The translations under genes were made by a program, and so were the position numbers. The notes beneath the pieces are model-generated. The model was given only the letters and a program-made list of their open reading frames with translations, was not told the DNA's origin and ran no database searches. A stretch of DNA of 64,000 bases from Phytoamicus setariae (GTDB taxonomy: Bacteria; Pseudomonadota; Alphaproteobacteria; Rhizobiales; Rhizobiaceae), in contig NZ_JAEQNC010000003.1 of the NCBI RefSeq assembly GCF_016722925.1, positions 310,001-374,000 of the forward strand. Reading direction: 5' to 3'. This document shows positions 1 through 64,000 of the stretch, in pieces. The stretch's first letter is position 1, and every line of letters begins with the position of its first letter.

Positions 1-37
1 GATGACTGGCGGGGAAAAGCGGCTCGGCGTCGGTCAT
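1..37 (-). CDS. Start of an unidentified gene (partial)
   Basis: The first 12 codons of a minus-strand gene are visible (MTDAEPLFPASH), preceded by a Shine-Dalgarno-like AAGGATG about 5 bases before the ATG. The rest lies outside the window. Too little protein is present to name a family. It faces the same way as the 5'-nucleotidase gene upstream of it and is separated from it by a hairpin terminator, so it probably has its own promoter. Confidence 0.45.
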   Translation of the reverse strand, partial: MTDAEPLFPASH

Positions 38-113
38 GTCTCATCCTTTGTTTTTCTTGTCATACGCCTGGCATCCGCGACCGGATGACGAGCCGGACCG
101 GATATAGGAAATA

Positions 114-139
114 TGAACGGCCCGGGAAAGCCCGGGCCG
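114..139 (-). terminator. Hairpin terminator after the 5'-nucleotidase gene
   Basis: A perfect 9-bp inverted repeat (CGGCCCGGG at 118-126, CCCGGGCCG at 131-139, 4-base loop) lies 25 bases beyond the stop codon at 164. On the minus strand it is followed by a T-rich stretch (TTCATATTTCC), as expected for intrinsic termination. Confidence 0.7.
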
Positions 140-163
140 CGTGGTCAGATTGACGCTCCCGCT

Positions 164-2038
164 CTACTTGGCAGGAATGTTGATTTCCGTGCCGATATGC
201 AGCCGGCGGGCGCGCAAGTCGTTGTTTGCATCGGCAATCTTCTTCCAGAGCCGCCCCTCGCCATAGAACTTTCTGGCGAGATGCCAGAATGTATCGCCCT
301 TGACGATGACGTGTTTGGTCGCGCCACCGGCGGCAAAGGCATCGCTCGCCATTGTCCCGGCTTCGGGCGCCTTGTTGGCAATGTCGGAGGCATCAGCGGG
401 AAGCGCCGGTGCCTTGACTTCCGCCGCGGTGGCTACAACAGCAATACGACCGTCGAGATACGGCTTGTATGGCGATTGCTTGGCAATGAAAGCCGCCGTC
501 GTGTCTTCGAGGCTCGGTCCGAAGTCATAGGCATTCACGGCCTTGTCCCTGAAAACGGCATAACCATCGCCACCGGCCCGGGTGTAATTGTTGGCGACCA
601 CGCCGTAGGTCTTGGCATTGTCGAGCGCCACGAATTTGCCACCCTCATTGACCTCGACCGAAACAACCCGACTGCCGGCCGGCTTGGCAGGATCAAAGGT
701 GTATTTCATCCCCGCGACTTGCGGGAAGCGGCCCTTGCCCTCCTCGATCTGGCTCAGGCCACTTTCGAGCGCAGCAAGCACATCGGCGCCCTTGAGTTGG
801 AAGGTAGCAAGCGAATTCTGGAATGGCAGTACCGTCAGCACCTCGCCCATTGTCACCTCGCCGGTATCGATGGACGCACGCAGACCGCCCCCATTGGCAA
901 ACGCGATCTGCATACCCTGGTCCTTGACCCGGTCGAGCATCGCGTCGGCGACAAGATTGCCCATCTCGCATTCCTTGGCGCGGCAGGTTTCACGCGAGCC
1001 GTCGATCGGCGCCGAAGTCGAACCGATCACCTTCTGCTTCAGCGCTTCGATGGGCGCGCCGAGTTCCTTGATCCGGGCGGTGACTACCTCATCCGGCTTG
1101 AAGGATGAATCGATCAGGATCGGATCGCCCTTGGCGGATTTGACGACGCCACTGTCATCGAAGACCACGTCGAGATCGCCGAGATATTTGGAATAGGAAC
1201 CGGCTTGGACGACCGGAACCTTGTAGCCACCAGGATTGTCCACCATCGTCGGATAGGGACCGGAGGCACCCTTGTCGGTATTCGACAGCAGGCTATGGGA
1301 ATGGCCGCCCACGACGATATCGACATCCGGGATCTTGGCGATGACAGCGAGGTCGCGGGGATAGCCGACATGGGTCAGCGCGATGATCTTGTTGACCCCT
1401 TGCGCCTTGAGCTTCTGCACCTCGTCGCCGATTGCCTTGTCGTCGATGCCGATCATGATGTTGGGACCCGGCGACGCAAGCGTGTCGGTGTCGTTGGCAA
1501 CCGCACCAACGATACCGATCTTCTGGCCGCCGACATCAAGCACCAGCGAGGGAACGATCCTGTCCTTGATCTTGGATTCGTAACCCGCCACGACATTGGC
1601 AGTGACGACGGGGAATTGCACCTTGTCGAGGAAGATCTTCAATCCATCCTCGCTGTCGTCGAACTCATGATTGCCGACGGTCATGGCATCGAACTTCATC
1701 GCATTGAGGAACTCGGCTTCTGCCGCACCTTTATAGGTCGTGTAGAACAACGATCCCTGGAAATTGTCACCTGCATTCAGCAGCAGCACATTCTTGCCCG
1801 CGAGCGCCGCGCGCGTCTGGTCAATGGCAGTCTTGAGGCGCGCCGCCCCACCGAAGCATTCGTTCTTACCCTCTTCCTCGGCCGAGCAAGTTGAATCGAA
1901 TTTGTTGATTGCCTCGATGCGCGAATGGAAGTCGTTGATATGCAGGATATTCAGTTCATAGTCCGCCAGTGCGGCACCTGCCGACAGAGCAAGGCCCGAG
2001 GCGCTGAGCAGGGCAAAACGAACAATACGGCTCATCAT
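164..2038 (-). CDS. Periplasmic 5'-nucleotidase/metallophosphatase with C-terminal LysM domain
   Basis: A UshA-type bifunctional metallophosphatase and 5'-nucleotidase of about 624 residues. After a signal peptide (hydrophobic stretch ending GAALA-DYE) comes the calcineurin-like metallophosphatase domain, with INDFHSR, NAGDNFQGS and VGNHEFDD as metal-binding motifs. A 5'-nucleotidase C-terminal domain follows (NGGGLRASI, then a TRAGGDGY substrate loop). The last 50 or so residues form a LysM module (VIVKGDTFWHLARKFYGEG ... GTEINIPAK), which normally binds peptidoglycan. An in-frame TTG at 2053 extends the frame, but the AGGAG site at 2043-2047 sits inside that extension and serves the ATGs at 2038 or 2035. 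The likely role is scavenging phosphate and nucleosides from external nucleotides. The LysM tail is unusual for this family and may tether the enzyme to the cell wall. Confidence 0.88.
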   Translation of the reverse strand: MMSRIVRFALLSASGLALSAGAALADYELNILHINDFHSRIEAINKFDSTCSAEEEGKNECFGGAARLKTAIDQTRAALAGKNVLLLNAGDNFQGSLFYTTYKGAAEAEFLNAMKFDAMTVGNHEFDDSEDGLKIFLDKVQFPVVTANVVAGYESKIKDRIVPSLVLDVGGQKIGIVGAVANDTDTLASPGPNIMIGIDDKAIGDEVQKLKAQGVNKIIALTHVGYPRDLAVIAKIPDVDIVVGGHSHSLLSNTDKGASGPYPTMVDNPGGYKVPVVQAGSYSKYLGDLDVVFDDSGVVKSAKGDPILIDSSFKPDEVVTARIKELGAPIEALKQKVIGSTSAPIDGSRETCRAKECEMGNLVADAMLDRVKDQGMQIAFANGGGLRASIDTGEVTMGEVLTVLPFQNSLATFQLKGADVLAALESGLSQIEEGKGRFPQVAGMKYTFDPAKPAGSRVVSVEVNEGGKFVALDNAKTYGVVANNYTRAGGDGYAVFRDKAVNAYDFGPSLEDTTAAFIAKQSPYKPYLDGRIAVVATAAEVKAPALPADASDIANKAPEAGTMASDAFAAGGATKHVIVKGDTFWHLARKFYGEGRLWKKIADANNDLRARRLHIGTEINIPAK

Positions 2039-2153
2039 TCTTCTCCTCTTCAATCAGAAATGCCAGCCAGGACGGTTAATCGTCCTGCGCGTCAACTTTT
2101 TCATCGAGGTCGGCAATCGCTCCGAACGGGAGATCCGGAGGATGAAATGGAGC

Positions 2154-2173
2154 AAAAGCGGCCCTTGCGGGCC
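2154..2173 (-). terminator. Hairpin terminator after the Omp10 gene
   Basis: GGCCC at 2160-2164 pairs with GGGCC at 2169-2173 around a TTGC loop. On the minus strand it is followed by GCTTTTGC. It begins 7 bases past the stop codon of the lipoprotein gene. Confidence 0.6.
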
Positions 2174-2180
2174 GGTAACA

Positions 2181-2558
2181 TTATTGCGTGGCGACGTTAC
2201 CGCGGCGCATGAGCGTAAATTGCGCTCCGGAATCCGCCGTGCAGTTAAGCTGGCCCGGCGAAATCATCGCACAATTGACCTTGGACTGCTTGTTCTGCAC
2301 GTGTGAGGTCATGCTGATCTCGTACAGATTGTTGCCCGGGAGCTTGACGTAGGTCCCCGAAGCCAGAAGCTGGTTGGTATCGGTCGTACGCGTATTGAAA
2401 CTGCCGGCCTGGAAGGTCGAAATCAGGCCATTGGGGTCGGTCCAGGCACCGTCGATGCCGACCGCTGCGGGCTGTGTGGGGAGAGGACGTTCACGTTCCG
2501 TCGTACAGGAGGCAAGGACAGCAGTCACGATGAGTGCCGGCACGGCGAATTTCTTCAT
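2181..2558 (-). CDS. omp10: Omp10-family outer membrane lipoprotein
   Basis: A 125-residue lipoprotein with a type II signal peptide and lipobox VLASC, acylated cysteine at residue 18. The mature part carries the features I associate with the Brucella Omp10 family: GIDGAWTDPNGL, a TRTTDTNQLL segment, SKVNCAMISPGQLNCT with two cysteines that may pair, and a FTLMRRG end. Omp10 proteins are small beta-rich lipoproteins of the Hyphomicrobiales outer membrane with roles in envelope integrity. The start is supported by GAGGGG 8 bases upstream. A terminator follows directly, so it is probably transcribed alone. Confidence 0.85.
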   Translation of the reverse strand: MKKFAVPALIVTAVLASCTTERERPLPTQPAAVGIDGAWTDPNGLISTFQAGSFNTRTTDTNQLLASGTYVKLPGNNLYEISMTSHVQNKQSKVNCAMISPGQLNCTADSGAQFTLMRRGNVATQ

Positions 2559-2713
2559 ATTTGTATCCCCTTGAGGCCAAAGGGCAAACCCACCCTTCCG
2601 GCATGTCAGTCGATAGGTATTTTGGCGCTATTCCAGAATGAAAGCAAGGCATTGGCACACATCATTCGAAGGCCGGGACAAGTTTGCAACATACATCGCT
2701 GCCGAGCAGCGTG

Positions 2714-3343
2714 TCAGCGTCGTGCGAACGACCCATCATCATCGAAGCGCTCCAATATTGACGCCAGCGAGCAATCCCCGGACCAGTGCACCGCTCGCCA
2801 TCCGGCTGTTTCAGCGGCTGCGACGTTCGCAGCCGTATCATCGATCAACAGCAACTCAGCCGGAGCATGGCGCGATGATCTCGCTATGTGCTGGAAAAAA
2901 GCTGGATCCGGTTTGCGACTGCCAATGGCTGCGGAATAGAAGACATCATCAAAATGCGGACCCAAGCCGAGCGTATCGAGCAGGTAGCGGGCGCGCAGAT
3001 GCTCTTGGTTGGTCGCGAGATACACTCTCATGCCCGCACGTCGCTTGCGTTCGAGTTCGTCCAGCAAAGCAACATTGATTCGCGCATCGTTCTCGAACCA
3101 GTATTTGATGAACTCATCGGGATGCAGATGCGGTGCTATTTTCCGCAGCGCCACCGCGAGCCGGACTTCCATGCCGACGCGACCGAGCACGACCTCAGTC
3201 CAGTGAGGCAGGAAGAATTCGCTGTGAAGCTGCGCCGGATCGATGCCAAGGTCCGCTTTCAGGTCTGCTGCCCAAGGAAGTCCGTCGCGCGGCCTGCCGC
3301 AGACGAGCACACCGTCGACATCGACCATCAGCGCCCTGATCAT
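2714..3343 (-). CDS. HAD-superfamily hydrolase
   Basis: A 209-residue haloacid dehalogenase-like phosphatase. Motif I is MVDVDGVL (nucleophile Asp8, acid/base Asp10), motif II is YLATNQ, motif III is the lysine in GSRKPDPAFF and motif IV is LLIDDTAANV. An alpha-helical cap lies between motifs I and II, as in the HAD-IA group. The substrate cannot be read from the sequence. It lies downstream of homospermidine synthase on the same strand, with a strong hairpin between them, so cotranscription is possible but not certain. Confidence 0.8.
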   Translation of the reverse strand: MIRALMVDVDGVLVCGRPRDGLPWAADLKADLGIDPAQLHSEFFLPHWTEVVLGRVGMEVRLAVALRKIAPHLHPDEFIKYWFENDARINVALLDELERKRRAGMRVYLATNQEHLRARYLLDTLGLGPHFDDVFYSAAIGSRKPDPAFFQHIARSSRHAPAELLLIDDTAANVAAAETAGWRAVHWSGDCSLASILERFDDDGSFARR

Positions 3344-3362
3344 GCCGCCCCCGGTGCTTAGC

Positions 3363-3388
3363 CCGGAGCTCGCCTTTGCGAGCTCCGG
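3363..3388. other. Perfect 11-bp hairpin between homospermidine synthase and HAD genes
   Basis: CCGGAGCTCGC at 3363-3373 and GCGAGCTCCGG at 3378-3388 form an 11-bp stem with a 4-base loop. It lies 12 bases past the hss stop codon and 19 bases before the HAD start codon. No T run follows on either strand, so it may be a weak terminator, an mRNA-stabilising 3' end or an attenuating structure ahead of the HAD gene. Confidence 0.6.
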
Positions 3389-3400
3389 AACAGGTTGTTG

Positions 3401-4846
3401 TTAGCGGACCAGAACGTTCCTGAACTGCCAGGGATCCGATGTATCGAGATCCTCGGGGAACAGGCCCGGGCGGCCGTCAAGCGGCGTCCAGTCCGTGTAG
3501 TGCCCTTCGACCGGTCCGAGATAGGGCGTCTGCACTTCCAGGCAACGCTTGTAGTCCATCTCGTCGGCTTCAACGATGCCGGCCTTCGGATTTTCGAGTG
3601 CCCAGACCATGCCGGCCAGCACTGCTGATGTCACCTGCAGGCCGGTGGCGTTCTGGTAGGGCGCAAGCTTGCGGGCCTGATCGAGCGACAGGCGCGAACC
3701 GAACCAATACGCGTTCTTCTCATGGCCGTAGAGCAGGACGCCGAGTTCGTCGATGCCATCGACCAGTTCATCCTCGTCGAGCACATGCTGAACGGGCTGC
3801 GCATTGCCGCCGTTGCCGAACATCTCATGCAGCGACAGTATCGCGTCGTTGGACGGATGATAGGCATAGTGGCAGGTCGGCCGGTACGTCACCGCGTCGT
3901 CCTTGTCCCGGACAGTGAAATATTCGGCGATCGAGATCGATTCATTGTGGGTGACAAGGAAGCCATATTGGGGGCCGGGCGTCGGGCACCACGTGCGGAC
4001 ACGGGTATTGCCGCCGGGCTGCTCGAGATAGATTGCCGACTTATGGCCCTTCTTGAACTTCTTGCCGTTCTTGGGCATCCACTTCTCGTGCGTGCCCCAG
4101 CCGAGTTCGGCTGGCTGCAGGCCTTCCGAAATGAAGCCCTCCACCGACCAGGTGTTCCAAAAGACGTTCAGCGGCTTGGGATGCTTGGTGCGCTGTGTAT
4201 CGCGTTCGGCGATGTGGACGCCCTTGACGCCCGCCTTCTTCATCAGCTTGGCCCAGCCTTCACGGTCGTCCTGCGAAGGCTCATCGAACTTCAGGCCGAT
4301 TTCATTGGAAAGGTTGACCAGCGCCTGCTTGACCAACCAGGAAACCATGCCCGGATTGGCGCCGCAGGTGGAAACGGCTGTCGTGCCACCCGGATTTCTG
4401 GCCTTTTCCTTGCGCATCGTGTCGCGCAACGCGTAGTTCGTGCGCTCGGAATTATCCATGCCCTTGTCGAAATAGAAACCGAGCCAGGGTTCGACGACGG
4501 TATCGACATAGAGCACGTCGTGCTTGCGGCACAACTTCATGAGGTCGACCGAGGAAATGTCGACCGAGAGGTTGACGCAGAAGCCCTGCCCTTCGCCTTC
4601 CGTCAGGAGCGGCTTGAGCAACGTCTTGTAGTTGTCCTTGGTGACATGCGCCTGGATGTGCCTGATCCCATGCTTCTTGAGAAGCTCCGCTTCATCGTTT
4701 CGCGGTTCAATGACCACCATCCGGCTCTTGTCGAACTTAAAGTGACGCTCGATGAGGGGTAAAGTACCACGTCCGATCGAGCCAAAACCGATCATCACGA
4801 TCGGACCAGTGATTTCGCCATATACCGGATAGTTTTGTTCATTCAT
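3401..4846 (-). CDS. hss: Homospermidine synthase
   Basis: A 481-residue bacterial homospermidine synthase (saccharopine dehydrogenase-like fold). It converts two putrescines to sym-homospermidine with NAD+ as prosthetic redox group. The N-terminal Rossmann motif GFGSIGRG is at residues 20-27. Length and signature blocks (TAVSTCGANPGMVSWLVKQA, CHYAYHPSNDAI, YGHEKNAYWFGSRL) fit the rhizobial enzyme. AAGGAG lies upstream of the ATG. Homospermidine is a major polyamine of rhizobia. The ornithine decarboxylase at 29066-30199 would supply the putrescine, although the two genes are 24 kb apart. Confidence 0.95.
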   Translation of the reverse strand: MNEQNYPVYGEITGPIVMIGFGSIGRGTLPLIERHFKFDKSRMVVIEPRNDEAELLKKHGIRHIQAHVTKDNYKTLLKPLLTEGEGQGFCVNLSVDISSVDLMKLCRKHDVLYVDTVVEPWLGFYFDKGMDNSERTNYALRDTMRKEKARNPGGTTAVSTCGANPGMVSWLVKQALVNLSNEIGLKFDEPSQDDREGWAKLMKKAGVKGVHIAERDTQRTKHPKPLNVFWNTWSVEGFISEGLQPAELGWGTHEKWMPKNGKKFKKGHKSAIYLEQPGGNTRVRTWCPTPGPQYGFLVTHNESISIAEYFTVRDKDDAVTYRPTCHYAYHPSNDAILSLHEMFGNGGNAQPVQHVLDEDELVDGIDELGVLLYGHEKNAYWFGSRLSLDQARKLAPYQNATGLQVTSAVLAGMVWALENPKAGIVEADEMDYKRCLEVQTPYLGPVEGHYTDWTPLDGRPGLFPEDLDTSDPWQFRNVLVR

Positions 4847-4976
4847 TTAGGGAAGCACTCCTTTAAAGTTTCAAGCCCGCTCACTAACCACGTTTCCGTG
4901 TCACAAAAAAGCGGAATTTGTGGGGTTCCAGCCCGATACCTGGAGTGTTTCGGCGGCTTTTCAGGACTTTTGCAGT

Positions 4977-5879
4977 TCAGACCCCGGCAAAACTGACAGC
5001 ATGCCTGAGGTGATCGACCAGCGCATCGCGCTTGCTGAGCATGCCCTTGTATGCCAGTTGCTCGGGGGTGAATTCCATCAACTTGGCCGCGAGTGCATTG
5101 GCCATCCTGCCATCATCGTCGAGCGACGTGACAAGCGAAATCGGGTCGTTGTAGATGCGGATGGTAAAGACGATGCCGCCCGTCACGGGAAGCCTGCGCA
5201 GCGTCTGTCTCTCGATGCGGATGAAATTGGTCGCCGGGGTAAATTTGGCTTTGTTAGCGTGTGCGCTGCGCTCGGGTGGCCAAAAAAGTTCGCCGGCAGG
5301 ATAGATCGACCAGTTGAACCGGACAGCCGGCAGATCCGGCTGGAGGTTGTCGAAAATGCGGTTGAGCATTGTGGCATTGCGTGTACCGCCTTCGAATCCT
5401 GGCACGTGGGCATGCACGCCTTCCATCGGCAATCCAGCCTTTTCACGAAGCGTCCAGCCCGAGGGAAAGGCGAGATGGGCTGCGACGAGATGCCACCCCG
5501 CCTCTCGTTTTTCGAGAATGACGAGGTCATCCTGCACCAGCGCTGCAGCCTTCTGGATCGGCACAGTGCCGGGATCGGCAAGATCGACCTCTCGATCGAG
5601 GAACGCCATCCGGTCTCCCGATCTCACATAGCGGTCTGCATGCTTCGATGTGAGATGGTCCACAATCAGGTCGAGACATTCCTGCTGGGCAGGCAGGGAC
5701 TGCTCCTCGGAATAGAAGATCTCGTCGAAATGGGTCGCAGCAAGCCGGTCCTTTTCAGCAAGGAACGCTTCGAGATCGTCATCCGGCTCGATCCATCCAT
5801 CCGGATCGAGCGCGGAGAGGCCGATGCTGAACGGCTTCAGATTGGTGTCATAAGGCGTGTGTTTCGGGGCGCTTGTCAT
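4977..5879 (-). CDS. DUF3445 family, heme-dependent oxidative N-demethylase-like protein
   Basis: A 300-residue protein that I assign to the DUF3445 family, characterised members of which are heme-dependent oxidative N-demethylases (HDOD alpha subunit). Recognisable blocks are [18 protein letters not shown] at the N terminus, [15 protein letters not shown], a central [16 protein letters not shown] and [14 protein letters not shown]. No signal peptide or membrane segment is seen, so it should be cytoplasmic. It starts 9 bases after the YciI gene and the two probably form an operon. The partner beta and gamma subunits of the N-demethylase complex are not nearby, so the substrate remains open. 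Confidence 0.8.
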
Positions 5880-5888
5880 ATGTCGGGA

Positions 5889-6173
5889 TCAGGCCTGCAA
5901 GTTTTCGAAGCCTTCGGCCGTCGAGGTGAACGCACACTCGAAAAATTCGTATTGCCCAATACTATTCACGACGAAGGGATCGCTTTCGCAGAATTCCTCG
6001 ATTTCGATCCGGTCGCCGCGCGCGAGAATGATGCCGCCCGTGCGCGGTACTTTTCGACCCGATGCGACAAACCAGCCCTCGTCGTAGCCTCGTTTAACCC
6101 ATGTCATGTGCGCTTCCATGAAAGCATCGGCCTTTTCGATTTCGGTCGTATAGGTCAGGGACAGGATGAGCAT
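5889..6173 (-). CDS. YciI-like protein
   Basis: A 94-residue YciI/YCII-domain protein with a ferredoxin-like dimeric alpha/beta fold: [20 protein letters not shown], then [19 protein letters not shown], then [16 protein letters not shown]. The conserved His of the family is in EAHMTWV. The open frame continues upstream to 7253 in the antisense of trhO, but that extension is a shadow; the first sensible start is the ATG at 6173. It precedes the DUF3445 gene by 9 bases on the same strand. Function is unknown; YciI-like folds range from lyases to small-molecule binding. Confidence 0.8.
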
Positions 6174-6320
6174 TGGATAACCATGGATGAAGGAAAAGAG
6201 GCTGGAACCGTACCATCTTACCGTGGCAAAGCAAGATTGGGCCGCAATGTCGCAGGCAGCCACCATCCGGAATGGCGTACGGCGATTGCGCTTGGCGCCC
6301 AAAAGCGCTATTTCCCCGCC

Positions 6321-7265
6321 ATGACCGAGAGCACGATCCAACCCCGTCCCGAACTGTCCGGCCCCTACCTGGTGGCCGCGCTTTACCATTTTGTCCCCTT
6401 CCCGCGTTTTCGCGATTTTCGTGAACCGCTGCAGACCTTCTGCCTGGAAAACGACGTGGTGGGGTCGCTGCTGATTGCCCACGAAGGCATCAACGGCACG
6501 ATTGCCGGGCCGGACGAAGGCCTTCGCAACGTGCTGGCCTATCTTCGCGCCCAGCCGGAATTTTCGGCGCTGGAGCACAAGGAAAGCCGGGCTTCGAAGA
6601 AGCCGTTCCTGCGGATGAAGGTCAAGCTCAAGAAAGAGATCGTCACCATGGGCGTCGAGGATATCGACCCGCTCAAGGTCGTCGGCACCTATGTCGCGCC
6701 AAAGGATTGGAACGCGCTCATCACCGATCCGGATACGATCGTGATCGACACGCGTAACGACTACGAGACGGCTCTCGGCGTTTTCTCCGGCGCGGTCGAT
6801 CCCAATATCAAGACCTTCCGCGAGTTCCCGGACTGGGTGAAGGACAATGCGGGCCTGCATAACAAACCGAAGATCGCCATGTACTGCACCGGTGGAATCC
6901 GCTGCGAAAAAGCAACCGCCTACATGAAGGATCAAGGCTTCGATGAGGTTTATCACCTCAAGGGCGGCATCCTCAAATATCTGGAGGAAGTGCCTTCCGA
7001 GGAAAGCCTTTGGGAAGGCGCCTGCTTCGTTTTCGACGAGCGCGTTTCCGTCGTCCAGGATCTTCAGGAGGGTGGCCACAAGCTTTGCCGCGCCTGCCGC
7101 CATCCACTGTCGGCGGAAGATCTGCAGCATCGCCACTACGAGGCAGGCGTTTCCTGTCCGCAATGCTATGAAGTCCGCAGCGAGGACGATCGCAACCGGT
7201 TCCGCGAGCGCGAACGCCAGACCAAACTGGCCAAGCAGCGCGGCCAACAGCATTTCGGCTCGTAA
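6321..7265 (+). CDS. trhO: tRNA uridine(34) hydroxylase TrhO (rhodanese family)
   Basis: A 314-residue member of the YceA/TrhO family, which hydroxylates uridine 34 of several tRNAs to 5-hydroxyuridine with oxygen. An N-terminal acylphosphatase-like UPF0176 domain ([20 protein letters not shown]) is followed by a rhodanese domain whose active-site loop [11 protein letters not shown] contains the catalytic Cys. The C terminus has a cysteine-rich segment (CRACRHPLS ... CPQCYE), possibly a zinc site. The frame is open far upstream to 4920, but the true protein begins at ATG 6321, matching the family N terminus. The next gene starts 27 bases after the stop, so cotranscription is plausible. Confidence 0.92.
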
Positions 7266-7292
7266 TTCCGTTCAAACAGACAGGATAGTCCC

Positions 7293-8474
7293 ATGTTCGA
7301 GACATTGACCGCCGCTCCGCCCGACAAGATCCTCAGCCTTTCGGTCCTCTACCGGAACGATCCAAGGCCGACGAAAATCGATCTCGGCGTCGGCGTCTAC
7401 AAGGATTCGGCCGGCGCAACCGTGATCATGGGCGCGGTGCGCGAAGCCGAAAAGCGACTCTACGACAGCCAGAAGACCAAAACCTATGTCGGCATGGCCG
7501 GCGACGAAGGCTTCAACAAGGGCATGTTGAAACTGGTGTTCGGCGAAGGCGCCGATCTCAGCCGGATGTTTGCCTGCCAGACGGCGGGTGGCTCCGGTGC
7601 GCTGCGGACGCTTGCCGAACTTCTGGCGAAGGCCCGGCCGGATGCGACGGTCTGGCTTTCGGACCCGACCTGGGCAAACCATGCACCGATCCTCAAGGCA
7701 GCGGGCCTGAAGACGGCTGTCTATCCGTATTTCGATGCGGCGACCGGCCTGGTGAAGGCCGAAGCGATGCTTGATGGGCTGAAGAAGGCCGCAAAGGGTG
7801 ACATCGTCCTGCTGCACGGCTGCTGCCACAATCCGACCGGAGCAAATCTGTCGATCGAACAATGGGGCCCGGTCGCGGACCTGCTGGTCGAACGCGAGCT
7901 GTTTCCGTTTGTCGATCTGGCCTATCAGGGTTTTGGCGACGGCCTCGAGGATGACGCCGCTCCGGTTCGCCTGCTGGCATCGAAGGTTCCGGAGATGGTG
8001 GTCGCCACCTCCTGCTCCAAGAACTTTTCCGTCTATCGCGACCGCGTCGGCGCGGCTATCCTGATGGGCAAGGACGCCGACAGCGTCAAGATCGCCGGCA
8101 GCCAGGCGCTTGCCACCACCCGCGTCCTCTATTCGATGCCGCCCGACCATGCCGCCGCCGCCGTGCGGATCATCATGGAAGACGCCGGGCTCTATGCCGA
8201 CTGGAAAACAGAGCTCGAGTCCATGCGGCTCAGAATGCTCAACCTGCGCACAGGCTTTGCGGAAGCGCTCCGTCGCCAGTCGAATTCCGCGCGCTTCGAC
8301 TTCATTGCCGATCATCGCGGCATGTTCTCGCGGCTCGGCATCACCGAAGCCCAGGTCGACCGGCTGCGGGACGAATACGGGATCTACATGGTCGGCGACT
8401 CCCGCTTCAATGTTGCGGGCCTGAAGGAAGATCAGCTCGAAGACCTCGCCAAGGCCGTGGTTTCGGTGCTCTGA
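7293..8474 (+). CDS. Aromatic/aspartate aminotransferase (TyrB-like, class I)
   Basis: A 393-residue PLP-dependent class I aminotransferase of the aspartate/aromatic subgroup close to TyrB/TatA. Seen: N-terminal PPDKILSLSVLYRNDPRP, LHGCCHNPTGANLS (the family NPTG motif), FVDLAYQGFGDGL, and the PLP lysine in SCSKNFSVYRDRVG. The C-terminal substrate-carboxylate arginine is in DSRFNVAGL. It interconverts amino acids such as tyrosine, phenylalanine or aspartate with 2-oxo acids in the cytoplasm. It follows trhO closely and is ended by a terminator at 8502-8526. Confidence 0.9.
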   Translation: MFETLTAAPPDKILSLSVLYRNDPRPTKIDLGVGVYKDSAGATVIMGAVREAEKRLYDSQKTKTYVGMAGDEGFNKGMLKLVFGEGADLSRMFACQTAGGSGALRTLAELLAKARPDATVWLSDPTWANHAPILKAAGLKTAVYPYFDAATGLVKAEAMLDGLKKAAKGDIVLLHGCCHNPTGANLSIEQWGPVADLLVERELFPFVDLAYQGFGDGLEDDAAPVRLLASKVPEMVVATSCSKNFSVYRDRVGAAILMGKDADSVKIAGSQALATTRVLYSMPPDHAAAAVRIIMEDAGLYADWKTELESMRLRMLNLRTGFAEALRRQSNSARFDFIADHRGMFSRLGITEAQVDRLRDEYGIYMVGDSRFNVAGLKEDQLEDLAKAVVSVL

Positions 8475-8501
8475 TACCTCCAGCAGTACAGGAATCCAAA
8501 G

Positions 8502-8526
8502 AACGGGTCGGAAGGCCCGTTTTATT
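8502..8526 (+). terminator. Intrinsic terminator after the aminotransferase
   Basis: AACGGG at 8502-8507 pairs with CCCGTT at 8516-8521, followed by TTTATTTT. It lies 27 bases downstream of the aminotransferase stop codon. Confidence 0.7.
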
Positions 8527-8541
8527 TTGTTTGCTTTCATT

Positions 8542-8578
8542 TTGACAACCGGCTGTCATTATGGTAACTAGTTGTCGT
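8542..8578 (+). promoter_or_regulatory. Candidate promoter and operator of the marR operon
   Basis: TTGACA at 8542-8547 with a 17-base spacer to TAACTA at 8565-8570 is a plausible sigma-70 promoter. An inverted repeat GACAAC (8544-8549) / GTTGTC (8571-8576) brackets it, and TGTCNTTATGG occurs twice in tandem (near 8554 and 8574). This geometry suits autorepression by the MarR protein encoded immediately downstream. Confidence 0.5.
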
Positions 8579-8592
8579 TATGGAGGTAACGA

Positions 8593-9066
8593 ATGGATCC
8601 GAGAACCATACAGGCGCAAGCCCTGACGGACATCATGCTGGCAATATTCCGTATCAACGGAAAGCTGCTCGCCCAAGGCGACACGGTGTCGGCACCGCTG
8701 GGGCTTACAAGCGCCCGTTGGCAGGTACTGGGCGCCATTGCGTTGTCCGACCGACCGCAAAGCGTGCCACAGATCGCCGAGACGATGGGCATAACCCGGC
8801 AGGGCGCGCAGAAACAGGTCAACCTGCTCGAAGCGGATGGCTTGGCCTTGGCCATGCCGAATCCGCGCCACAAGCGCTCGCCACTCTACCATCTGACCGA
8901 AGCCGGGATCGGCACATTTGCCAACATCAACAACCGTCACACCATGTGGGCCAACAGGCTCTCCGATGGGATGGCGACGTCCGATCTCCAGCGCACGCTC
9001 GAAGTCATGGGCAGTCTCGAAGCGAGGCTTGAGATAGTCGACCCGCTGAAAGCGAGCGAACCATGA
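8593..9066 (+). CDS. MarR-family transcriptional regulator
   Basis: A 157-residue winged-helix MarR regulator. The helix-turn-helix is in the segment around residues 30-75 (LTSARWQVLGAIAL, PQIAETMGITRQGAQKQV), followed by the wing (NPRHKRSPLYHLTEAG) and C-terminal dimerisation helices. GGAGG lies 6 bases before the ATG. A dyad in its promoter suggests autoregulation. Its stop codon overlaps the ATG of the following membrane protein gene (ATGA), so the two are translationally coupled and the membrane protein is a likely target. Confidence 0.88.
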   Translation: MDPRTIQAQALTDIMLAIFRINGKLLAQGDTVSAPLGLTSARWQVLGAIALSDRPQSVPQIAETMGITRQGAQKQVNLLEADGLALAMPNPRHKRSPLYHLTEAGIGTFANINNRHTMWANRLSDGMATSDLQRTLEVMGSLEARLEIVDPLKASEP

Positions 9067-9524
9067 AAACGATTCTGCATGCCGCTGCTGGTGCACTTTC
9101 CCTCTTGCTCGTTACGAGTTTTCTCGCTTCGACAATTGTCGCCGAGCTGTTCCTGACCTATTCGGCGGTTGCGTCCGTCAAGGCGGTGATCGCCGCTACG
9201 ATCGCCTTGCTGGTGCTCTCGATGGTGGCGACGGGTGCGAGCGGCGCGTTTCTGGCGCGCGGTCGCATCAGCCCGATTATCGCTGCAAAGATGCGACGCA
9301 TGAAGCTGATCGCGGCCAACGGATTGATCGTGATGCTACCCTCGGCAATCTTCCTTTATCTCCGCTCCGCCGATAATCATTTCGATGCGATTTTCCTGAC
9401 GGTCCAGGCAATCGAAATTGCAGGCGGCATCGTACAGCTCGGCCTTCTCGGCGCGAACTTCCGCGACGGGCTGAGGATGACACGAACGAGGCGGTCAGCC
9501 GCCCGCCGATCGACATCCCCGTAG
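9063..9524 (+). CDS. Four-helix membrane protein of unknown function
   Basis: A 153-residue protein with about four hydrophobic helices (near residues 5-30, 38-65, 80-100 and 110-132) and a basic C-terminal tail rich in Arg and Ser. No catalytic motif is recognised. It overlaps the upstream marR gene by 4 bases (ATGA), a strong hint that the regulator controls it. It could be a small exporter accessory or a stress-induced membrane protein; the sequence does not decide. Confidence 0.75.
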   Translation: MKTILHAAAGALSLLLVTSFLASTIVAELFLTYSAVASVKAVIAATIALLVLSMVATGASGAFLARGRISPIIAAKMRRMKLIAANGLIVMLPSAIFLYLRSADNHFDAIFLTVQAIEIAGGIVQLGLLGANFRDGLRMTRTRRSAARRSTSP

Positions 9525-9690
9525 CTCCGGGCGTTTTCGCCTCCACAATCGCATCGCCTTGAAACTGTGGCGCGGCATTCATACTTTTGTTCCAACTGGT
9601 TTCACTCAAATGCAGGTGCGCTCGAGGGGAGGCGTGCGGATTGATATCCGCCGTGCTCGCGATGTGCTTTCCCTGCCCGAGGATAATTTG

Positions 9691-10650
9691 ATGGGCTACA
9701 TTGATCGGGAAATGCATTCCGGCGCCGACAGCGAATTGCTCGACGCCTATTCGCAAACCGTTTCACGCGCCGTAGACCTCATCGGCCCGTCCGTTGCGCA
9801 GATTACCGTGGGTACCAAGGGTCGCGGCGGCCAAGGCTCCGGCTTCGTCATCTCACCGGACGGATTGATCGTCACCAACAACCATGTCGTTTCGGAAGCT
9901 CGAAGCGTGCGGGTGAAGATGCCCGATGGCATTGCCAGCGAGGCCCGCGTTCTCGGTCGAGACCCCGATACCGATATCGCGCTGATCCGCACCGATGCCA
10001 GCCTCAGCGTGTCGGCACCGCTCGGCAATTCCAAAAACCTGAAGCGTGGTCAGATCGCTATTGCCATCGGCAATCCTCTTGGATTCGAATGGACAGTGAC
10101 ATCTGGCGTCGTGTCCGCGTTGGGTCGCTCGATGCGTGCCCAGAACGGCCGATTGATCGATGACGTCATCCAGACCGACGCCTCTCTGAATCCCGGCAAC
10201 TCCGGCGGGCCGCTGGTATCGTCGGCAGGCGAGGTGATCGGCGTCAACACCGCGGTTATCGTGGGGGCGCAGGGCATTGCCTTTGCCGTCGCGTCGAACA
10301 CCGCAAATTTCGTCATTTCGGAAATCCTGCGCTTCGGGCATGTCCGGCGCGCCTTCATCGGTGTCGCGGCCGATACGGTAGCGCTACCGCGCCATATCGC
10401 CGTTCGAGCCGGACTTACGGGCGAGACATCGGTGCGGATCCGGAGAATCGAGACGGACAGCCCGGCGGCAAAAGCCGGCCTGCTCGAGGGCGATCTGGTG
10501 CTGGCGATAGAGGGCCAGCCTGTGCTCGGCGTCGATGACCTGATCAGGTTACTCAATGGTGACCGCATAGGTCAGCCGACCGAGTTCACCATCCTGCCGA
10601 TCGGCAACACCATCGAAAAGAGGACGGTCATTCCCGCGCCCCGGTCCTGA
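9691..10650 (+). CDS. S1C (DegP/HtrA-like) serine protease without signal peptide
   Basis: A trypsin-like HtrA-family protease with one PDZ domain. The catalytic triad is complete, counting from the ATG at 9691: His65 in TNNHVV, Asp95 in DTDIALI and Ser171 in NPGNSGGPL. The PDZ domain occupies roughly the last 90 residues (IRRIETDSPAAKAGLLEGDLVLAIEG). The frame is open back to a TTG at 9559, but the ATG at 9691 has GAGG at a suitable distance and gives 319 residues. Neither start gives a recognisable signal peptide, unlike typical periplasmic DegP/DegQ, so the protein may be cytoplasmic. Its 3' end overlaps the convergent FMN reductase gene by 23 bases. Confidence 0.85.
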   Translation: MGYIDREMHSGADSELLDAYSQTVSRAVDLIGPSVAQITVGTKGRGGQGSGFVISPDGLIVTNNHVVSEARSVRVKMPDGIASEARVLGRDPDTDIALIRTDASLSVSAPLGNSKNLKRGQIAIAIGNPLGFEWTVTSGVVSALGRSMRAQNGRLIDDVIQTDASLNPGNSGGPLVSSAGEVIGVNTAVIVGAQGIAFAVASNTANFVISEILRFGHVRRAFIGVAADTVALPRHIAVRAGLTGETSVRIRRIETDSPAAKAGLLEGDLVLAIEGQPVLGVDDLIRLLNGDRIGQPTEFTILPIGNTIEKRTVIPAPRS

Positions 10651-11197
10651 GGCGACAGGCTTTGATCCAGTCCGTGAACTCGACAAGCCCCCGGCGCATG
10701 CAGGCCTTGGTGTCGGGGGCATCCAGAATGCCCGCGATTTCCGGCGACGGCTTGCCGAGAAGATGGATGCTGATTGTCGTTTTCGGCGTCAGCGCTACCG
10801 ACATCGTATTCAGAACCTCCCGAAGGGCCGTATGCGCATAATCGCTTCGGTTCGATGCGCGCGCGAGCATGACCGGTTTGTGGGGGATCTCGTCTCGCGA
10901 GACCAGCCAGTCGAGCGCATTCTTCAGCCCGCCCGGAATTCCATGGGCGTATTCCGGGCAGGCGATGATCAAGGCGTCTGCGGCCCGCACCTTATTTGCG
11001 AAATGCGCCACGCTTGCGGGCGTCAAATCGCCTTCCAAATCGGGATTGAAGATCGGCAGATCGCCAATGCAATCGCAGATCTCGATAGCCATGCACTCCG
11101 GGGAGACCTCGGCCAGGGCCCGCAACAGAGCGCTGTTTGTCGAGCGTTGCCGCAAACTTCCGGAAATCGCATAGATCCGTGCGGTCGCTATCGTCAC
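10628..11197 (-). CDS. NADPH-dependent FMN reductase
   Basis: A 189-residue flavodoxin-fold NAD(P)H:FMN/quinone reductase. The FMN-phosphate loop is GSLRQRSTNSALLRAL near the N terminus, and CPEYAHGIPGGLKNALDWL is the second family signature. A longer frame starts at 11245, but the GTG at 11197 overlaps the stop codon of the preceding GFA gene (GTGA) and has GAGAAG upstream, so translational coupling favours it. The likely role is flavin, quinone or chromate-type reduction in the cytoplasm. Confidence 0.85.
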   Translation of the reverse strand: MTIATARIYAISGSLRQRSTNSALLRALAEVSPECMAIEICDCIGDLPIFNPDLEGDLTPASVAHFANKVRAADALIIACPEYAHGIPGGLKNALDWLVSRDEIPHKPVMLARASNRSDYAHTALREVLNTMSVALTPKTTISIHLLGKPSPEIAGILDAPDTKACMRRGLVEFTDWIKACRLRTGARE

Positions 11198-11589
11198 GAC
11201 ATCTTCTCGAATTCGGGAATATCGAGTGGTGCGTGATCCCACCATGGACGGACATATGTGTTGACCCGGTTTTGCGGGGCAAATTCCGATGGATCGTCCA
11301 GAGTTCCAGCATAAATCGACCAGCGCGGATCGCTATCAGGCCCGGAGCCGAAAATCTGGCTGCCACAGGTCTCGCAGAAATAGCGGATCGTCTCCTCGCC
11401 GCTGCCACCGATCATGGAGTATGCCCGGATTTTGCCGGTATAGGCGACCTCAGATCTGTCGAAGATCATGTAGCAGCAATGACCGGTGCCGGTGGCGCGC
11501 TGGCAATCGCGACAATGGCAGAAGCCGCTGAAACGCGGCTCAGATTTTGTGGTGTAACGGACGGCGCCGCAAAGACATCCCCCCTTCAC
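11194..11589 (-). CDS. GFA family (glutathione-dependent formaldehyde-activating enzyme-like) protein
   Basis: A 131-residue GFA/CENP-V family zinc protein. Zinc ligands are visible as CLC (Cys5, Cys7), the CHCRDC cluster (Cys24, Cys26, Cys29) and FCETCG (Cys72, Cys75). The fold is known from Gfa, whose role in formaldehyde-glutathione adduct formation is debated; most members are uncharacterised. It overlaps the FMN reductase gene by 4 bases and forms a two-gene operon with it. Confidence 0.85.
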   Translation of the reverse strand: MKGGCLCGAVRYTTKSEPRFSGFCHCRDCQRATGTGHCCYMIFDRSEVAYTGKIRAYSMIGGSGEETIRYFCETCGSQIFGSGPDSDPRWSIYAGTLDDPSEFAPQNRVNTYVRPWWDHAPLDIPEFEKMS

Positions 11590-11620
11590 ATGCGCCTCCG
11601 TTGCGAGTTGTCAAAGCAAG

Positions 11621-13003
11621 CTATGCTGCCGACGTCTTGATGAAGTTGCCCTTTGGAAATTGCTCGGCCAATTCACTATACCACTTGCCGCTCTTCTTGA
11701 CCGTCCGGACCTGGGTATCATAATCGACATGGACGAGGCCGAAGCGCATGCTGTAACCTTCCGCCCATTCGAAATTGTCCATCAGCGACCAAGCAAAATA
11801 TCCTCGGAAGGGATAGCCTTCCTTGATCAGGTCTGCCGTCACAGAGAGATGATCGACATAGTAGTTGAGACGCGGCTGATCGTCGACCGTTCCGTCTGCG
11901 CCGACGCCCATATTGTAGGCCGCCCCATTCTCGGTGATGTAGCATTCAGGCAGATCGTAGGTCGCATAGAGTTCGCGAACGACGTGGCTCAAGCCTAAGG
12001 AATCGATCTCCCAGCCGATGTCGGTTTTCTCCGGATGGACGGGAGCTGCCTGTATGTGGGCGGGATAGGCCGCTTTGGGATCGGGGTCGGCCGCAACACG
12101 CATCGGCGTATAGTAATTGAGCCCCCACCAGTCGATCTTCTGCGAGATAACCTTGAGATCATTCTCCTCGATCTTCGGCATGATCGGCTCGTAGGCTTCC
12201 AGCAACGCCTTTGGATACTCACCCTTGAACACCGGACCGAAGAACATGCCGTTGTGGAAGTCGTTGGCGCGCACGGCGGCTGCCTTGTCGGCTTCGCTGT
12301 CGGATGCGGGGATCACCGACATGGCGTTGAAGACGATTCCAACCGGCAGCTTGGGGGCTTCGGAACGGATAGCCTCGACACCCAGACCATGGGCGAGATT
12401 GGTATAGTGGGCGGCGTGGAGCGTCGCTTGCATGTTGCGCTCGCCCGGGGCATGCACGCCCATCAGGTGTGACAGGATGACGGAACACCAGGGTTCGTTG
12501 AAGGTCGCCACTGCATCGAGACGGTCACCGAGCCGGCGGATCACTGTCTGCGTGTAGCGCTGGAAGGCATGTGCCGTCGAGCGTGCGGTCCAGCCACCAT
12601 CGCCCATCAGCGTCAGCGGCAGGTCCCAGTGATAGAGCGTCGCAAATGTCTTGATGCCGCGCGCCTTGCAGCCATCGACGAGGCGGTCATAGAAGTCCAG
12701 ACCGGTCTCGTTGAGCGGTCCGATGCCATCGGGATAGATGCGCGGCCAGGCGATCGAGAAACGGTAGGCTTCGACGCCGAGTTCCTTGATCAGATCCAGG
12801 TCTTCATCGAGGCGATTGTAGTGGTCGCAGGCGACATCGCCATTGTCACGATTGTGCACACGGCCGGGCATGTTGGAGAAGGCATCCCAGATGGACGGTT
12901 TGCGGCCATCGGCTTTTGAGGCGCCTTCGATCTGGAAAGCGGCCGTGGCAACGCCAAACACAAAGTCTCCCGGGAAGCGGGCGGCGAGAATTTTCGGATC
13001 CAT
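11621..13003 (-). CDS. GH1 beta-glucosidase
   Basis: A 460-residue family 1 glycoside hydrolase. The acid/base is Glu170 in TFNEPW, the nucleophile is Glu358 in YITENGAAY, and the N-terminal signature FVFGVATAAFQIEGA is present. No signal peptide is seen, so it would hydrolyse beta-glucosides or cellobiose-like sugars after uptake. It lies last in the minus-strand row ABC transporter, isomerase, oxidoreductase, but has its own palindromic operator 41 bases upstream, so independent control is likely. The natural substrate is not fixed by sequence; beta-galactosidase or 6-phospho activity is possible but less likely. Confidence 0.93.
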   Translation of the reverse strand: MDPKILAARFPGDFVFGVATAAFQIEGASKADGRKPSIWDAFSNMPGRVHNRDNGDVACDHYNRLDEDLDLIKELGVEAYRFSIAWPRIYPDGIGPLNETGLDFYDRLVDGCKARGIKTFATLYHWDLPLTLMGDGGWTARSTAHAFQRYTQTVIRRLGDRLDAVATFNEPWCSVILSHLMGVHAPGERNMQATLHAAHYTNLAHGLGVEAIRSEAPKLPVGIVFNAMSVIPASDSEADKAAAVRANDFHNGMFFGPVFKGEYPKALLEAYEPIMPKIEENDLKVISQKIDWWGLNYYTPMRVAADPDPKAAYPAHIQAAPVHPEKTDIGWEIDSLGLSHVVRELYATYDLPECYITENGAAYNMGVGADGTVDDQPRLNYYVDHLSVTADLIKEGYPFRGYFAWSLMDNFEWAEGYSMRFGLVHVDYDTQVRTVKKSGKWYSELAEQFPKGNFIKTSAA

Positions 13004-13043
13004 GGTGAGGGCCTTTTAAAAGTTCGTATCCGCCTTTAAAAGA

Positions 13044-13059
13044 TTTTAATCGATTAAAA
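13044..13059 (-). promoter_or_regulatory. LacI-type palindromic operator upstream of the beta-glucosidase
   Basis: TTTTAATCGATTAAAA is a perfect 16-bp palindrome with the central CG usual for LacI-family operators. It lies 41 bases upstream of the beta-glucosidase ATG, in a 110-base gap. Neither LacI regulator in the window is proven to bind it, and its sequence differs from the ATGTAAA-type operators at 19340-19376. Confidence 0.6.
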
Positions 13060-13113
13060 ACAGGCGGCAAGGCCGTTTTTAACCCTGCCGTCGTCTATTG
13101 GCAAGCAGATATG

Positions 13114-14283
13114 TCAGACTTTTATCCAGGCCCCGTTGCGCTTTGACGAGGCGATGCAGGCCTCCACGAAGGCCACGCCCTTCACGCCATCCTGCACGGT
13201 CGGGTAAAGCACGGCAGGATCGACCTTTTCGCCCTTGCGCTTGGCGATGATCGCCCTTGCCGCTTCGGTGTAGATGGTCGCGAAGCCTTCGAGGTAGCCT
13301 TCGGGATGACCGGAAGGAATGCGCGAGACACGCGCCGCGTCCGCACCAGAGCCCGCGCCGTTGCGGGTGATCAGCTGTCTCGGCTTGCCGAGCGGCGTGA
13401 ACCAGAGGTAGTTCGGGTCGGCCTGCACCCATTCGATGCCGCCCTTGGTGCCGTAGACGCGGACCTTGAGGCCATTTTCATGACCGGTAGCGACCTGGCT
13501 GCACCACAGCAGGCCCTTGGCGCCGCCGGCAAAGCGCATCATCACATGCGCATTGTCATCAAGCTGACGGCCGGCCACGAAGGTGTGCACGTCGGCGGCC
13601 AGTTCCTCGAGTTCCAGCCCGGAGATAAAGCAGCCGAGATTGTAGGCATGGGTGCCGATGTCGCCGGTCGAGCCGCCGACGCCCGACTGCTTCGGATCGG
13701 TGCGCCATGCTGCTTGTTTCTGGCCAGTCTGCTCAATGGGTTCGGCAAGCCAATCCTGCGGGTATTCCATCTGCACGATGCGGATCTCGCCCAATTCGCC
13801 ATTGCGCACCATCTCGCGCGCCTGCCGGACCATCGGATAGCCCGTGTAGTTGTGCGTCAGCACGAACAGCGCATCGGATTCCTCGGCGACCTTGAGCAGC
13901 TTCTTGGCGTCGGCCAGATTGGAGGTCAGTGGCTTGTCGCAAATCACGTGGATGCCGCGACGCAGGAATTCCTTGGCAGCGGGATAGTGCATGTGATTGG
14001 GCGTGACGATCGACACGGCCTCGATGCCGTCCTTGAGCTTGGCCTCGCGGATCGCCATTGCCTTGAAATCATCATAGATGCGCGATGGATGCAGGCCGAG
14101 TTCGGCGCCAGACTGGCGCGACTTCTCCGGCGTCGACGACAGTGCCCCCGCCACGAGTTCATACTGGTCGTCGATGCGCGACGCGATACGGTGAACCGCG
14201 CCGATGAAAGCGCCCGAACCGCCGCCCACCATTCCAAGCTTGATGCGCGGCTCGCGCTTTTCGGTTGTACCCTCGATTGCCAT
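13114..14283 (-). CDS. Gfo/Idh/MocA-family sugar dehydrogenase
   Basis: A 389-residue NAD(P)-dependent oxidoreductase. The N-terminal Rossmann motif is MVGGGSGAFIGAVH, the conserved EKP-type motif appears as CDKPLTSN, and the C-terminal domain contains GGSTGDIGTHAYNL with the catalytic Asp/His pair. The ATG at 14283 has AGGAGG 7 bases upstream; the longer open frame to 14622 runs through a repeat and is rejected. It is followed by the beta-glucosidase and preceded by a TIM-barrel sugar isomerase. That pairing suggests oxidation and rearrangement of a sugar or glycoside, for example through a 3-keto intermediate, but this is inference. Confidence 0.88.
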   Translation of the reverse strand: MAIEGTTEKREPRIKLGMVGGGSGAFIGAVHRIASRIDDQYELVAGALSSTPEKSRQSGAELGLHPSRIYDDFKAMAIREAKLKDGIEAVSIVTPNHMHYPAAKEFLRRGIHVICDKPLTSNLADAKKLLKVAEESDALFVLTHNYTGYPMVRQAREMVRNGELGEIRIVQMEYPQDWLAEPIEQTGQKQAAWRTDPKQSGVGGSTGDIGTHAYNLGCFISGLELEELAADVHTFVAGRQLDDNAHVMMRFAGGAKGLLWCSQVATGHENGLKVRVYGTKGGIEWVQADPNYLWFTPLGKPRQLITRNGAGSGADAARVSRIPSGHPEGYLEGFATIYTEAARAIIAKRKGEKVDPAVLYPTVQDGVKGVAFVEACIASSKRNGAWIKV

Positions 14284-14328
14284 TCGTTCCTCCTGGGAAT
14301 TGGATATTTGGTCGAACAAGCCGCGAGT

Positions 14329-14461
14329 CTCTTCTCCCCAGCGGGGAGAAGGTGGCGGCAGCACGGCGCAACATGTTGCGCCGGGGATGAGGGGGCCATG
14401 CGGCGTTTGTCGTTCCCCCTCATCTGTCCTTCGGACATCTTCTCCCCGCTGGGGAGAAGAG
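14329..14461. repeat. RIME-like intergenic palindromic mosaic, copy 1
   Basis: The 185-base gap between two minus-strand genes is almost filled by a nested palindromic element. A 23-bp outer arm (14329-14351) is repeated in exact inverted form at 14439-14461. Each arm is itself a TTCTCCCC/GGGGAGAA hairpin. An inner pair GATGAGGGGG / CCCCCTCATC and a GCGCAACATGTTGCGC palindrome lie inside. It shares the block GGGGAGAAGGTGGCGGCAGC with copy 2 at 25041-25147. It resembles the Rhizobium intergenic mosaic elements. Confidence 0.75.
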
Positions 14462-14468
14462 GGAATTG

Positions 14469-15521
14469 CTACAGCCCTAGCATCCGGCGGTTGGCCGCCT
14501 CGTCCGTTCCGCCATCGGCGAAATCGTCGAAGGCCTTCTCGGTCACGCGGATGATGTGGTTCTTGACGAATTCCGCGCCCTCGCGCGCGCCGTCTTCGGG
14601 ATGCTTGAGGCAGCATTCCCATTCGACCACGGCCCAGCCGCTGAAATCGTAGGCGGTCAGCTTCGAGAAGATTGCGCCGAAATCGACCTGGCCATCACCT
14701 GGCGAACGGAACCGGCCTGCCCGGTTGACCCAGGACTGGAAGCCGCCATAGACGCCCTGGCGTCCGGTGGGATTGAACTCCGCGTCCTTGACGTGGAACA
14801 TCTTGATCCGGTCATGATAGATGTCGATGTGGTCGATATAGTCCAGGCACTGCAGAACATAGTGCGAGGGATCATAGAGCATGTTGGCGCGGGCGTGATT
14901 GCCGACGCGCTCCAGAAACATCTCGAACGTGACGCCATCATGCAGGTCCTCGCCCGGATGGATCTCGTAGCAAATGTCGACGCCGTTGGCGTCGGCGTGA
15001 TCCAGTAGCGGTTTCCAACGGCGGGCAAGCTCGTCGAAGGCCGTCTCGACCAGTCCTGCCGGACGTTGCGGCCAGGGATAGAAATACGGCCAGGCGAGCG
15101 CGCCGGAGAAGCTGGCCATTTCGGTCAAGCCCAGATTCCTGGACGCCGTGAGCGCAAGCTTCACCTGCTCGACGGCCCATTCCTGGCGCGCCTTGGGATT
15201 GTTGCGAACCTCGGGCGCGGCGAAACCGTCGAAACCCTCGTTGTAGGCCGGATGAACGGCCACCAGCTGGCCCTGCAGGTGGGTGGAAAGCTCGGTGATC
15301 TCGACGCCGTTTTCGCGCGCCACACCGACGAATTCGTCACAATAGTCCTTGGACGACGCAGCCTTGCGGAGATCGATCAGGCGGCCGTCCCAGCTTGGAA
15401 CCTGAACGCCCTTGTAACCGCAATCGGCGGCCCACTTGGTGATCGACTTCCACGAATTGAACGGCGCGGCATCGCCTGCGAATTGCGCCAGAAACAGCGC
15501 CGGTCCCTTGATAGTCTTCAT
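14469..15521 (-). CDS. Sugar phosphate isomerase/epimerase (xylose isomerase-like TIM barrel)
   Basis: A 350-residue AP-endonuclease-2-type TIM-barrel protein of the sugar isomerase/epimerase family. Metal-binding residues fit ICYEIHPGEDLHDG, MLYDPSHY, FHVKDAEF and VEWECC (Glu, Asp, His and Glu around a divalent metal). No signal peptide is seen. It sits between the sugar-binding protein gene and the Gfo/Idh/MocA dehydrogenase. Genes of these two families often act consecutively on inositols, 3-keto sugars or rare hexoses, so a joint catabolic role is likely but the substrate is unknown. Confidence 0.85.
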   Translation of the reverse strand: MKTIKGPALFLAQFAGDAAPFNSWKSITKWAADCGYKGVQVPSWDGRLIDLRKAASSKDYCDEFVGVARENGVEITELSTHLQGQLVAVHPAYNEGFDGFAAPEVRNNPKARQEWAVEQVKLALTASRNLGLTEMASFSGALAWPYFYPWPQRPAGLVETAFDELARRWKPLLDHADANGVDICYEIHPGEDLHDGVTFEMFLERVGNHARANMLYDPSHYVLQCLDYIDHIDIYHDRIKMFHVKDAEFNPTGRQGVYGGFQSWVNRAGRFRSPGDGQVDFGAIFSKLTAYDFSGWAVVEWECCLKHPEDGAREGAEFVKNHIIRVTEKAFDDFADGGTDEAANRRMLGL

Positions 15522-15546
15522 TTACCCCTCCCAAAGACGCATCTGC

Positions 15547-15564
15547 AACGTTACCGTGAACGTT
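15547..15564 (-). promoter_or_regulatory. Possible operator: AACGTT repeated twice
   Basis: AACGTT occurs at 15547-15552 and 15559-15564, spaced 12 bases centre to centre, 26-43 bases upstream of the isomerase ATG. Each is a palindrome with a central CG. The arrangement could be a LacI-type site, but the motif is short. Confidence 0.3.
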
Positions 15565-15615
15565 AAATGATTTTCTGCCGCCGGCACAATTCGGTTTGCC
15601 GCTTTCAGCATGAAA

Positions 15616-15642
15616 ATCTGCCCGGGTAGTTGCCGGGCAGAT
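15616..15642 (-). terminator. Hairpin after the sugar-binding protein gene
   Basis: ATCTGCCCGG at 15616-15625 pairs perfectly with CCGGGCAGAT at 15633-15642. On the minus strand it is followed by TTTCATG. It lies 31 bases beyond the binding-protein stop and probably reduces read-through into the isomerase and oxidoreductase genes. Confidence 0.6.
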
Positions 15643-15672
15643 CAGGAATCGTGATTTCGGACGCTCCGCGCC

Positions 15673-16617
15673 TCAGAACGGGGAATCGGGGAAGTAGTAG
15701 TTCTTCGCGTTTTCCTTGGTGATCAGGGTCGCATCGAGCGTGTAGGTGCCATGGACCGGGACCTGGTTGAAGACAGCGGCTGCGGTCAGTTCCATTGCGG
15801 TGCCGACCATTGCCGGCGGATAGAGAACGTCGACCGGGATCATCTTGTCGCCGTCCATGACCTTCTTGATCATGTCCTTCGAGCCGGCACCAGCCACGAC
15901 GTACTGGATGTCGGTGCGCTTTGCCTGGTCGATCGCCTGCAGCACGCCGACGGCCATGTCGTCGTCCTGGCACCAGACCACATCGATCTTCGGGTATTTG
16001 GTCAGATAGTCCTGCATCACCTTGAAGGCATCGTCGCGGTTCCAGTTGCCGAACTGGCGGTCGAGAACCTTGACGTTCGAGCCGGCAATGCCCTTGTCGA
16101 AGCCGTCCTGGCGCTGCTGGTCGATCGGGATCGGCATGCCACGGATCACGACGACTTCGGCATCCGGCGTATTGGCCTTGATGTACTCACCGGCAGTCTG
16201 GCCAAGTGCCGGATTGTTGCCGGCGACATAGAGGTCGCGCACTGTCGCATCGTTGACGCTCGGCGCGCGGTCGACGATCGTGACAAACGTGCCGGCGGCC
16301 TTGACTTCCTTGATGGCGTTGACGAGCTGATCCGGATCGGTCGGCAGGATCACGAGGGCATCGAGACCCTGAACGGCAAGGTCCTGAACCGCGTTGGCCT
16401 GGCTTGCCGGGTCGGGCGAGGTCTTGACGATGACCTTGGCATCCGGATGTTCCTTGCGGATCTGTTCGGCGACGCGCTCGGCGTGATAGACCACGCCAGC
16501 GGTCCAGCCATGGTCGGCGGCCGGGATCGACACGCCGATGGTCTTGGCATCTTGGGCCATGGCCGTGCTGGCCAGAGCTGCGGCCATGAATGCCACTCCC
16601 AATACCTTCTTAAACAT
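15673..16617 (-). CDS. ABC transporter sugar-binding protein (RbsB-like)
   Basis: A 314-residue periplasmic binding protein of the ribose/galactose-type family (Peripla_BP_4). The signal peptide ends AMA-QD, with cleavage after residue 21. The mature protein starts TIGVSIPAADHGW, followed by repeats typical of the fold (DALVILPTDPDQL, VVWCQDDDMAVGVLQAI, VAGAGSKDMIKKV). GGGAG precedes the ATG. With the permease and ATPase genes upstream on the same strand it forms a CUT2-class sugar importer. The sugar cannot be read from sequence; nearby genes point to a glucoside or its monosaccharide. Confidence 0.92.
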   Translation of the reverse strand: MFKKVLGVAFMAAALASTAMAQDAKTIGVSIPAADHGWTAGVVYHAERVAEQIRKEHPDAKVIVKTSPDPASQANAVQDLAVQGLDALVILPTDPDQLVNAIKEVKAAGTFVTIVDRAPSVNDATVRDLYVAGNNPALGQTAGEYIKANTPDAEVVVIRGMPIPIDQQRQDGFDKGIAGSNVKVLDRQFGNWNRDDAFKVMQDYLTKYPKIDVVWCQDDDMAVGVLQAIDQAKRTDIQYVVAGAGSKDMIKKVMDGDKMIPVDVLYPPAMVGTAMELTAAAVFNQVPVHGTYTLDATLITKENAKNYYFPDSPF

Positions 16618-16682
16618 TTCTCACTCCCTTGGCTTGTGGGTCCTTTGTCCTCCGGACCGGGCGACCCGTTGACCCGATCCCC

Positions 16683-17693
16683 TCACGACTTGCGTACCAG
16701 CGAGCGCTGGACGAGCATCGCAATGATGATGATCGCGCCCTGGATGGCCCCGATCAGGTATTCGCTGATAAAATTGGAGAGCAGCATGATGTTGCCGACG
16801 AGTTCCAGAATGAAGGCGCCGCAGATCGTGCCCCAGACGCGGCCGGCGCCGCCCTTGAGCGCCGTGCCGCCGACGACGACAGCAGTGATTGCCTGCAGTT
16901 CCCACAGAATGCCGGTCGTGGCCGAGGTCGAGCCCAGGCGCGGAACGTAGAGCAACACAGCGATCGCCACGCAGAGGCCCTGGATTGCAAAAGCAATCGT
17001 GCGCACGCGGTCGACATGGATGCCGGAATAGCGAGCGACGTCGCGGTTAGAGCCCACGGCGACGACATGCCGGCCATAGCGGGTACGATAGAGGATGAAG
17101 GCTGCAATGGCGGTGACGACGAGGATCACGACGATCGGGAACGGCAAGCCGAATATATTGCCGAAATAAGCGGGCCGGTACATGGACTGCAGCTCCGGCG
17201 ACTTGAGCGTGATCGCACCGCCCTGCGACAGCCAGGTCGTCAGACCGCGATAGATGCCCATCGTGCCGAGCGTGGCGATGAAGGGTTCGATCTTGCCGAC
17301 CGTGGTGATCAGGCCGTTGGCCAGTCCGCAGGCGATACCGATGGCGACCGCGAGCGCCATGGCGGCCGTCAGCATCAGCGCCGGGTCCGCGATTACCCCG
17401 GAATTCATGAACAGGATCATCAGGCTGGCCACGAACGCGACCATGGAACCGACAGAGAGATCGAGATCGCCGGACGAAATCACGAAAGTGGCGCCAACCG
17501 CGATGATGGCGATGAACGCGCTGCGGGTGGCGACATTTGCGAGGTTGGTGATGCCGATGAAATTCGGGTTGACCATCGCCCCGACGATAAGCAGCAGCGC
17601 GAGCGCCGCGAACGGTGCCACGGCCCTCAGGTCGACATCCCGCCAGGATCGACGCCTGATTCCGCGTTCGCCGGTTTCCTCGTTGACACTCAT
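16683..17693 (-). CDS. ABC transporter permease (RbsC-like)
   Basis: A 336-residue inner-membrane permease of the CUT2 sugar importers with about eight to ten hydrophobic helices. Family blocks include AVGATFVISSGDLDLSVGSM, NGLITTVGKIEPFIATLGTM and the C-terminal GGTALKGGAGRVWGTICGA. The ATG at 17693 matches the family start; a longer frame from 17771 adds a non-conserved extension. It lies between the ATPase gene (82-base gap) and the binding-protein gene (65-base gap). Confidence 0.9.
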   Translation of the reverse strand: MSVNEETGERGIRRRSWRDVDLRAVAPFAALALLLIVGAMVNPNFIGITNLANVATRSAFIAIIAVGATFVISSGDLDLSVGSMVAFVASLMILFMNSGVIADPALMLTAAMALAVAIGIACGLANGLITTVGKIEPFIATLGTMGIYRGLTTWLSQGGAITLKSPELQSMYRPAYFGNIFGLPFPIVVILVVTAIAAFILYRTRYGRHVVAVGSNRDVARYSGIHVDRVRTIAFAIQGLCVAIAVLLYVPRLGSTSATTGILWELQAITAVVVGGTALKGGAGRVWGTICGAFILELVGNIMLLSNFISEYLIGAIQGAIIIIAMLVQRSLVRKS

Positions 17694-17775
17694 ATCCAAA
17701 ACCAACCTCCCGTCCCATTGATGCTGGGAATTATTTGGCGCGCGAAAAGATCCGCCGTAGCGCCGCCGCACACCC

Positions 17776-19302
17776 TCAGGCCGCAGCTTTCCTCTTCAAT
17801 CCAGCGGCGTAGCGCATGATCTCCTGCTCGGAAATTTCTTCGCCCTCGAGCACGCCGACGATGCGTCCCTCGCGCATCACCGCCACCCGTGTGCAGAGCC
17901 CGATGATCTCCGGCATCTCCGACGACACGACGATGATCGAACGTCCATCACGCGCGAGCGCCGAAATGAAGTGATAGATCTGCTGCTTTGTGCCGACATC
18001 GATACCGCGCGTCGGCTCATCGATGATGATAATATCAGGCTCGGTTTCCATGACCTTCGCGAGCAGTAGCTTCTGCTGGTTGCCGCCTGACATGCGCCCT
18101 GCGACCACATTGCCGTCTCGCACCCGGATGTCGAACCGACGCGTGGCTTTAGCCAGTGCGGCCGCTTCGCTTTTCGGATCGAGGTAGCCGAGCCGTGTAT
18201 GCTGATCGAGCGACTGAAGCGTCAGATTGGCCATCATGCCGGAATTGAGCAACAGCCCCTTGGACTTGCGATCCTTGGTCATATAGCCGAGCCCGTGCAG
18301 GTTCGCGGCGTGCGCATCACCGGATGGGACCACTTCGCCCCTGACCGTCACCTCGCCGGAAGCCCGGGAACGAAGTCCCATGATCGCTTCCATCAACTCC
18401 GTGCGACCTGATCCGATCATTCCGGAAAAGCCGATAATCTCGCCCTTGCGGACTTCAAAGCTCGCATCCTTGACATAGCCTGTGGAGACGGAATTGACGC
18501 GGAGTACAACCTCTTCATCGACATCCGGCTCGGTTTTGGCGGGATAAAGGCTTGAGAGCTCACGCCCGACCATCAGCTGCGCAATCGACTCTCCATCGAG
18601 GATCGCTGTCGGCGACGTCTTCACCCATTGGCCGTCACGCAGCACCGTGACCCGATCGGTCAGCTCCATCACCTCATCCAGCTTGTGGGAGACAAAGACG
18701 AAACTGGTTCCTTGGTCGCGCAGTTTGCGCACTTGCCTGAACAGAAAATTGGTTTCCTCGCGCGACAGGACCGCGGTCGGCTCATCCATGAACACGACGC
18801 GCGCATCACGGCTGATCGCCTTGGCGATCTCGACCATCTGTTTGTCGGCGATGGAAAGCGTGCTGATGAGAGCATTCTCGTCGACATGCGAGCCGAGCAA
18901 ATCGAGCACCCTTCGGGTTTCGGCCCGCATACGCTTGCGATCGAGCACGCCGAAACGGGTCATCTCCCGACCGAGAAACAGGCTCTCTGTGACGGTCAAA
19001 TGTTCGGCGAGATTGAATTCCTGGTGGATGATGACGATGCCCAGCGCCTCGGCGTCACCATTGGCCGGAAGCTTCACAGGCTTGCCGTCAAGAACGATCT
19101 CGCCGGAACTTGGCTGCTCGAAACCGGACATGACCTTGACGAGGGTGGACTTGCCCGCGCCATTCTCGCCCATCAGCGCATGGATTTCGCCGGCCCGGAG
19201 ATCGAAATTGACGCTGAAAAGCACCTGCACGCCATTGAATGACTTGCAGATTCGCCTTGCGGACAGCACCACGGCGCCACCGTCGACGGTCTCCGATTCC
19301 AT
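17776..19302 (-). CDS. ABC transporter ATPase (RbsA-like, double nucleotide-binding domain)
   Basis: A 508-residue ATPase with two tandem nucleotide-binding domains. The first has Walker A GENGAGKST and Walker B VVFMDEPTAVL. The second has the degenerate P-loop GMIGSGRTEL usual for this family, the signature RMSGGNQQKLLLAKV and Walker B IIIDEPTRGIDVGTK. It energises the CUT2 importer with the permease and binding protein downstream. GGAGG lies 6 bases upstream of the ATG. As first gene of the operon it is preceded by the paired operators at 19340-19376, so it is probably repressed by the divergent LacI protein. Confidence 0.93.
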   Translation of the reverse strand: MESETVDGGAVVLSARRICKSFNGVQVLFSVNFDLRAGEIHALMGENGAGKSTLVKVMSGFEQPSSGEIVLDGKPVKLPANGDAEALGIVIIHQEFNLAEHLTVTESLFLGREMTRFGVLDRKRMRAETRRVLDLLGSHVDENALISTLSIADKQMVEIAKAISRDARVVFMDEPTAVLSREETNFLFRQVRKLRDQGTSFVFVSHKLDEVMELTDRVTVLRDGQWVKTSPTAILDGESIAQLMVGRELSSLYPAKTEPDVDEEVVLRVNSVSTGYVKDASFEVRKGEIIGFSGMIGSGRTELMEAIMGLRSRASGEVTVRGEVVPSGDAHAANLHGLGYMTKDRKSKGLLLNSGMMANLTLQSLDQHTRLGYLDPKSEAAALAKATRRFDIRVRDGNVVAGRMSGGNQQKLLLAKVMETEPDIIIIDEPTRGIDVGTKQQIYHFISALARDGRSIIVVSSEMPEIIGLCTRVAVMREGRIVGVLEGEEISEQEIMRYAAGLKRKAAA

Positions 19303-19339
19303 CAGTTCCTCCCTGCGGCTCCCATCCGCTTAATGGTCT

Positions 19340-19376
19340 ATGTAAACCTTTACATCACCAATGTAAAGGTTTACAT
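19340..19376. promoter_or_regulatory. Tandem LacI-type operators in the divergent promoter region
   Basis: ATGTAAACCTTTACAT (19340-19355) and ATGTAAAGGTTTACAT (19361-19376) are exact reverse complements separated by 5 bases. Each arm is itself a 7-2-7 palindrome, so this is two full operators whose centres are 21 bp apart, about two helical turns. They lie 38-74 bases upstream of the ABC ATPase start and about 92-129 bases upstream of the preferred LacI start. This fits cooperative binding by the adjacent LacI regulator, controlling both directions. Confidence 0.85.
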
Positions 19377-19468
19377 TTTTGGATAACACGGATTTTCCGG
19401 GGCCAGCCTTTGACCTCCCGACAACTCTGTGTAGTGTCGCGGCGAACACAGACCCAAGGCAGAATGCA

Positions 19469-20500
19469 GTGTCGAATTCCACGCCCGCAACTATAGAAGA
19501 CGTCGCCCGGATCGCCGAGGTTTCGATCGCGACGGTCTCCCGGGCAATCCACAATCCGGAAAAGGTGGCGAACTCGACCAGGCTGAAGGTCAACCAGGCG
19601 ATCGCGGTCACCGGCTATACGACCAACGCCATGGCGCGCAGCCTGAGGCTCGGCCGGTCGAACATGATCCTGGTCGTCGCACCCGATATCGGCGACCCCA
19701 ATTTCTCCAGCATTCTGGTCGGCCTGGAAAACGAGGCGCGCGCCCACGGCTATGGCATTCTCATCGGCCATACGCAGAACGATGCCCAGCGCGGCCTCGA
19801 ATACCTGAAGTTCCTCAACTCGAATCAGGCGGCCGGGCTCATCCTGTTCACCGGCATCCTGCCTTTCGGCCATCAGACGATGACGGCCCGCCTGCCCCCC
19901 AGCGTCGGCGTGTTCGAGCCGGTTTTCAACGGCGGCATTCCCTATGTCGGCGTCGATGACGTCGAGGGCGCCCGCAAGGCGGTCGATTTGCTGCTGGCAG
20001 AAGGCCATCGCAAAATCGCCTTCATCGGTGATGCGCGTACCCGGCTTGCCTACAACCGGCGTCGCGCCGGCTATGAGGCCGGACTGGATGCAGCCGGCGT
20101 CAGCGCCGATCTGCGGATCGTCATGGAAGGTGACGGCACCATCGAGAGCGGACGGCTCGCCGTCGAACAACTTTTCATGCGCGACACGCTGCCCACCGCC
20201 TTCATGTGCGTCAACGACCAGACCGCGATTGGGGTGATGATCGGGCTGAAGGCGCGCGGTTACGATATCCCGCGGGACTTTTCGGTTACGGGTTTCGACG
20301 ACGTGCCACAGGCCAGCTTCATGACGCCGTCGCTGACCACGATCCGCCAGCCGCGAACCCTGATCGGCAAGCATGCGATGGCGCTGCTGCTGGAACTGCT
20401 CTCCGATGGTCAGCCCACCGAGACTGAAATCCTGCTCAGGCCGGATCTCGTCGTGCGCAATTCGGTCGGACCGCCATCGTCCCGCTGGTCGAAGCGCTGA
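19469..20500 (+). CDS. LacI-family repressor of the sugar ABC operon
   Basis: A LacI/GalR-type regulator of about 343 residues. The N-terminal helix-turn-helix TIEDVARIAEVSIATVSRAI with the hinge helix is followed by a periplasmic-binding-protein-like effector domain ending in the IRQPRTLIGKHAM block. An open frame from a TTG at 19379 would add 30 unconserved residues and abut the operator. The GTG at 19469 has AAGG 9 bases upstream and fits the family N terminus better. It is divergent from the ABC importer operon and shares the operator pair with it, so it most likely represses importer genes until a sugar inducer binds. Confidence 0.88.
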   Translation: MSNSTPATIEDVARIAEVSIATVSRAIHNPEKVANSTRLKVNQAIAVTGYTTNAMARSLRLGRSNMILVVAPDIGDPNFSSILVGLENEARAHGYGILIGHTQNDAQRGLEYLKFLNSNQAAGLILFTGILPFGHQTMTARLPPSVGVFEPVFNGGIPYVGVDDVEGARKAVDLLLAEGHRKIAFIGDARTRLAYNRRRAGYEAGLDAAGVSADLRIVMEGDGTIESGRLAVEQLFMRDTLPTAFMCVNDQTAIGVMIGLKARGYDIPRDFSVTGFDDVPQASFMTPSLTTIRQPRTLIGKHAMALLLELLSDGQPTETEILLRPDLVVRNSVGPPSSRWSKR

Positions 20501-20571
20501 GGCAAGCGCCTGTGGCAGGAGTCGCGCCGCAGGCATTCCGGCACTTGCAGCGCGCTTTCTTGGGCACATCG

Positions 20572-20856
20572 CTAGCCGCTGATGTGGAACTTGGCCGGAA
20601 TCTCCGAAATCGCCACTGATTCGGTACGTACATCGGAAACCATTGCGCCAGGAGGGCCATCCCAGAAGCGCTTGATCATGCTTGCGATCGCCTCGTTGGG
20701 ACCTGCGATCATCGCCAGCACGCTGCCATCTGCTTCGTTGCGCACCCAGCCCGTCAACCCGAGCCGCCTGGCTTCATCCGCCGTCCACACACGGTAACTG
20801 ACGCCCTGCACCCTGCCGCGTATGCGAACCAGTACGGCTTCAATATCAGTGGCCAT
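20572..20856 (-). CDS. Acylphosphatase
   Basis: A 94-residue acylphosphatase. It carries the conserved [19 protein letters not shown] block (catalytic Arg of the phosphate-binding loop) and [17 protein letters not shown] (catalytic Asn). It hydrolyses carboxyl-phosphate bonds such as acetyl or carbamoyl phosphate. The frame is open to 20955, but the ATG at 20856 matches the family length and has GGAGA upstream. It is monocistronic between xylA and the LacI gene. Confidence 0.9.
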
Positions 20857-21023
20857 GACCGTCTCTCCGATCAATCGACGAAGATCAGAATGGAAATGTT
20901 TGCCAGCAAATGCAAGCAATCTTGATTGTTGGCCCGCGGCTGCAGGCGAAAGCAACGTTGTTCAGGCCGCGCGCTCGACGAGAACAATTCCGTTGCTCTG
21001 GTCAGCGCTCGGGGCTGAAACAG

Positions 21024-21062
21024 AAAAGAGCCGAAAAGCATCTGCTTCCCGGCCCCTTTTCA
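21024..21062 (-). terminator. Imperfect terminator after xylA
   Basis: On the minus strand AAAAGGGGCCGG pairs imperfectly with CGGCTCTTTT around a 15-base loop and ends in a short T run. It lies about 17 bases past the xylA stop. Confidence 0.5.
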
Positions 21063-21078
21063 GCAAAACAGCGCCAAA

Positions 21079-22386
21079 TTACACGTAGCGATTGACGATG
21101 TTTTCCAACAGCTCCTGCTTGCCGGATTTCGGCTGCGGATTGATGTCCTTGGCCTCGACCATCGCTGCGATGCTCTCGAGCGACGAGGACTTGTCCAACA
21201 TCTTCTTCGCTTCCGCACCGTTCCAGCCGGCATAGCGTTCATCGAGCGGTGCTGAAAGCGCCTTGTCCTCGATCATCGCAGCGGCAGCCTTCAGGCCACG
21301 GGCGCAGCAATCCATGCCGCCGATATGGCCGATCAGCAGATCTTCCGGATCAATCGACTGACGGCGCAGCTTGGCGTCGAAATTGGTGCCGCCGGTCTTG
21401 AAGCCGCCGCCCGCCAGGACCTGGTAGTAGGCGAGCGCCATTTCCGGGACGTTGTTGGGGAACTGGTCGGTGTCCCAGCCTGACTGGTAGTCGTTGCGGT
21501 TCATGTCGATCGAGCCGAAGATGCCCAACGCATTGGCGAGTGCCAGTTCGTGCTCGAAGGTGTGGCCGGCGAGGATCGCATGGCCCTGCTCGATATTGAC
21601 CTTCACCTCGTTTTCGAGGCCATACTTCTTCAGGAAGCCGTAGACGGTTGCGACGTCGTAGTCGTACTGGTGCTTGGACGGCTCCTGCGGCTTCGGCTCG
21701 ATCAGGATCGCGCCTTTGAAGCCGATCTTGTGCTTGTATTCGACAACCATCTGCAGGAAACGGCCCATATGGTCCAGTTCCTTCTTAAGATCGGTATTGA
21801 GCAATGTCTCGTAGCCTTCTCGGCCGCCCCAGAGCACGTAGTTCTCGCCACCGAGTTTCTGGGTGGCGTCCATGCAGGTCTTTACCGTCGCTGCGGCAAA
21901 GGCGAATACATCCGGATCCGGATTGGTCGCCGCACCCGACATGTAGCGCCGGTTGGAGAACATGTTGGCCGTGCCCCACAGCAGCTTGACGCCCGTCGCC
22001 GCCTGCTTCTCCGCGAAGTAGTCGACGATTTCGTTTAGGTTCCTGGTGTTCTCCGCAAAATTCTTGCCTTCCGGGCGCACGTCGGCATCGTGGAAGCAAT
22101 AATAGGGCGTGCCGAGGAGCGAGAAGAATTCGAAGGCGACGTCGGCCTTCAGCTTGGCCGCTTCCATCGAATCCTTGAACCACGGACGCTCGAAGGTGTT
22201 GCCGCCGAACGGATCGGTGCCCGGCCAGACGAAGGTGTGCCAGTAGGCGATGGCAAAGCGCAAATGATCTTCCATGCGCTTGCCCATGACGATCTCGTCG
22301 GGATTGTAGTGGTGATAGGCCAGCGGACTGGTGCTTGTCGGATCGTATTTTATCTTCTCGATATTGCCGAAAAAGCCGGTACTCAT
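21079..22386 (-). CDS. xylA: Xylose isomerase
   Basis: A 435-residue class II D-xylose isomerase converting D-xylose to D-xylulose. Seen: the catalytic-His segment [13 protein letters not shown], the metal-ligand block [18 protein letters not shown] with the conserved Glu and Lys, and [19 protein letters not shown]-type residues (here [18 protein letters not shown]). AAGGAGGAGA precedes the ATG. It is transcribed after xylB with a 32-base gap, in an operon that starts with a LacI regulator. Confidence 0.97.
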
Positions 22387-22418
22387 GAGATCTCCTCCTT
22401 GAAAGGGTGTTTGTCGGG

Positions 22419-23873
22419 TCAGGCAACCAGGGCTGCGATGGCGGGATAGAGGCTGCGGTAGCGCTGATAGGCGGCTTCGTATTCCGCGGTCAGCGCCAAG
22501 TCGGGTTCGATGGTTCGGGATGTTTCCGGCGGCGTGCAGACGGCAACCGGATCGGCCCCGCTTTCCGCAATCAGGCCCAGACGCGCCGCACCGAAGGCCG
22601 CACCGAAATCGCCGTCCGCCGGGATATCGACCGGCACACCGAGGGCCGTGGCGATCGATTTCAGCCAGTAAAGCGAACGCGAACCGCCGCCGATCGCCGT
22701 GACGCGGGAAATGCTCGTGCCGGCACTCTTCAGCGCCTCGAAATTGTCGCGGAAAGCGAAAGACACGCCTTCGAGCACTGCCTGGGTCAGCACGGCGCGT
22801 TCGCTTTCGTGACCCAGCCCGGCAAAGACCCCGCGAATGGCAGCATCATTGTGCGGCGTGCGCTCGCCCGAAAGATAGGGAAGGAAACTCACCGGACCAG
22901 GCGCCCTCAGGCCATCCCCCAATTCTTGCGTCAGGTCGGCGGCGTATTTGCCGGTGATGCCGGAATACCAGTTGAGCGCATCGGTGGCGCTGAGGATCAC
23001 ACCCATCTGATGCCAGGTGTTGGGGAGCGCGTGGCAGAAGGCATGCACCGCGCTTTCAGGATTGGGCAAGTAGCTGGAATTGGCGGCAAACAGCACGCCC
23101 GAAGTGCCAAGCGAAACAAACGCCGCCCCCTCGCTGACGGTGCCCATGCCGCAGGCCGAGGCGGCGTTGTCGCCTGCCCCGCCGGCGATGACCACACCCC
23201 GCCCCATACCCCATTTTGCTGCAAGTTCGTGGCTGAGCGTGCCGGCGCTGTCGGTGCCTTCCACGAGATCAGGCATCTGCTTTTCTTCAAGGTCAGTTGC
23301 AGCCAACAGCCCCGAAGACCATTTGCGCGTGCCGGTGTCGAGCCAGCTCGTTCCAGCTGAATCCGACATTTCGGACATGTGCTCGCCGGACAGCCATAGC
23401 CTCAGGTAATCCTTGGGCAACAGCACCCAGCGGATCTGCTTGAAGATCTCCGGCTCGTTGTTTCTCACCCAGGAGAGTTTCGGTGCCGTAAAGCCGGGAA
23501 AGACGATATTGCCGGTGATTGCCCGGAAGCGGGGGTCGGCATCAAGCGCCGCCGCCTCGCGATGGGAGCGAGTGTCATTCCAGAGAATGCAGGGACGCAA
23601 CACCTGATCGTGCTTGTCGAGCAAGGTCGCGCCATGCATCTGTCCCGAAAGGCCGATGCCCTTGACGGCGGCGAGTTCGGATGGATGGGCCGCCTGCAGC
23701 CCGGCAATGGCCTCCTCGGTGGCACGGATCCAGTCGGCCGGAACCTGCTCGGACCAACCGGAATGTGGACGCGAGACATCGAGCGCGCCATGTGCCGCGC
23801 CGATGATCTTCTGGTTGCCATCCATCAGCATGGCTTTCACGCCCGAAGTGCCGAGATCAAGTCCGAGATACAT
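22419..23873 (-). CDS. xylB: Xylulokinase
   Basis: A 484-residue FGGY-family kinase that phosphorylates D-xylulose to xylulose 5-phosphate. The phosphate-binding loop [13 protein letters not shown] is at the N terminus, [11 protein letters not shown] is the FGGY-type substrate loop, and [14 protein letters not shown] and [15 protein letters not shown] lie in the C-terminal actin-like domain. GGAGG lies upstream of the ATG. It sits between the LacI gene (21-base gap) and xylA (32-base gap), indicating one operon. Confidence 0.96.
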
Positions 23874-23894
23874 AGCTATCCTCCCCCTGCCCTT

Positions 23895-24923
23895 TCACGG
23901 CAGATTGTCCTTCAAGAATATGTCGATACGGATGCGCTCCTGCGCAGCGACCACCGGCTGCCCATCGATCCTCGCCTTGAGTACGCGGATCGCGCTGCGG
24001 ACCTCATGGCCGGCATCCTGGTTGAGCACGGCATCGATCAGTCCGGTTTGCAGCGCCTCGCGCGTAAAAGGTGTCAGCTCGTGGACGATGGTGACCGGCA
24101 CGCCGGCAGCGTGTCGCCGCGCCTCCAGCGCTTTTACCAGGCCGCGATTGCCTGCACCGAGATTGTATATCCCGGCGAGATTGGGGTGGTCCGAGAGCGT
24201 ATCGGCAACAAGTGCGTGCGCCGCATTCGGGTCGTCGTGACTTTCCATAACGGGCAAGATTTGCAGGGACGGCGCAATGTCGTGCAGGCGCTCGCGAAAC
24301 CCCTCAAGGCGGTCCCGATGATCGCCCACCAGCATCGAACCGGCGATCACGGCAACCTTACCTTGCCGCCCGGCCAGGAACCGGCCCATGAGCCTGCCAG
24401 CCGTGCGGCCCGCCGCAACGTTGTCGACGCCGGCAAAATGATCGCGCAAGGCCGCGGGCAGGTCTGAGACCAGGGTAACGACGATTGTGCCGGTCTCCCG
24501 CAGCCTTTCGATGGCTGCGTGGACTTCAGGCGCATCGACGGCAACGACCGCAACCCCCGCCGGCGGAATTTCCAATAGGCTTTCAAGGCATTTCACCAGT
24601 GCTGCTGCATCGAAAGCCGGGACATCTATGAGCCGGATAGCGATCCGTTCCTGCATCGAGCGGCCTGCCGCCGCTTCGACCTCGGATCGGAGACCGGCCA
24701 TGAAGGAGTTTTCGCCCTGTGGAACGATGAAGACGAGGGGATAGATGCGGCTCTTGGCGAGGTTTGCCGCGGCCATATCCCTGATGAAGCCGATACGGGC
24801 GATCGCGTCCTCGACCTTGGCGCGCGTCTGCGTCCTCACCCCCGGTCGGCGGTTTAGCACCCGGTCGACCGTGGCAAGGCTGACGCCCGCCGCCTCAGCG
24901 ATATCGTGAACCGTTGGCCGCAT
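23895..24923 (-). CDS. LacI-family regulator of the xylose operon
   Basis: A 342-residue LacI-type regulator. Its HTH is TVHDIAEAAGVSLATVDRVL (Asp-Arg in place of the usual Ser-Arg), and its sugar-binding domain resembles periplasmic binding proteins (VAVVAVDAPEVHAAIERL, HFAGVDNVAAGRTAGRLMGRF). AGGAGG lies close to the ATG. Being first in the row LacI-xylB-xylA it probably senses xylose or a derivative and regulates its own operon. I could not identify a convincing operator in the gap upstream. Confidence 0.85.
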   Translation of the reverse strand: MRPTVHDIAEAAGVSLATVDRVLNRRPGVRTQTRAKVEDAIARIGFIRDMAAANLAKSRIYPLVFIVPQGENSFMAGLRSEVEAAAGRSMQERIAIRLIDVPAFDAAALVKCLESLLEIPPAGVAVVAVDAPEVHAAIERLRETGTIVVTLVSDLPAALRDHFAGVDNVAAGRTAGRLMGRFLAGRQGKVAVIAGSMLVGDHRDRLEGFRERLHDIAPSLQILPVMESHDDPNAAHALVADTLSDHPNLAGIYNLGAGNRGLVKALEARRHAAGVPVTIVHELTPFTREALQTGLIDAVLNQDAGHEVRSAIRVLKARIDGQPVVAAQERIRIDIFLKDNLP

Positions 24924-25040
24924 TTCTCCTCCTGGCGGGGTGTCTTACAGGAGATTTTGAGGTACGTAAATCAGAAATAGTTTGCTAAGGGACTCAATTT
25001 GCCCGCAGCATCGATGGAGGATGTTTGCCCTTCACCCTGA

Positions 25041-25147
25041 CCCTCTCCCCGCAGGCGGGGAGAGGGGACGATGGGGTCACTGACAGTGCTACAAATCCCT
25101 TCGTCCCGTCATTACGGGGAGAAGGTGGCGGCAGCCGGATGAGGGGG
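25041..25147. repeat. RIME-like intergenic palindromic mosaic, copy 2
   Basis: A CCCTCTCCCCGC / GCGGGGAGAGGG hairpin (25041-25052, 25055-25066) is followed 40 bases later by CGGGGAGAAGGTGGCGGCAG and GGATGAGGGGG (to 25147). The second block matches copy 1 near 14343-14395. The element lies between the DUF1993 gene and the xylose regulator and contains no gene. Confidence 0.7.
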
Positions 25148-25173
25148 CAAAGATCAGAAGGCTGTTGTGAGTT

Positions 25174-25680
25174 TTATTCCCGGCCCATGAACATGCTCTT
25201 GCCGAGCGGCATGCCGTTATGACGCAGGATGGCGTAGGCTGTCGTCACGTGGAAATAGAAGTTCGGCAAGGCAAAACCGATGAGATAGCCCTCGCCGGTG
25301 AAGTTCATCTCCCCCCGCGGGAATTTCAGCACGATATCGGCGTTCTCGCGGCCTTCCATCTGCGCGGCCGAAACGTCACCGATAAGATCGACGGTCTTGT
25401 CGATCCGGGCATGCAGGTCGGCAAAGCTCTGCTCCGTATCTGCGAGCGATGGCAGCGGCAGGCCAGCGGTGCGATAGAACGCACCCTTTGCATGATCGGA
25501 GGAGAGCTGTACCTGGCTGATCAGGCTGCGCATGTCGGGCGCCAGCCGTGCGTTGAGCAGCACGGACGGATCTATTTTCTTCTCGGTACAGAAAGCTTCT
25601 GCCTGGTTGAGGGCAGCTTTGAGGCCTTTGAAGCGCGGAAGGATGGAAAGCGTCGCGACGGAATGCAGGGAAATCGACAT
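25174..25680 (-). CDS. DUF1993 family protein
   Basis: A 168-residue protein I place in the DUF1993 family (DinB-like four-helix fold). Recognised segments are an N-terminal MSISLHSVATLSILPRFKGL, a central LAPDMRSLISQVQLSSDHAKGA, and NFYFHVTTAYAILRHNGMPLGK at the C terminus. The ATG at 25680 has AGGA upstream; ten extra upstream codons in the open frame lack support. Function is unknown. It stands alone, with a repeat element downstream. Confidence 0.85.
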   Translation of the reverse strand: MSISLHSVATLSILPRFKGLKAALNQAEAFCTEKKIDPSVLLNARLAPDMRSLISQVQLSSDHAKGAFYRTAGLPLPSLADTEQSFADLHARIDKTVDLIGDVSAAQMEGRENADIVLKFPRGEMNFTGEGYLIGFALPNFYFHVTTAYAILRHNGMPLGKSMFMGRE

Positions 25681-25771
25681 GGCTGATCCTGACAAATGTT
25701 GAGGGACCATTCAGATGTGATGTGCACCCCTGCCCATTACCAGCGCCCGGCGTCAAATTTTTGACGGCGCT

Positions 25772-26854
25772 TCAGCCCTGCAGCGAGGCCATCAGGAACG
25801 TCAGGCCGAAGAGGATCACGGCAATGGCGCCCGCGATCTCGATCGCATTGCCGATCCACAGCGCCCGCGATCCGGAACCCGCGTAGCGGATCGCCGCATC
25901 CTTGGCCGTCACCGCGATGGTTGCGAGGATCGAGACCGTGATCGCAGTGCCGACCGACATGGCAAACACCGAGAGCACGCCGCCGAGGTAAAGCCCGTTG
26001 AGAAAGGCGAAGGTGAGTACGAAGATCGCACCGGAACAGGGGCGGAGGCCCACCGCCATGATCGCCCCCCAGGCATCGGCAAGCGAAAACCTATCGCCGG
26101 AGACCATTTCGGGCGATGGCGCATGCGCATGACCACATACCGCGCAGACTTCACCGGCTGCATGCGCATGGTTCAAGCCGGGCCCATGCGAATGGGCATG
26201 ATCGTGGCCTTCGCGGAAATTCATGCCCATGGCGACCGCCAGCTCGGGGGCCGGCGTGGCAAAACTCATGGCCGGGCGCACGAGCATGCTCTTCAGCTTG
26301 CGTGACAGAAGATAGAGCCCGAACACCATGATCAGGCCAAACGAGGCGATCTCCAGCCAGCGCGAGGCGTCGGTCATGGTGATGGTGCTGCCGCGCAGGA
26401 TAAGGAAGCCGGCACTGGTCACCAGAATTGCCACAGCGCCCTGAACGAAGGCCGACAGGAACGATATCAGCACGCCGCGCTTCAACTCGGTTTCGTTGGC
26501 GATCATGTAAGACGAAATCACCGCCTTGCCGTGACCCGGTCCTGCCGCATGAAAGATGCCGTAGAGAAAGGAAATGCCGACCAGCCACCACAGTTGCCAG
26601 GCGTCGGTGCGCATGGCTTTCAGCGACGTCGTCAGCGCCCGGTAGAATTCCTGTTGCCTGGCATTGATGAACAGCAGCACGGGCTCGAGCCACGGCATGT
26701 AGGTCATGACGAAGCCGGAGGGCGCACCGGCCCCCGGCTCAACATTGCCGAGTCCGAGGGAGGACGCATGGGCAAGCGTTGCGGTGGCGGCAAATGCGCA
26801 CAGCGTCGCAATGACGGACCTGAATTGCCCGGATCGATGCGGGAAAGATCTCAT
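25772..26854 (-). CDS. NicO/RcnA-like nickel/cobalt transporter
   Basis: A membrane protein of about 360 residues in the high-affinity nickel-transport (NicO) superfamily. It has an N-terminal signal-like segment, about six or seven membrane helices, a HAAGPGHGKAV motif typical of RcnA/NicO, and a histidine-rich cytoplasmic loop (HDHAHSHGPGLNHAHA, then CGHAHA) that probably binds Ni2+ or Co2+. A second motif GLRPCSGAIFVL follows the loop. The ATG at 26854 shares one base with the stop of the DUF1007 gene (TGATG); a GTG at 26860 is an alternative. Members either export or import Ni/Co; the RcnA-like motif pattern favours export. Confidence 0.88.
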   Translation of the reverse strand: MRSFPHRSGQFRSVIATLCAFAATATLAHASSLGLGNVEPGAGAPSGFVMTYMPWLEPVLLFINARQQEFYRALTTSLKAMRTDAWQLWWLVGISFLYGIFHAAGPGHGKAVISSYMIANETELKRGVLISFLSAFVQGAVAILVTSAGFLILRGSTITMTDASRWLEIASFGLIMVFGLYLLSRKLKSMLVRPAMSFATPAPELAVAMGMNFREGHDHAHSHGPGLNHAHAAGEVCAVCGHAHAPSPEMVSGDRFSLADAWGAIMAVGLRPCSGAIFVLTFAFLNGLYLGGVLSVFAMSVGTAITVSILATIAVTAKDAAIRYAGSGSRALWIGNAIEIAGAIAVILFGLTFLMASLQG

Positions 26855-27492
26855 CAGCACGTCACCTCCGCACGGGTGGCGAATAGTTTTGACATATCGG
26901 TGCCGGTCGGATCGTTGAAGAAGGCATCAGTCAGCGACGACTTGTTTTCGGCGATCACCTCATCGGGATCGGGCCGAACGATGGCGCTCTTGCAGGCGCC
27001 GAACGCCCCCATCAGCACCACATCCTTGTCGCTGGGAAAGTCGATGGAGGCGTAAAGCGTCGGATCGTAGATGCCGAAGGTCAGCTTGCCCTTGAGATTC
27101 ATCGGCTGGGCGGGCTTGATGGCAAAAAACATCAACAACTGCCCATCCTTGTAGTCGACATTGATCCTGTCGGGCTTGGCGACTTTCACCGGCTTTCCAT
27201 TGTCGGTCAGCGTCGTGTAGTAGCCGAACTCTTCCAAGGAGGTCAGGACGGTCTTGCCGATTTCCTCAAGCTCCGGCGGATCGAGCTTCAGGTTGGCGTT
27301 CTTGTCGAAATCCATCAGCACGCTGGAGGAAAACACTTCATCGAAGCGCCAGATGTTGTGCAACTCGGTGATCTGAGCGTCGTCGTTCGCCACGATCTCC
27401 AGCCGCGCATCGGCAAAGACATGCGGATGGGCCGCTGCCACGACAGGCGCAAAAACGAGCGAAGCCAGGAGCGGCAGAAGTGTCTTGTTCAT
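26854..27492 (-). CDS. DUF1007 family periplasmic protein
   Basis: A 212-residue secreted protein with a signal peptide ending VVAAAHPHVFADARLEI. DUF1007 proteins are regularly encoded beside NicO/RcnA-type nickel/cobalt transporters, as here with a TGATG overlap. The HPHVF at the predicted mature N terminus and the acidic stretch FDKNANLKLDPPELEE (EF-hand-like) may bind metal. The open frame continues to 27729, but the ATG at 27492 gives the family start. Likely role: periplasmic partner of the Ni/Co transporter. Confidence 0.85.
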   Translation of the reverse strand: MNKTLLPLLASLVFAPVVAAAHPHVFADARLEIVANDDAQITELHNIWRFDEVFSSSVLMDFDKNANLKLDPPELEEIGKTVLTSLEEFGYYTTLTDNGKPVKVAKPDRINVDYKDGQLLMFFAIKPAQPMNLKGKLTFGIYDPTLYASIDFPSDKDVVLMGAFGACKSAIVRPDPDEVIAENKSSLTDAFFNDPTGTDMSKLFATRAEVTC

Positions 27493-27584
27493 TTTGGAAA
27501 TCGCATCCTCAATCTTGCCGGGCAGAAAGCGCAAGAATGAGTCGAAATTCCGGCCCGGCCGTAAATTCAAGCGCGTCGCGCTGC

Positions 27585-28478
27585 TCAAACGTTCTTGCGG
27601 AACCATGCATGCAGGAAATCGACGAACCGGCGTACCTTGGCTGGAAGATAGCGCCGGTGCGGATAGATCGCATAGATGCCACCGCCATTGGGCATGAACT
27701 CCTCGAGGATCACCACCAGTTCGCCACACTCAGTCCTCGGCTTGGCGACGAAATCCGGAATCAGCGCCACCCCAAGTCCGGCGATGGCCGCACGGGTAGA
27801 AGCAATCGGGGAGTTGACTTCAATCGGCCCGCGGACAGAGACCGACTGGAAGCCTCCACCCGGCGCTTCGAAACGCCAATTGTTGTAGTAACGGCTGTTG
27901 GTATCGACGATGCAGGGAATGAGCGCCAGATCCTGCGGGCTCGTTATAGGGCCGTACTTCTCCAGTAGCGCCGGCGAAACGAAGCAATGCGTGCCGAAAT
28001 CGCAGAGCTTTCGGGCGATCATGCCGGAATCCTCGAGCCGGGTGATGCGGATCGCGACATCGAAGCCTTCTTCGATCAGGTCGACGAAGCGGTCCTCGGC
28101 AATGATCTCCAGCGTGATCTCCGGATGCTCGATGGAAAAATCGATCAGCGAGCGGCCGATATCGGCATCGACGAAACTCCGGGGAACGCTGATCTTGATG
28201 CGGCCCTTGAGATCCTGGGCGCCTTCACGCACCAAATCGGCGAGGTTGTCGATTTCCTTCAGGATCTCCGACGCGGTCCGGTAATAGGTATGGCCGGCCT
28301 CGGTGAGCGAAAACTGCCGCGTGGTGCGATTGAGCAGCAGCGCACCGAGCTCATCCTCGAGTTCCTTGACGTATTTGGAGAGCAGCGCCTTGGAGCGTCC
28401 GAGCTTGCGCGCGGCGGCGGAATAACCCTCCGCATCCACCACATCGATGAAGGCTCGCATACGCGTCAGAGTGTCCAT
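27585..28478 (-). CDS. LysR-family transcriptional regulator
   Basis: A 297-residue LysR regulator. The winged HTH is at residues 1-60 (MRAFIDVVDAEGYSAAARKL, SKYVKELEDELGALLLNRTT) and the effector domain follows (IKISVPRSFVDADIGRSLID). A perfect palindrome TTTTTGGCCAAAAA lies 15-28 bases before its ATG. The divergent neighbour is the leader of ornithine decarboxylase, so that gene could be a target. The downstream Ni/Co pair lies on the same strand 92 bases away, which is a second option. Confidence 0.87.
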   Translation of the reverse strand: MDTLTRMRAFIDVVDAEGYSAAARKLGRSKALLSKYVKELEDELGALLLNRTTRQFSLTEAGHTYYRTASEILKEIDNLADLVREGAQDLKGRIKISVPRSFVDADIGRSLIDFSIEHPEITLEIIAEDRFVDLIEEGFDVAIRITRLEDSGMIARKLCDFGTHCFVSPALLEKYGPITSPQDLALIPCIVDTNSRYYNNWRFEAPGGGFQSVSVRGPIEVNSPIASTRAAIAGLGVALIPDFVAKPRTECGELVVILEEFMPNGGGIYAIYPHRRYLPAKVRRFVDFLHAWFRKNV

Positions 28479-28492
28479 GAATCCCCGTTTTG

Positions 28493-28506
28493 TTTTTGGC
28501 CAAAAA
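28493..28506 (-). promoter_or_regulatory. Palindrome upstream of the LysR gene
   Basis: TTTTTGGCCAAAAA, a perfect 14-bp palindrome 15-28 bases upstream of the lysR start codon. The position suits autoregulation, but it lacks the plain T-N11-A LysR box. Confidence 0.35.
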
Positions 28507-28566
28507 ATGGCGTTGGGTCAGTGTTTTACCATGCGAAAAAAATTTCGATAGAGGGCAAGAAAATTC

Positions 28567-28595
28567 TTGATTATGACGGCGAATATCCCTATCTC
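28567..28595 (+). promoter_or_regulatory. Candidate promoter of the ornithine decarboxylase leader
   Basis: TTGATT (28567-28572) and TATCTC (28590-28595) are separated by 17 bases. Transcription from here would produce a leader of about 460 bases before the ODC start. Confidence 0.4.
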
Positions 28596-28599
28596 CGCT

Positions 28600-29060
28600 C
28601 TTGCCCAAAGTCGCACGTGCCTGTGGGTGTCCGCCGACCCTCTAATTGGTGAGGAATTCGGTACGGTACCTGGACCTAACCGCTCCAGTCGCTACCCCGG
28701 CCTTCCGGGAAATGCGAGGACATCTTGAAGCAACGACGGTGCGGGCCTTTCTGGTGTCTGCCGGCTTTCCAACAGCCGGGGTTACTGAAGAGGCACACCT
28801 TCATTGCCGGAAGTGCGGTTGGGACATCCCTCCAATCCAAGGCAGACAATCTGAACATATGCCGTTTCGCGGCGTTTGTTCTACAGCCATGTGGCATTTC
28901 GTAATGAACCGGGGTCTCCACCGCCTGGTTTCTGAGCGCAATTCGTCACTCGTTTTTGTCCTCCGGAATTTCCGGAGCAATGCCATCTGTCGATGCGGTC
29001 GTTCCGGTTGAGTCCGGTTTCCGCAAACGCAGGATCTATCTCTGGATTTGGAAGGACGAT
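28600..29060 (+). ncRNA. Long leader of ornithine decarboxylase, probable speF RNA region
   Basis: The 587 bases between lysR and the decarboxylase gene contain no convincing gene but several strong hairpins: GGTACGGTACC near 28660, CCCGG/CCGGG near 28696-28709, GCCGGC..GCCGG near 28760-28779, and the palindrome CTCCGGAATTTCCGGAG at 28961-28977. An RNA motif named speF was described upstream of ornithine decarboxylase genes in Alphaproteobacteria, and position and length agree. I could not align it to the covariance model, so exact limits are uncertain. A weak 121-codon open frame (28646-29011) runs through it and could instead hold a regulatory leader peptide. Confidence 0.5.
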
Positions 29061-29065
29061 CTGTC

Positions 29066-30199
29066 ATGACAACCGCACGCATTCGCGATTTTCTTGCCAC
29101 CCGACGACCGGAAGGCCCATGCCTCATCGTCGATCTCGACGTCGTCAAGGACAATTACAAGGCATTCCGTCACGCCCTGCCGGAAAGCCAGATCTATTAT
29201 GCCGTCAAGGCAAACCCGGCTCCGGAGATCCTGAAGCTGCTCGCCGTCATGGGTTCCAACTTCGATTGCGCCTCCGTGGCTGAAATCGAAATGGCGCTTG
29301 CCGCCGGCGCGACCGCATCCCGCATCTCCTATGGCAACACCATCAAGAAAGAGCGCGACGTGGCACGCGCCCATGCGCTCGGCATCAACCTGTTTGCGGT
29401 GGATTGCCACGAGGAAGTGGAAAAGATCGCCCGCTCGGCTCCCGGTGCGCGCGTGTTCTGCCGCGTCCTGACCGATGGCGAAGGCGCCGAATGGCCGCTG
29501 TCGCGCAAGTTCGGCTGCGTACCGCAGATGGCCGTCGACGTGCTGGTCTATGCCCATCAGCTGGGCCTCGATTCCTACGGCGTCTCGTTCCATGTCGGCT
29601 CGCAGATGACCAAGCTCGACGCCTGGGATTCGGCACTTGGCGATGCCAAGCGCGTCTTTACCCAGCTTGCCAAGCAGGGCATCGAGCTTAAGATGGTCAA
29701 TATGGGCGGCGGCTTCCCGACCAAGTACCTCAAGGACATTCCGTCCTCCGAGGCCTATGGCCGCGCGATCTTCGCGGCGCTCAAGAAGCACTTCGGCAAC
29801 CACATTCCGGAAACCATCATCGAGCCGGGTCGCGGCATGGTGGGCAATGCCGGCGCAATCAAGGCCGAAGTCGTGCTCGTGTCGAAGAAGTCGGACAACG
29901 ATGCCCATCGCTGGGTGTTCCTCGACATCGGCAAGTTCGGCGGCCTGGCCGAAACCATGGACGAGGCGATCCGTTATCCGATCCGCACCACCCGTGACGC
30001 GGATGCGATGGAGCCCTGCGTACTGGCCGGTCCGACCTGCGATTCCGCCGATGTGCTCTACGAGAAGAACATGTATCCGCTGCCGGTCTCGCTGACGATC
30101 GGCGACGAGGTTCTGATCGAAGGCACCGGCGCCTACACCACGACCTACTCGGCCGTCGCCTTCAACGGCTTCGAGCCGCTCAAGGCTTACGTGATCTGA
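29066..30199 (+). CDS. Ornithine (lysine) decarboxylase, PLP fold type III
   Basis: A 377-residue eukaryotic-type ornithine/lysine decarboxylase that makes putrescine (or cadaverine) from ornithine (or lysine). The PLP lysine is Lys48 in YYAVKANPAPE, the glycine-rich phosphate loop is NMGGGFPTKY, EPGRGMVGNAG binds the cofactor phosphate, and Cys325 in GPTCDSADVLYEK is the catalytic cysteine. GGAAGGA lies 9 bases before ATG 29066. The long structured leader upstream suggests control by polyamine or ornithine level. It provides the substrate for the homospermidine synthase encoded at 3401-4846. Confidence 0.94.
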   Translation: MTTARIRDFLATRRPEGPCLIVDLDVVKDNYKAFRHALPESQIYYAVKANPAPEILKLLAVMGSNFDCASVAEIEMALAAGATASRISYGNTIKKERDVARAHALGINLFAVDCHEEVEKIARSAPGARVFCRVLTDGEGAEWPLSRKFGCVPQMAVDVLVYAHQLGLDSYGVSFHVGSQMTKLDAWDSALGDAKRVFTQLAKQGIELKMVNMGGGFPTKYLKDIPSSEAYGRAIFAALKKHFGNHIPETIIEPGRGMVGNAGAIKAEVVLVSKKSDNDAHRWVFLDIGKFGGLAETMDEAIRYPIRTTRDADAMEPCVLAGPTCDSADVLYEKNMYPLPVSLTIGDEVLIEGTGAYTTTYSAVAFNGFEPLKAYVI

Positions 30200-30281
30200 C
30201 GGATTTTCCGGCGCAAGCCGGAGAACCAACTCACAATTCCCAATGGGTCCGCTTGAACGGATTTAGGTACGGGAGGCCGAC

Positions 30282-30881
30282 ATGGCCGCTCTCCTTGACT
30301 CTGTGCGCGCATTCTTTGCGCCAAAAAATGACGATGCCTTTCTGATCGACCGGGAGAACCCTTCCGACGTCGTCGCACGCGAGTGCCTGCTCGACCGCGC
30401 GATGGGCGTGGGCCGCAGAAAAAAGTCTTCGGAAGCGCTTCGCCGCAATCGTGTACCAGCCGAAGGGCTGGCCCTGGTCGCCCGCGACACATCCGGCCAC
30501 GTGATCGGCACGGTGCGTCTCTGGCATATTGACGCCGGCATCACGCCTGAAGGCAATGCCGTGCCGGCACTGCTGCTCGGCCCGCTTGCAGTCGACGCCG
30601 ACCATGCCGGCAAAGGCATCGGCGGCGCCCTGATGCGCGCGGCAATCCTCGAGGCTCGCAAGCACGGCCATGGCGCCATCCTGCTGGTCGGCGATGCACC
30701 CTACTACGAGCGCTTCGGCTTCACGACCGAGAAGACCGCCACCCTGGTCATGCCCGGCCCCTCCGCACGCGAACGTTTCCTGGCGCTGGAGCTCAGGGAT
30801 GGCTGGCTTGAAGGTGCTGCCGGCGTGCTCACAGCGTCCGGCGCGAAGATGTTGGAAGCGCCGCTGAAGAAGGCGGCGTAA
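30282..30881 (+). CDS. GNAT-family N-acetyltransferase
   Basis: A 199-residue protein with a GNAT domain. The acetyl-CoA binding motif A is LLLGPLAVDADHAGKGIGGALMRAAI, and motif B is ILLVGDAPYYERFGFTTEKT. GGGAGG precedes the ATG. This sequence type (YhbS-like) frequently follows ornithine decarboxylase in rhizobia, as here with an 82-base gap, so a polyamine or an amino-acid-derived amine is a possible acceptor; that is inference. Confidence 0.82.
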   Translation: MAALLDSVRAFFAPKNDDAFLIDRENPSDVVARECLLDRAMGVGRRKKSSEALRRNRVPAEGLALVARDTSGHVIGTVRLWHIDAGITPEGNAVPALLLGPLAVDADHAGKGIGGALMRAAILEARKHGHGAILLVGDAPYYERFGFTTEKTATLVMPGPSARERFLALELRDGWLEGAAGVLTASGAKMLEAPLKKAA

Positions 30882-31061
30882 GGGCGCCTATGGGATCCAT
30901 TGCGTAAATGCCGTTGGCATTATGTGGAATTTAGTCAGGGTCAGCTCTGCCCATCAGCGGACTTCGTGTCTGATGGTGTGCTACTGCACTGGTCAGCGAC
31001 AAAGCGCTATTCAGCCAGCGCTCTAGACTGGACCTGTAGCGATAACGGTTTTTTCTAGCTA

Positions 31062-32447
31062 TCAGATTGAAGCCGGCAGGACATCGATCGCTGGCACATC
31101 GATCGCCGCCAACATGGCGTTCCGCCGGGCCAGCGTTTCGCGATATTCTTGGGCCTCGATATCCTTGAAGAATGGGGCGCCAGGCGCAAGGCGCTTGACG
31201 GCGGCCTCGACGTCATCAATCGATGCGCGGAAGAACTCCTTCCGATAGTTCTGAGCGTTGATGCGGGTCTTTTCAAATTCGTTGTGCAACGATCGCTCAA
31301 GCGTCGGCGCGTCATCACTGTAGATGATAGTGTGAGTATCGAATATGAACGGCACGCTGGCGTCTCCGAGCTCCCGAACACGATCAGCAGGATCGAGGCG
31401 CCGCGTCAGACCGATCTTGACCACCTCCTCACCGAAAGAGCCCACGTTCGAAATGATGTAGACGTAACCGGACCGAGTTTTTTCAGCCATCGCCTGGGCG
31501 CGCTCAACCTTTGCATGGGCATCGGCAAGGTCTCGCTCCAGCATCCGGATCTTCTCGTTGTAAGCCTCCATCTGAGTGCCTGCCGCACGGCTGGCCTCGG
31601 TCTTGGCCTTTTCCAGCAACCGTTTATACTTGTCTTCTTCCTCCTCAGCGCGCTCCATGTCCCGAATGAACTTTTGCTCCTCCCTCGCAGCGCGCGCCAT
31701 TTCTGCCCGCTCCTCGCGCTCGGCTTTGAGCTTCTCCCGGTATTCGTGGGTGAGGAAGAGCTCTTGGAGCTTCAACTTCAGATAGTTGTCGGTGATGATA
31801 ACTTCATTTGTTGCGTTGAGATTGTCGATCTGTTGCCGAGCGGTGACTATACGCTTTTCCATCGCGTTAGCATTGTTCCATCGCACGTTCGCTACCGCCG
31901 CGTCACACTCGTTGTTGAAAGCGCGCAAAGTGAGCTTTACATTGCGATTGGTGAAAGTCTGCCCCTTGGCTTTACTACCACTGACAGTCCATTCCGTTTT
32001 GCAGACCGCGGCTGTTTTGTTGGTAATCAAGCGCTTTTGAGCATCTCGAACGCTCGCGATGGCGTTTTTGTACTGCTCACTGTCGGAGTAGTCGAAATGC
32101 GGTTCGTACAAACCCATTTCCGCGAAGGCGATCTTCTCATCAAAGACAGCAACCTCTTTTGCCAAGCGATTGTAGACCGTCATCTTCTCAGCATATGATG
32201 CCCGCAGCTTCTCGATCTCAGTTTCTTTGGTGCTAACAACCTCCTGCAGCCGTTTGACCTCCGCCTCTTGGTCGGTAATCGGCTTAAAGCGTTCTTCCAG
32301 GGCATTGGCCCTTGCAGATTGGTCTTGGAGTTGGACTTCGCCTAGCCTGCGTGCAGACCGCTGATGGAAAGCAAGCGCCGTGGCTACGATAGCCCACAAC
32401 GGCACGCCCAAAACCAAGATGAACGCAACAACCTGACCCGTGGTCAT
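31062..32447 (-). CDS. Membrane-anchored DUF4041 / GIY-YIG (T5orf172) nuclease, SNIPE-like phage defence
   Basis: A 461-residue protein with four parts. An N-terminal membrane helix at about residues 5-27 (VVAFILVLGVPLWAIVATAL) precedes a coiled coil at about 33-100. A DUF4041 domain follows at about 100-245 (GLYEPHFDYSDSEQYKNAI, NKTAAVCKTEWTVSGSKAKG, RAFNNECDAAVANVRWNN). After a second, charged coiled coil comes a GIY-YIG-like T5orf172 domain at 327-410, with Gly327-Tyr-Val-Tyr, Lys344-Ile-Gly, Arg349/Arg350, Glu384 and KEFFRAS. This is the architecture of SNIPE, an inner-membrane nuclease reported to cut phage DNA during injection. ATG 32447 has GAGGG upstream; the longer frame to 32504 lacks support. 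By eye the gene is less GC-rich than its neighbours, stands alone and has unconserved flanks, consistent with recent acquisition. Phage protection by this copy is inferred. Confidence 0.85.
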   Translation of the reverse strand: MTTGQVVAFILVLGVPLWAIVATALAFHQRSARRLGEVQLQDQSARANALEERFKPITDQEAEVKRLQEVVSTKETEIEKLRASYAEKMTVYNRLAKEVAVFDEKIAFAEMGLYEPHFDYSDSEQYKNAIASVRDAQKRLITNKTAAVCKTEWTVSGSKAKGQTFTNRNVKLTLRAFNNECDAAVANVRWNNANAMEKRIVTARQQIDNLNATNEVIITDNYLKLKLQELFLTHEYREKLKAEREERAEMARAAREEQKFIRDMERAEEEEDKYKRLLEKAKTEASRAAGTQMEAYNEKIRMLERDLADAHAKVERAQAMAEKTRSGYVYIISNVGSFGEEVVKIGLTRRLDPADRVRELGDASVPFIFDTHTIIYSDDAPTLERSLHNEFEKTRINAQNYRKEFFRASIDDVEAAVKRLAPGAPFFKDIEAQEYRETLARRNAMLAAIDVPAIDVLPASI

Positions 32448-32647
32448 AGATTTCCCTCGATAGATCCCCAAAGTCGAGAGTATCGTATATGGTGTCTTTT
32501 GCAAGTATGCGACCGATGGGAGAAACGGCTATAAAGATCAAAGCAAGATGTCAGCTAGAGCCAAAAGCCGACGCTAGGTACCTGCTCCAGAATCCCGGAG
32601 ATCCCCTCTCGCTCGTGGACAACGGCCGAAAGTCGATCTTTACGAAA

Positions 32648-33490
32648 TCAGAACGTCGGTGGCGTGTTGATCCAGATCAGCACCGTCTCGCCGGCAAAGC
32701 TGTTGCGCCAGGAATGTGGCCGCTTGCTCTCGAAGTAGAATGAATCCCCCACACCAAGCTCGAAGAACTGATCGCCATCGAGGATAATCTCGATGGCGCC
32801 CGCCAAAACATGGAGGAACTCCTCGCCTTCATGCTGGTAGGCGCCTTCGCTCGATGCACCCGGCGCCAGCACGAAGCGGTGGCACTCCATCTGGTTCTTG
32901 CCCTCGGAGAGAATTTGCACGGCCACACCCGAGGAGGTCGCCGGCCAATTGGACCATGCGCCGTTGCGGATCAGCGACTCGCCTGCATGCCGATCCTCCT
33001 GACCGCTGAGCACGGCGAGCGTCGTGCCGAAAGAGGCGACGAGTTCGTGCAGCGCCTTGAACGACAAGCCTTGCGAGGTGCGCTCAAAAGTCGAGAGCAT
33101 CGAGACGGGAATGCCGGTCTCAAGCGAAACCTTCTCCAGCGTCTTGCCGGCCTCACGACGCAGGTAGCGAAGCTTGCGACCAATATCGGAATTGGGCTGC
33201 GATTTTGCGCGTGGCTTCGTCTGCGCACGGCGCGGCTGTTCCCGGCCAAGGCCCTCGCGAATGGCCGCTGGGTTCAACCCCTTGCCATTCCGCAACCAGC
33301 TGATTTCCTTGAGCTGTTCGATATGACTCTGTTCGTAGAGTCGCTGGCCGGACTCCGTCCGGACCGGCTCGATCAGACCCTGGCTTTCCCACAGCCGGAG
33401 CGTCGAGGCCGACACGCCGGCCATCCGGGCTGCCTCTGCGATCTTGAATCTGATCGGACCTTTCATCTCAGCGTCATGGCCGGAATGCAT
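32648..33490 (-). CDS. MerR + XRE + cupin transcriptional regulator
   Basis: A 280-residue regulator with three modules. A MerR-type HTH occupies residues 13-75 (FKIAEAARMAGVSASTLRLW, LIEPVRTESGQRLYEQSHIE). An XRE-type HTH is at about 100-160 (GRKLRYLRREAGKTLEKVSL, GIPVSMLSTFERTSQGLSFK). A C-terminal cupin domain lies at about 205-275 (HEGEEFLHVLAGAIEIILDG, LGVGDSFYFESKRPHSWRN). XRE plus cupin is the architecture of PuuR, the repressor of putrescine catabolism; the added MerR domain is unusual. It is divergent from gabT-gabD, 152 bases apart, and is their obvious candidate regulator. A first ATG at 33490 or Met9 are both possible starts. Confidence 0.85.
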   Translation of the reverse strand: MHSGHDAEMKGPIRFKIAEAARMAGVSASTLRLWESQGLIEPVRTESGQRLYEQSHIEQLKEISWLRNGKGLNPAAIREGLGREQPRRAQTKPRAKSQPNSDIGRKLRYLRREAGKTLEKVSLETGIPVSMLSTFERTSQGLSFKALHELVASFGTTLAVLSGQEDRHAGESLIRNGAWSNWPATSSGVAVQILSEGKNQMECHRFVLAPGASSEGAYQHEGEEFLHVLAGAIEIILDGDQFFELGVGDSFYFESKRPHSWRNSFAGETVLIWINTPPTF

Positions 33491-33642
33491 GCTTCACCAA
33501 AGTCTCGATAATTTTGCGGTTGGCCCATATTGCAACTCTACAGAAAAAATGCAAAAAATATTTTCAACGACCGATCCGTACCGCTCAGATCGAGTGGGGC
33601 GGGGAGGTCTCACGTTGCCAAACAAACACGATGGGGAGTTCC

Positions 33643-34923
33643 ATGCAGAATACTGAGCTAGCGACCAGACGCACCGACGCAATTTCGCGCGGCGTTGGCG
33701 TCACCACCCAGGTCTATGCCGACAAGGCACTGAATGCCGAAATCTGGGATGTCGAGGGCCGTCGCTATATCGATTTTGCCGCCGGCATCGCCGTCGTCAA
33801 CACCGGTCATCGCCACCCCAAGGTCATCGCGGCCGTCAAGGACCAGCTGGACCACTTCACGCACACCTGCCATCAGGTGGTGCCCTATGAAAACTATGTC
33901 CGTCTTGCCGAACGCCTGAACAACGCCGTTCCGGGCAACTTCAAGAAGAAGACGATCTTCGTGACGACCGGTGCCGAAGCCGTCGAGAACGCCGTCAAGA
34001 TCGCGCGTGCCGCCACCAACCGTTCCGCGATCATCGCCTTTACCGGCGCTTTCCACGGCCGTACCTTCATGGGCATGACGCTGACCGGCAAGGTCGTTCC
34101 CTACAAGACCGGCTTCGGCGCGATGATGCCCGACGTCTTCCACGTGCCGTTCCCGGTTGAATTGCATGGCCAGACCATGGAAGATTCGCTCGCCGTGCTC
34201 GACAAGCTGTTCAAGGCCGATGTCGACCCGAACCGCGTCGCCGCGTTCATCGTCGAGCCGGTGCAGGGCGAAGGCGGCTTCTACGAAGTGCCGCGCGCCT
34301 TCATGGCCAAGCTGCGCGAGATCGCCGACAAGCATGGCATCCTGCTGATTGCCGACGAAGTGCAGACCGGCTTTTCGCGTACCGGCAAGCTGTTTGCCAT
34401 GGAACACTACGGTGTCGTTGCCGACATCACTACCATGGCCAAGGGCCTCGGCGGTGGCTTCCCGATTGCAGCCGTCACCGGCCGCGCTGAAATCATGGAC
34501 GCACCAGGCCCTGGTGGCCTCGGCGGCACCTATGGCGGCAATCCGATCGGCGTTGCTGCCGGCAACGCCGTTCTCGACGTGATCGAGGAAGAAGGCCTCA
34601 ATGAGCGCGCGACTGCCCTCGGCAATCGCCTGAAGCAGCGCCTGCAGTCACTGATCGAAGCCGTGCCGCAGATCGCCGATATCCGCGGCCTGGGCTTCAT
34701 GAACGCCGTCGAATTCAACATCCCGGGCTCCAAGACCCCGAATGCCGATTTCACCAACAAAATTCGTGAAAAGGCGCTCGCCAAGGGCCTGATCCTGCTG
34801 ACCTGCGGCGTCTATGGCAACGTTATCCGGTTCCTCGCCCCGATCACCATCGAAGACAAGGTGTTCGGCGAGGCGATGGACATTCTCGAGGAAACGCTGC
34901 GCGAATGCGCTGCGGAGGCTTGA
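33643..34923 (+). CDS. gabT: 4-aminobutyrate aminotransferase
   Basis: A 426-residue class III PLP aminotransferase converting GABA and 2-oxoglutarate to succinate semialdehyde and glutamate. Signatures: TGAEAVENAVKIARAAT, GAFHGRTFMGMTLTGK, LIADEVQTGFSRTGKLFA and the PLP lysine Lys267 in TTMAKGLGGGFP. GGGGAG lies 5 bases before ATG 33643; the open frame extends to 33514 without support. The gabD gene follows 3 bases after the stop, so the two form a coupled operon for GABA and polyamine breakdown. Confidence 0.95.
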   Translation: MQNTELATRRTDAISRGVGVTTQVYADKALNAEIWDVEGRRYIDFAAGIAVVNTGHRHPKVIAAVKDQLDHFTHTCHQVVPYENYVRLAERLNNAVPGNFKKKTIFVTTGAEAVENAVKIARAATNRSAIIAFTGAFHGRTFMGMTLTGKVVPYKTGFGAMMPDVFHVPFPVELHGQTMEDSLAVLDKLFKADVDPNRVAAFIVEPVQGEGGFYEVPRAFMAKLREIADKHGILLIADEVQTGFSRTGKLFAMEHYGVVADITTMAKGLGGGFPIAAVTGRAEIMDAPGPGGLGGTYGGNPIGVAAGNAVLDVIEEEGLNERATALGNRLKQRLQSLIEAVPQIADIRGLGFMNAVEFNIPGSKTPNADFTNKIREKALAKGLILLTCGVYGNVIRFLAPITIEDKVFGEAMDILEETLRECAAEA

Positions 34924-34926
34924 TTC

Positions 34927-36405
34927 ATGACGATTTCTGAAAAACTCCTCTCCAAGCTCAAAGACCCGTCGCTTGCCGTCGACAAGGCGCTGGTCGCCGG
35001 CGAATGGCTGGCGGCAAGCGACAGCGGCAAGACCTTCGACGTCACCAACCCGTCCAACGGCGAAGTCATCGCCACATTGCCAGACATGAACCGGGCGGAA
35101 GCCGCCCGCGCCATCGATGCCGCTTACGCGGCGCAGAAGGCTTGGGCCAAGAAGACGGGCAAGGAGCGCGCAGCCGTGCTGCGCAAGCTCTTTGACCTGA
35201 TGGTCGCCAATGCCGACGATCTGGCAGCAATCCTGACCATGGAAATGGGTAAGCCGCTGGCCGAGGCCCGGGGCGAAGTCCTCTATGGCGCCTCCTATGT
35301 CGAATGGTTCGGCGAGGAAGCCAAGCGCGTCTATGGCGACACGATCCCGGGTCATCAGGGCGACAAGCGCATCATCGTCATCAAGCAGCCGGTCGGCGTT
35401 GTCGCGGCAATCACGCCGTGGAACTTCCCCAACGCCATGCTGGCCCGCAAGATGGCCCCGGCCATCGCTGCCGGTTGCGCGATGATCTCCAAGCCTGCCG
35501 CCGAAACTCCGCTTTCGGCGCTGTCGCTGGCATTGCTGGCCGAGCGTGCCGGCGTGCCGGCCGGTATCTTCAGCGTCGTGACGTCGAAGGATTCGCCGTC
35601 CATCGGCAAGGAGTTCACCGAAAACGAAAAGGTCCGCAAGCTGACTTTCACCGGATCCACCGAAGTCGGCCGGATCCTGATGCGTCAGGGTGCGGACCAG
35701 ATCATGAAGCTCGGCCTCGAGCTTGGCGGCAACGCGCCGTTCATCGTGTTCGACGATGCCGATCTCGATGCGGCCGTCGAAGGCGCGATGATCTCCAAGT
35801 ATCGCAACAACGGCCAGACCTGCGTCTGCGCCAACCGCCTTTACGTGCAGGCCGGCGTTTATGACGCCTTTGCCAAGAAGCTCGCAGAGAAGGTCGGGGC
35901 GATGAAGGTAGGCGACGGCTTCGAAGCCGGCGTCAATGCCGGACCGCTGATCGACAAGAAGGCACTCGCCAAGGTGCAGGAGCACATCAGCGATGCAGTC
36001 TCCAAGGGTGCTACCGTCGCGCTTGGTGGCAACGTCTCAAACATGGGCGGCTTGTTCTTCCAGCCGACCGTATTGACCGGCGTCACCACCGAAATGAAGG
36101 TCGCCCGTGAGGAAACCTTCGGGCCGGTTGCGCCGCTGTTCAAGTTCGAGACCGAGGAAGAAGTCATCGAACTGGCCAACAACACCGAGTTCGGCCTTGC
36201 CTCCTATTTCTTCTCCAAGGACGTTTCCAAGATCTTCCGCGTCGCGGAAGCACTGGAATACGGAATGGTCGGCATCAATACCGGCCTGATCTCGACGGAA
36301 GTGGCACCGTTCGGCGGTATCAAGCAGTCGGGCCAGGGCCGTGAAGGTTCGAAATACGGCCTCGATGACTATACCGAGATGAAGTATCTCTGCCTGAGCA
36401 TCTGA
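34927..36405 (+). CDS. gabD: Succinate-semialdehyde dehydrogenase (NAD(P)+)
   Basis: A 492-residue aldehyde dehydrogenase of the GabD group that oxidises succinate semialdehyde to succinate. The catalytic Cys299 lies in [11 protein letters not shown], the general base Glu265 in [11 protein letters not shown], and [10 protein letters not shown] and FTGSTEVGR form the cofactor site. It starts 3 bases after gabT, and a strong terminator follows at 36431-36456. Confidence 0.95.
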
Positions 36406-36426
36406 GCTGACTGGACAAATCAATGA

Positions 36427-36456
36427 AAAAGGCCGCGGAGCGATCCGCGGCCTTTT
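36427..36456. terminator. Strong bidirectional terminator between gabD and dgoD
   Basis: GGCCGCGGA (36431-36439) and TCCGCGGCC (36444-36452) with a GCGA loop, flanked by AAAAA on the left and TTTT on the right, so it works in both directions. It serves the convergent gabTD and dgoD transcripts. Confidence 0.9.
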
Positions 36457-36512
36457 CTATCCATGAAGGGTCGAACTTTACTGCGCCCGTGAGGCATCGC
36501 TTTCCGTCAAGC

Positions 36513-37661
36513 CTACCATTCGGCGACGGAACCATCTTCATGCCGCCAGACCGGGTTGCGCCAGCGGTGACCTTCCTTGGCGCGCTCAATCACGTAGGCT
36601 TCGTCCACCTCGACGCCGAGGCCAGGGCCCTGCGGAATGCTGACGAAGCCGTCGGCGTAGTGGAACACCTCCTTGTTGGAGATGTAATCGAGGATATCGT
36701 TGCCCTTGTTGTAATGAATGCCGAGGCTCTGCTCCTGGATGAAGGCGTTGTAGCTGACGGCATCGACCTGCAGGCAGGCGGCAAGCGCAATTGGCCCCAG
36801 CGGGCAATGCGGCGCCAGCGCCACATCATAGGCCTCGGCCATCGCCGCGATCTTGCGGCATTCGGTGATGCCGCCGGCATGGGAAAGGTCTGGCTGGATG
36901 ATGTCGACATAACCATCCGACAACACCGACTTGAAATCCCAGCGCGAGAACAGCCGTTCGCCCAGCGCAATCGGCGTCGAGCAATGATTGGCGATTTCCT
37001 TGAGCGCCTCGCGATTTTCCGACAGCACCGGCTCCTCGATGAATAGCAGGTTGAACTGCTGCAATTCCCTGGCCAGAACCTTGGCCATCGGACGATGGAC
37101 GCGGCCGTGAAAATCCACCCCGATGCCGATGTGCGGACCGATGGCCTCACGGATCGTGGCGATGGTCTCGACCGCCTTTTCCACCTTGTCCCAGGTGTCG
37201 ACGATCTGCATTTCCTCGCAGCCGTTGAGCTTGATGGCCTTGAAGCCGCGCGCCACCACATCACGAGCATTGGCGGCAACGTCGGATGGCCGGTCGCCGC
37301 CGATCCAGGAATAGACCTTGATCTTGTCGCGGCACTGGCCGCCGAGCAGCGCGTGAACCGGCTGGCCATAGGCCTTGCCCTTGATGTCCCAGAGCGCCTG
37401 GTCGATGCCGGCAATCGCACTCATATGCACGGCGCCACCGCGATAGAAGCCGGCGCGGTACATAACGTTCCAGTGATCCTCGATCAGCATCGGATCCTTG
37501 CCGATCAGATAATCCGAGAGTTCATGGACCGCAGCTTCCACTGTCAACGCACGCCCCTCGACCACTGGCTCGCCCCAGCCGACAATGCCCTCGTCAGTCT
37601 CGATCTTCAGAAAACACCAGCGCGGCGGTACGATGTAGGTTGTAAGCTTGGTAATCTTCAT
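36513..37661 (-). CDS. dgoD: D-galactonate dehydratase
   Basis: A 382-residue enolase-superfamily enzyme closely resembling E. coli DgoD, which dehydrates D-galactonate to 2-keto-3-deoxygalactonate. Shared blocks: [45 protein letters not shown]. The metal ligands and catalytic His are in [18 protein letters not shown] and [11 protein letters not shown]. The open frame to 37712 extends past the family start. A GntR regulator gene lies 47 bases upstream on the same strand. The kinase and aldolase that complete the De Ley-Doudoroff branch are not in the window. Confidence 0.92.
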
Positions 37662-37708
37662 GGGTGTTTCCAGCCGGTTGAAAAAAGGATTTTGCTTGTT
37701 GGTTGCGC

Positions 37709-38467
37709 TCAATCCGCCATCATCGCGCGCCTCTTGGCAATGGTGATGTCCCGCAAGGCGAGGTCGAGCATGCGGTTAGAGCAGTCGCGTGCGGCAATCC
37801 CGTTGCGCATCCGGAGCGCCTCGATCAATTCCCGGTGGACTGCCAGCGCTTCGTCATGGTGCGCCGTCGCTTCATTGGACGTTTGCAGCGCGTATCTCAA
37901 CGCGGCATGAATGATGGAGGAAAGCTGACGGAACACCCTGTTGTGGCTCGCATTGAGCAACAGTTGATGGAATAGCGTATCGGCATTGGTGAACGCCTCG
38001 CTATTGCCTTCGGAGACGCGCATGCTGTTCCAGGCTCTTTCGAGCCCGGCAATGTCCTCGGCGGTCGCCCGCTGGGCGGCCAATTCGGCTGCTGCCGGCT
38101 CCACTGTGCGGCGGGCTTCCAGGATGGCGTCAAGCAGATCTGATCGGAGGATGCGGGGCCCAATCCATTCCAGGATCTGCGAATCCAGCAGGTTCCATTC
38201 CTCCGTCTCGCAGATGATGGTGCCGACGCGCGGGCGGCTGCGAACCAGGCCCTTGGTCTCGAGGATCTTGAAGGATTCGCGAATGACGGTGCGGCTTACG
38301 CCATACGTTACGCAGAGATCGCTCTCACGCGGCAGCGTCGAACCGGCAGGATAGCGTTCGCTGCAAATATCGGCACCGATCGCCGCTGTCACGTTCTTCT
38401 GCACGCGGGGACGCTTGCCGCCATTGACTGCGTCACTCCTGTCCCTGCCATCGACCTTAGCTTCCAC
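37709..38467 (-). CDS. GntR/FadR-subfamily regulator next to dgoD
   Basis: A regulator of about 252 residues. The N-terminal winged HTH is [20 protein letters not shown] with [20 protein letters not shown], and an FCD (FadR C-terminal) all-helical domain follows with metal-ligand positions such as [11 protein letters not shown] and HREL. A GTG at 38467 with GAGG upstream is the preferred start; the frame continues to 38548. By position it regulates dgoD, as DgoR does in E. coli. A 29-bp dyad upstream is a candidate operator. Confidence 0.85.
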
Positions 38468-38533
38468 CCGACACCTCACACTGGACCCGACAAACGGGAA
38501 TGTGCGTTTCCTCGCTAGAGGTGTAGCGCTATC

Positions 38534-38562
38534 ATCATACCAAATCAATTCATTTGTATGAT
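38534..38562 (-). promoter_or_regulatory. Dyad operator upstream of the GntR-dgoD operon
   Basis: ATCATAC (38534-38540) and GTATGAT (38556-38562) form an inverted repeat extended inwards by AAAT/ATTT-like bases. GTATGAT/ATCATAC half sites are typical of FadR-type GntR regulators. It lies 67-95 bases upstream of the preferred GntR start. Confidence 0.5.
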
Positions 38563-38589
38563 TATTTATGCGATCAAGCGGAGGAACAG

Positions 38590-39315
38590 TTACAAAAGCT
38601 TTGTCTTGCCGAATGCGATCATCGGGCCCGTTGGTTTGCCGCTCGGCGATCCGCCAAGCGGTTCAACCGTGATGGCGATGGTCTTGCCGGTGGTGAACGC
38701 GTCGCGAAAGCTTGCCTCAATCACGATGTCGCCACGACCACTGTCCGGAAGCACGCCCAACGACGCTGGCGGCTTTCCGTCCTCGATCAGCCAGACCTCG
38801 AGCGATTTCGGCTGGTCCTGCCTGAGCGCGGCAGGCGTCACGCTCAACCTGCCGGATGCGAAATCGTAGGTCGCAAGCAGGCTCATCGGCGAATCCATGC
38901 CCGTCAGTTCCGCAACAAGCGGCTTTTCGGGCTGCGATGTGCCGAGAAAATCCGAGCGCCCCGCGACACCAATACCGACGGCGGCCACAAGGGCCGCAGC
39001 AGCCAATCCGCGCCAGAAGAAAACCGAACCCCATAGCGCCTGCAGCACTCTTGCGGGCCGGGCGTCATTGGCATCGCCGAACAGGTGCTGCTCGATCTTG
39101 GCATGAACCAGCGGCGACGGCTTGACCTCCTGATAGTCGTCATTGAAGTCGGCAAGGTTCTCTTGCCAGCGGCGCACCTGCATAGCAAATTTGGGATCAG
39201 TGGCGATTCTCGCCTCGACACGACGGCGATCTGTTTCGGATAAAACACCCAGCACATATTCGCCGGAGATGATTTCATCCCTGCTCCGGTCCCAATCCTG
39301 TGGCTTTTCGCTCAT
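38590..39315 (-). CDS. Anti-sigma factor, RskA-type
   Basis: A 241-residue single-pass membrane anti-sigma factor. Its N-terminal cytoplasmic sigma-binding domain contains EYVLGVLSETDRRRVEARIA, the membrane helix lies near residues 105-125 (GLAAAALVAAVGIGVAG), and the periplasmic RskA domain is at the C terminus (SLEVWLIEDGKPPASLGVLP). The ATG overlaps the sigma factor stop (ATGA), showing translational coupling. It should hold the ECF sigma factor at the membrane until a periplasmic signal triggers release. Confidence 0.88.
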   Translation of the reverse strand: MSEKPQDWDRSRDEIISGEYVLGVLSETDRRRVEARIATDPKFAMQVRRWQENLADFNDDYQEVKPSPLVHAKIEQHLFGDANDARPARVLQALWGSVFFWRGLAAAALVAAVGIGVAGRSDFLGTSQPEKPLVAELTGMDSPMSLLATYDFASGRLSVTPAALRQDQPKSLEVWLIEDGKPPASLGVLPDSGRGDIVIEASFRDAFTTGKTIAITVEPLGGSPSGKPTGPMIAFGKTKLL

Positions 39316-39845
39316 TGCCCGAGACACTCTCTCAGCTTCAGAAGGCTGCGGCGCAGCCAGGTTCTCATCGTGTTGATCGGAATATTATAGAATTCCGCGA
39401 GTTCCTGATAGCTCAAACCTTCCACATAGGCCCGTTTTACCGCTTCAGCTTTATCAGATTCGAGCGCTTTCATACATCTCTCAATCCGTCCGCCTTCACT
39501 TTGGTTGACGGCCGCCTCCTCCGGCCCGGGATTCGGGCTTGCCAGATCATAGGCCTCGTCGATGGCCGACGATGTCGGCTTGCGGGCGCGCATCAGATCG
39601 ATCGCCTGATTGCGCGCGATCGCCGCCAGCCATACGCCGCCACGACCCTCATTGGGCCGGAAACGGTCCGCACGTTGCCAGATCTTGACGAACACCTCCT
39701 GCAGCGCATCCTCGGCTTCCGGCCGATTTCTCAATATGCGCAACAGGATCGAATAGAGTTTCGGCGACGTCTGCTGGTAGAGCCGGGAGAATGCCTCGCG
39801 GTCCCCCAGCGACACCTGTCCGAGCAAGCTGCTGATTTCATCCAT
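39312..39845 (-). CDS. ECF-type RNA polymerase sigma factor
   Basis: A 177-residue extracytoplasmic-function sigma factor of the SigK-like group. Region 2 is YSILLRILRNRPEAEDALQE with FVKIWQRADRF and WLAAIARNQAIDLMRAR; region 4 is VEGLSYQELAEFYNIPINT with RTWLRRSLLKLRE. Regions 1 and 3 are absent, as expected. The ATG at 39845 has GGAAGAG upstream; an upstream extension to 39962 is not supported. The RskA-type anti-sigma gene is coupled to it by an ATGA overlap. The stimulus is unknown. Confidence 0.92.
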   Translation of the reverse strand: MDEISSLLGQVSLGDREAFSRLYQQTSPKLYSILLRILRNRPEAEDALQEVFVKIWQRADRFRPNEGRGGVWLAAIARNQAIDLMRARKPTSSAIDEAYDLASPNPGPEEAAVNQSEGGRIERCMKALESDKAEAVKRAYVEGLSYQELAEFYNIPINTMRTWLRRSLLKLRECLGQ

Positions 39846-40004
39846 GGTTTCTCTTCCGGACGGTTGCCTGCCGATAAATCGATCGGCGGAAATCGAAGTG
39901 CTTTCAAACACGGATTTTACGCGAGAAACGTGACAGCAGATCATTCCATGTGACGGGAACATAGGCTATGGAAGCGTCGACTTCTTTCTTCCGCGAGGCC
40001 CACC

Positions 40005-40892
40005 ATGTCCCAGTCCGAGAGCGAGATCCAGGCCCGATTGCTGGCCCAGGCACTGCCCTTCATGCAACGCTATGAAAACAAGACGATCGTCGTCAAATAT
40101 GGCGGCCATGCCATGGGCAATCCAGAGCTCGGCAAGGCCTTTGCCAGTGACATCGCACTGCTCAAGCAATCCGGCGTCAACCCTGTCGTCGTCCACGGCG
40201 GCGGACCGCAGATCGGCGCCATGCTTGCCAAGATGGGCATCGAATCGCGCTTCGAGAACGGCCTTCGGGTAACCGATCAGAAGACGGTCGAAATCGTCGA
40301 GATGGTGCTCGCCGGCTCGATCAACAAGGAGATCGTCGCCCTGATCAACCAAACCGGCGAGTGGGCAATCGGGCTGTGCGGCAAGGACGGCAACATGGTC
40401 TTCGCCGAAAAGGCCCGCAAGACCGTGATCGATCCCGATTCCAACATCGAACGCGTGCTCGATCTCGGCTTCGTCGGCGAAGTGGTCGAAGTCGACCGCC
40501 GGCTGATTGACCTGCTTGCTCGTTCGGAAATGATCCCGGTGATTGCACCGGTGGCTCCAGGGCGCGACGGCCATACCTACAATATCAATGCAGATACGTT
40601 TGCCGGCGCGATTGCGGGGGCGCTCAATGCGGTGCGTCTGCTGTTTCTCACCGACGTACCGGGCGTGCTGGATAGCAAGGGCGAACTGATCAAGGAATTG
40701 TCGGTGGCGCAGGCGCGCGCACTGATCAAGGACGGCACCATCTCCGGCGGCATGATCCCCAAGGTCGAAACCTGCATCGAGGCCATCGAAGGTGGCGTCG
40801 AAGGCGTGGTCATTCTCAATGGCAAGACGGCGCATTCGGTTCTTCTCGAACTGTTCACCGAAATGGGCGCCGGCACGCTGCTGGTTCCCTGA
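40005..40892 (+). CDS. argB: N-acetylglutamate kinase
   Basis: A 295-residue amino-acid kinase for the second step of arginine synthesis. It phosphorylates N-acetyl-L-glutamate. Seen: [46 protein letters not shown] and [19 protein letters not shown]. The N-terminal extension before the first strand is consistent with arginine-sensitive hexameric enzymes. It is divergent from the sigma/anti-sigma pair. A perfect hairpin downstream separates it from the GH16 gene. Confidence 0.97.
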
Positions 40893-40907
40893 TCAGCCTC
40901 GTTTCAG

Positions 40908-40939
40908 CCAGCGGGACTAGACAGTGTCGGTCCCGCTGG
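40908..40939 (+). other. Hairpin between argB and the GH16 gene, touching the ribosome binding site
   Basis: CCAGCGGGAC (40908-40917) and GTCCCGCTGG (40930-40939) form a perfect 10-bp stem with a 12-base loop. The last two bases of the stem are the first of the GGAG ribosome-binding site of the next gene. No T run follows. It may be an mRNA 3' end for argB and at the same time restrain translation of the GH16 gene. Confidence 0.55.
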
Positions 40940-40947
40940 AGAAACCA

Positions 40948-41679
40948 ATGCTGATCCGCCACGTCGCCATCGTATTCCTGTCCCTGCTGCTCGTGCCAGG
41001 AATGGCCGACGCCAAGCGGCTGCGTTTTGCGGGCTACGATTTCAAAATCAAGGAAGGCCGAGGGCTGGGGCCCGGGCCCAATGACTGGGCCAGATCGCAG
41101 GCCTTCGTCGACAAGCGCGGCCGGCTGCACCTGAAATTCTCCGAGAAGAACGGGCGCTGGTATGCCGGAGAGATCCAGAGCATCAGCAAACTCGGCTTTG
41201 GCACCTACGAAATGGAATTCGAGGGCGATATCGGCGGGCAGGACAAGAATGTCGTCTTCGGCTTCTTTAACTATCCATCCTCCGATGTGGGACCGGACGC
41301 CACCAACGAGATCGATATCGAGTTCGCTCGATGGGGAAACAACAGCTACCAGCCGCTGAACTACACCGTCTGGCCAGCGGTCGCCGGCCTCAGTAATGCC
41401 CACAAGACATTCGAGTTCCGCCGGGGTGTCCGCAGGAGCCTCCATCGTTTCACCTGGTCGCGCGAACAGGTCGTCTATTCGTCGGTCGAACTCAAGGCAA
41501 ACGGCTCGCCCGGCAGCGAATCTTACTGGGCTTTCAAACCTGCAGATTTCCAGGACCGGATAGCCTCCAGCCCGATGTCGATCTATTTCAATCTCTGGGG
41601 TTTTCGCGGCCAGAAGCCGAGCGACGGCAAGCCCGTGGAAGTGATCGTCAATTCTTTCAAGTTCACGCCGGCGCCTTGA
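40948..41679 (+). CDS. Secreted GH16-family glycosidase-like protein
   Basis: A 243-residue exported protein with a signal peptide (ending MADA-KR) and a concanavalin-like beta-jelly-roll of glycoside hydrolase family 16. The catalytic motif is NEIDIEFARWG, giving the ExDxE triplet. Other family features are GRWYAGEIQSISKLGFGTYE and IYFNLWGFRG. Enzymes of this family cut beta-1,3 or beta-1,3-1,4 glucans or bacterial exopolysaccharides. In a rhizobium, processing of succinoglycan-like polymer (ExoK-type) or of plant glucan is possible; sequence alone does not decide. Confidence 0.85.
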   Translation: MLIRHVAIVFLSLLLVPGMADAKRLRFAGYDFKIKEGRGLGPGPNDWARSQAFVDKRGRLHLKFSEKNGRWYAGEIQSISKLGFGTYEMEFEGDIGGQDKNVVFGFFNYPSSDVGPDATNEIDIEFARWGNNSYQPLNYTVWPAVAGLSNAHKTFEFRRGVRRSLHRFTWSREQVVYSSVELKANGSPGSESYWAFKPADFQDRIASSPMSIYFNLWGFRGQKPSDGKPVEVIVNSFKFTPAP

Positions 41680-41688
41680 ACCCGCGCT

Positions 41689-43182
41689 TCATTCGGCAAC
41701 GACCGGCGCGGCGGGCTGCTTGGCTTGCGTGGGCGGAGCTCTGAGCACCAACGCAAAGAGAGCGACAATCACATAGCATGCAATATTGTAAAATACGGCC
41801 GTAGCAAAAGATGCCCTGAAAGCATCGTGGGCTGTCATCCCGCCGGCCATCCGGCCGGCAAGCATCGAAAAGAAGATCTCGGAGATGATCGCCACGCCGA
41901 ACGCGCCGCCCATCTGCTGGATCGATTGCAGCGCTCCCGATCCCGAACCGGCATTGTGGGGTGGCACGCCCGCAAGCGCGGTCTGGAACAGCGGTGAAAT
42001 TGTGATCCCCGTGCCCAACCCGCCGAGAAAGAGCGGCAGGATGAAATCGGAGCGAACGATCGCCTCGCCTACCCCCGAGACGATGTCGCGCAAAATCAGC
42101 ATCGCCACGACCAGCATCGCCGAGCCGAAAACGATGCGCAGCCGCGGGCTCCGACCACCCAGCCGCCCGGTGATCACCGACGCGATCAGCACGCCAATTG
42201 GAAACGGGATCGTCGTCAGGCCAGATTCCAGCGGATTGAGCTGATATCCGGACTGCAGAAAGATCGCGAGGATCAGGAAAAAGCCCGGCATGGCCGAAAA
42301 GAAGACCATGGAGGCCAGAGCGGCATAGATGAAATTGTGGTTCTTCATCAGGCTGAGCGGCACCAACTCGGCCGCGCCGCGGGCGTTCTGGCGGCGCTCC
42401 CACCAGACGAACAACGCGGCAAAAGGCACGAAGATCGCCATCAGCGCAAAGCACCATGCCGGCCAGCCGAAGCCGCGCCCCTCGATCAGCGGGAATATCA
42501 GGCAGAAAATCGCTGCAGCTGCGATGACGATGCCGATCCAGTCGTTCTTCAACGCCGGATTGCCTTTGATGTCGGGTATGAGTCTCCGCCCCGCAATGAC
42601 ACAGGCGATGCCAATCGGCACGTTAATGAGAAATATCGGCCGCCAGTCCAGCCCAATGATGTTGGCATGGATCAAGGTGCCACCGGTCACCGGGCCTGCC
42701 ACAGATGCAAGCCCAGCCGCCAGCCCGAAAAGCGAAAACGCCACCGCCCGCTCCCGAGGTGGAAACATGATCTGGGCGATCGCCAGAACCTGCGGTGTCA
42801 TGACGGCGCCGGCGATGCCCTGGATGACCCGCGCGCCAATCAGCATCTCGACGTTGGCGGCCAACCCACATAAGGCAGAGGCCATGGTGAACGCGGTCAC
42901 CCCGATCAGAAAGATCTTCTTCTTGCCGACGATATCGCCATAGCGCCCGAAGGGCAGCAATCCGAGCGCGAATGCGAGGATGTATCCGGCGACCACCCAT
43001 TCGATACCGCTTTCGGAGACCCCGAGGTTCTTTTGCATGGACGGCAAGGCGACATTGACGATGGTGACGTCAATCATGTTCATGAAACTCGCCATCAGCA
43101 GCACGAACATTGCGATCCAGCGGCGCTCGAAAGCGTGGGCCTCTCCCTGAAGTGGCTCAACGAGCTTTGCATCCTGAGACAT
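41689..43182 (-). CDS. MFS multidrug exporter, DHA2 (EmrB/QacA) type
   Basis: A membrane transporter of about 497 residues with 14 predicted helices. It carries the DHA2 signatures MNMIDVTIVNVALPSMQKNL near the first helix, VAGYILAFALGLLPFGRYGD and GKKKIFLIG of the loop 2-3 motif, and VIQGIAGAVMTPQVLAI. Proton-driven drug or metabolite efflux is expected. The start at 43182 (MSQDAKL) is chosen because the extension to 43341 is not hydrophobic and not family-like; 43188 and 43191 are near alternatives. It converges on the GH16 gene with 9 bases between the stops. Confidence 0.88.
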   Translation of the reverse strand: MSQDAKLVEPLQGEAHAFERRWIAMFVLLMASFMNMIDVTIVNVALPSMQKNLGVSESGIEWVVAGYILAFALGLLPFGRYGDIVGKKKIFLIGVTAFTMASALCGLAANVEMLIGARVIQGIAGAVMTPQVLAIAQIMFPPRERAVAFSLFGLAAGLASVAGPVTGGTLIHANIIGLDWRPIFLINVPIGIACVIAGRRLIPDIKGNPALKNDWIGIVIAAAAIFCLIFPLIEGRGFGWPAWCFALMAIFVPFAALFVWWERRQNARGAAELVPLSLMKNHNFIYAALASMVFFSAMPGFFLILAIFLQSGYQLNPLESGLTTIPFPIGVLIASVITGRLGGRSPRLRIVFGSAMLVVAMLILRDIVSGVGEAIVRSDFILPLFLGGLGTGITISPLFQTALAGVPPHNAGSGSGALQSIQQMGGAFGVAIISEIFFSMLAGRMAGGMTAHDAFRASFATAVFYNIACYVIVALFALVLRAPPTQAKQPAAPVVAE

Positions 43183-43419
43183 CGACATCATCCATAACAA
43201 GTGTTGCAGCACTGGCCGAAAGACAGGCGTGTTCGGGCAATACGCCCGAACCGGAGCCAGCGCTCCGACCAACTTATAGGTCCAGGTTTCCAAATTGGCG
43301 AGATGGCCGTCTGTTGAGCGGGGCTCGCGACGAGATGGCAAAACTGCGAATTTTTGGCTTGCGATCGACTGTTCTAAGTGCGACTGGTCTGCCGATCAAA
43401 CAACGGAGGGATCGTCGTG

Positions 43420-44112
43420 ATGAGCGCAAAAGATCGGCTGATTGTCGGACTGGACGTACCCAACGTGGCTGAAGCCGAGCAAATCGTCAAAAAGCTTGGA
43501 GACACCGTCGACTACTACAAGATCGGCTATCAGCTTGCCTTTGCCGGCGGGCTGGAATTCGCCCGCGACCTGGCTCGCGACGGCAAGAAGATCTTCCTCG
43601 ACATGAAACTGCTCGACATCGACAATACGATTGCGAGCGGCGTCGAGAATATTGTCAAGATGGGAATGACCATGCTGACACTGCATGCCTATCCCAAGGC
43701 GATGCGCGCTGCTGTCGAAGCAGCGAAAGGCTCCAGCCTCTGCCTGCTGGGTGTGACCGTGCTGACATCGATGGATGAGCAGGATCTGATCGAGGCCGGT
43801 TATGAATACGACCCACACACGCTGGTGCTCAGGCGCGCCGAACAGGCCCGACGCGCAGGGATGGGTGGCATCGTCTGCTCGGCCGAAGAAGCCACCAGCG
43901 TCCGTAAGGTCGTCGGCCCGGATCTCGCCGTTGTCACGCCGGGCATCCGTCCGGCCGGCGCCGACAAGGGCGACCAGAAGCGCGTCATGACCCCGGCCGA
44001 GGGTATTCGCGCCGGCGCCAGCCATCTCGTCATTGCACGTCCCATCGTCAAGGCCGCCGATCCGCTCGAAGCGGCCCGTTCAATCCTTGCGGAAATGCAA
44101 GCCGCGATCTAG
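43420..44112 (+). CDS. pyrF: Orotidine 5'-phosphate decarboxylase
   Basis: A 230-residue OMP decarboxylase, the last step of UMP synthesis. The catalytic array is in [13 protein letters not shown] (the Asp-x-Lys-x-x-Asp motif), and the phosphate-binding loop [19 protein letters not shown] is near the C terminus. GGAGG lies 11 bases before the ATG, and a GTG one codon earlier is possible. A DUF1330 gene follows 50 bases later on the same strand. Confidence 0.97.
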
Positions 44113-44162
44113 GATTGCAGCTTTCGATCACGAAAATGAGCCGGATATCGGCGGAGGAAATT

Positions 44163-44450
44163 ATGGCCAAGGGATACTGGATTGCCCGCGTCGATGTGCG
44201 CGACACCGAGCGTTACAAGGACTATGTCGCGGCAGCCAAACCGGCGTTTGAAAAGTATGGCGCGATCTTCCTTGCGCGCGGCGGTGAATACGAACGGCTC
44301 GAAGGCCAGGTGCGTGCGCGCAATGTCGTCATCGAGTTTCCGTCGCTGAAGGCCGCCCATGATTGCTACCATTCGCCGGAGTATCAAATTGCCGCTTCGA
44401 TCCGTCAGGAAGTCGCCGACGCGGAGATGGTGATCGTCGAGGGCGCCTGA
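44163..44450 (+). CDS. DUF1330 family protein
   Basis: A 95-residue dimeric alpha/beta-barrel protein: KGYWIARVDVRDTERYKDYV, FLARGGEYERLEG, VVIEFPSLKAAHDCYHSPEYQ. GGAGG precedes the ATG. No enzyme activity is established for DUF1330. It lies between pyrF and the NDUFA9-like gene and is common in this order in rhizobial genomes as far as I recall. Confidence 0.87.
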   Translation: MAKGYWIARVDVRDTERYKDYVAAAKPAFEKYGAIFLARGGEYERLEGQVRARNVVIEFPSLKAAHDCYHSPEYQIAASIRQEVADAEMVIVEGA

Positions 44451-44560
44451 CCGCTGGCAGGATCGCAGATGCTCGTGTTCGCAGGCGCGAATAGAGCTTC
44501 ACCTTGCCGGGAAATTCAGCTAATGAGCGACCCAAAGCAGGGTTATCAGGAGAGAATGAA

Positions 44561-45541
44561 ATGACGCTGTCCAACGTGCCGAAACTTGTCACCGTTTTTG
44601 GCGGATCAGGTTTTCTGGGGCGCCATATCGTCAGGACCCTCGCCAAGCGTGGCTATCGCATACGCGTTGCCGTTCGCCGTCCCGATCTTGCATTTCATCT
44701 CCAGCCACTCGGCAATGTCGGCCAGATTTCCCTGGTGCAGGCCAACCTGCGTTATCGCAATTCCGTCGACGCCGCAGTCAGGGGCTCCGACTACGTGATC
44801 AACTGTGTGGGTCTGCTGCACGAAAGCGGCCGCAACACGTTCGATGGCGTGCAGGAATTCGGCGCCCGTGCCGTTGCCGAAGCCGCCCGTGCAGCGGGCG
44901 TCGGCCTGACCCATATTTCGGCGATTGGTGCCGACATCAGTTCCCGCTCTGCCTATGCCCGCACCAAGGGCCGGGCAGAGAAGGCGATCCTGGAAATTCT
45001 GCCGGACGCGGTCATCCTGCGTCCTTCGGTCGTGTTCGGTCCGGAAGACGATTTCTACAACAAGTTTGCCGATATGGCCCGCAAGGCCCCCGCCCTGCCG
45101 CTGGTCGGTGGGGGTAAGACGCGCTTCCAGCCGGTGTACGTCGACGACGTCGCCGAGGCGGTCGCGCGTGCTGCAGACGGACTGGTCAAGGGCGGCAAGA
45201 TTTACGAACTCGGTGGCGCCGAAATCAAGAGCTTCAAGGAAATCCTCGATGACATCCTGGAGATCACCTGTCGCGAGCAGCGGTTCGTGCCGCTGCCGTT
45301 CTTCGTCGCCTCGCTGATCGGAAAGGTCAGTTCGCTGATTCCGTTCGTCAAGCCGCCGATCACCGCCGACCAGGTCATTCTGCTGAAATCGGACAATGTC
45401 GTCTCCAAGGCGGCCATCGCCGAGGGCCGGACGCTGGAAGGCCTGGGCATCAAGCCGACGCTTGCAGCGGCCATTCTACCAACCTACCTGCAGCGCTTCC
45501 GCCCCGAAGGCCAGTTCACCCAGTCCGGCTCCGCCGCCTGA
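44561..45541 (+). CDS. NAD(P)-binding NDUFA9-like short-chain dehydrogenase/epimerase
   Basis: A 326-residue atypical SDR related to the complex I accessory subunit NDUFA9. The Rossmann motif VTVFGGSGFLGRHIVRTLAK lies near the N terminus. The usual Tyr-x-x-x-Lys appears as SAYARTKGRAEKAIL, and ILRPSVVFGPEDDFYNKFA and KTRFQPVYVDDVAEAV follow. In alphaproteobacteria NDUFA9-like proteins associate with respiratory complex I or quinone metabolism. GGAGA precedes the ATG. It is a soluble protein with one more hydrophobic stretch near residue 250. Confidence 0.88.
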   Translation: MTLSNVPKLVTVFGGSGFLGRHIVRTLAKRGYRIRVAVRRPDLAFHLQPLGNVGQISLVQANLRYRNSVDAAVRGSDYVINCVGLLHESGRNTFDGVQEFGARAVAEAARAAGVGLTHISAIGADISSRSAYARTKGRAEKAILEILPDAVILRPSVVFGPEDDFYNKFADMARKAPALPLVGGGKTRFQPVYVDDVAEAVARAADGLVKGGKIYELGGAEIKSFKEILDDILEITCREQRFVPLPFFVASLIGKVSSLIPFVKPPITADQVILLKSDNVVSKAAIAEGRTLEGLGIKPTLAAAILPTYLQRFRPEGQFTQSGSAA

Positions 45542-45781
45542 GATGGCGCTTTCCGCCTATCAGCGATTTCAGCCGGCATCGTCAGGTGCCGGCCATGAAT
45601 TGCTGTATCTGCGGATCCCGAAGTTGCACAAAAGCATCACCTTAAATTATACTCTGTTAACCCCATATTCAGGGCATTTGCTTTATTGATATTCGGCCGT
45701 CGACTGCATAGAACGCGGCCACACTCATTCAGCCGAAGCGCGGATGGGCGCGCGTTTCATCCGGTCTTTCAGAGGAAAATC

Positions 45782-45943
45782 ATGGGCAAATCGATCGCAC
45801 TGTTTTTTGCGTCTGCGGCGCTTGTCATCTTGGCGGGTTCCTTTGTAGCTCCGCGCACGGTTGCGGCCGACAAGAACAGCTGCTCGCCGGCCTACGGTAT
45901 CGACCCCTGCACGATCACGGCGACGATCCCAACGCATCGTTGA
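45782..45943 (+). CDS. Small secreted peptide of unknown function
   Basis: A 53-residue protein: a signal peptide (MGKSIALFFASAALVILAGS, then FVAPRTVAA) with a mature part of about 24 residues, DKNSCSPAYGIDPCTITATI and so on, containing two cysteines ten positions apart. GAGGAAAATC precedes the ATG. It is followed by a terminator at 45974-45995, which supports a real transcription unit. No family is recognised. Confidence 0.6.
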   Translation: MGKSIALFFASAALVILAGSFVAPRTVAADKNSCSPAYGIDPCTITATIPTHR

Positions 45944-45973
45944 GGATATCTCAACAGCATATGCAATGAATTC

Positions 45974-45995
45974 GGGCCGCTTTCGCGGCCCTTGT
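45974..45995. terminator. Terminator between the small secreted peptide and uppP
   Basis: GGGCCGC (45974-45980), TTTC loop, GCGGCCC (45985-45991), followed by TTGTC. It lies between convergent genes and can serve both. Confidence 0.65.
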
Positions 45996-46022
45996 CATAT
46001 CTGCATCAGAAAGATTGCCGGC

Positions 46023-46826
46023 TCAGCCCCAGCCATAAAGGCCGGCAAGCCCTGCCAGACCAACGACGATCCGCCACCAGGCGAAAGGCGCATAGCCGCG
46101 CCGCGACACGAAGGCCAGCAGCGAGCGAACGACGATCAGCCCCGATACGAAGGCCGCTAGAAAGCCCACGAAGATGACCGTCGCGTCATCAAAGCTCAGA
46201 TCGTTGCGCGCCTTGAAAAGCTTGAGCGCAAAGGCGCCCACCATCGTCGGCATGGCGAGGAAGAAGGAGAACTCCGCCGCCGAGCGCTTGTCAGCGCCCA
46301 TCAGCAACGCGCCGACGATCGTTGCGCCAGAACGTGAGGTGCCGGGTATCATGGCAAGGCACTGGCACAGGCCGATCTTGAAGGCCAGCGCCGGCGGATA
46401 GGCCATCGCGTCGAAATATTTCGGCTGAAACTTGATCCGGTCGACGACCAGCAGAATGATGCCGCCGATGATCAGCGTGTAACACATCAGCATAGGGGTC
46501 TCGAGCATCTGGCTGATATACTTCTCGGCAAAGCCGCCGATGACAGCAGCCGGCAGAAAGGCGATGAGCACCGAATACACGAACCACCGCGAACGCTCGC
46601 TACTATGCAGCGTGAGCGCGACATTCAGCAGCCGCTTGAAATAGACGAGCAGGATGGCCAGGATTGCGCCCAGCTGCACGAGAATGGTGAACGCATTGCC
46701 AGGCGTCTTGAAGCCGAGAAAATGGCTTGCCAGTTGCACATGCGCAGTCGAAGATACTGGAATAAATTCCGTCAACCCTTCGAGAAGGCCGAGGATGACG
46801 GCGGTGAAAAGGGATGGATTGTCCAT
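46023..46826 (-). CDS. uppP: Undecaprenyl-diphosphatase (BacA/UppP)
   Basis: A 267-residue integral membrane phosphatase that recycles undecaprenyl diphosphate for peptidoglycan and polysaccharide synthesis. It carries the two BacA signatures, [19 protein letters not shown] near the N terminus and [14 protein letters not shown] in the middle, and about eight helices. GAGG precedes ATG 46826. In rhizobia BacA-type UppP also confers bacitracin tolerance. It is divergent from the GST gene. Confidence 0.96.
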
Positions 46827-47077
46827 GAATGCCTCTTGTTTGATACCGGCTCGGATCACGAGACTGCGCTGTGGCGGGGCGACAAGTTAACGCACACGGC
46901 AGCTGGCGCAGGCGAATTCGTATTTCATTTACCGCAAGTGGCCCGGCAACCAGCAGAATACTGTCGAATCGCTTGTGCCTGCCTTGCCAACTTCCTATAC
47001 CGTCTTGATATGTGTCATAACCAGACACCATTGAGTCCTTGAGACCTTTCTTTATTAGCCACTATCACGGTTCACCC

Positions 47078-47770
47078 ATGCCTGTGCTCTATCATCATCC
47101 GATGTCCACCGCGTCACGCTTCGTGCGTCTGATATTCTCCGAATACAACGTTCACGCGGAACTGCTGGAGGAGCAGATCTGGGAAAAGCGGAAGGATTTC
47201 TTCTCGCTGAACCCGGCCGGCACCCTGCCGGTCTATGTCGATGACAACATGCGCGCTCTGTGTGGGGCAACGATCATCTCCGAATTCCTCGACGAGACCA
47301 GCGGCGTGCTCAAACGCGACCGCAGGCTGCTTGCCGAAGACCCCTTCCAGCGGGCGGAAATCCGCAGACTGACGGAATGGTTCCTGATCAAGATGGAGCA
47401 GGACGTGACCAAGCCGTTGGTACGCGAGCGGGTCTACAAGCTGCAGATGGCTCCCGACCAGGGAGGCGGGGCGCCCGACTCGAAGGTGCTGCGCACCTCG
47501 CGGAGCAATATACGCCAGCATATGCGCTATCTCGGCTGGTTGGCGGGCTCGCGCACCTGGCTGGCAGGCGAACGGCTCTCCTATGCCGATCTTGCCGCGG
47601 CGGCTGCCCTGTCCGTGCTCGACTATCTCGGCGAGATCGACTGGAACGAGTCGGCGGCGGTGAAGGAATGGTATCAGCGGCTGAAGTCACGTCCCGGCTT
47701 CCGACCCCTGCTCAACGATCGGATCCGTGGGGTAACGCCGGTTTCCCACTACGCCGATCTCGATTTCTAG
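47078..47770 (+). CDS. Glutathione S-transferase family protein
   Basis: A 230-residue GST. The N-terminal thioredoxin-fold domain begins [20 protein letters not shown] and has [12 protein letters not shown] with the cis-proline. The C-terminal helical domain contains [18 protein letters not shown] with the capping-box motif. No strong ribosome-binding site is seen before ATG 47078, but it matches the family N terminus. The queG gene starts 10 bases after its stop, so they are probably cotranscribed. Confidence 0.9.
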
Positions 47771-47780
47771 GCACATTCAG

Positions 47781-48926
47781 GTGGCCGCCGCCCCTGACCC
47801 GATCAGGCAGCAGACGGCGCTTACCGCCTATGTGAAGTCGCTTGCCCGGGAGGCCGGCTTCGACGTTTGCCGCATCACCACACCTCAAGCCATTCCGCAT
47901 GCCGCGTCGAACCTGGAGGGTTTTGTCGAGGCAGGCTATCACGGCACGATGGGCTGGCTGGATGAAACGAAGGCGCGGCGCGGCGATCCCGCGGTCCTCT
48001 GGCCGGGCGTACGCTCGATCGTCATGCTGGGCATGAACTACGGACCCGAGACGGACCCGAGACTGGGGCTCAAAGACAAAGACACCGGCAATATCTCGGT
48101 CTATGCGCGCAATCGCGACTACCACGATGTCATCAAGGGCAAGCTGAAGGAAATCGGCACTCGCTTTGCGGCTCGCAGCAAGGAAGAAATCAAGGTTTTC
48201 GTCGATACGGCGCCGGTGATGGAGAAGCCGCTGGCCGAAGCCGCAGGTCTTGGCTGGCAGGGTAAGCACACCAATCTGGTCAGCCGGGAGTTCGGCTCGT
48301 GGCTGTTTCTCGGCAGCATCTTCACCGCCACACCGCTGACGCCGGATGACCCCGAAACCGACCATTGCGGCTCCTGCCGGGCCTGCCTTGACGCCTGCCC
48401 CACCGGCGCGTTCCCATCGCCCTACCGGATCGATGCGCGCCGTTGCATCTCTTATCTGACGATCGAGCACAAGGAGGCTATCCCGCTCGAACTTCGACCG
48501 CTGATCGGCAACCGGATCTATGGCTGCGACGACTGCCTGGCAGCATGCCCATGGAACAAGTTTGCCCAAGCCGGGCGTGAAATGAAGCTCAGGGCTCGCG
48601 ACGACCTGCATGCACCGAGCCTGAGCACCTTGCTGGCTCTTGATGACGCCGCGTTCCGAAGCTGGTTTTCCGGCTCCCCTGTCAAGCGTATCGGCCGTAA
48701 TCGTTTCATCAGAAATTGTCTGATTGCCGCTGGCAATTCCGGCGACGGTGAACTGGCTCAGCACTGTCGACGACTGCTGCAGGACGCCGCGCCGGAAGTC
48801 CGGGCAATGGCGGTCTGGGCGCTCAACAGCCTCGGTGAACTTGCTGACAGCGACACACTATATATGGAGCGGGAAACCGCCGATGAGGTTTTAATCGAAT
48901 GGAACAGAACGAGGTATTGCCGATGA
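47781..48926 (+). CDS. queG: Epoxyqueuosine reductase
   Basis: A 381-residue cobalamin- and iron-sulfur-dependent reductase for the last step of queuosine synthesis in tRNA. Two ferredoxin-like 4Fe-4S clusters are visible: Cys196, Cys199, Cys202 and Cys206 in [17 protein letters not shown], and Cys249, Cys252 and Cys256 in [14 protein letters not shown]. The N-terminal domain contains MLGMNYGPE and [20 protein letters not shown] with the catalytic Asp. It starts with GTG at 47781. The stop overlaps the next gene's ATG (ATGA). Confidence 0.95.
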
Positions 48927-49792
48927 AGCTGATGATTTTGGGCGCGGGTTTTTCGGGCAAGGCAATCGGAAGGATTTGCGGCAGCACATTCGACAGCGTC
49001 GGTGGCACGACGCGCAAGCAAGCCAATTTCACCACGCTCGAAGCGGCCGGCATCCAACCCTCCATTTTCGACGGCACCCAGATCTCCGGCGCGCTGAGTG
49101 AAGCGCTGCGCGATGTTACCCATCTCGTTCAGTCCATTTCGCCTGGGGAGGATGGTGACGGCTTCCTGAAGCTCGTACCGAACCTCAAGACGTTCATGCC
49201 CAAGCTTGTATGGGCGGGCTATCTCTCGACGATTGGCGTCTATGGCGACCACAAAGGCGCTTGGGTGGACGAAGAAGCACCGACCACGCCTCTATCGGCT
49301 CGCGCAAAGGAACGCGTCGTTGCCGAAAGCCAGTGGCTGGATGCCGGCGCACGTGAAAACATCGCCGTCGCAGTGCTTCGACTATCCGGCATCTACGGAC
49401 CGGGACGCAACGCTTTCGTCAATTTGTCCGACGGCACCGCGCGTCGACTGGTCAAGAAGGATCAAGTTTTCAACCGTATCCGGTGCGAGGATATCGGCCG
49501 CGTCACGGCATTCCTGATCGAGCGGAAGCTCGGCGGCATCTATAATGTAACGGATGCCGAACCGGCGCCGGCACAAGACGTGGTCGAGTATGCGGCTCGC
49601 CTGATGGGCATCGATGTGCCGCCGGATACGCCTTTTGAACAAGCGGAACTCAGCCCGATGGCGCGCTCGTTCTATGCCGAAAACAAGCGCGTTTCCAATG
49701 CCCGCCTGCGCGGAATCGGCTTCGAATTTCTCTACCCGAACTATCGTGTTTCACTCGAAAACATGTGGGCCGAGCAGAGTTGGAAGGGCTGA
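48923..49792 (+). CDS. NAD(P)-binding SDR-like protein (YeeZ-like)
   Basis: A 289-residue NAD-dependent epimerase-like protein. The N-terminal dinucleotide motif is [14 protein letters not shown], a strand ending [14 protein letters not shown] carries the SDR serine and tyrosine positions, and [18 protein letters not shown] follows. It overlaps queG by 4 bases and is translationally coupled. E. coli YeeZ is similar in outline; its biochemical role is unknown. Confidence 0.85.
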
Positions 49793-50113
49793 AATTGCTA
49801 AATCCGACGGTGAAATCCCCTTCACCGCCGGATAGATTGCAAAAAATTCTGGTAAAGAACTGGTTAAGCGCAAAAAATTACTCAAAATTTGTGAGAATCT
49901 GGCGAATAGATTGCCGGCCTGAAGCGTCATGGCTTAATATTTTGATTCAAAGGCAGAAATAACTTTAGGTTGCGCACAGACTCCTCCGGAATCTGGACGC
50001 GATCCTCCATTAATATTTCAGCCGTTAATATTGCGTGATCAATATGGGCACGTTTTTGCCATTTTTCGCCACAAAACGCTCTCTCCCAGGAATAAACGAC
50101 TTGGGAATGCCAT
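49793..50113. other. 321-base AT-rich intergenic region upstream of rlpA
   Basis: A terminator-like hairpin at 49803-49832 (TCCGACGGTGAA / TTCACCGCCGGA) closes the queG operon. The remainder is AT-rich and holds three copies of TTAATATT (49934-49941, 50010-50017, 50025-50032), the last two 15 bases apart. No convincing gene is present. It probably contains the rlpA promoter and perhaps a regulator site. Confidence 0.6.
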
Positions 50114-50479
50114 ATGTTCGAAAAAAAATATCGCAGCGCCGTTGCAGCTGCATCCATCGCCCTCACATCGCTCACCGTAGCATCAGTCGCTGAAGCAAAA
50201 GACGGTTGCGGAGGCGCCTCCTGGTATGCACTGCATTCGAAAACTGCGTCCGGCGAACGTATGAACCCGTCAAAGCTGACGGCGGCACATCGTTCTCTCC
50301 GGTTCGGCACCAAGGTCAAGGTCACCAATCGCAACAATGGCAAGGCAGTCGTCGTCCGCATCAATGATCGTGGTCCGTTCATTCGCGGCCGGGTTCTCGA
50401 TCTTTCCAAGGCTGCAGCCAGCGAAATCGGCATGGTCAGCTCCGGCACCGCCAAGGTCTGTTACCAGATCATCGGCTGA
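50114..50479 (+). CDS. Short RlpA-like double-psi beta-barrel protein
   Basis: A 121-residue secreted protein with a signal peptide (ending ASVAEA-KDG) and a double-psi beta-barrel domain of the RlpA type: [37 protein letters not shown] and [20 protein letters not shown]. The catalytic Asp of RlpA lytic transglycosylases is present in NDRGPF. It lacks the SPOR domain of full RlpA, so septal targeting is uncertain. The His in TAAHRSL is also conserved. Confidence 0.88.
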
Positions 50480-50559
50480 TTTTTCCGCCTTGTCCGCCCG
50501 AACGCTTGCTCTTCGCGTCAATCGCGGCTACCACGCCCGTAGGAAATTGGAGAGAATGA

Positions 50560-51849
50560 ATGCGATTGGGCGGGCGCGTATCCGGGGCTATTGAAGTTCT
50601 CGACGATATTGAGACACGACGTCGCCCCGTCGCCGATGCTCTCAAGGACTGGGGCTTGTCCCATCGGTTCGCCGGATCCGGCGATCGCGCCGCCGTCGGC
50701 AATATCGTTTACGACGCCTTGCGCATGAAGCTCTCGCACGCATGGCTGATGGACAGTTCCAGCGCTTCGGCGCTTGCGCATGCTGTGATGTTTCGCCAGT
50801 GGGGTTTTACATCAGAGACCCTGAACGCGCAGTTCGAAGGCGACAAGTTCGCGCCCGCACCTCTCGACCCTGCCTGTGTTGCCGCCTTTGCGACGCGATC
50901 GCTCGCCGATGCAGAGCCGCACATCCGGGGCGATATTCCCGAATGGATCGTTGCGAGCTTCAGTGAAAATTTTGGCGACCGGTGGCTGATTGAAGCGCAG
51001 GCTCTTGCAGCCCGCCCCTCGCTTGACCTGCGCGCCAATACGCTGCGTGCAGATCGGGAAAAGGTGGTGCGCGCGCTTGCTGACGCTCATGCGAGGCCAT
51101 CCGCGATTGCCCGGCAGGGAATCCGCATACCATCCGGCGAAGGCCCGTCACGGCTTCCCAATGTCACGGCCGAACTCTCCTTCGCCAAGGGTTGGTTCGA
51201 GGTCCAGGATGAAGGCTCGCAGATCGTAGCAGATCTGGTGATGGCCGCCGAAGGCGAGCAGATCCTTGACTACTGCGCCGGCGGTGGCGGCAAGACACTC
51301 GCCCTTTCGGCAACGATGAACAACAAGGGCCAGGTCCACGCCTACGATACCGACCGCAAGCGGCTCGCACCAATCATCGAGCGCCTGCGCCGCGCAGGCA
51401 CCCGCAATGTCCAGGTGCATGAAAACGCAAAATCGATGACCGCGCTTACTGGGAAATTCGACCGCGTGCTTGTCGATGCGCCTTGCACCGGCACCGGCAC
51501 CTGGCGGCGTCGACCGGATACCAAGTGGCGGCTGACGCAGAAGAACCTCGACGAAAGGGTCGGCCAGCAAAAGGAAGCGCTGGCGGACGCGGCTCATTAT
51601 GTGCGCCCAGGCGGCTATCTCTGTTACGTCACCTGTTCGGTGCTACCGGAAGAGAACCAGCATCAGGTGGCGGATTTCGTTGCCAGCGGGCTCGGCTTCG
51701 AGCAGGTTTCCGCACTTGATGGCTGGAACACACTCTTCGGCGACAAGCCGGTACAGCCCCACAGCGCCGACGGCAAGTCGCTGACGCTGTCGCCCGCAAC
51801 CACCGATACAGACGGCTTCTATTTCGCCATGCTGCGCCGCGGCCAGTGA
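50560..51849 (+). CDS. RsmB/NOP-family RNA (cytosine-5) methyltransferase
   Basis: A 429-residue SAM-dependent m5C methyltransferase of the RsmB family that likely modifies 16S rRNA. The SAM-binding segment is ILDYCAGGGGKTLALSATM, and the two catalytic cysteines are Cys309 in DAPCTGTGTWRR and Cys359 in YVTCSVLPEEN. The N-terminal part contains an NusB-like helical region. GGAGAG lies before ATG 50560. Confidence 0.93.
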   Translation: MRLGGRVSGAIEVLDDIETRRRPVADALKDWGLSHRFAGSGDRAAVGNIVYDALRMKLSHAWLMDSSSASALAHAVMFRQWGFTSETLNAQFEGDKFAPAPLDPACVAAFATRSLADAEPHIRGDIPEWIVASFSENFGDRWLIEAQALAARPSLDLRANTLRADREKVVRALADAHARPSAIARQGIRIPSGEGPSRLPNVTAELSFAKGWFEVQDEGSQIVADLVMAAEGEQILDYCAGGGGKTLALSATMNNKGQVHAYDTDRKRLAPIIERLRRAGTRNVQVHENAKSMTALTGKFDRVLVDAPCTGTGTWRRRPDTKWRLTQKNLDERVGQQKEALADAAHYVRPGGYLCYVTCSVLPEENQHQVADFVASGLGFEQVSALDGWNTLFGDKPVQPHSADGKSLTLSPATTDTDGFYFAMLRRGQ

Positions 51850-51873
51850 TCGCCACCGCCTATTCTGGATCGT

Positions 51874-51902
51874 TTGACACAAGTTTGAATCTGATGCATG
51901 AA
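51874..51902 (+). promoter_or_regulatory. Candidate promoter of the imelysin operon
   Basis: A consensus TTGACA (51874-51879) with a 17-base spacer to CATGAA (51897-51902) lies 35 bases upstream of the imelysin start. No clear Fur, RirA or Irr box was found by eye. Confidence 0.4.
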
Positions 51903-51936
51903 GCCGGCCAGCACATTTGCTGAAAGGGGAGTCATC

Positions 51937-53217
51937 ATGCCCAGCAAACATCTCGCCCGGCTTACGCTTGTTCTGGCGTCCGCCACCGCGATCTTCACCT
52001 CCACAACAGCCTTCGCCGCAACCGAGGCTTCGGCTGTCGTCAAGAACTTCGTGGAACTCGGCCATGCGAAATTCGAAGACTCCCTGATCACAGCCAAGGC
52101 GCTCGACAAAGCCATTGACACGCTGATCGCAGCGCCCTCGGACGAGACCCTGAAGGCAGCCAGGGAGGCCTGGATAAAGGCGCGCGTGCCCTACCAGCAG
52201 ACCGAAGCCTATCGCTTCGGTAGCGCCATCGTCGACGACTGGGAAGGCAAGGTCAATTCCTGGCCTCTGGATGAAGGCCTGATCGACTATGTCGACAAGT
52301 CCTACGGCACCGAAAGCGACGAGAACGAGCAATATACGCTCAACGTAATTGCCAACCCGAAATTCACCATCGGCGGCAAGGAAATCGATGCGACCAAGAT
52401 CACGCCGGAACTGCTGTCAGGCACCCTGCAGAAAGCCGGCGAAACCGAATCCAACGTCGCCACCGGCTACCATGCCATCGAGTTCCTGCTCTGGGGCCAG
52501 GATCTGAACGGCACCGGTCCCGGTGCGGGCGCGCGTCCTGCCACCGACTACGACACCAAGAATTGCTCGAACGGCAATTGCGATCGCCGCGCCCAGTACC
52601 TGAAGGCTGCTTCGAGCCTGCTGGTCAGCGATCTCGACTATATGGTCAAGCAATGGGCGCCCGAAGGGGAAGCGGCAAAGAGCGTTCTTGCCGATCCGCA
52701 GAAGGGCATCTCTGCCATGCTGACCGGCATGGGATCGCTCTCCTACGGCGAACTCGCGGGCGAGCGCATGAAGCTCGGCGTCCTGCTGCACGATCCCGAG
52801 GAGGAGCACGATTGCTTCTCGGACAACACTTTCAACTCGCATCTGAACGATGCGATCGGTATCGACGGCGTCTATACCGGCAAGTACACACGCATCGACG
52901 GCAGCAAGCTGGAAGGCCCCTCGCTTTCGGCGCTGGTCGCGGAGAAGGACGCCGCGCTTGACAAGGAAATGACCTCCAAGCTCAACAAGACGCTCGATGC
53001 CATGCATGCCATGGCCAAGCGTGGCGAGACGATCGAGGCCTATGACCAGATGATCGGCGACAACAACAAGGATGGCAATGCGGTCGTGCAGGCCGCCATC
53101 GACGGCCTGGTCGACCAGACCAAGACCATCGAGCGCGTCATTTCGGCGCTGGACCTCGGCAAGATTGCGCTTGAAGGTTCCGACAGCCTCGATAATCCTA
53201 ACGCCGTGTTCCAATAA
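51937..53217 (+). CDS. Imelysin-family (peptidase M75) iron-regulated periplasmic protein
   Basis: A 426-residue secreted protein with a signal peptide ending AFA-AT after residue 27. The GxHxxE motif (His179 and Glu182 in GYHAIEFLLWG) is the putative metal site of imelysins. Cysteine pairs CSNGNC and HDC are present. Imelysins are periplasmic or outer-membrane proteins induced by iron limitation. GGGGAG precedes ATG 51937. It is first in an operon with a di-heme protein, a second imelysin-like protein and a DUF1513 protein, a set I know from other bacteria (for example the Pseudomonas PA4370-PA4373 region). Confidence 0.92.
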   Translation: MPSKHLARLTLVLASATAIFTSTTAFAATEASAVVKNFVELGHAKFEDSLITAKALDKAIDTLIAAPSDETLKAAREAWIKARVPYQQTEAYRFGSAIVDDWEGKVNSWPLDEGLIDYVDKSYGTESDENEQYTLNVIANPKFTIGGKEIDATKITPELLSGTLQKAGETESNVATGYHAIEFLLWGQDLNGTGPGAGARPATDYDTKNCSNGNCDRRAQYLKAASSLLVSDLDYMVKQWAPEGEAAKSVLADPQKGISAMLTGMGSLSYGELAGERMKLGVLLHDPEEEHDCFSDNTFNSHLNDAIGIDGVYTGKYTRIDGSKLEGPSLSALVAEKDAALDKEMTSKLNKTLDAMHAMAKRGETIEAYDQMIGDNNKDGNAVVQAAIDGLVDQTKTIERVISALDLGKIALEGSDSLDNPNAVFQ

Positions 53218-53260
53218 GCAAGGCGAAGGGGCGTGAACAACTTGCCCCTTGTGAACGACG

Positions 53261-54784
53261 ATGAGAAGAACAGCTACGGTTGTTGGCCTCCTGCTGGCGC
53301 TTGCGCTGGCAGGAGGTGCTTTGCCCGGTGCCAGCAACGCCGGCGATAGCCACCGCACCGACCTGTCGGCTGCTGAAAAGATTCGCGTCGAAACCGTCAC
53401 CAGGGCCGCCGGCGCCTTCGCCGATGCCGAACGCTATGAAGCGATGCAGGCGGGGGCGACGACGTCCATCGAGACGCCTGACCGTTTGGCATTTTCGCAT
53501 TTTTCCGCAAATCTGCCCAAGCAGGACGAGATGCGTTTCCGACTGGGCAATGCACTTTTCCGCAAGCTCTGGGTCGCATCTCCCTCATCGACGCAAGCCT
53601 CCGACGGGTTGGGGCCGCTCTACAACGCCCGTTCGTGCGAATCCTGCCACAAGGAGGATGGCCGCGGCCACCCACCGGAAGGATCGGCCGATGCCACCTC
53701 GATGTTCCTGCGATTGGCGCACGGGCCGAAATCGGATGCCGAAAGAGAGGCGCTTGCCAAGCATCTGGCGCTCAATTTCCCCGATCCGATCTATGGGCGA
53801 CAGCTGCAGGACAAGGCTGTTCCCGGAGTCTCCGCCGAAGGCGCGATGACGATCGATTATACAGAAATACCGTTTGCCTATCCTGACCGGAGCATCGTCC
53901 ATCTGCGCAAGCCGACATACGGCGTTTCGGGCCTCAACTATGGCCCGCTGGCCCGCGATACGACGCTTTCGCCACGCATGGCGCCCGCGATGATCGGTCT
54001 CGGACTGATCGAGGCGATCGCCGATAGCGATATCGCATCTGGGGCTGATCCCGGCGACCTCAACGGCGATGGTGTTTCGGGCCGTCAACAGCCGGTCCAC
54101 GATTCCAACGGCGCGCTGCGGATCGGCCGATTCGGCTGGAAAGCCGAAAACGCCACGATCCGGGACCAGTCAGCACACGCTTTCCTGGGCGATATCGGTA
54201 TCTCGACACCCGACCTGCCCTCCCCTTCCGGTGACTGCACCGAGTTAGAGCAACAATGCATATCGATGCCGAACGGCGAACAAACACGCCTCGGCAAAGG
54301 GGAAGCACCGGAAAATGTGCTGTCGATGGTGACCTTCTACTCCCGCCATCTCGCGGTTCCCGCACGTCGGAAGGCGAGCTTTCCGGAAACGCTGGCCGGC
54401 AAGGCGTTGTTTTACCAGTCGGGCTGCATTGCCTGCCACCGCCCGAAATACGTGACCCGCAAGGACTGGCCCGATGCCGCACTGCGCTTTCAGTTGATCT
54501 GGCCCTACTCGGATTTCCTGCTGCACGACATGGGCGACGGTCTCGCGGACGGTCAGCAGGTCGGCGAGGCAAGTGGAAATGAGTGGCGGACGCCCGCGCT
54601 CTGGGGTATTGGGCTGACAAAGACCGTCAGTGGTCACTCCTTTTTCCTGCATGACGGGCGGGCACGTTCGTTGGAAGAAGCTATCCTCTGGCACGGTGGA
54701 GAAGCGATCAAAGCCCGCGACAGCTACGCAAAACTCGCGCGTGAAGACCGGCAAAAGCTGATTTCCTTCCTGGAGTCTCTCTGA
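53261..54784 (+). CDS. Di-heme DUF1111 c-type cytochrome / thiol oxidoreductase-like protein
   Basis: A 507-residue periplasmic protein with a signal peptide (ending GASNAGD) and two covalent heme motifs: CESCH at Cys126-His130 and CIACH at Cys389-His393. The domain is DUF1111, related to MauG and di-heme peroxidases; an EF-hand-like loop DPGDLNGDGVSG lies between the hemes. In this operon it may reduce or oxidise iron for the imelysins. Its stop codon shares the A of the next gene's ATG (TGATG). Confidence 0.9.
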   Translation: MRRTATVVGLLLALALAGGALPGASNAGDSHRTDLSAAEKIRVETVTRAAGAFADAERYEAMQAGATTSIETPDRLAFSHFSANLPKQDEMRFRLGNALFRKLWVASPSSTQASDGLGPLYNARSCESCHKEDGRGHPPEGSADATSMFLRLAHGPKSDAEREALAKHLALNFPDPIYGRQLQDKAVPGVSAEGAMTIDYTEIPFAYPDRSIVHLRKPTYGVSGLNYGPLARDTTLSPRMAPAMIGLGLIEAIADSDIASGADPGDLNGDGVSGRQQPVHDSNGALRIGRFGWKAENATIRDQSAHAFLGDIGISTPDLPSPSGDCTELEQQCISMPNGEQTRLGKGEAPENVLSMVTFYSRHLAVPARRKASFPETLAGKALFYQSGCIACHRPKYVTRKDWPDAALRFQLIWPYSDFLLHDMGDGLADGQQVGEASGNEWRTPALWGIGLTKTVSGHSFFLHDGRARSLEEAILWHGGEAIKARDSYAKLAREDRQKLISFLESL

Positions 54785-55866
54785 TGAAACATATGAACTG
54801 GTTTTCGGCCTTGCTGGTGATCGGCCTGTCGGGCTCGCCGGCCCTTGCGCTCGACGACGCTGCTGCCAAGGCAGTCATGGCCAAGGCGGTCGATCTCTAC
54901 ATCCGGCCAGCCTACACAGATTTTCATCAAAAGAGCGAAGCACTGGCCGTCGAGACCGGCAAGCTTTGCCAAAAGCCCTCCGGCACTCAGCTTTCAGAGG
55001 TGAGCGATCGCTTTGCAGAGGTCATTTCGAGCTGGGCGAAAATCGAGTTCCTTCGCGACGGGCCTGTCATGCAGGAAAACCGTTTCGAGCGGATCGTTTT
55101 TTATCCGGACCGCAAGTCCACTGGCTTGAAACAGGTTCAGGCGCTGTTGGCCGAGCCCGACGAGACTGCCACGGATCCCCTGCAGCTTCGCAACCGCTCC
55201 GTCGCGATACAGGGGTTGGGCGCATTCGAATTCGCCTTCTTCGGGCTCTATCCGGAAGGGCTGACCGGGGAGGCGCAAAGCTTCCGCTGCCGCTACGGCC
55301 TCGCCATCGCCAGAAACGTAGAGGCGATTGCAGGCGAACTCGAGGCTGCATGGGATGACCCCAACGGCATCCAGAAGGCATGGAAGGCGCCTTCTGCTGA
55401 CAATCCGGTCTTCCGCAACGAGGCTGAGGCCGTTCAAGCGTTGATCGGCCTGCATGTCCATGGGGCAGAAATGGTCCGGGACCAACGGATCAAGGCATTC
55501 TACAAGGGCAAGGCCGGAAAGCTCGCGCCAAAATCAGCAATCTTCTGGCGGTCGGCAAACACCACGCATTCGATCGCGGGCAATATCGAAGGGCTGGCTG
55601 AACTCTGGAAAAAGTCCGACATGTCGTCGCTTCTCAGCGAGGATGTTCGCTCGCTGGCCGATTCAGTCGAGTTCGACTATGTCAGCGCGCTGGGTGCGGC
55701 CCGCAAACTGGACCAACCCACCGCCGAGCGACTGGCAGACCCCAAATACATCGCGAGGCTGGATTTCATCGAGCTCAATCTCAAGGACGCCATTACCCGC
55801 ATCAACAATGATGTCGGTGGCGCGGTCGGCCTCGGGGCCGGTTTCTCGTTTGCCGACGGAGACTGA
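54784..55866 (+). CDS. Second imelysin-like periplasmic protein
   Basis: A 360-residue secreted protein with a signal peptide (ending SPALALDD) and an imelysin fold: two repeats of helices, IQGLGAFEFAFFGLYPEGL at the place of the metal motif, and WRSANTTHSIAGNIEGLAEL. The GxHxxE of the first imelysin is replaced by GAFEFAFFG, so the usual His/Glu site is missing. It is coupled to the upstream di-heme gene (TGATG) and followed 2 bases later by the DUF1513 gene. Confidence 0.85.
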   Translation: MKHMNWFSALLVIGLSGSPALALDDAAAKAVMAKAVDLYIRPAYTDFHQKSEALAVETGKLCQKPSGTQLSEVSDRFAEVISSWAKIEFLRDGPVMQENRFERIVFYPDRKSTGLKQVQALLAEPDETATDPLQLRNRSVAIQGLGAFEFAFFGLYPEGLTGEAQSFRCRYGLAIARNVEAIAGELEAAWDDPNGIQKAWKAPSADNPVFRNEAEAVQALIGLHVHGAEMVRDQRIKAFYKGKAGKLAPKSAIFWRSANTTHSIAGNIEGLAELWKKSDMSSLLSEDVRSLADSVEFDYVSALGAARKLDQPTAERLADPKYIARLDFIELNLKDAITRINNDVGGAVGLGAGFSFADGD

Positions 55867-55868
55867 CG

Positions 55869-56948
55869 ATGCTCAACCTGAAAATCTCCAAGCGTAGCTT
55901 TCTCAAGGCCGCCGGCGCGGGGTTCGCCGCAAGCCTGCTGCCGCGTGGCGCCGAGGCGCTCGACAGGACAGAGGCGGTGTTCGCCAGCGCCTTCATGGGC
56001 GAGAACGAAAGCTATGGGGTGGCGCTGGTCAGCGAAGCGGGTCGAGAAATTGCGCGCTTAGCCCTGCCCGATCGCGGCCACGACGTCACCCGCGATCCTC
56101 AATCCACCCGCGCGGTCGTATTTGCGCGGCGACCGGGGACTTTTGCGCTCGTGTTCGACACAGCGACTGGCCAACCGGTCAAATTGATCGAAGCGGTGGA
56201 AGACCGGCATTTCTTTGGCCATGGCGCCTTTTCCGCCAATGGTCAAATTCTCTATGTCGCGGAGAACGATTTCGACAATTACCAGGGCATGATCGGCGTC
56301 TACGACGTCGGCATGGACTACGCCAAGGTCGGCGAGTTTCCGGCGCACGGCATGGACACGCACGATATCCAGATGATCGAGGGTGGACGCTACCTCGCTA
56401 TCGCCAACGGCGGCATCAAGCAGCACCCGGATTTGGGGCGTGCCAAGCTCAATCTCGACCACATGGAACCGTCGCTCGTCATCATCGACCTAGAACACGG
56501 CCAGCTCGTGGAAAAGCATGACTTGCCGATGGATCTGCGGCAGCTCTCCACCCGCCATATGGATATCGATGGCAAGGGGCGTGTCTGGTTCGGCTGCCAG
56601 TTCGAGGGCGAACGTAACCGGCGCCCCCAGTTGCTCGGCCATTTCCGCCGCGGCGAAGATATGCGCTTCATCGAAATGCCCGAACCCATCCTCGACGGGT
56701 TCGACAACTATATCGGTTCGGTGACTGTCAACAGGCAGGCTGGACTGGTTGCCGTTTCCTCTCCAAGGGGCGGGCAATGGGCGGCTTTCGATGTCGAGAC
56801 CGGCAAGCTGGCCTATGAGGAGAAGATCCCGGGAGTCTGCGGCCTGGCCACGGAGAAATCGTTGTTCGTGCGGTCGACGGAAAACGGCTGGTTCGATAAA
56901 GAGAAGTCAGCCGTCAGTTGGGACAATCACGTGACAAGGCTCGGCTGA
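55869..56948 (+). CDS. DUF1513 family protein, Tat-exported
   Basis: A 359-residue DUF1513 protein with the fold outline of a beta-propeller. The N terminus KISKRSFLKAAGAGFAASLL resembles a twin-arginine signal with KR in place of RR. Repeated strands include GHGAFSANGQILYVAENDFD, HDIQMIEGGRYLAIANGG and STRHMDIDGKGRVWFGCQFE, each near a His or Asp that could bind a metal. It is last in the imelysin operon, starting 2 bases after the previous stop. Its job is unknown. Confidence 0.88.
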   Translation: MLNLKISKRSFLKAAGAGFAASLLPRGAEALDRTEAVFASAFMGENESYGVALVSEAGREIARLALPDRGHDVTRDPQSTRAVVFARRPGTFALVFDTATGQPVKLIEAVEDRHFFGHGAFSANGQILYVAENDFDNYQGMIGVYDVGMDYAKVGEFPAHGMDTHDIQMIEGGRYLAIANGGIKQHPDLGRAKLNLDHMEPSLVIIDLEHGQLVEKHDLPMDLRQLSTRHMDIDGKGRVWFGCQFEGERNRRPQLLGHFRRGEDMRFIEMPEPILDGFDNYIGSVTVNRQAGLVAVSSPRGGQWAAFDVETGKLAYEEKIPGVCGLATEKSLFVRSTENGWFDKEKSAVSWDNHVTRLG

Positions 56949-57060
56949 GGCACGTTGTTCGGCCCAAAGCCCACCAGTTCCAAATTTGGGCAGAAGATCT
57001 ATTTGATTGTATCAATGCAATGCCACGTGTCATGATTGTCTCTTGCAAAGGGAGGCGCTC

Positions 57061-57870
57061 ATGGCAAAGAAAGTTGTATTCCTTACCATTCATGGCATGG
57101 GCGATACCGAGCCGGGCTATGCAAACGACATTGTCGAAGCCATGCGCGAAAAGCTGACCGACGATTGGGATGCCGTGGAGCATCGATCGATCTACTACCA
57201 GACCTTCCTGCAGCCGAACGAATACCAGTATTACAATGCCACTAAGAGCAGGGTTTCGTGGGGGCAGTTGCGCAAGCTGATGATCAACGGTTTTGCCGAT
57301 GCCGGAAGTCTCGAATATTCCCGTGGCACGCCCGGTGGCCCCTACTACCTGACACAGGACCACATCTTCACCACGCTGGGCCAGATCTATGACGATCTCG
57401 GCGGCACCTCGCTGCCGGTTGTCGTCATTGCCCATTCGCTGGGCTGCGAGGTGATCTCGAACTACATCTGGGACGCCAACAAGGAAGACAAGACATACGG
57501 CTACTGGAAGGACGCGGAGAAGAACGCGGCGAATGATGGGCGCCTCAAATTCCAGAAGCTGCAGAACCTCAGGCTGCTCTTCACCACCGGCTGCAACATA
57601 CCGGTCTTCATCACGGGATTGAAGGAAGAGGAGCGCATCCCCATCAACAAGCCGCACAAGGATTTCATCTGGGAGAACTACTACGACAAGGACGACGTGC
57701 TCGGCTATCCGCTCACCGAGCTAAGCCCCGCCTACGGCGCTCTCGTCAAGGACGTAAAGGTCAGTGTCGGCAATCTCTTTACCGGCTGGAACCCCTTCAG
57801 CCACAACGAATACTGGGACAATAGCGGCATTCAGCGTGAGCTCAGCAAGCACCTGAAAGCGTTTGTGTAA
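57061..57870 (+). CDS. Unrecognised serine-hydrolase-like protein
   Basis: A 269-residue cytoplasmic protein that begins with FLTIHGMGDTEPGYANDIVE, an oxyanion-type HGMG motif seen in alpha/beta hydrolases. VVIAHSLGCEVISNYIWD follows, with a probable nucleophile at Ser126 in an AHSLG elbow. No clear family comes to mind. A catalytic Asp/Glu and His may lie in YDKDDVLGYPLTEL and WNPFSHNEYWDNSGI. GGGAGG precedes ATG 57061. It stands alone between the imelysin operon and the pca genes. Confidence 0.65.
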   Translation: MAKKVVFLTIHGMGDTEPGYANDIVEAMREKLTDDWDAVEHRSIYYQTFLQPNEYQYYNATKSRVSWGQLRKLMINGFADAGSLEYSRGTPGGPYYLTQDHIFTTLGQIYDDLGGTSLPVVVIAHSLGCEVISNYIWDANKEDKTYGYWKDAEKNAANDGRLKFQKLQNLRLLFTTGCNIPVFITGLKEEERIPINKPHKDFIWENYYDKDDVLGYPLTELSPAYGALVKDVKVSVGNLFTGWNPFSHNEYWDNSGIQRELSKHLKAFV

Positions 57871-57876
57871 ACCCGC

Positions 57877-58929
57877 CTACTTTCCCATTCGCCGGATCGA
57901 GCCGAGCAACGCATCGGCATGAACAAGCGCGATGCCCGTCGCATTCAGCATCTGCGGCAGAACCAGCCACTCCAGTGTCCAGGCGGCTCCCGAGCGCTCC
58001 TGCTCGTGCACCAGCGCCTGATGAAGCCCCGAAACCTGAACCGCATTGAAGCGAGCCAGCGCAACCAGCACCTCGGCGCGCACCGGGTTCTGCTTGTGGG
58101 CCATGGCCGAGGAAGTGCCGCCGCCCTCGAGCGCCATCTCGCCGAGTTCGTTCTGCGCCATCAGCGCGATATCCTGGCCGATCTTGCCGAGCGCGCCCGT
58201 CACCTGGCTCAGCCAATTGCCCAATGCGGCGATGCGATCGCGGGCCGCGTGCGGAACATAATCCGGCACCCCCAGCTTTAGACAGCCGGCTAATGAATGC
58301 CTGATATCATTGATTTTGCTTCCAAACCTCTCGGACGTACCAGCAGGCCCGGCCAGCGACACGACCAGCATATGCGCGCGGACGGGACCAAGTGCGACAT
58401 GGCCGCGTTCAACAAGGCCACGCCATACGGCGAGGCGATCGCCGACCGTGATCGGGATCGCCGCCTGCATTCGTGTCCGCCCCATAAGCTCGGTTGCGCC
58501 GAACTCGGTGGCCAGTCGATCCAGCGCGCCCAACAAAGCCACGAGGCGCTGGTCGAACAGATCGAGCACGCCGCGCAGCTTCATTGCCAGCACCGTGTCG
58601 GTAACGTCCTGGCTGGTGGCACCGAAATGCACCCAATCGGCGCAGGGAGGCCCGACATGCACCTTGAGCTGCTTGACAAAGTCGGTAACCACGACGCCAT
58701 CCCTCAGCGTCGCAACTGACAGACGGACCAGATCGGGTGCAAAGCTCCTTGCTGACTTGACGATATGGGCTGCGGCTTCCTTGCTTATAATCCCCCACTC
58801 GGCTTCTGCCTCGGCGAGCGCCACCTCGTAGCTCAGCATCGCCTGAAGTTCGACCTTCGTGCCGATCAGGTCCGCGACGACCGGATCGGTGAGAAGGGGA
58901 TCAAGGAAATCGGCCAGCAGCCCGCTCAT
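57877..58929 (-). CDS. pcaB: 3-carboxy-cis,cis-muconate cycloisomerase
   Basis: A 350-residue fumarase/aspartase-superfamily enzyme that lactonises 3-carboxymuconate in the protocatechuate pathway. Seen: CADWVHFGATSQDVTDTVLA and the signature EGGGTSSAMAHKQNPVRAE. It is shorter than the 400-450-residue Pseudomonas enzymes, as in other rhizobia. It starts 1 base after pcaF and ends the pca transcription unit. Confidence 0.92.
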   Translation of the reverse strand: MSGLLADFLDPLLTDPVVADLIGTKVELQAMLSYEVALAEAEAEWGIISKEAAAHIVKSARSFAPDLVRLSVATLRDGVVVTDFVKQLKVHVGPPCADWVHFGATSQDVTDTVLAMKLRGVLDLFDQRLVALLGALDRLATEFGATELMGRTRMQAAIPITVGDRLAVWRGLVERGHVALGPVRAHMLVVSLAGPAGTSERFGSKINDIRHSLAGCLKLGVPDYVPHAARDRIAALGNWLSQVTGALGKIGQDIALMAQNELGEMALEGGGTSSAMAHKQNPVRAEVLVALARFNAVQVSGLHQALVHEQERSGAAWTLEWLVLPQMLNATGIALVHADALLGSIRRMGK

Positions 58930-58930
58930 G

Positions 58931-60133
58931 TCAGACCCGCTCTAGCGCTATGGCGATGCCCTGACCGACGCCGATGCACATGGTGGCGACGGCATATTTC
59001 CCGCCCACTTCGCCGAGTTCCAGCGCCGCAGTGCCGGCGATGCGCGCACCGGACATGCCAAGGGGATGACCGAGCGCAATGGCACCACCATTGCGGTTGA
59101 CGCGCGCGTCGTCGTCGGCAATGCCGAGTTGACGCAGCGTCGCAAGACCCTGGCTGGCGAAGGCTTCGTTGAGTTCGATAACGTCGAGCTGCTCCTGCGT
59201 GAGTCCGAGACGAGCCAGCAGGTTCTGTGTGGCCGGCGCAGGTCCGATGCCCATGATGCGCGGGGCAACGCCAGCGGTTGCACCACCGAGGATGCGGGCG
59301 ATTGGCGTCAGGCCGTGCTTTTTTGCAGCCGCTTCGGAAGCGATGATCAGGGCTGCGGCGCCATCGTTGACACCTGACGCATTGCCCGCGGTAACTGTAC
59401 CATCGGCGCGAACGATCGGCCTGAGCTTGGCGAGCGCTTCCATGTTGGTTGCGCGGGGATGTTCGTCGCGGTCGACAACGACCGGATCGCCCTTGCGCTG
59501 CGGAATGGTGACCGGCGTGATTTCCTTGGCAAGGCGGCCATTGGCCTGCGCGGCCGATGCCTTGGCCTGCGAGCGAACGGCGAACTGATCCTGGTCCTCG
59601 CGGTTGACCCCATAGTCGTCGGCGACGTTTTCGGCCGTTTCCGGCATCGAATCGACGCCGTACTGCTTTTTCATCAGCGGATTGATGAAGCGCCAGCCGA
59701 TGGTGGTGTCATGGATTTCCATCGAGCGCGAGAATGCGCTCTCGGCTTTCGGCAGAACGAACGGGGCGCGGCTCATGCTTTCGACGCCGCCGGCGATCAT
59801 CAGCTCGGCTTCACCCGCCTTGATGGCGCGGGCCGCTGCAATCACCGCATCCATGCCCGAACCGCAGAGGCGGTTCATCGTCGTACCCGGCACCGAAACC
59901 GGTAGGCCGGCCAACAGGCTCGACATACGGGCAACGTTGCGATTGTCCTCGCCGGCCTGATTTGCACAGCCGAATATGACTTCTTCCACCGCGTCGAAAT
60001 CGACCGAGCTGTGCGCCGCCATCAACGCCTTCAGCGGGATCGCGCCGAGATCGTCGGTGCGAACTGCGGAAAGCGAGCCGCCGAAGCGGCCGATCGGGGT
60101 CCTGATATAGGCGCAGATATAGGCGTCAGCCAT
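58931..60133 (-). CDS. pcaF: 3-oxoadipyl-CoA thiolase
   Basis: A 400-residue thiolase that splits 3-oxoadipyl-CoA to succinyl-CoA and acetyl-CoA. The nucleophilic Cys90 is in MNRLCGSGMDAV, the second active-site region is NGGAIALGHPLGMSGARI, and CIGVGQG carries the third. The ATG at 60133 overlaps the pcaJ stop by 8 bases; the frame upstream to 60184 is not used. It is transcribed between pcaJ and pcaB. Confidence 0.95.
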   Translation of the reverse strand: MADAYICAYIRTPIGRFGGSLSAVRTDDLGAIPLKALMAAHSSVDFDAVEEVIFGCANQAGEDNRNVARMSSLLAGLPVSVPGTTMNRLCGSGMDAVIAAARAIKAGEAELMIAGGVESMSRAPFVLPKAESAFSRSMEIHDTTIGWRFINPLMKKQYGVDSMPETAENVADDYGVNREDQDQFAVRSQAKASAAQANGRLAKEITPVTIPQRKGDPVVVDRDEHPRATNMEALAKLRPIVRADGTVTAGNASGVNDGAAALIIASEAAAKKHGLTPIARILGGATAGVAPRIMGIGPAPATQNLLARLGLTQEQLDVIELNEAFASQGLATLRQLGIADDDARVNRNGGAIALGHPLGMSGARIAGTAALELGEVGGKYAVATMCIGVGQGIAIALERV

Positions 60134-60935
60134 CTTTCGATCCTCTCTTGGCCCCGGCCTGCTCAGTGCCTTTATGGGCCGCATCGGTGCGGGCCTTGAG
60201 GTCCCGCAATGTTGTCAGTTCGAGCGCGTCCGGTGCGGGCGTCACCTCGACCGTCTCGGCGAACTTCACCTTCCAGCCGCAGGTTTCCTGCACCTTCTCC
60301 CGGGTCACGCCAGGATGCAGCGCGACGACGGTGAATTCCTTCGTTACCGGATCGGGCTTCCAGATGGCAAGGTCGGTGATCAGCAAAGTCGGCCCCTTGG
60401 TGGTGATACCGAGCCGGGCTCTGTGGTCGCCGCCCTCCCCATGACCAAAAGATGTGACGAAATCGATCTTCTCGACCATGCTGCGGGTCGACTGCGCCAG
60501 CGTGATGTAGATCTCGCCGCAGGACGAGGCGATCTCCGGCGCGCCGCCACCACCTGGCAGCCGCGTCTTCGGCTTGTCGTAGTCGCCGATGACGGTGGTG
60601 TTGATATTGCCGAACTTGTCGAGCTGGGCAGCGCCAAGAAAGCCAATGGTGACGCGGCCGCCCTGCAGCCAGTAGCGGAACATTTCCGGCACGGAAACCG
60701 TCGTCACGGACGTTTCGCAAAGCTCGCCATCGCCGATGGACAGGGGAAGCACGGTGGGCGCGGTGCCGATGGTGCCGGATTCGTAGATCAGCGTGATATC
60801 AGGAGCGTGCGTCAAGCGCGCGACGTTGCAGGCGGCGGACGGCGCACCTATGCCGACGAAGCAGACATCGGAGTTCGAAAGCGCGCGTGCAGCGGCGATT
60901 GTCATGATTTCGTTGGGGGTGAAACTCTGGCTCAT
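60126..60935 (-). CDS. pcaJ: 3-oxoadipate CoA-transferase subunit B
   Basis: A 269-residue CoA-transferase beta subunit of the CatJ/PcaJ kind: CFVGIGAPSAACNVARLTHA, LIYESGTIGTAPTVLPLSIG (active-site glutamate region), and LGAAQLDKFGNINTTVIGD. With PcaI it moves CoA from succinyl-CoA to 3-oxoadipate. The ATG overlaps the pcaI stop (ATGA). The same frame continues to 61433 through pcaI, but that part is a shadow. Confidence 0.92.
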   Translation of the reverse strand: MSQSFTPNEIMTIAAARALSNSDVCFVGIGAPSAACNVARLTHAPDITLIYESGTIGTAPTVLPLSIGDGELCETSVTTVSVPEMFRYWLQGGRVTIGFLGAAQLDKFGNINTTVIGDYDKPKTRLPGGGGAPEIASSCGEIYITLAQSTRSMVEKIDFVTSFGHGEGGDHRARLGITTKGPTLLITDLAIWKPDPVTKEFTVVALHPGVTREKVQETCGWKVKFAETVEVTPAPDALELTTLRDLKARTDAAHKGTEQAGAKRGSKDG

Positions 60936-61789
60936 TTGGATGCCCTCAGATGCTCGACGCGCTTGGCAAAGTCTTCCGGTGTGGCATCCAAGACGTGTTC
61001 CTGCATCCACGTGCGGAAGACCTCGCGGTCGGCTGCAATAACGTCCCATTCGAGATAGGAGGCATTGTCCCTGGCATAATAGCCCTGGGCATAGGACGGA
61101 TGGGCGCCACCTGGCACGACCGCAATGTTGGTGATCGTCCAGGAGGGAATGATGCAGGCATTGACGCTGACATCGTCGAAATCGTCGACGATTTCTTCGA
61201 CTGTCACGACGGACCGCTTCGCCGCCAGCACGGCCTCCTTCTGAATACCAATGATGCCTTCCACCAGCACGTCGCCCTTCTTGTTGGCTTTTTGCGCATG
61301 GATGAACGTCACATCCGGGCGGACCGAAGGCACAGCCGCCAGCTTCTCGCCGGTAAACGGGCATGTCACAGAGCGGATGTTCGGATTGACGCGCGCAAGT
61401 TCGGCACCGAGATAGCCCCGAAAGATGGCACAAGGCAGCCCGGCGGCGCCCGCCTCATAGGCATTGGCCATGGCCGCGTGGCTGTGCTCTTCGATCTCGA
61501 GCTTATGCGGATAGTGATTTTCGACTGCATCGCGGAAGCGACGGAGAAGTCCCACGCCCGGATTTCCGGCATAGGAGAAGATCACCTTCCGGACCATGCC
61601 AAGCCCGATCATCTGGTCGTAGATGCCGTCCGGCGTCATGCGGATCAGGGTCAGATCCTTGAATCCCTGACGGATTGCCTCATGGGCGGCAGCATGTGGT
61701 ATCAGGTGGGTAAAGCCTTCGAAGGCGGCGGTATCGCCATCGTGGAGATTGTTCGCCACGGCCTCCTTCAGCGTCACTATCTTGGCCAT
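60932..61789 (-). CDS. pcaI: 3-oxoadipate CoA-transferase subunit A
   Basis: A 285-residue CoA-transferase alpha subunit of the CatI/PcaI kind: DGDTAAFEGFTHLIPHAAAH, VRKVIFSYAGNPGVGLLRRF, FTGEKLAAVPSVRPDVTFIH. Length and motifs fit the longer CatI-type, not the shorter AtoD-type. It starts after a 76-base gap from pcaG, which suggests a read-through or a separate weak promoter. GAGG lies before the ATG. Confidence 0.92.
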   Translation of the reverse strand: MAKIVTLKEAVANNLHDGDTAAFEGFTHLIPHAAAHEAIRQGFKDLTLIRMTPDGIYDQMIGLGMVRKVIFSYAGNPGVGLLRRFRDAVENHYPHKLEIEEHSHAAMANAYEAGAAGLPCAIFRGYLGAELARVNPNIRSVTCPFTGEKLAAVPSVRPDVTFIHAQKANKKGDVLVEGIIGIQKEAVLAAKRSVVTVEEIVDDFDDVSVNACIIPSWTITNIAVVPGGAHPSYAQGYYARDNASYLEWDVIAADREVFRTWMQEHVLDATPEDFAKRVEHLRASK

Positions 61790-61865
61790 GTCGGGACCTC
61801 GTGTTTTCCGTTGTGATTGCGCGGAGTGGATGGCCGCCCCGCGCTGACTGCAGTTTCTGGTTCCT

Positions 61866-62489
61866 TCAGATATCGAAGAAGATGGTTTCGTCAGGCCCCT
61901 GAAGATGGATGTCGAAGCGGTATGTGTCGCCTTGGCGCTTGCCGATCAGCGTGGGCACACGAACCTGATGCTCGATGCGCGACAGAATCGGGTCCTCGGC
62001 ATTGGCTGTTTCTTCATCGGAAAAATACATCCGCGTCTGCAGGCCGATGTTGATGCCGCGCGCCACGATCCAGAACAGGATATGCGGCGCCATCGGGCGC
62101 GGATCGCTGTCGCGGAACGGCACCCGGCCCGGCTTGATCGTATCGAAGCAAAACTCGCCCGTGGCCATATCGCCGGGCTGACGCCCCCAGCCGAAGAAAT
62201 TGGGGTCGGCCTTGCCACGCGTCTCCGACGGGCTGTTGTAGAAGCCATCGGCATCCGCCTGCCAGATCTCGACCATGGCGTCCTTCAGCGCAGTGCCGGT
62301 GCCGTCATAGACGAAGCCTCGCACCTTGATGCGTTCTCCCTTCGTCTTGTCGTTATAGAGGGGACCTGACCCGAGATCGGTTGGGAAAACCCCTTCGATG
62401 CCGCAGAAATTCGGGGTGCAGCCGATATGCACATAAGGGCCGGCCGTCTGCGATGCGGTTTCCTTAAGGTAACCGAGAGACTGAACCAT
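61866..62489 (-). CDS. pcaG: Protocatechuate 3,4-dioxygenase alpha subunit
   Basis: A 207-residue intradiol dioxygenase alpha subunit. The N-terminal ETASQTAGPYVHIGCTPNF and central DAMVEIWQADADGFYNSPSE are family blocks; FFGWGRQPGDMATGEFCFDT and APHILFWIVARGINIGLQTR follow. The alpha subunit lacks the iron ligands, which are in PcaH. It starts 2 bases after pcaH. Confidence 0.95.
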   Translation of the reverse strand: MVQSLGYLKETASQTAGPYVHIGCTPNFCGIEGVFPTDLGSGPLYNDKTKGERIKVRGFVYDGTGTALKDAMVEIWQADADGFYNSPSETRGKADPNFFGWGRQPGDMATGEFCFDTIKPGRVPFRDSDPRPMAPHILFWIVARGINIGLQTRMYFSDEETANAEDPILSRIEHQVRVPTLIGKRQGDTYRFDIHLQGPDETIFFDI

Positions 62490-62491
62490 GG

Positions 62492-63232
62492 TCAGTTCCC
62501 CTCCTTGCGATTCTCGAAAAAGGTCGAGCGGCGGCCGCGCAGCACGATGTCGAACTTGTAGGCGCGCATATCCATGGGAATGGTCGCATTCATGTCCAGC
62601 GGCGCGATCAACTGCCGGATTGCGGCCTCGTCCGGAATGGTCTTGACGATCGGACACTTCCAGATCAGCGGGTCGCCCTCGAAATACATCTGGGTGATCA
62701 GCCGTTGGGCAAAGCCGTGGCCGAAGACCGAAAAATGGATATGGGCCGGACGCCAGTCATTGACCCAGTTCATCCAGGGATACGGACCGGGCTTGATGGT
62801 CTTGAACCAATAATAGCCGTCCTCGTCGGTAATCGTGCGACCCACCCCGCCAAAATTCGGATCGACAGCCGCCAGATACATTTCCTTCTTGTGACGGTAG
62901 CGGCCACCGGCATTGGCCTGCCAGAACTCCACCAGAGCACCGCCGACACCCTTGCCGCGCTCATCGAGCACGCGGCCGTGCACGAGAATGCGCTGGCCAA
63001 TCGGCATTTCGCCGGGGCGCGCATAGTTTCGGATCAGATCGTTGTCGAGTTCGCCGAGAATATTGTGGCCGAAGACCGGTCCGGTGATCTCGGTCTTGGT
63101 GCCATCCAGCGACAGCATGGCGCGTTGCGGCGAACGTGTCACCGAGGTCTTGTACAGCGGCGTCAGCGCCGGCGGCTGCCAGGCGCGGTCGCGCGCGTAA
63201 AATGCGCCCGTCTCGGGCAAGGTGTTCTTCAT
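62492..63232 (-). CDS. pcaH: Protocatechuate 3,4-dioxygenase beta subunit
   Basis: A 246-residue beta subunit with the non-heme Fe(III) site: Tyr ligands in [20 protein letters not shown] and [13 protein letters not shown], His ligands in [14 protein letters not shown]. It cleaves protocatechuate to 3-carboxymuconate with PcaG. The ATG overlaps the pcaC stop (ATGA). Confidence 0.96.
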
Positions 63233-63639
63233 TGCGCGTCCTCCACGGCACCGGCGGCTTCCATTTCAGCAAGCGTCTGCTTGACGATCTTGATCGCATG
63301 ATTGGCGGTCGGCACGCCGGCATAGATGGCCACGTGCAGCATCGCTTCCCGCAGATCCTCCGGCGTCGCACCGGTGTTGGCGGTCGCCCGCACGTGCATC
63401 GCCACCTCCTCGTCGTGTCCGAGGGCGGCAAGCAGCGCGATGGTGACAATAGAGCGTTCCCGCAGCGACCAATCCGGCCGGGACCAAACATGGCCCCAGG
63501 CCGCTTCGGTGATCAATGCCTGGAAGGGCTCGTCAAATGCCGACTTGCTGGCTTGCGCCCTGTCGACATGAGCGTCCCCCAGCACCTTGCGGCGGGTCTG
63601 CATGCCCTGCTGGAAGCGGCTGGAGGAAGCGTCGCTCAT
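63229..63639 (-). CDS. pcaC: 4-carboxymuconolactone decarboxylase
   Basis: A 136-residue AhpD-like enzyme that decarboxylates 4-carboxymuconolactone. Seen: [40 protein letters not shown] and [20 protein letters not shown]. It is not fused to pcaD as in some bacteria. It starts 1 base after pcaD. Open frame to 63741 is not used. Confidence 0.95.
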
Positions 63640-63640
63640 G

Positions 63641-64000
63641 TCAGTCCTCGTTGATGAAGTCGGCCAGCAATTCAGCCAACGCGGCAGGTTGCTCGACACA
63701 GGGAATGTGACCGGCATTTTCGATGATCTCGAAATCCGCACCGGATATCAGATCCGCCGTCGCCCGCACCACGTCCGGAGGTGTCGACCCGTCCTGATCG
63801 CCAACGATGCAAAGGGTCGGGACCTTGATTTTCCTCGCCGCCTCGGTGAAATCGGCGTCGCGGATTGCAGCGCAGGTACCGGCATAGCCTTCCACCGACT
63901 GGCGTGTCAGCATGTTGCGATAGCCGGAAAGGTCGGCCTTGCGCTGATCGCGGAAATCCTTGGTGAACCAGCGTTCGAGAATGGCATCCGCCATCGAGCC
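63641..64000 (-). CDS. pcaD: 3-oxoadipate enol-lactonase, C-terminal part
   Basis: The last 119 residues of an alpha/beta hydrolase are visible; the N terminus lies beyond the window. The catalytic Asp is in CIVGDQDGSTPP and the His in NAGHIPCVEQPAAL. RWFTKDFRDQ and SVEGYAGTCAAIRDADF are typical of the 3-oxoadipate enol-lactonases. By position it is the first gene seen of the pca unit. Confidence 0.92.
   Translation of the reverse strand, partial: GSMADAILERWFTKDFRDQRKADLSGYRNMLTRQSVEGYAGTCAAIRDADFTEAARKIKVPTLCIVGDQDGSTPPDVVRATADLISGADFEIIENAGHIPCVEQPAALAELLADFINED

Follow-up and report, generated by a model that had tools for sequence, protein, structure and literature searches.

The 461-amino acid protein encoded at 31062-32447 on the minus strand of the window, the 64-kb stretch of DNA analyzed here, is by its sequence a homolog of SNIPE, the published name of PD-lambda-1 (PMC13190303), and the gene is very probably an acquired phage-defense gene, with the defensive role taken from the E. 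coli homolog. Horizontal acquisition of a single-gene SNIPE phage defense is strongly favored because PADLOC and Pfam profiles match the protein, it shares identity with the PD-lambda-1 protein of phage PhiR26_1, residue E384 is invariant, a hydrophobic N-terminal segment is present, the gene is patchily distributed, and its GC3 is low. The reading also draws on homologs in plasmid, phage and viral-contig records and on the lack of a recurrent partner gene beside them. The discovery of PD-lambda-1 dates from 2022 (PMC9519451), and the mechanism of SNIPE in E. coli was described in 2026 (PMC13190303).

The open reading frame begins with an ATG at 32447, preceded six bases upstream by a Shine-Dalgarno-like GAGGG (32454-32458, minus strand) read from the sequence. 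Pfam confirms the two domains that the earlier note had placed in this frame, with DUF4041 (PF13250, E 1.9e-19) covering 56 of 56 profile positions at residues 171-226 (31770-31937, minus strand) and the T5orf172/GIY-YIG nuclease domain (PF10544, E 2e-17) at residues 327-420 (31188-31469, minus strand). Two PADLOC PD-Lambda-1 models match with E values of 2.5e-162 and 5.5e-159, the first of which, PDLC03976, aligns profile positions 72-476 of 491 with protein residues 45-445; the PADLOC runner-up, PDC-S57 (E 1.7e-17), covers the nuclease end only. PHROG 1847, a family of unknown function, also matches the protein (E 1.5e-132), and an NCBIfam profile search gave no match. In a profile search of the whole genome, this protein is the sole match to DUF4041.

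The PD-lambda-1-annotated protein of Escherichia phage PhiR26_1 (L033) carries nine of nine checked residues (E223, N250, L253, W257, E264, K305, I308, T319, and E414) at the positions named in PMC13190303, and its sequence is therefore taken as that of the published E. coli SNIPE or one very close to it. The window protein is 47% identical to it (187/401 aligned positions, residues 51-443), with identities divided unevenly between the nuclease region (68/115), the DUF4041 region (39/76), and the N-terminal region (16/58), the last of which is counted against the defense reading. Replacement of E414 abolishes defense in E. coli SNIPE (PMC13190303), and the alignment pairs E414 with E384 of the window protein (31296-31298, minus strand) and R380 with R350, an arginine in the nuclease core (31398-31400, minus strand). 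Both residues, correctly numbered in the earlier note, are invariant in 31/31 aligned rows (the window protein and 30 relatives). Family membership follows from the PADLOC match, the PhiR26_1 identity and the E414/E384 pairing, so that family, domain layout and catalytic residue, as had been claimed, are borne out by Pfam, PADLOC, and the PhiR26_1 alignment. At positions linked to the tape measure protein, E223 is kept as E197, W257 is replaced by F231, and N250 by K224. Short peptide patterns, which detect close relatives only, located 37 related loci in genome contigs and five in viral contigs, and alignment A1 contains the window protein with 27 of the former and three of the latter. L053 and L060 were missed by the motif filter, L069 and L076-L082 are broken, short, or without the motif, and of the viral loci L086 duplicates L062 and L087 is cut. 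Alignment A2 has 28 rows, omitting L048, L054, and L074 of A1.

The AlphaFold2 model of the full protein, built from 31 sequences (mean pLDDT 76.8, pTM 0.45), opens with a long helix (residues 3-53) and continues with a mostly helical DUF4041 region, helices at 220-287 and 291-325, and finally a mixed domain. Modeled by itself, the C-terminal domain has low confidence (mean pLDDT 67) and the order strand-strand-helix-strand-helix. The best eight rows of a VIA-align comparison with residues 318-461 are chains of the GIY-YIG nucleases Slx1 and HIGLE, superposing weakly (Z 4.2-4.8, rmsd 4.3-5.2, 83-94 residues) and lending the predicted domain weak but consistent support as GIY-YIG. Foldseek against the PDB returned nothing at E <= 0.001 for either the full model or the nuclease domain, the VIA-align list for the full model is filled by long helices, and no solved chain close in sequence to the window protein was found. 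This faint resemblance of the modeled nuclease domain to PDB entries is counted against the defense reading. Nine matches to predicted viral structures pass 0.001 in Foldseek, the best of them (1.1e-17, 375 columns, most of the length) being a siphovirus protein labeled helicase, and several T5orf172 proteins are among them at 4e-4 to 1e-3.

The N-terminal membrane helix proposed earlier corresponds to a hydrophobic segment at residues 6-24 (32376-32432, minus strand), lying inside the modeled helix and giving a best 19-residue mean of 2.5, starting at residue 6, by hydropathy calculated from the sequence only. Basic residues follow this segment, which suggests that the N terminus would be outside and the rest of the protein in the cytoplasm, the topology measured for E. 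coli SNIPE (PMC13190303). A transmembrane segment is predicted in 66% of published SNIPE homologs. Among 46 relatives examined, 37 were measured (nine rows were dropped, the motif not being found), and 36 of the 37 have, ahead of the core and in frame with it, a 19-residue hydrophobic segment (mean >= 2.1); the one that falls short, L081 (0.16), has an interrupted frame. The anchor itself is poorly conserved. Six of the seven nearest relatives, at 75-77% core identity, share four to nine identities with the window protein in the first 35 residues, in short local matches, and the viral-contig protein L083 is identical at 13/34. In six close-relative pairs (L073 is used in two of the six), amino acid-changing substitutions are 5.3-7.5 times as frequent over the first 45 codons as in the core, in line with the low conservation of the SNIPE N-terminal region stated in section 9 of PMC13190303. 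There is no sign of positive selection on the anchor, as dN is below dS in five of six pairs, those with estimable dS. Swapping of anchors between cores is likewise disfavored by the N-terminal pair scores, the seven best of which come from pairs with 89-100% core identity and fit fast divergence; some pairs at about 71-78% core identity also score on the N terminus (e.g. L050/L056), and some exchange may have occurred. A speculative proposal, judged rather unlikely, is that the alphaproteobacterial anchor is a host- or phage-fitted adapter that would dock in each lineage on a different inner-membrane protein used by local siphoviruses for DNA entry. Were this so, the anchors could be used as baits for new phage entry proteins in rhizobia.

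The gene stands alone, as the earlier note described, between non-coding flanks of 180 bp (30882-31061) and 200 bp (32448-32647). On the left is a GNAT acetyltransferase gene (30282-30881, plus strand) and on the right a regulator gene (32648-33490, minus strand), both assigned by Pfam and bordering the site of the presumed insertion. The regulator carries another HTH and a cupin in addition to its MerR domain, and is divergent from gabT. It adjoins gabT and an aldehyde dehydrogenase gene, and the surrounding genes are metabolic. The SNIPE gene has a GC content of 0.548 and a GC3 of 0.665, below all 12 other window genes compared (mean 0.760, sd 0.024, minimum 0.721), which agrees with the lower GC noticed before. 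Nor did mobility genes appear, Pfam giving no transposase or integrase among 17 other window ORFs (seven scanned at a cut-off of 1e-3 and 10 at 1e-10). The 64-kb window has no tRNA, and direct repeats at the insertion boundaries are only short and chance-looking. A search of the SNIPE gene's strand with the E. coli-type consensus alone revealed no promoter-like site, a result counted against the defense reading. Upstream of the GNAT gene, Rfam places the alphaproteobacterial sRNA ar45 at 28603-28750 (plus strand) and a speF leader at 28759-28908 (plus strand), both just upstream of an ornithine/lysine-type decarboxylase gene at 29048.

Homologs are scattered across the family. At least 17 of 394 Rhizobiaceae genomes, that of the window included, have a match at E <= 0.001, a lower bound with four candidates scored per genome; 12 of the 17 span at least 369 query residues, G265, G318, and G181 are partial, and G215 and G070 lie near the threshold. 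In the core tree the window protein has no well-supported partners and falls outside the Rhizobiaceae group. The Planctomycetaceae MAG record L061 falls among alphaproteobacterial rows. The core of L051, a record titled Bacillus subtilis SK6B4, is 98% identical to that of Pseudochrobactrum asaccharolyticum L054, and the Bacillus label is therefore probably an error. The legend of Extended Data Fig. 9 in PMC13190303 names alphaproteobacteria among the holders of 474 homologs, and an alphaproteobacterial SNIPE branch is thus already known in outline. Among the papers listed for SNIPE, DUF4041, PD-lambda-1, and rhizobial defense, none deals with a rhizobial SNIPE, where other wording may escape such a search, and those consulted gave no phage test of any alphaproteobacterial SNIPE, which is counted against the defense reading. 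PMC12429752, which catalogs PADLOC elements of Sinorhizobium prophages, does not use the term PD-lambda.

A SNIPE locus common to Rhizobium tropici, leucaenae, lusitanum, and freirei records (L037, L076, L077, L079, and L080) is interrupted by insertion sequences, and L078, L081, and L082 have SNIPE frames that are short or cut. Such broken relatives, together with the missing promoter-like site, would be expected if the window gene were an intact-looking but silent acquired copy, either not expressed or mismatched to local phages. This is considered very improbable against an open frame of 461 amino acids with a plausible Shine-Dalgarno sequence and a retained catalytic glutamate.

Beyond the genome contigs, a plasmid collection contains 185 matching records, 113 of them from Klebsiella and 145 spanning 80% or more of the query, and a phage collection 37, of which 13 reach that coverage, and in L083 endolysin and DNA methyltransferase genes beside the SNIPE gene (7 of 33 ORFs scanned) indicate a phage context. 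The window's genome has one match to the tape-measure family PF06791 (66.8 bits, L088, G000:C2:220451-220939, a 656-amino acid frame), a family also matched in 3/14 control genomes, and none to the tape-measure family PF10145. The L088 frame may belong to a prophage or a tail-like module in another part of the genome. An entry-exclusion nuclease, directed mainly at conjugating DNA, gene transfer agents, or superinfecting temperate phages in place of lytic siphoviruses, might profit plasmids and phages that exclude rivals, and the tape-measure match in the window's genome is also listed in its favor, yet it is still less probable than a silent copy. E. coli SNIPE hit siphoviruses during injection and spared an induced prophage (PMC13190303), and no observation on the window gene points to plasmid or gene-transfer-agent DNA in particular.

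Acquisition of a defense gene is further addressed by the junction in other species. The SNIPE gene was not found in any of the 8 congeneric genomes compared, a set with one genome per species in which 4/8 fall short of 90% completeness or exceed 5% contamination, and the check for patchy presence at the locus suggested earlier thus gives 0/8. Universal conservation at the site with no effect on phage infection, or the lack of DUF4041, T5orf172, or a nuclease core, had been named as grounds for abandoning the proposal; both domains and the core are present, and the gene was found in none of the 8 congeners. The regulator and gabT are present in 8/8 congeners, with the regulator ortholog next to gabT, and the GNAT gene and regulator keep the same order in 7/8. 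The gap between them varies from 0.04 to 6 kb (about 0.04 kb in G004, 0.5-0.6 kb in G003, G005, and G008, 1.7-1.9 kb in G002 and G006, and 6 kb in G001), and G007 has no GNAT ortholog within 10 kb on that side of the regulator. The G004 junction is close to an empty site. A small ORF different from SNIPE is common to the GNAT-MerR junctions of G003 (L042) and G008 (L043); by eye, the junction of G001 (L040) contains a transporter-like gene with a sensor kinase and response regulator, and a TetR-like gene is seen in both G001 (L040) and G002 (L039). The lack of a match in congeners and the differing content of the junction are explained most simply if the gene was inserted in this lineage at a site of variable content, loss in the other species being a less simple alternative. 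The intergenic flanks are too diverged from the congeners to place the ends of the insertion, with only chance-like matches on the GNAT side and only short matches of 20-33 bases next to the regulator gene in 5/6 congeners compared. Contigs of 4.3 and 5.9 Mb carry the junction in two relatives, where it is therefore probably chromosomal; the contig of the window is 513 kb. A membrane nuclease with a housekeeping role in the genus and no connection to phage would suit the metabolic surroundings of the gene, but it is the least probable alternative, as the gene was found in none of the 8 congeners and is scattered across the family.

The lambda-type partner ManYZ seems unavailable in this host, as neither PF03609 (ManY type) nor PF03613 (ManZ type) was found in the window's genome, which is 99.9% complete; each family was found in 3/14 control genomes, E. 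coli included. None of 10 other homolog-bearing genomes of the family reaches the cut-off for either, G015 having a sub-threshold PF03609 match. As these host proteins help against lambda, the lack of a match to them is counted against the defense reading. The association with ManYZ was seen for lambda defense, and section 8 of PMC13190303 describes other siphoviruses targeted without ManYZ dependence, so that this association is not a defining feature of the SNIPE family. For the same reason the missing ManYZ is compatible with function and does not establish that there is a new partner, and a partner may be unnecessary. The suggestion that a rhizobial version relies on a different membrane partner is supported in part, insofar as the ManY and ManZ families were not found, but no other partner emerged. 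Within the virulent collection of section 8 of PMC13190303 most siphoviruses were weakly targeted and a subset more robustly, and myoviruses and podoviruses were not susceptible to SNIPE. A conserved or obligate partner gene is also not apparent, since no family recurs beside SNIPE across independent loci. Clustering of predicted proteins of at least 90 amino acids at E <= 1e-8 around 48 loci (the window, five annotated-record loci, and 42 related loci, with unequal flanks) showed that, the SNIPE gene itself apart, no family turned up at three loci or more, save for the interrupted Rhizobium tropici-type locus and two small groups of four and three loci. A thermonuclease-like partner fails in the same way, occurring near SNIPE in two loci (L034; L083, phrog_452) and not in three. 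These thermonuclease- or endonuclease-family genes lie downstream of SNIPE at 9353-10009 in L034 and 6876-7310 in L083, and the latter has a signal-peptide-like start by eye.

Membrane location, DNA cutting, contact with the tape measure, and defense are all projected onto the window protein from the E. coli homolog. In the resulting scheme for an acquired SNIPE defense, DUF4041 would bind DNA and contact the tape measure protein of injecting long-tailed (siphovirus-type) phages, the GIY-YIG domain would then cut the entering DNA with E384 as a catalytic residue, and the anchor would hold the nuclease off the chromosome. In a host apparently without ManYZ, recognition would proceed via the tape measure protein or some other membrane protein. 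An intact homolog in such a rhizobium offers a natural test of tape-measure recognition alone and of the role of the variable anchor. It also gives the family, some of whose soil-dwelling members are used with legumes, a further candidate gene for phage resistance.

Slx1 and HIGLE weakly resemble the predicted fold of residues 318-461 of the window protein (Z below 5), and are DNA repair or structure-specific nucleases without a membrane anchor or DUF4041. Closer in sequence are the alphaproteobacterial DUF4041 proteins of a Sinorhizobium fredii plasmid (WP_104840497.1, L034) and Mycoplana azooxidifex (L047), with the same layout and 75-77% core identity, whereas their first 35 residues share only four identities with the window protein in a local match of 7-9 residues and their loci have no neighbor gene family in common with the window locus. 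The closest known system is SNIPE/PD-lambda-1 itself, likewise a single gene with an N-terminal membrane helix, long helices, DUF4041, and a C-terminal GIY-YIG domain, whose catalytic glutamate is kept in the window protein. The differences are an anchor that is barely similar, a host without detected ManYZ families, F231 for W257 and K224 for N250 on the face linked to tape measure binding, and a gene that stands alone on a bacterial contig, whereas the compared E. coli-type protein is encoded in a lambda-like phage genome. The window gene is a rhizobial relative of a known defense and not a new kind of system.
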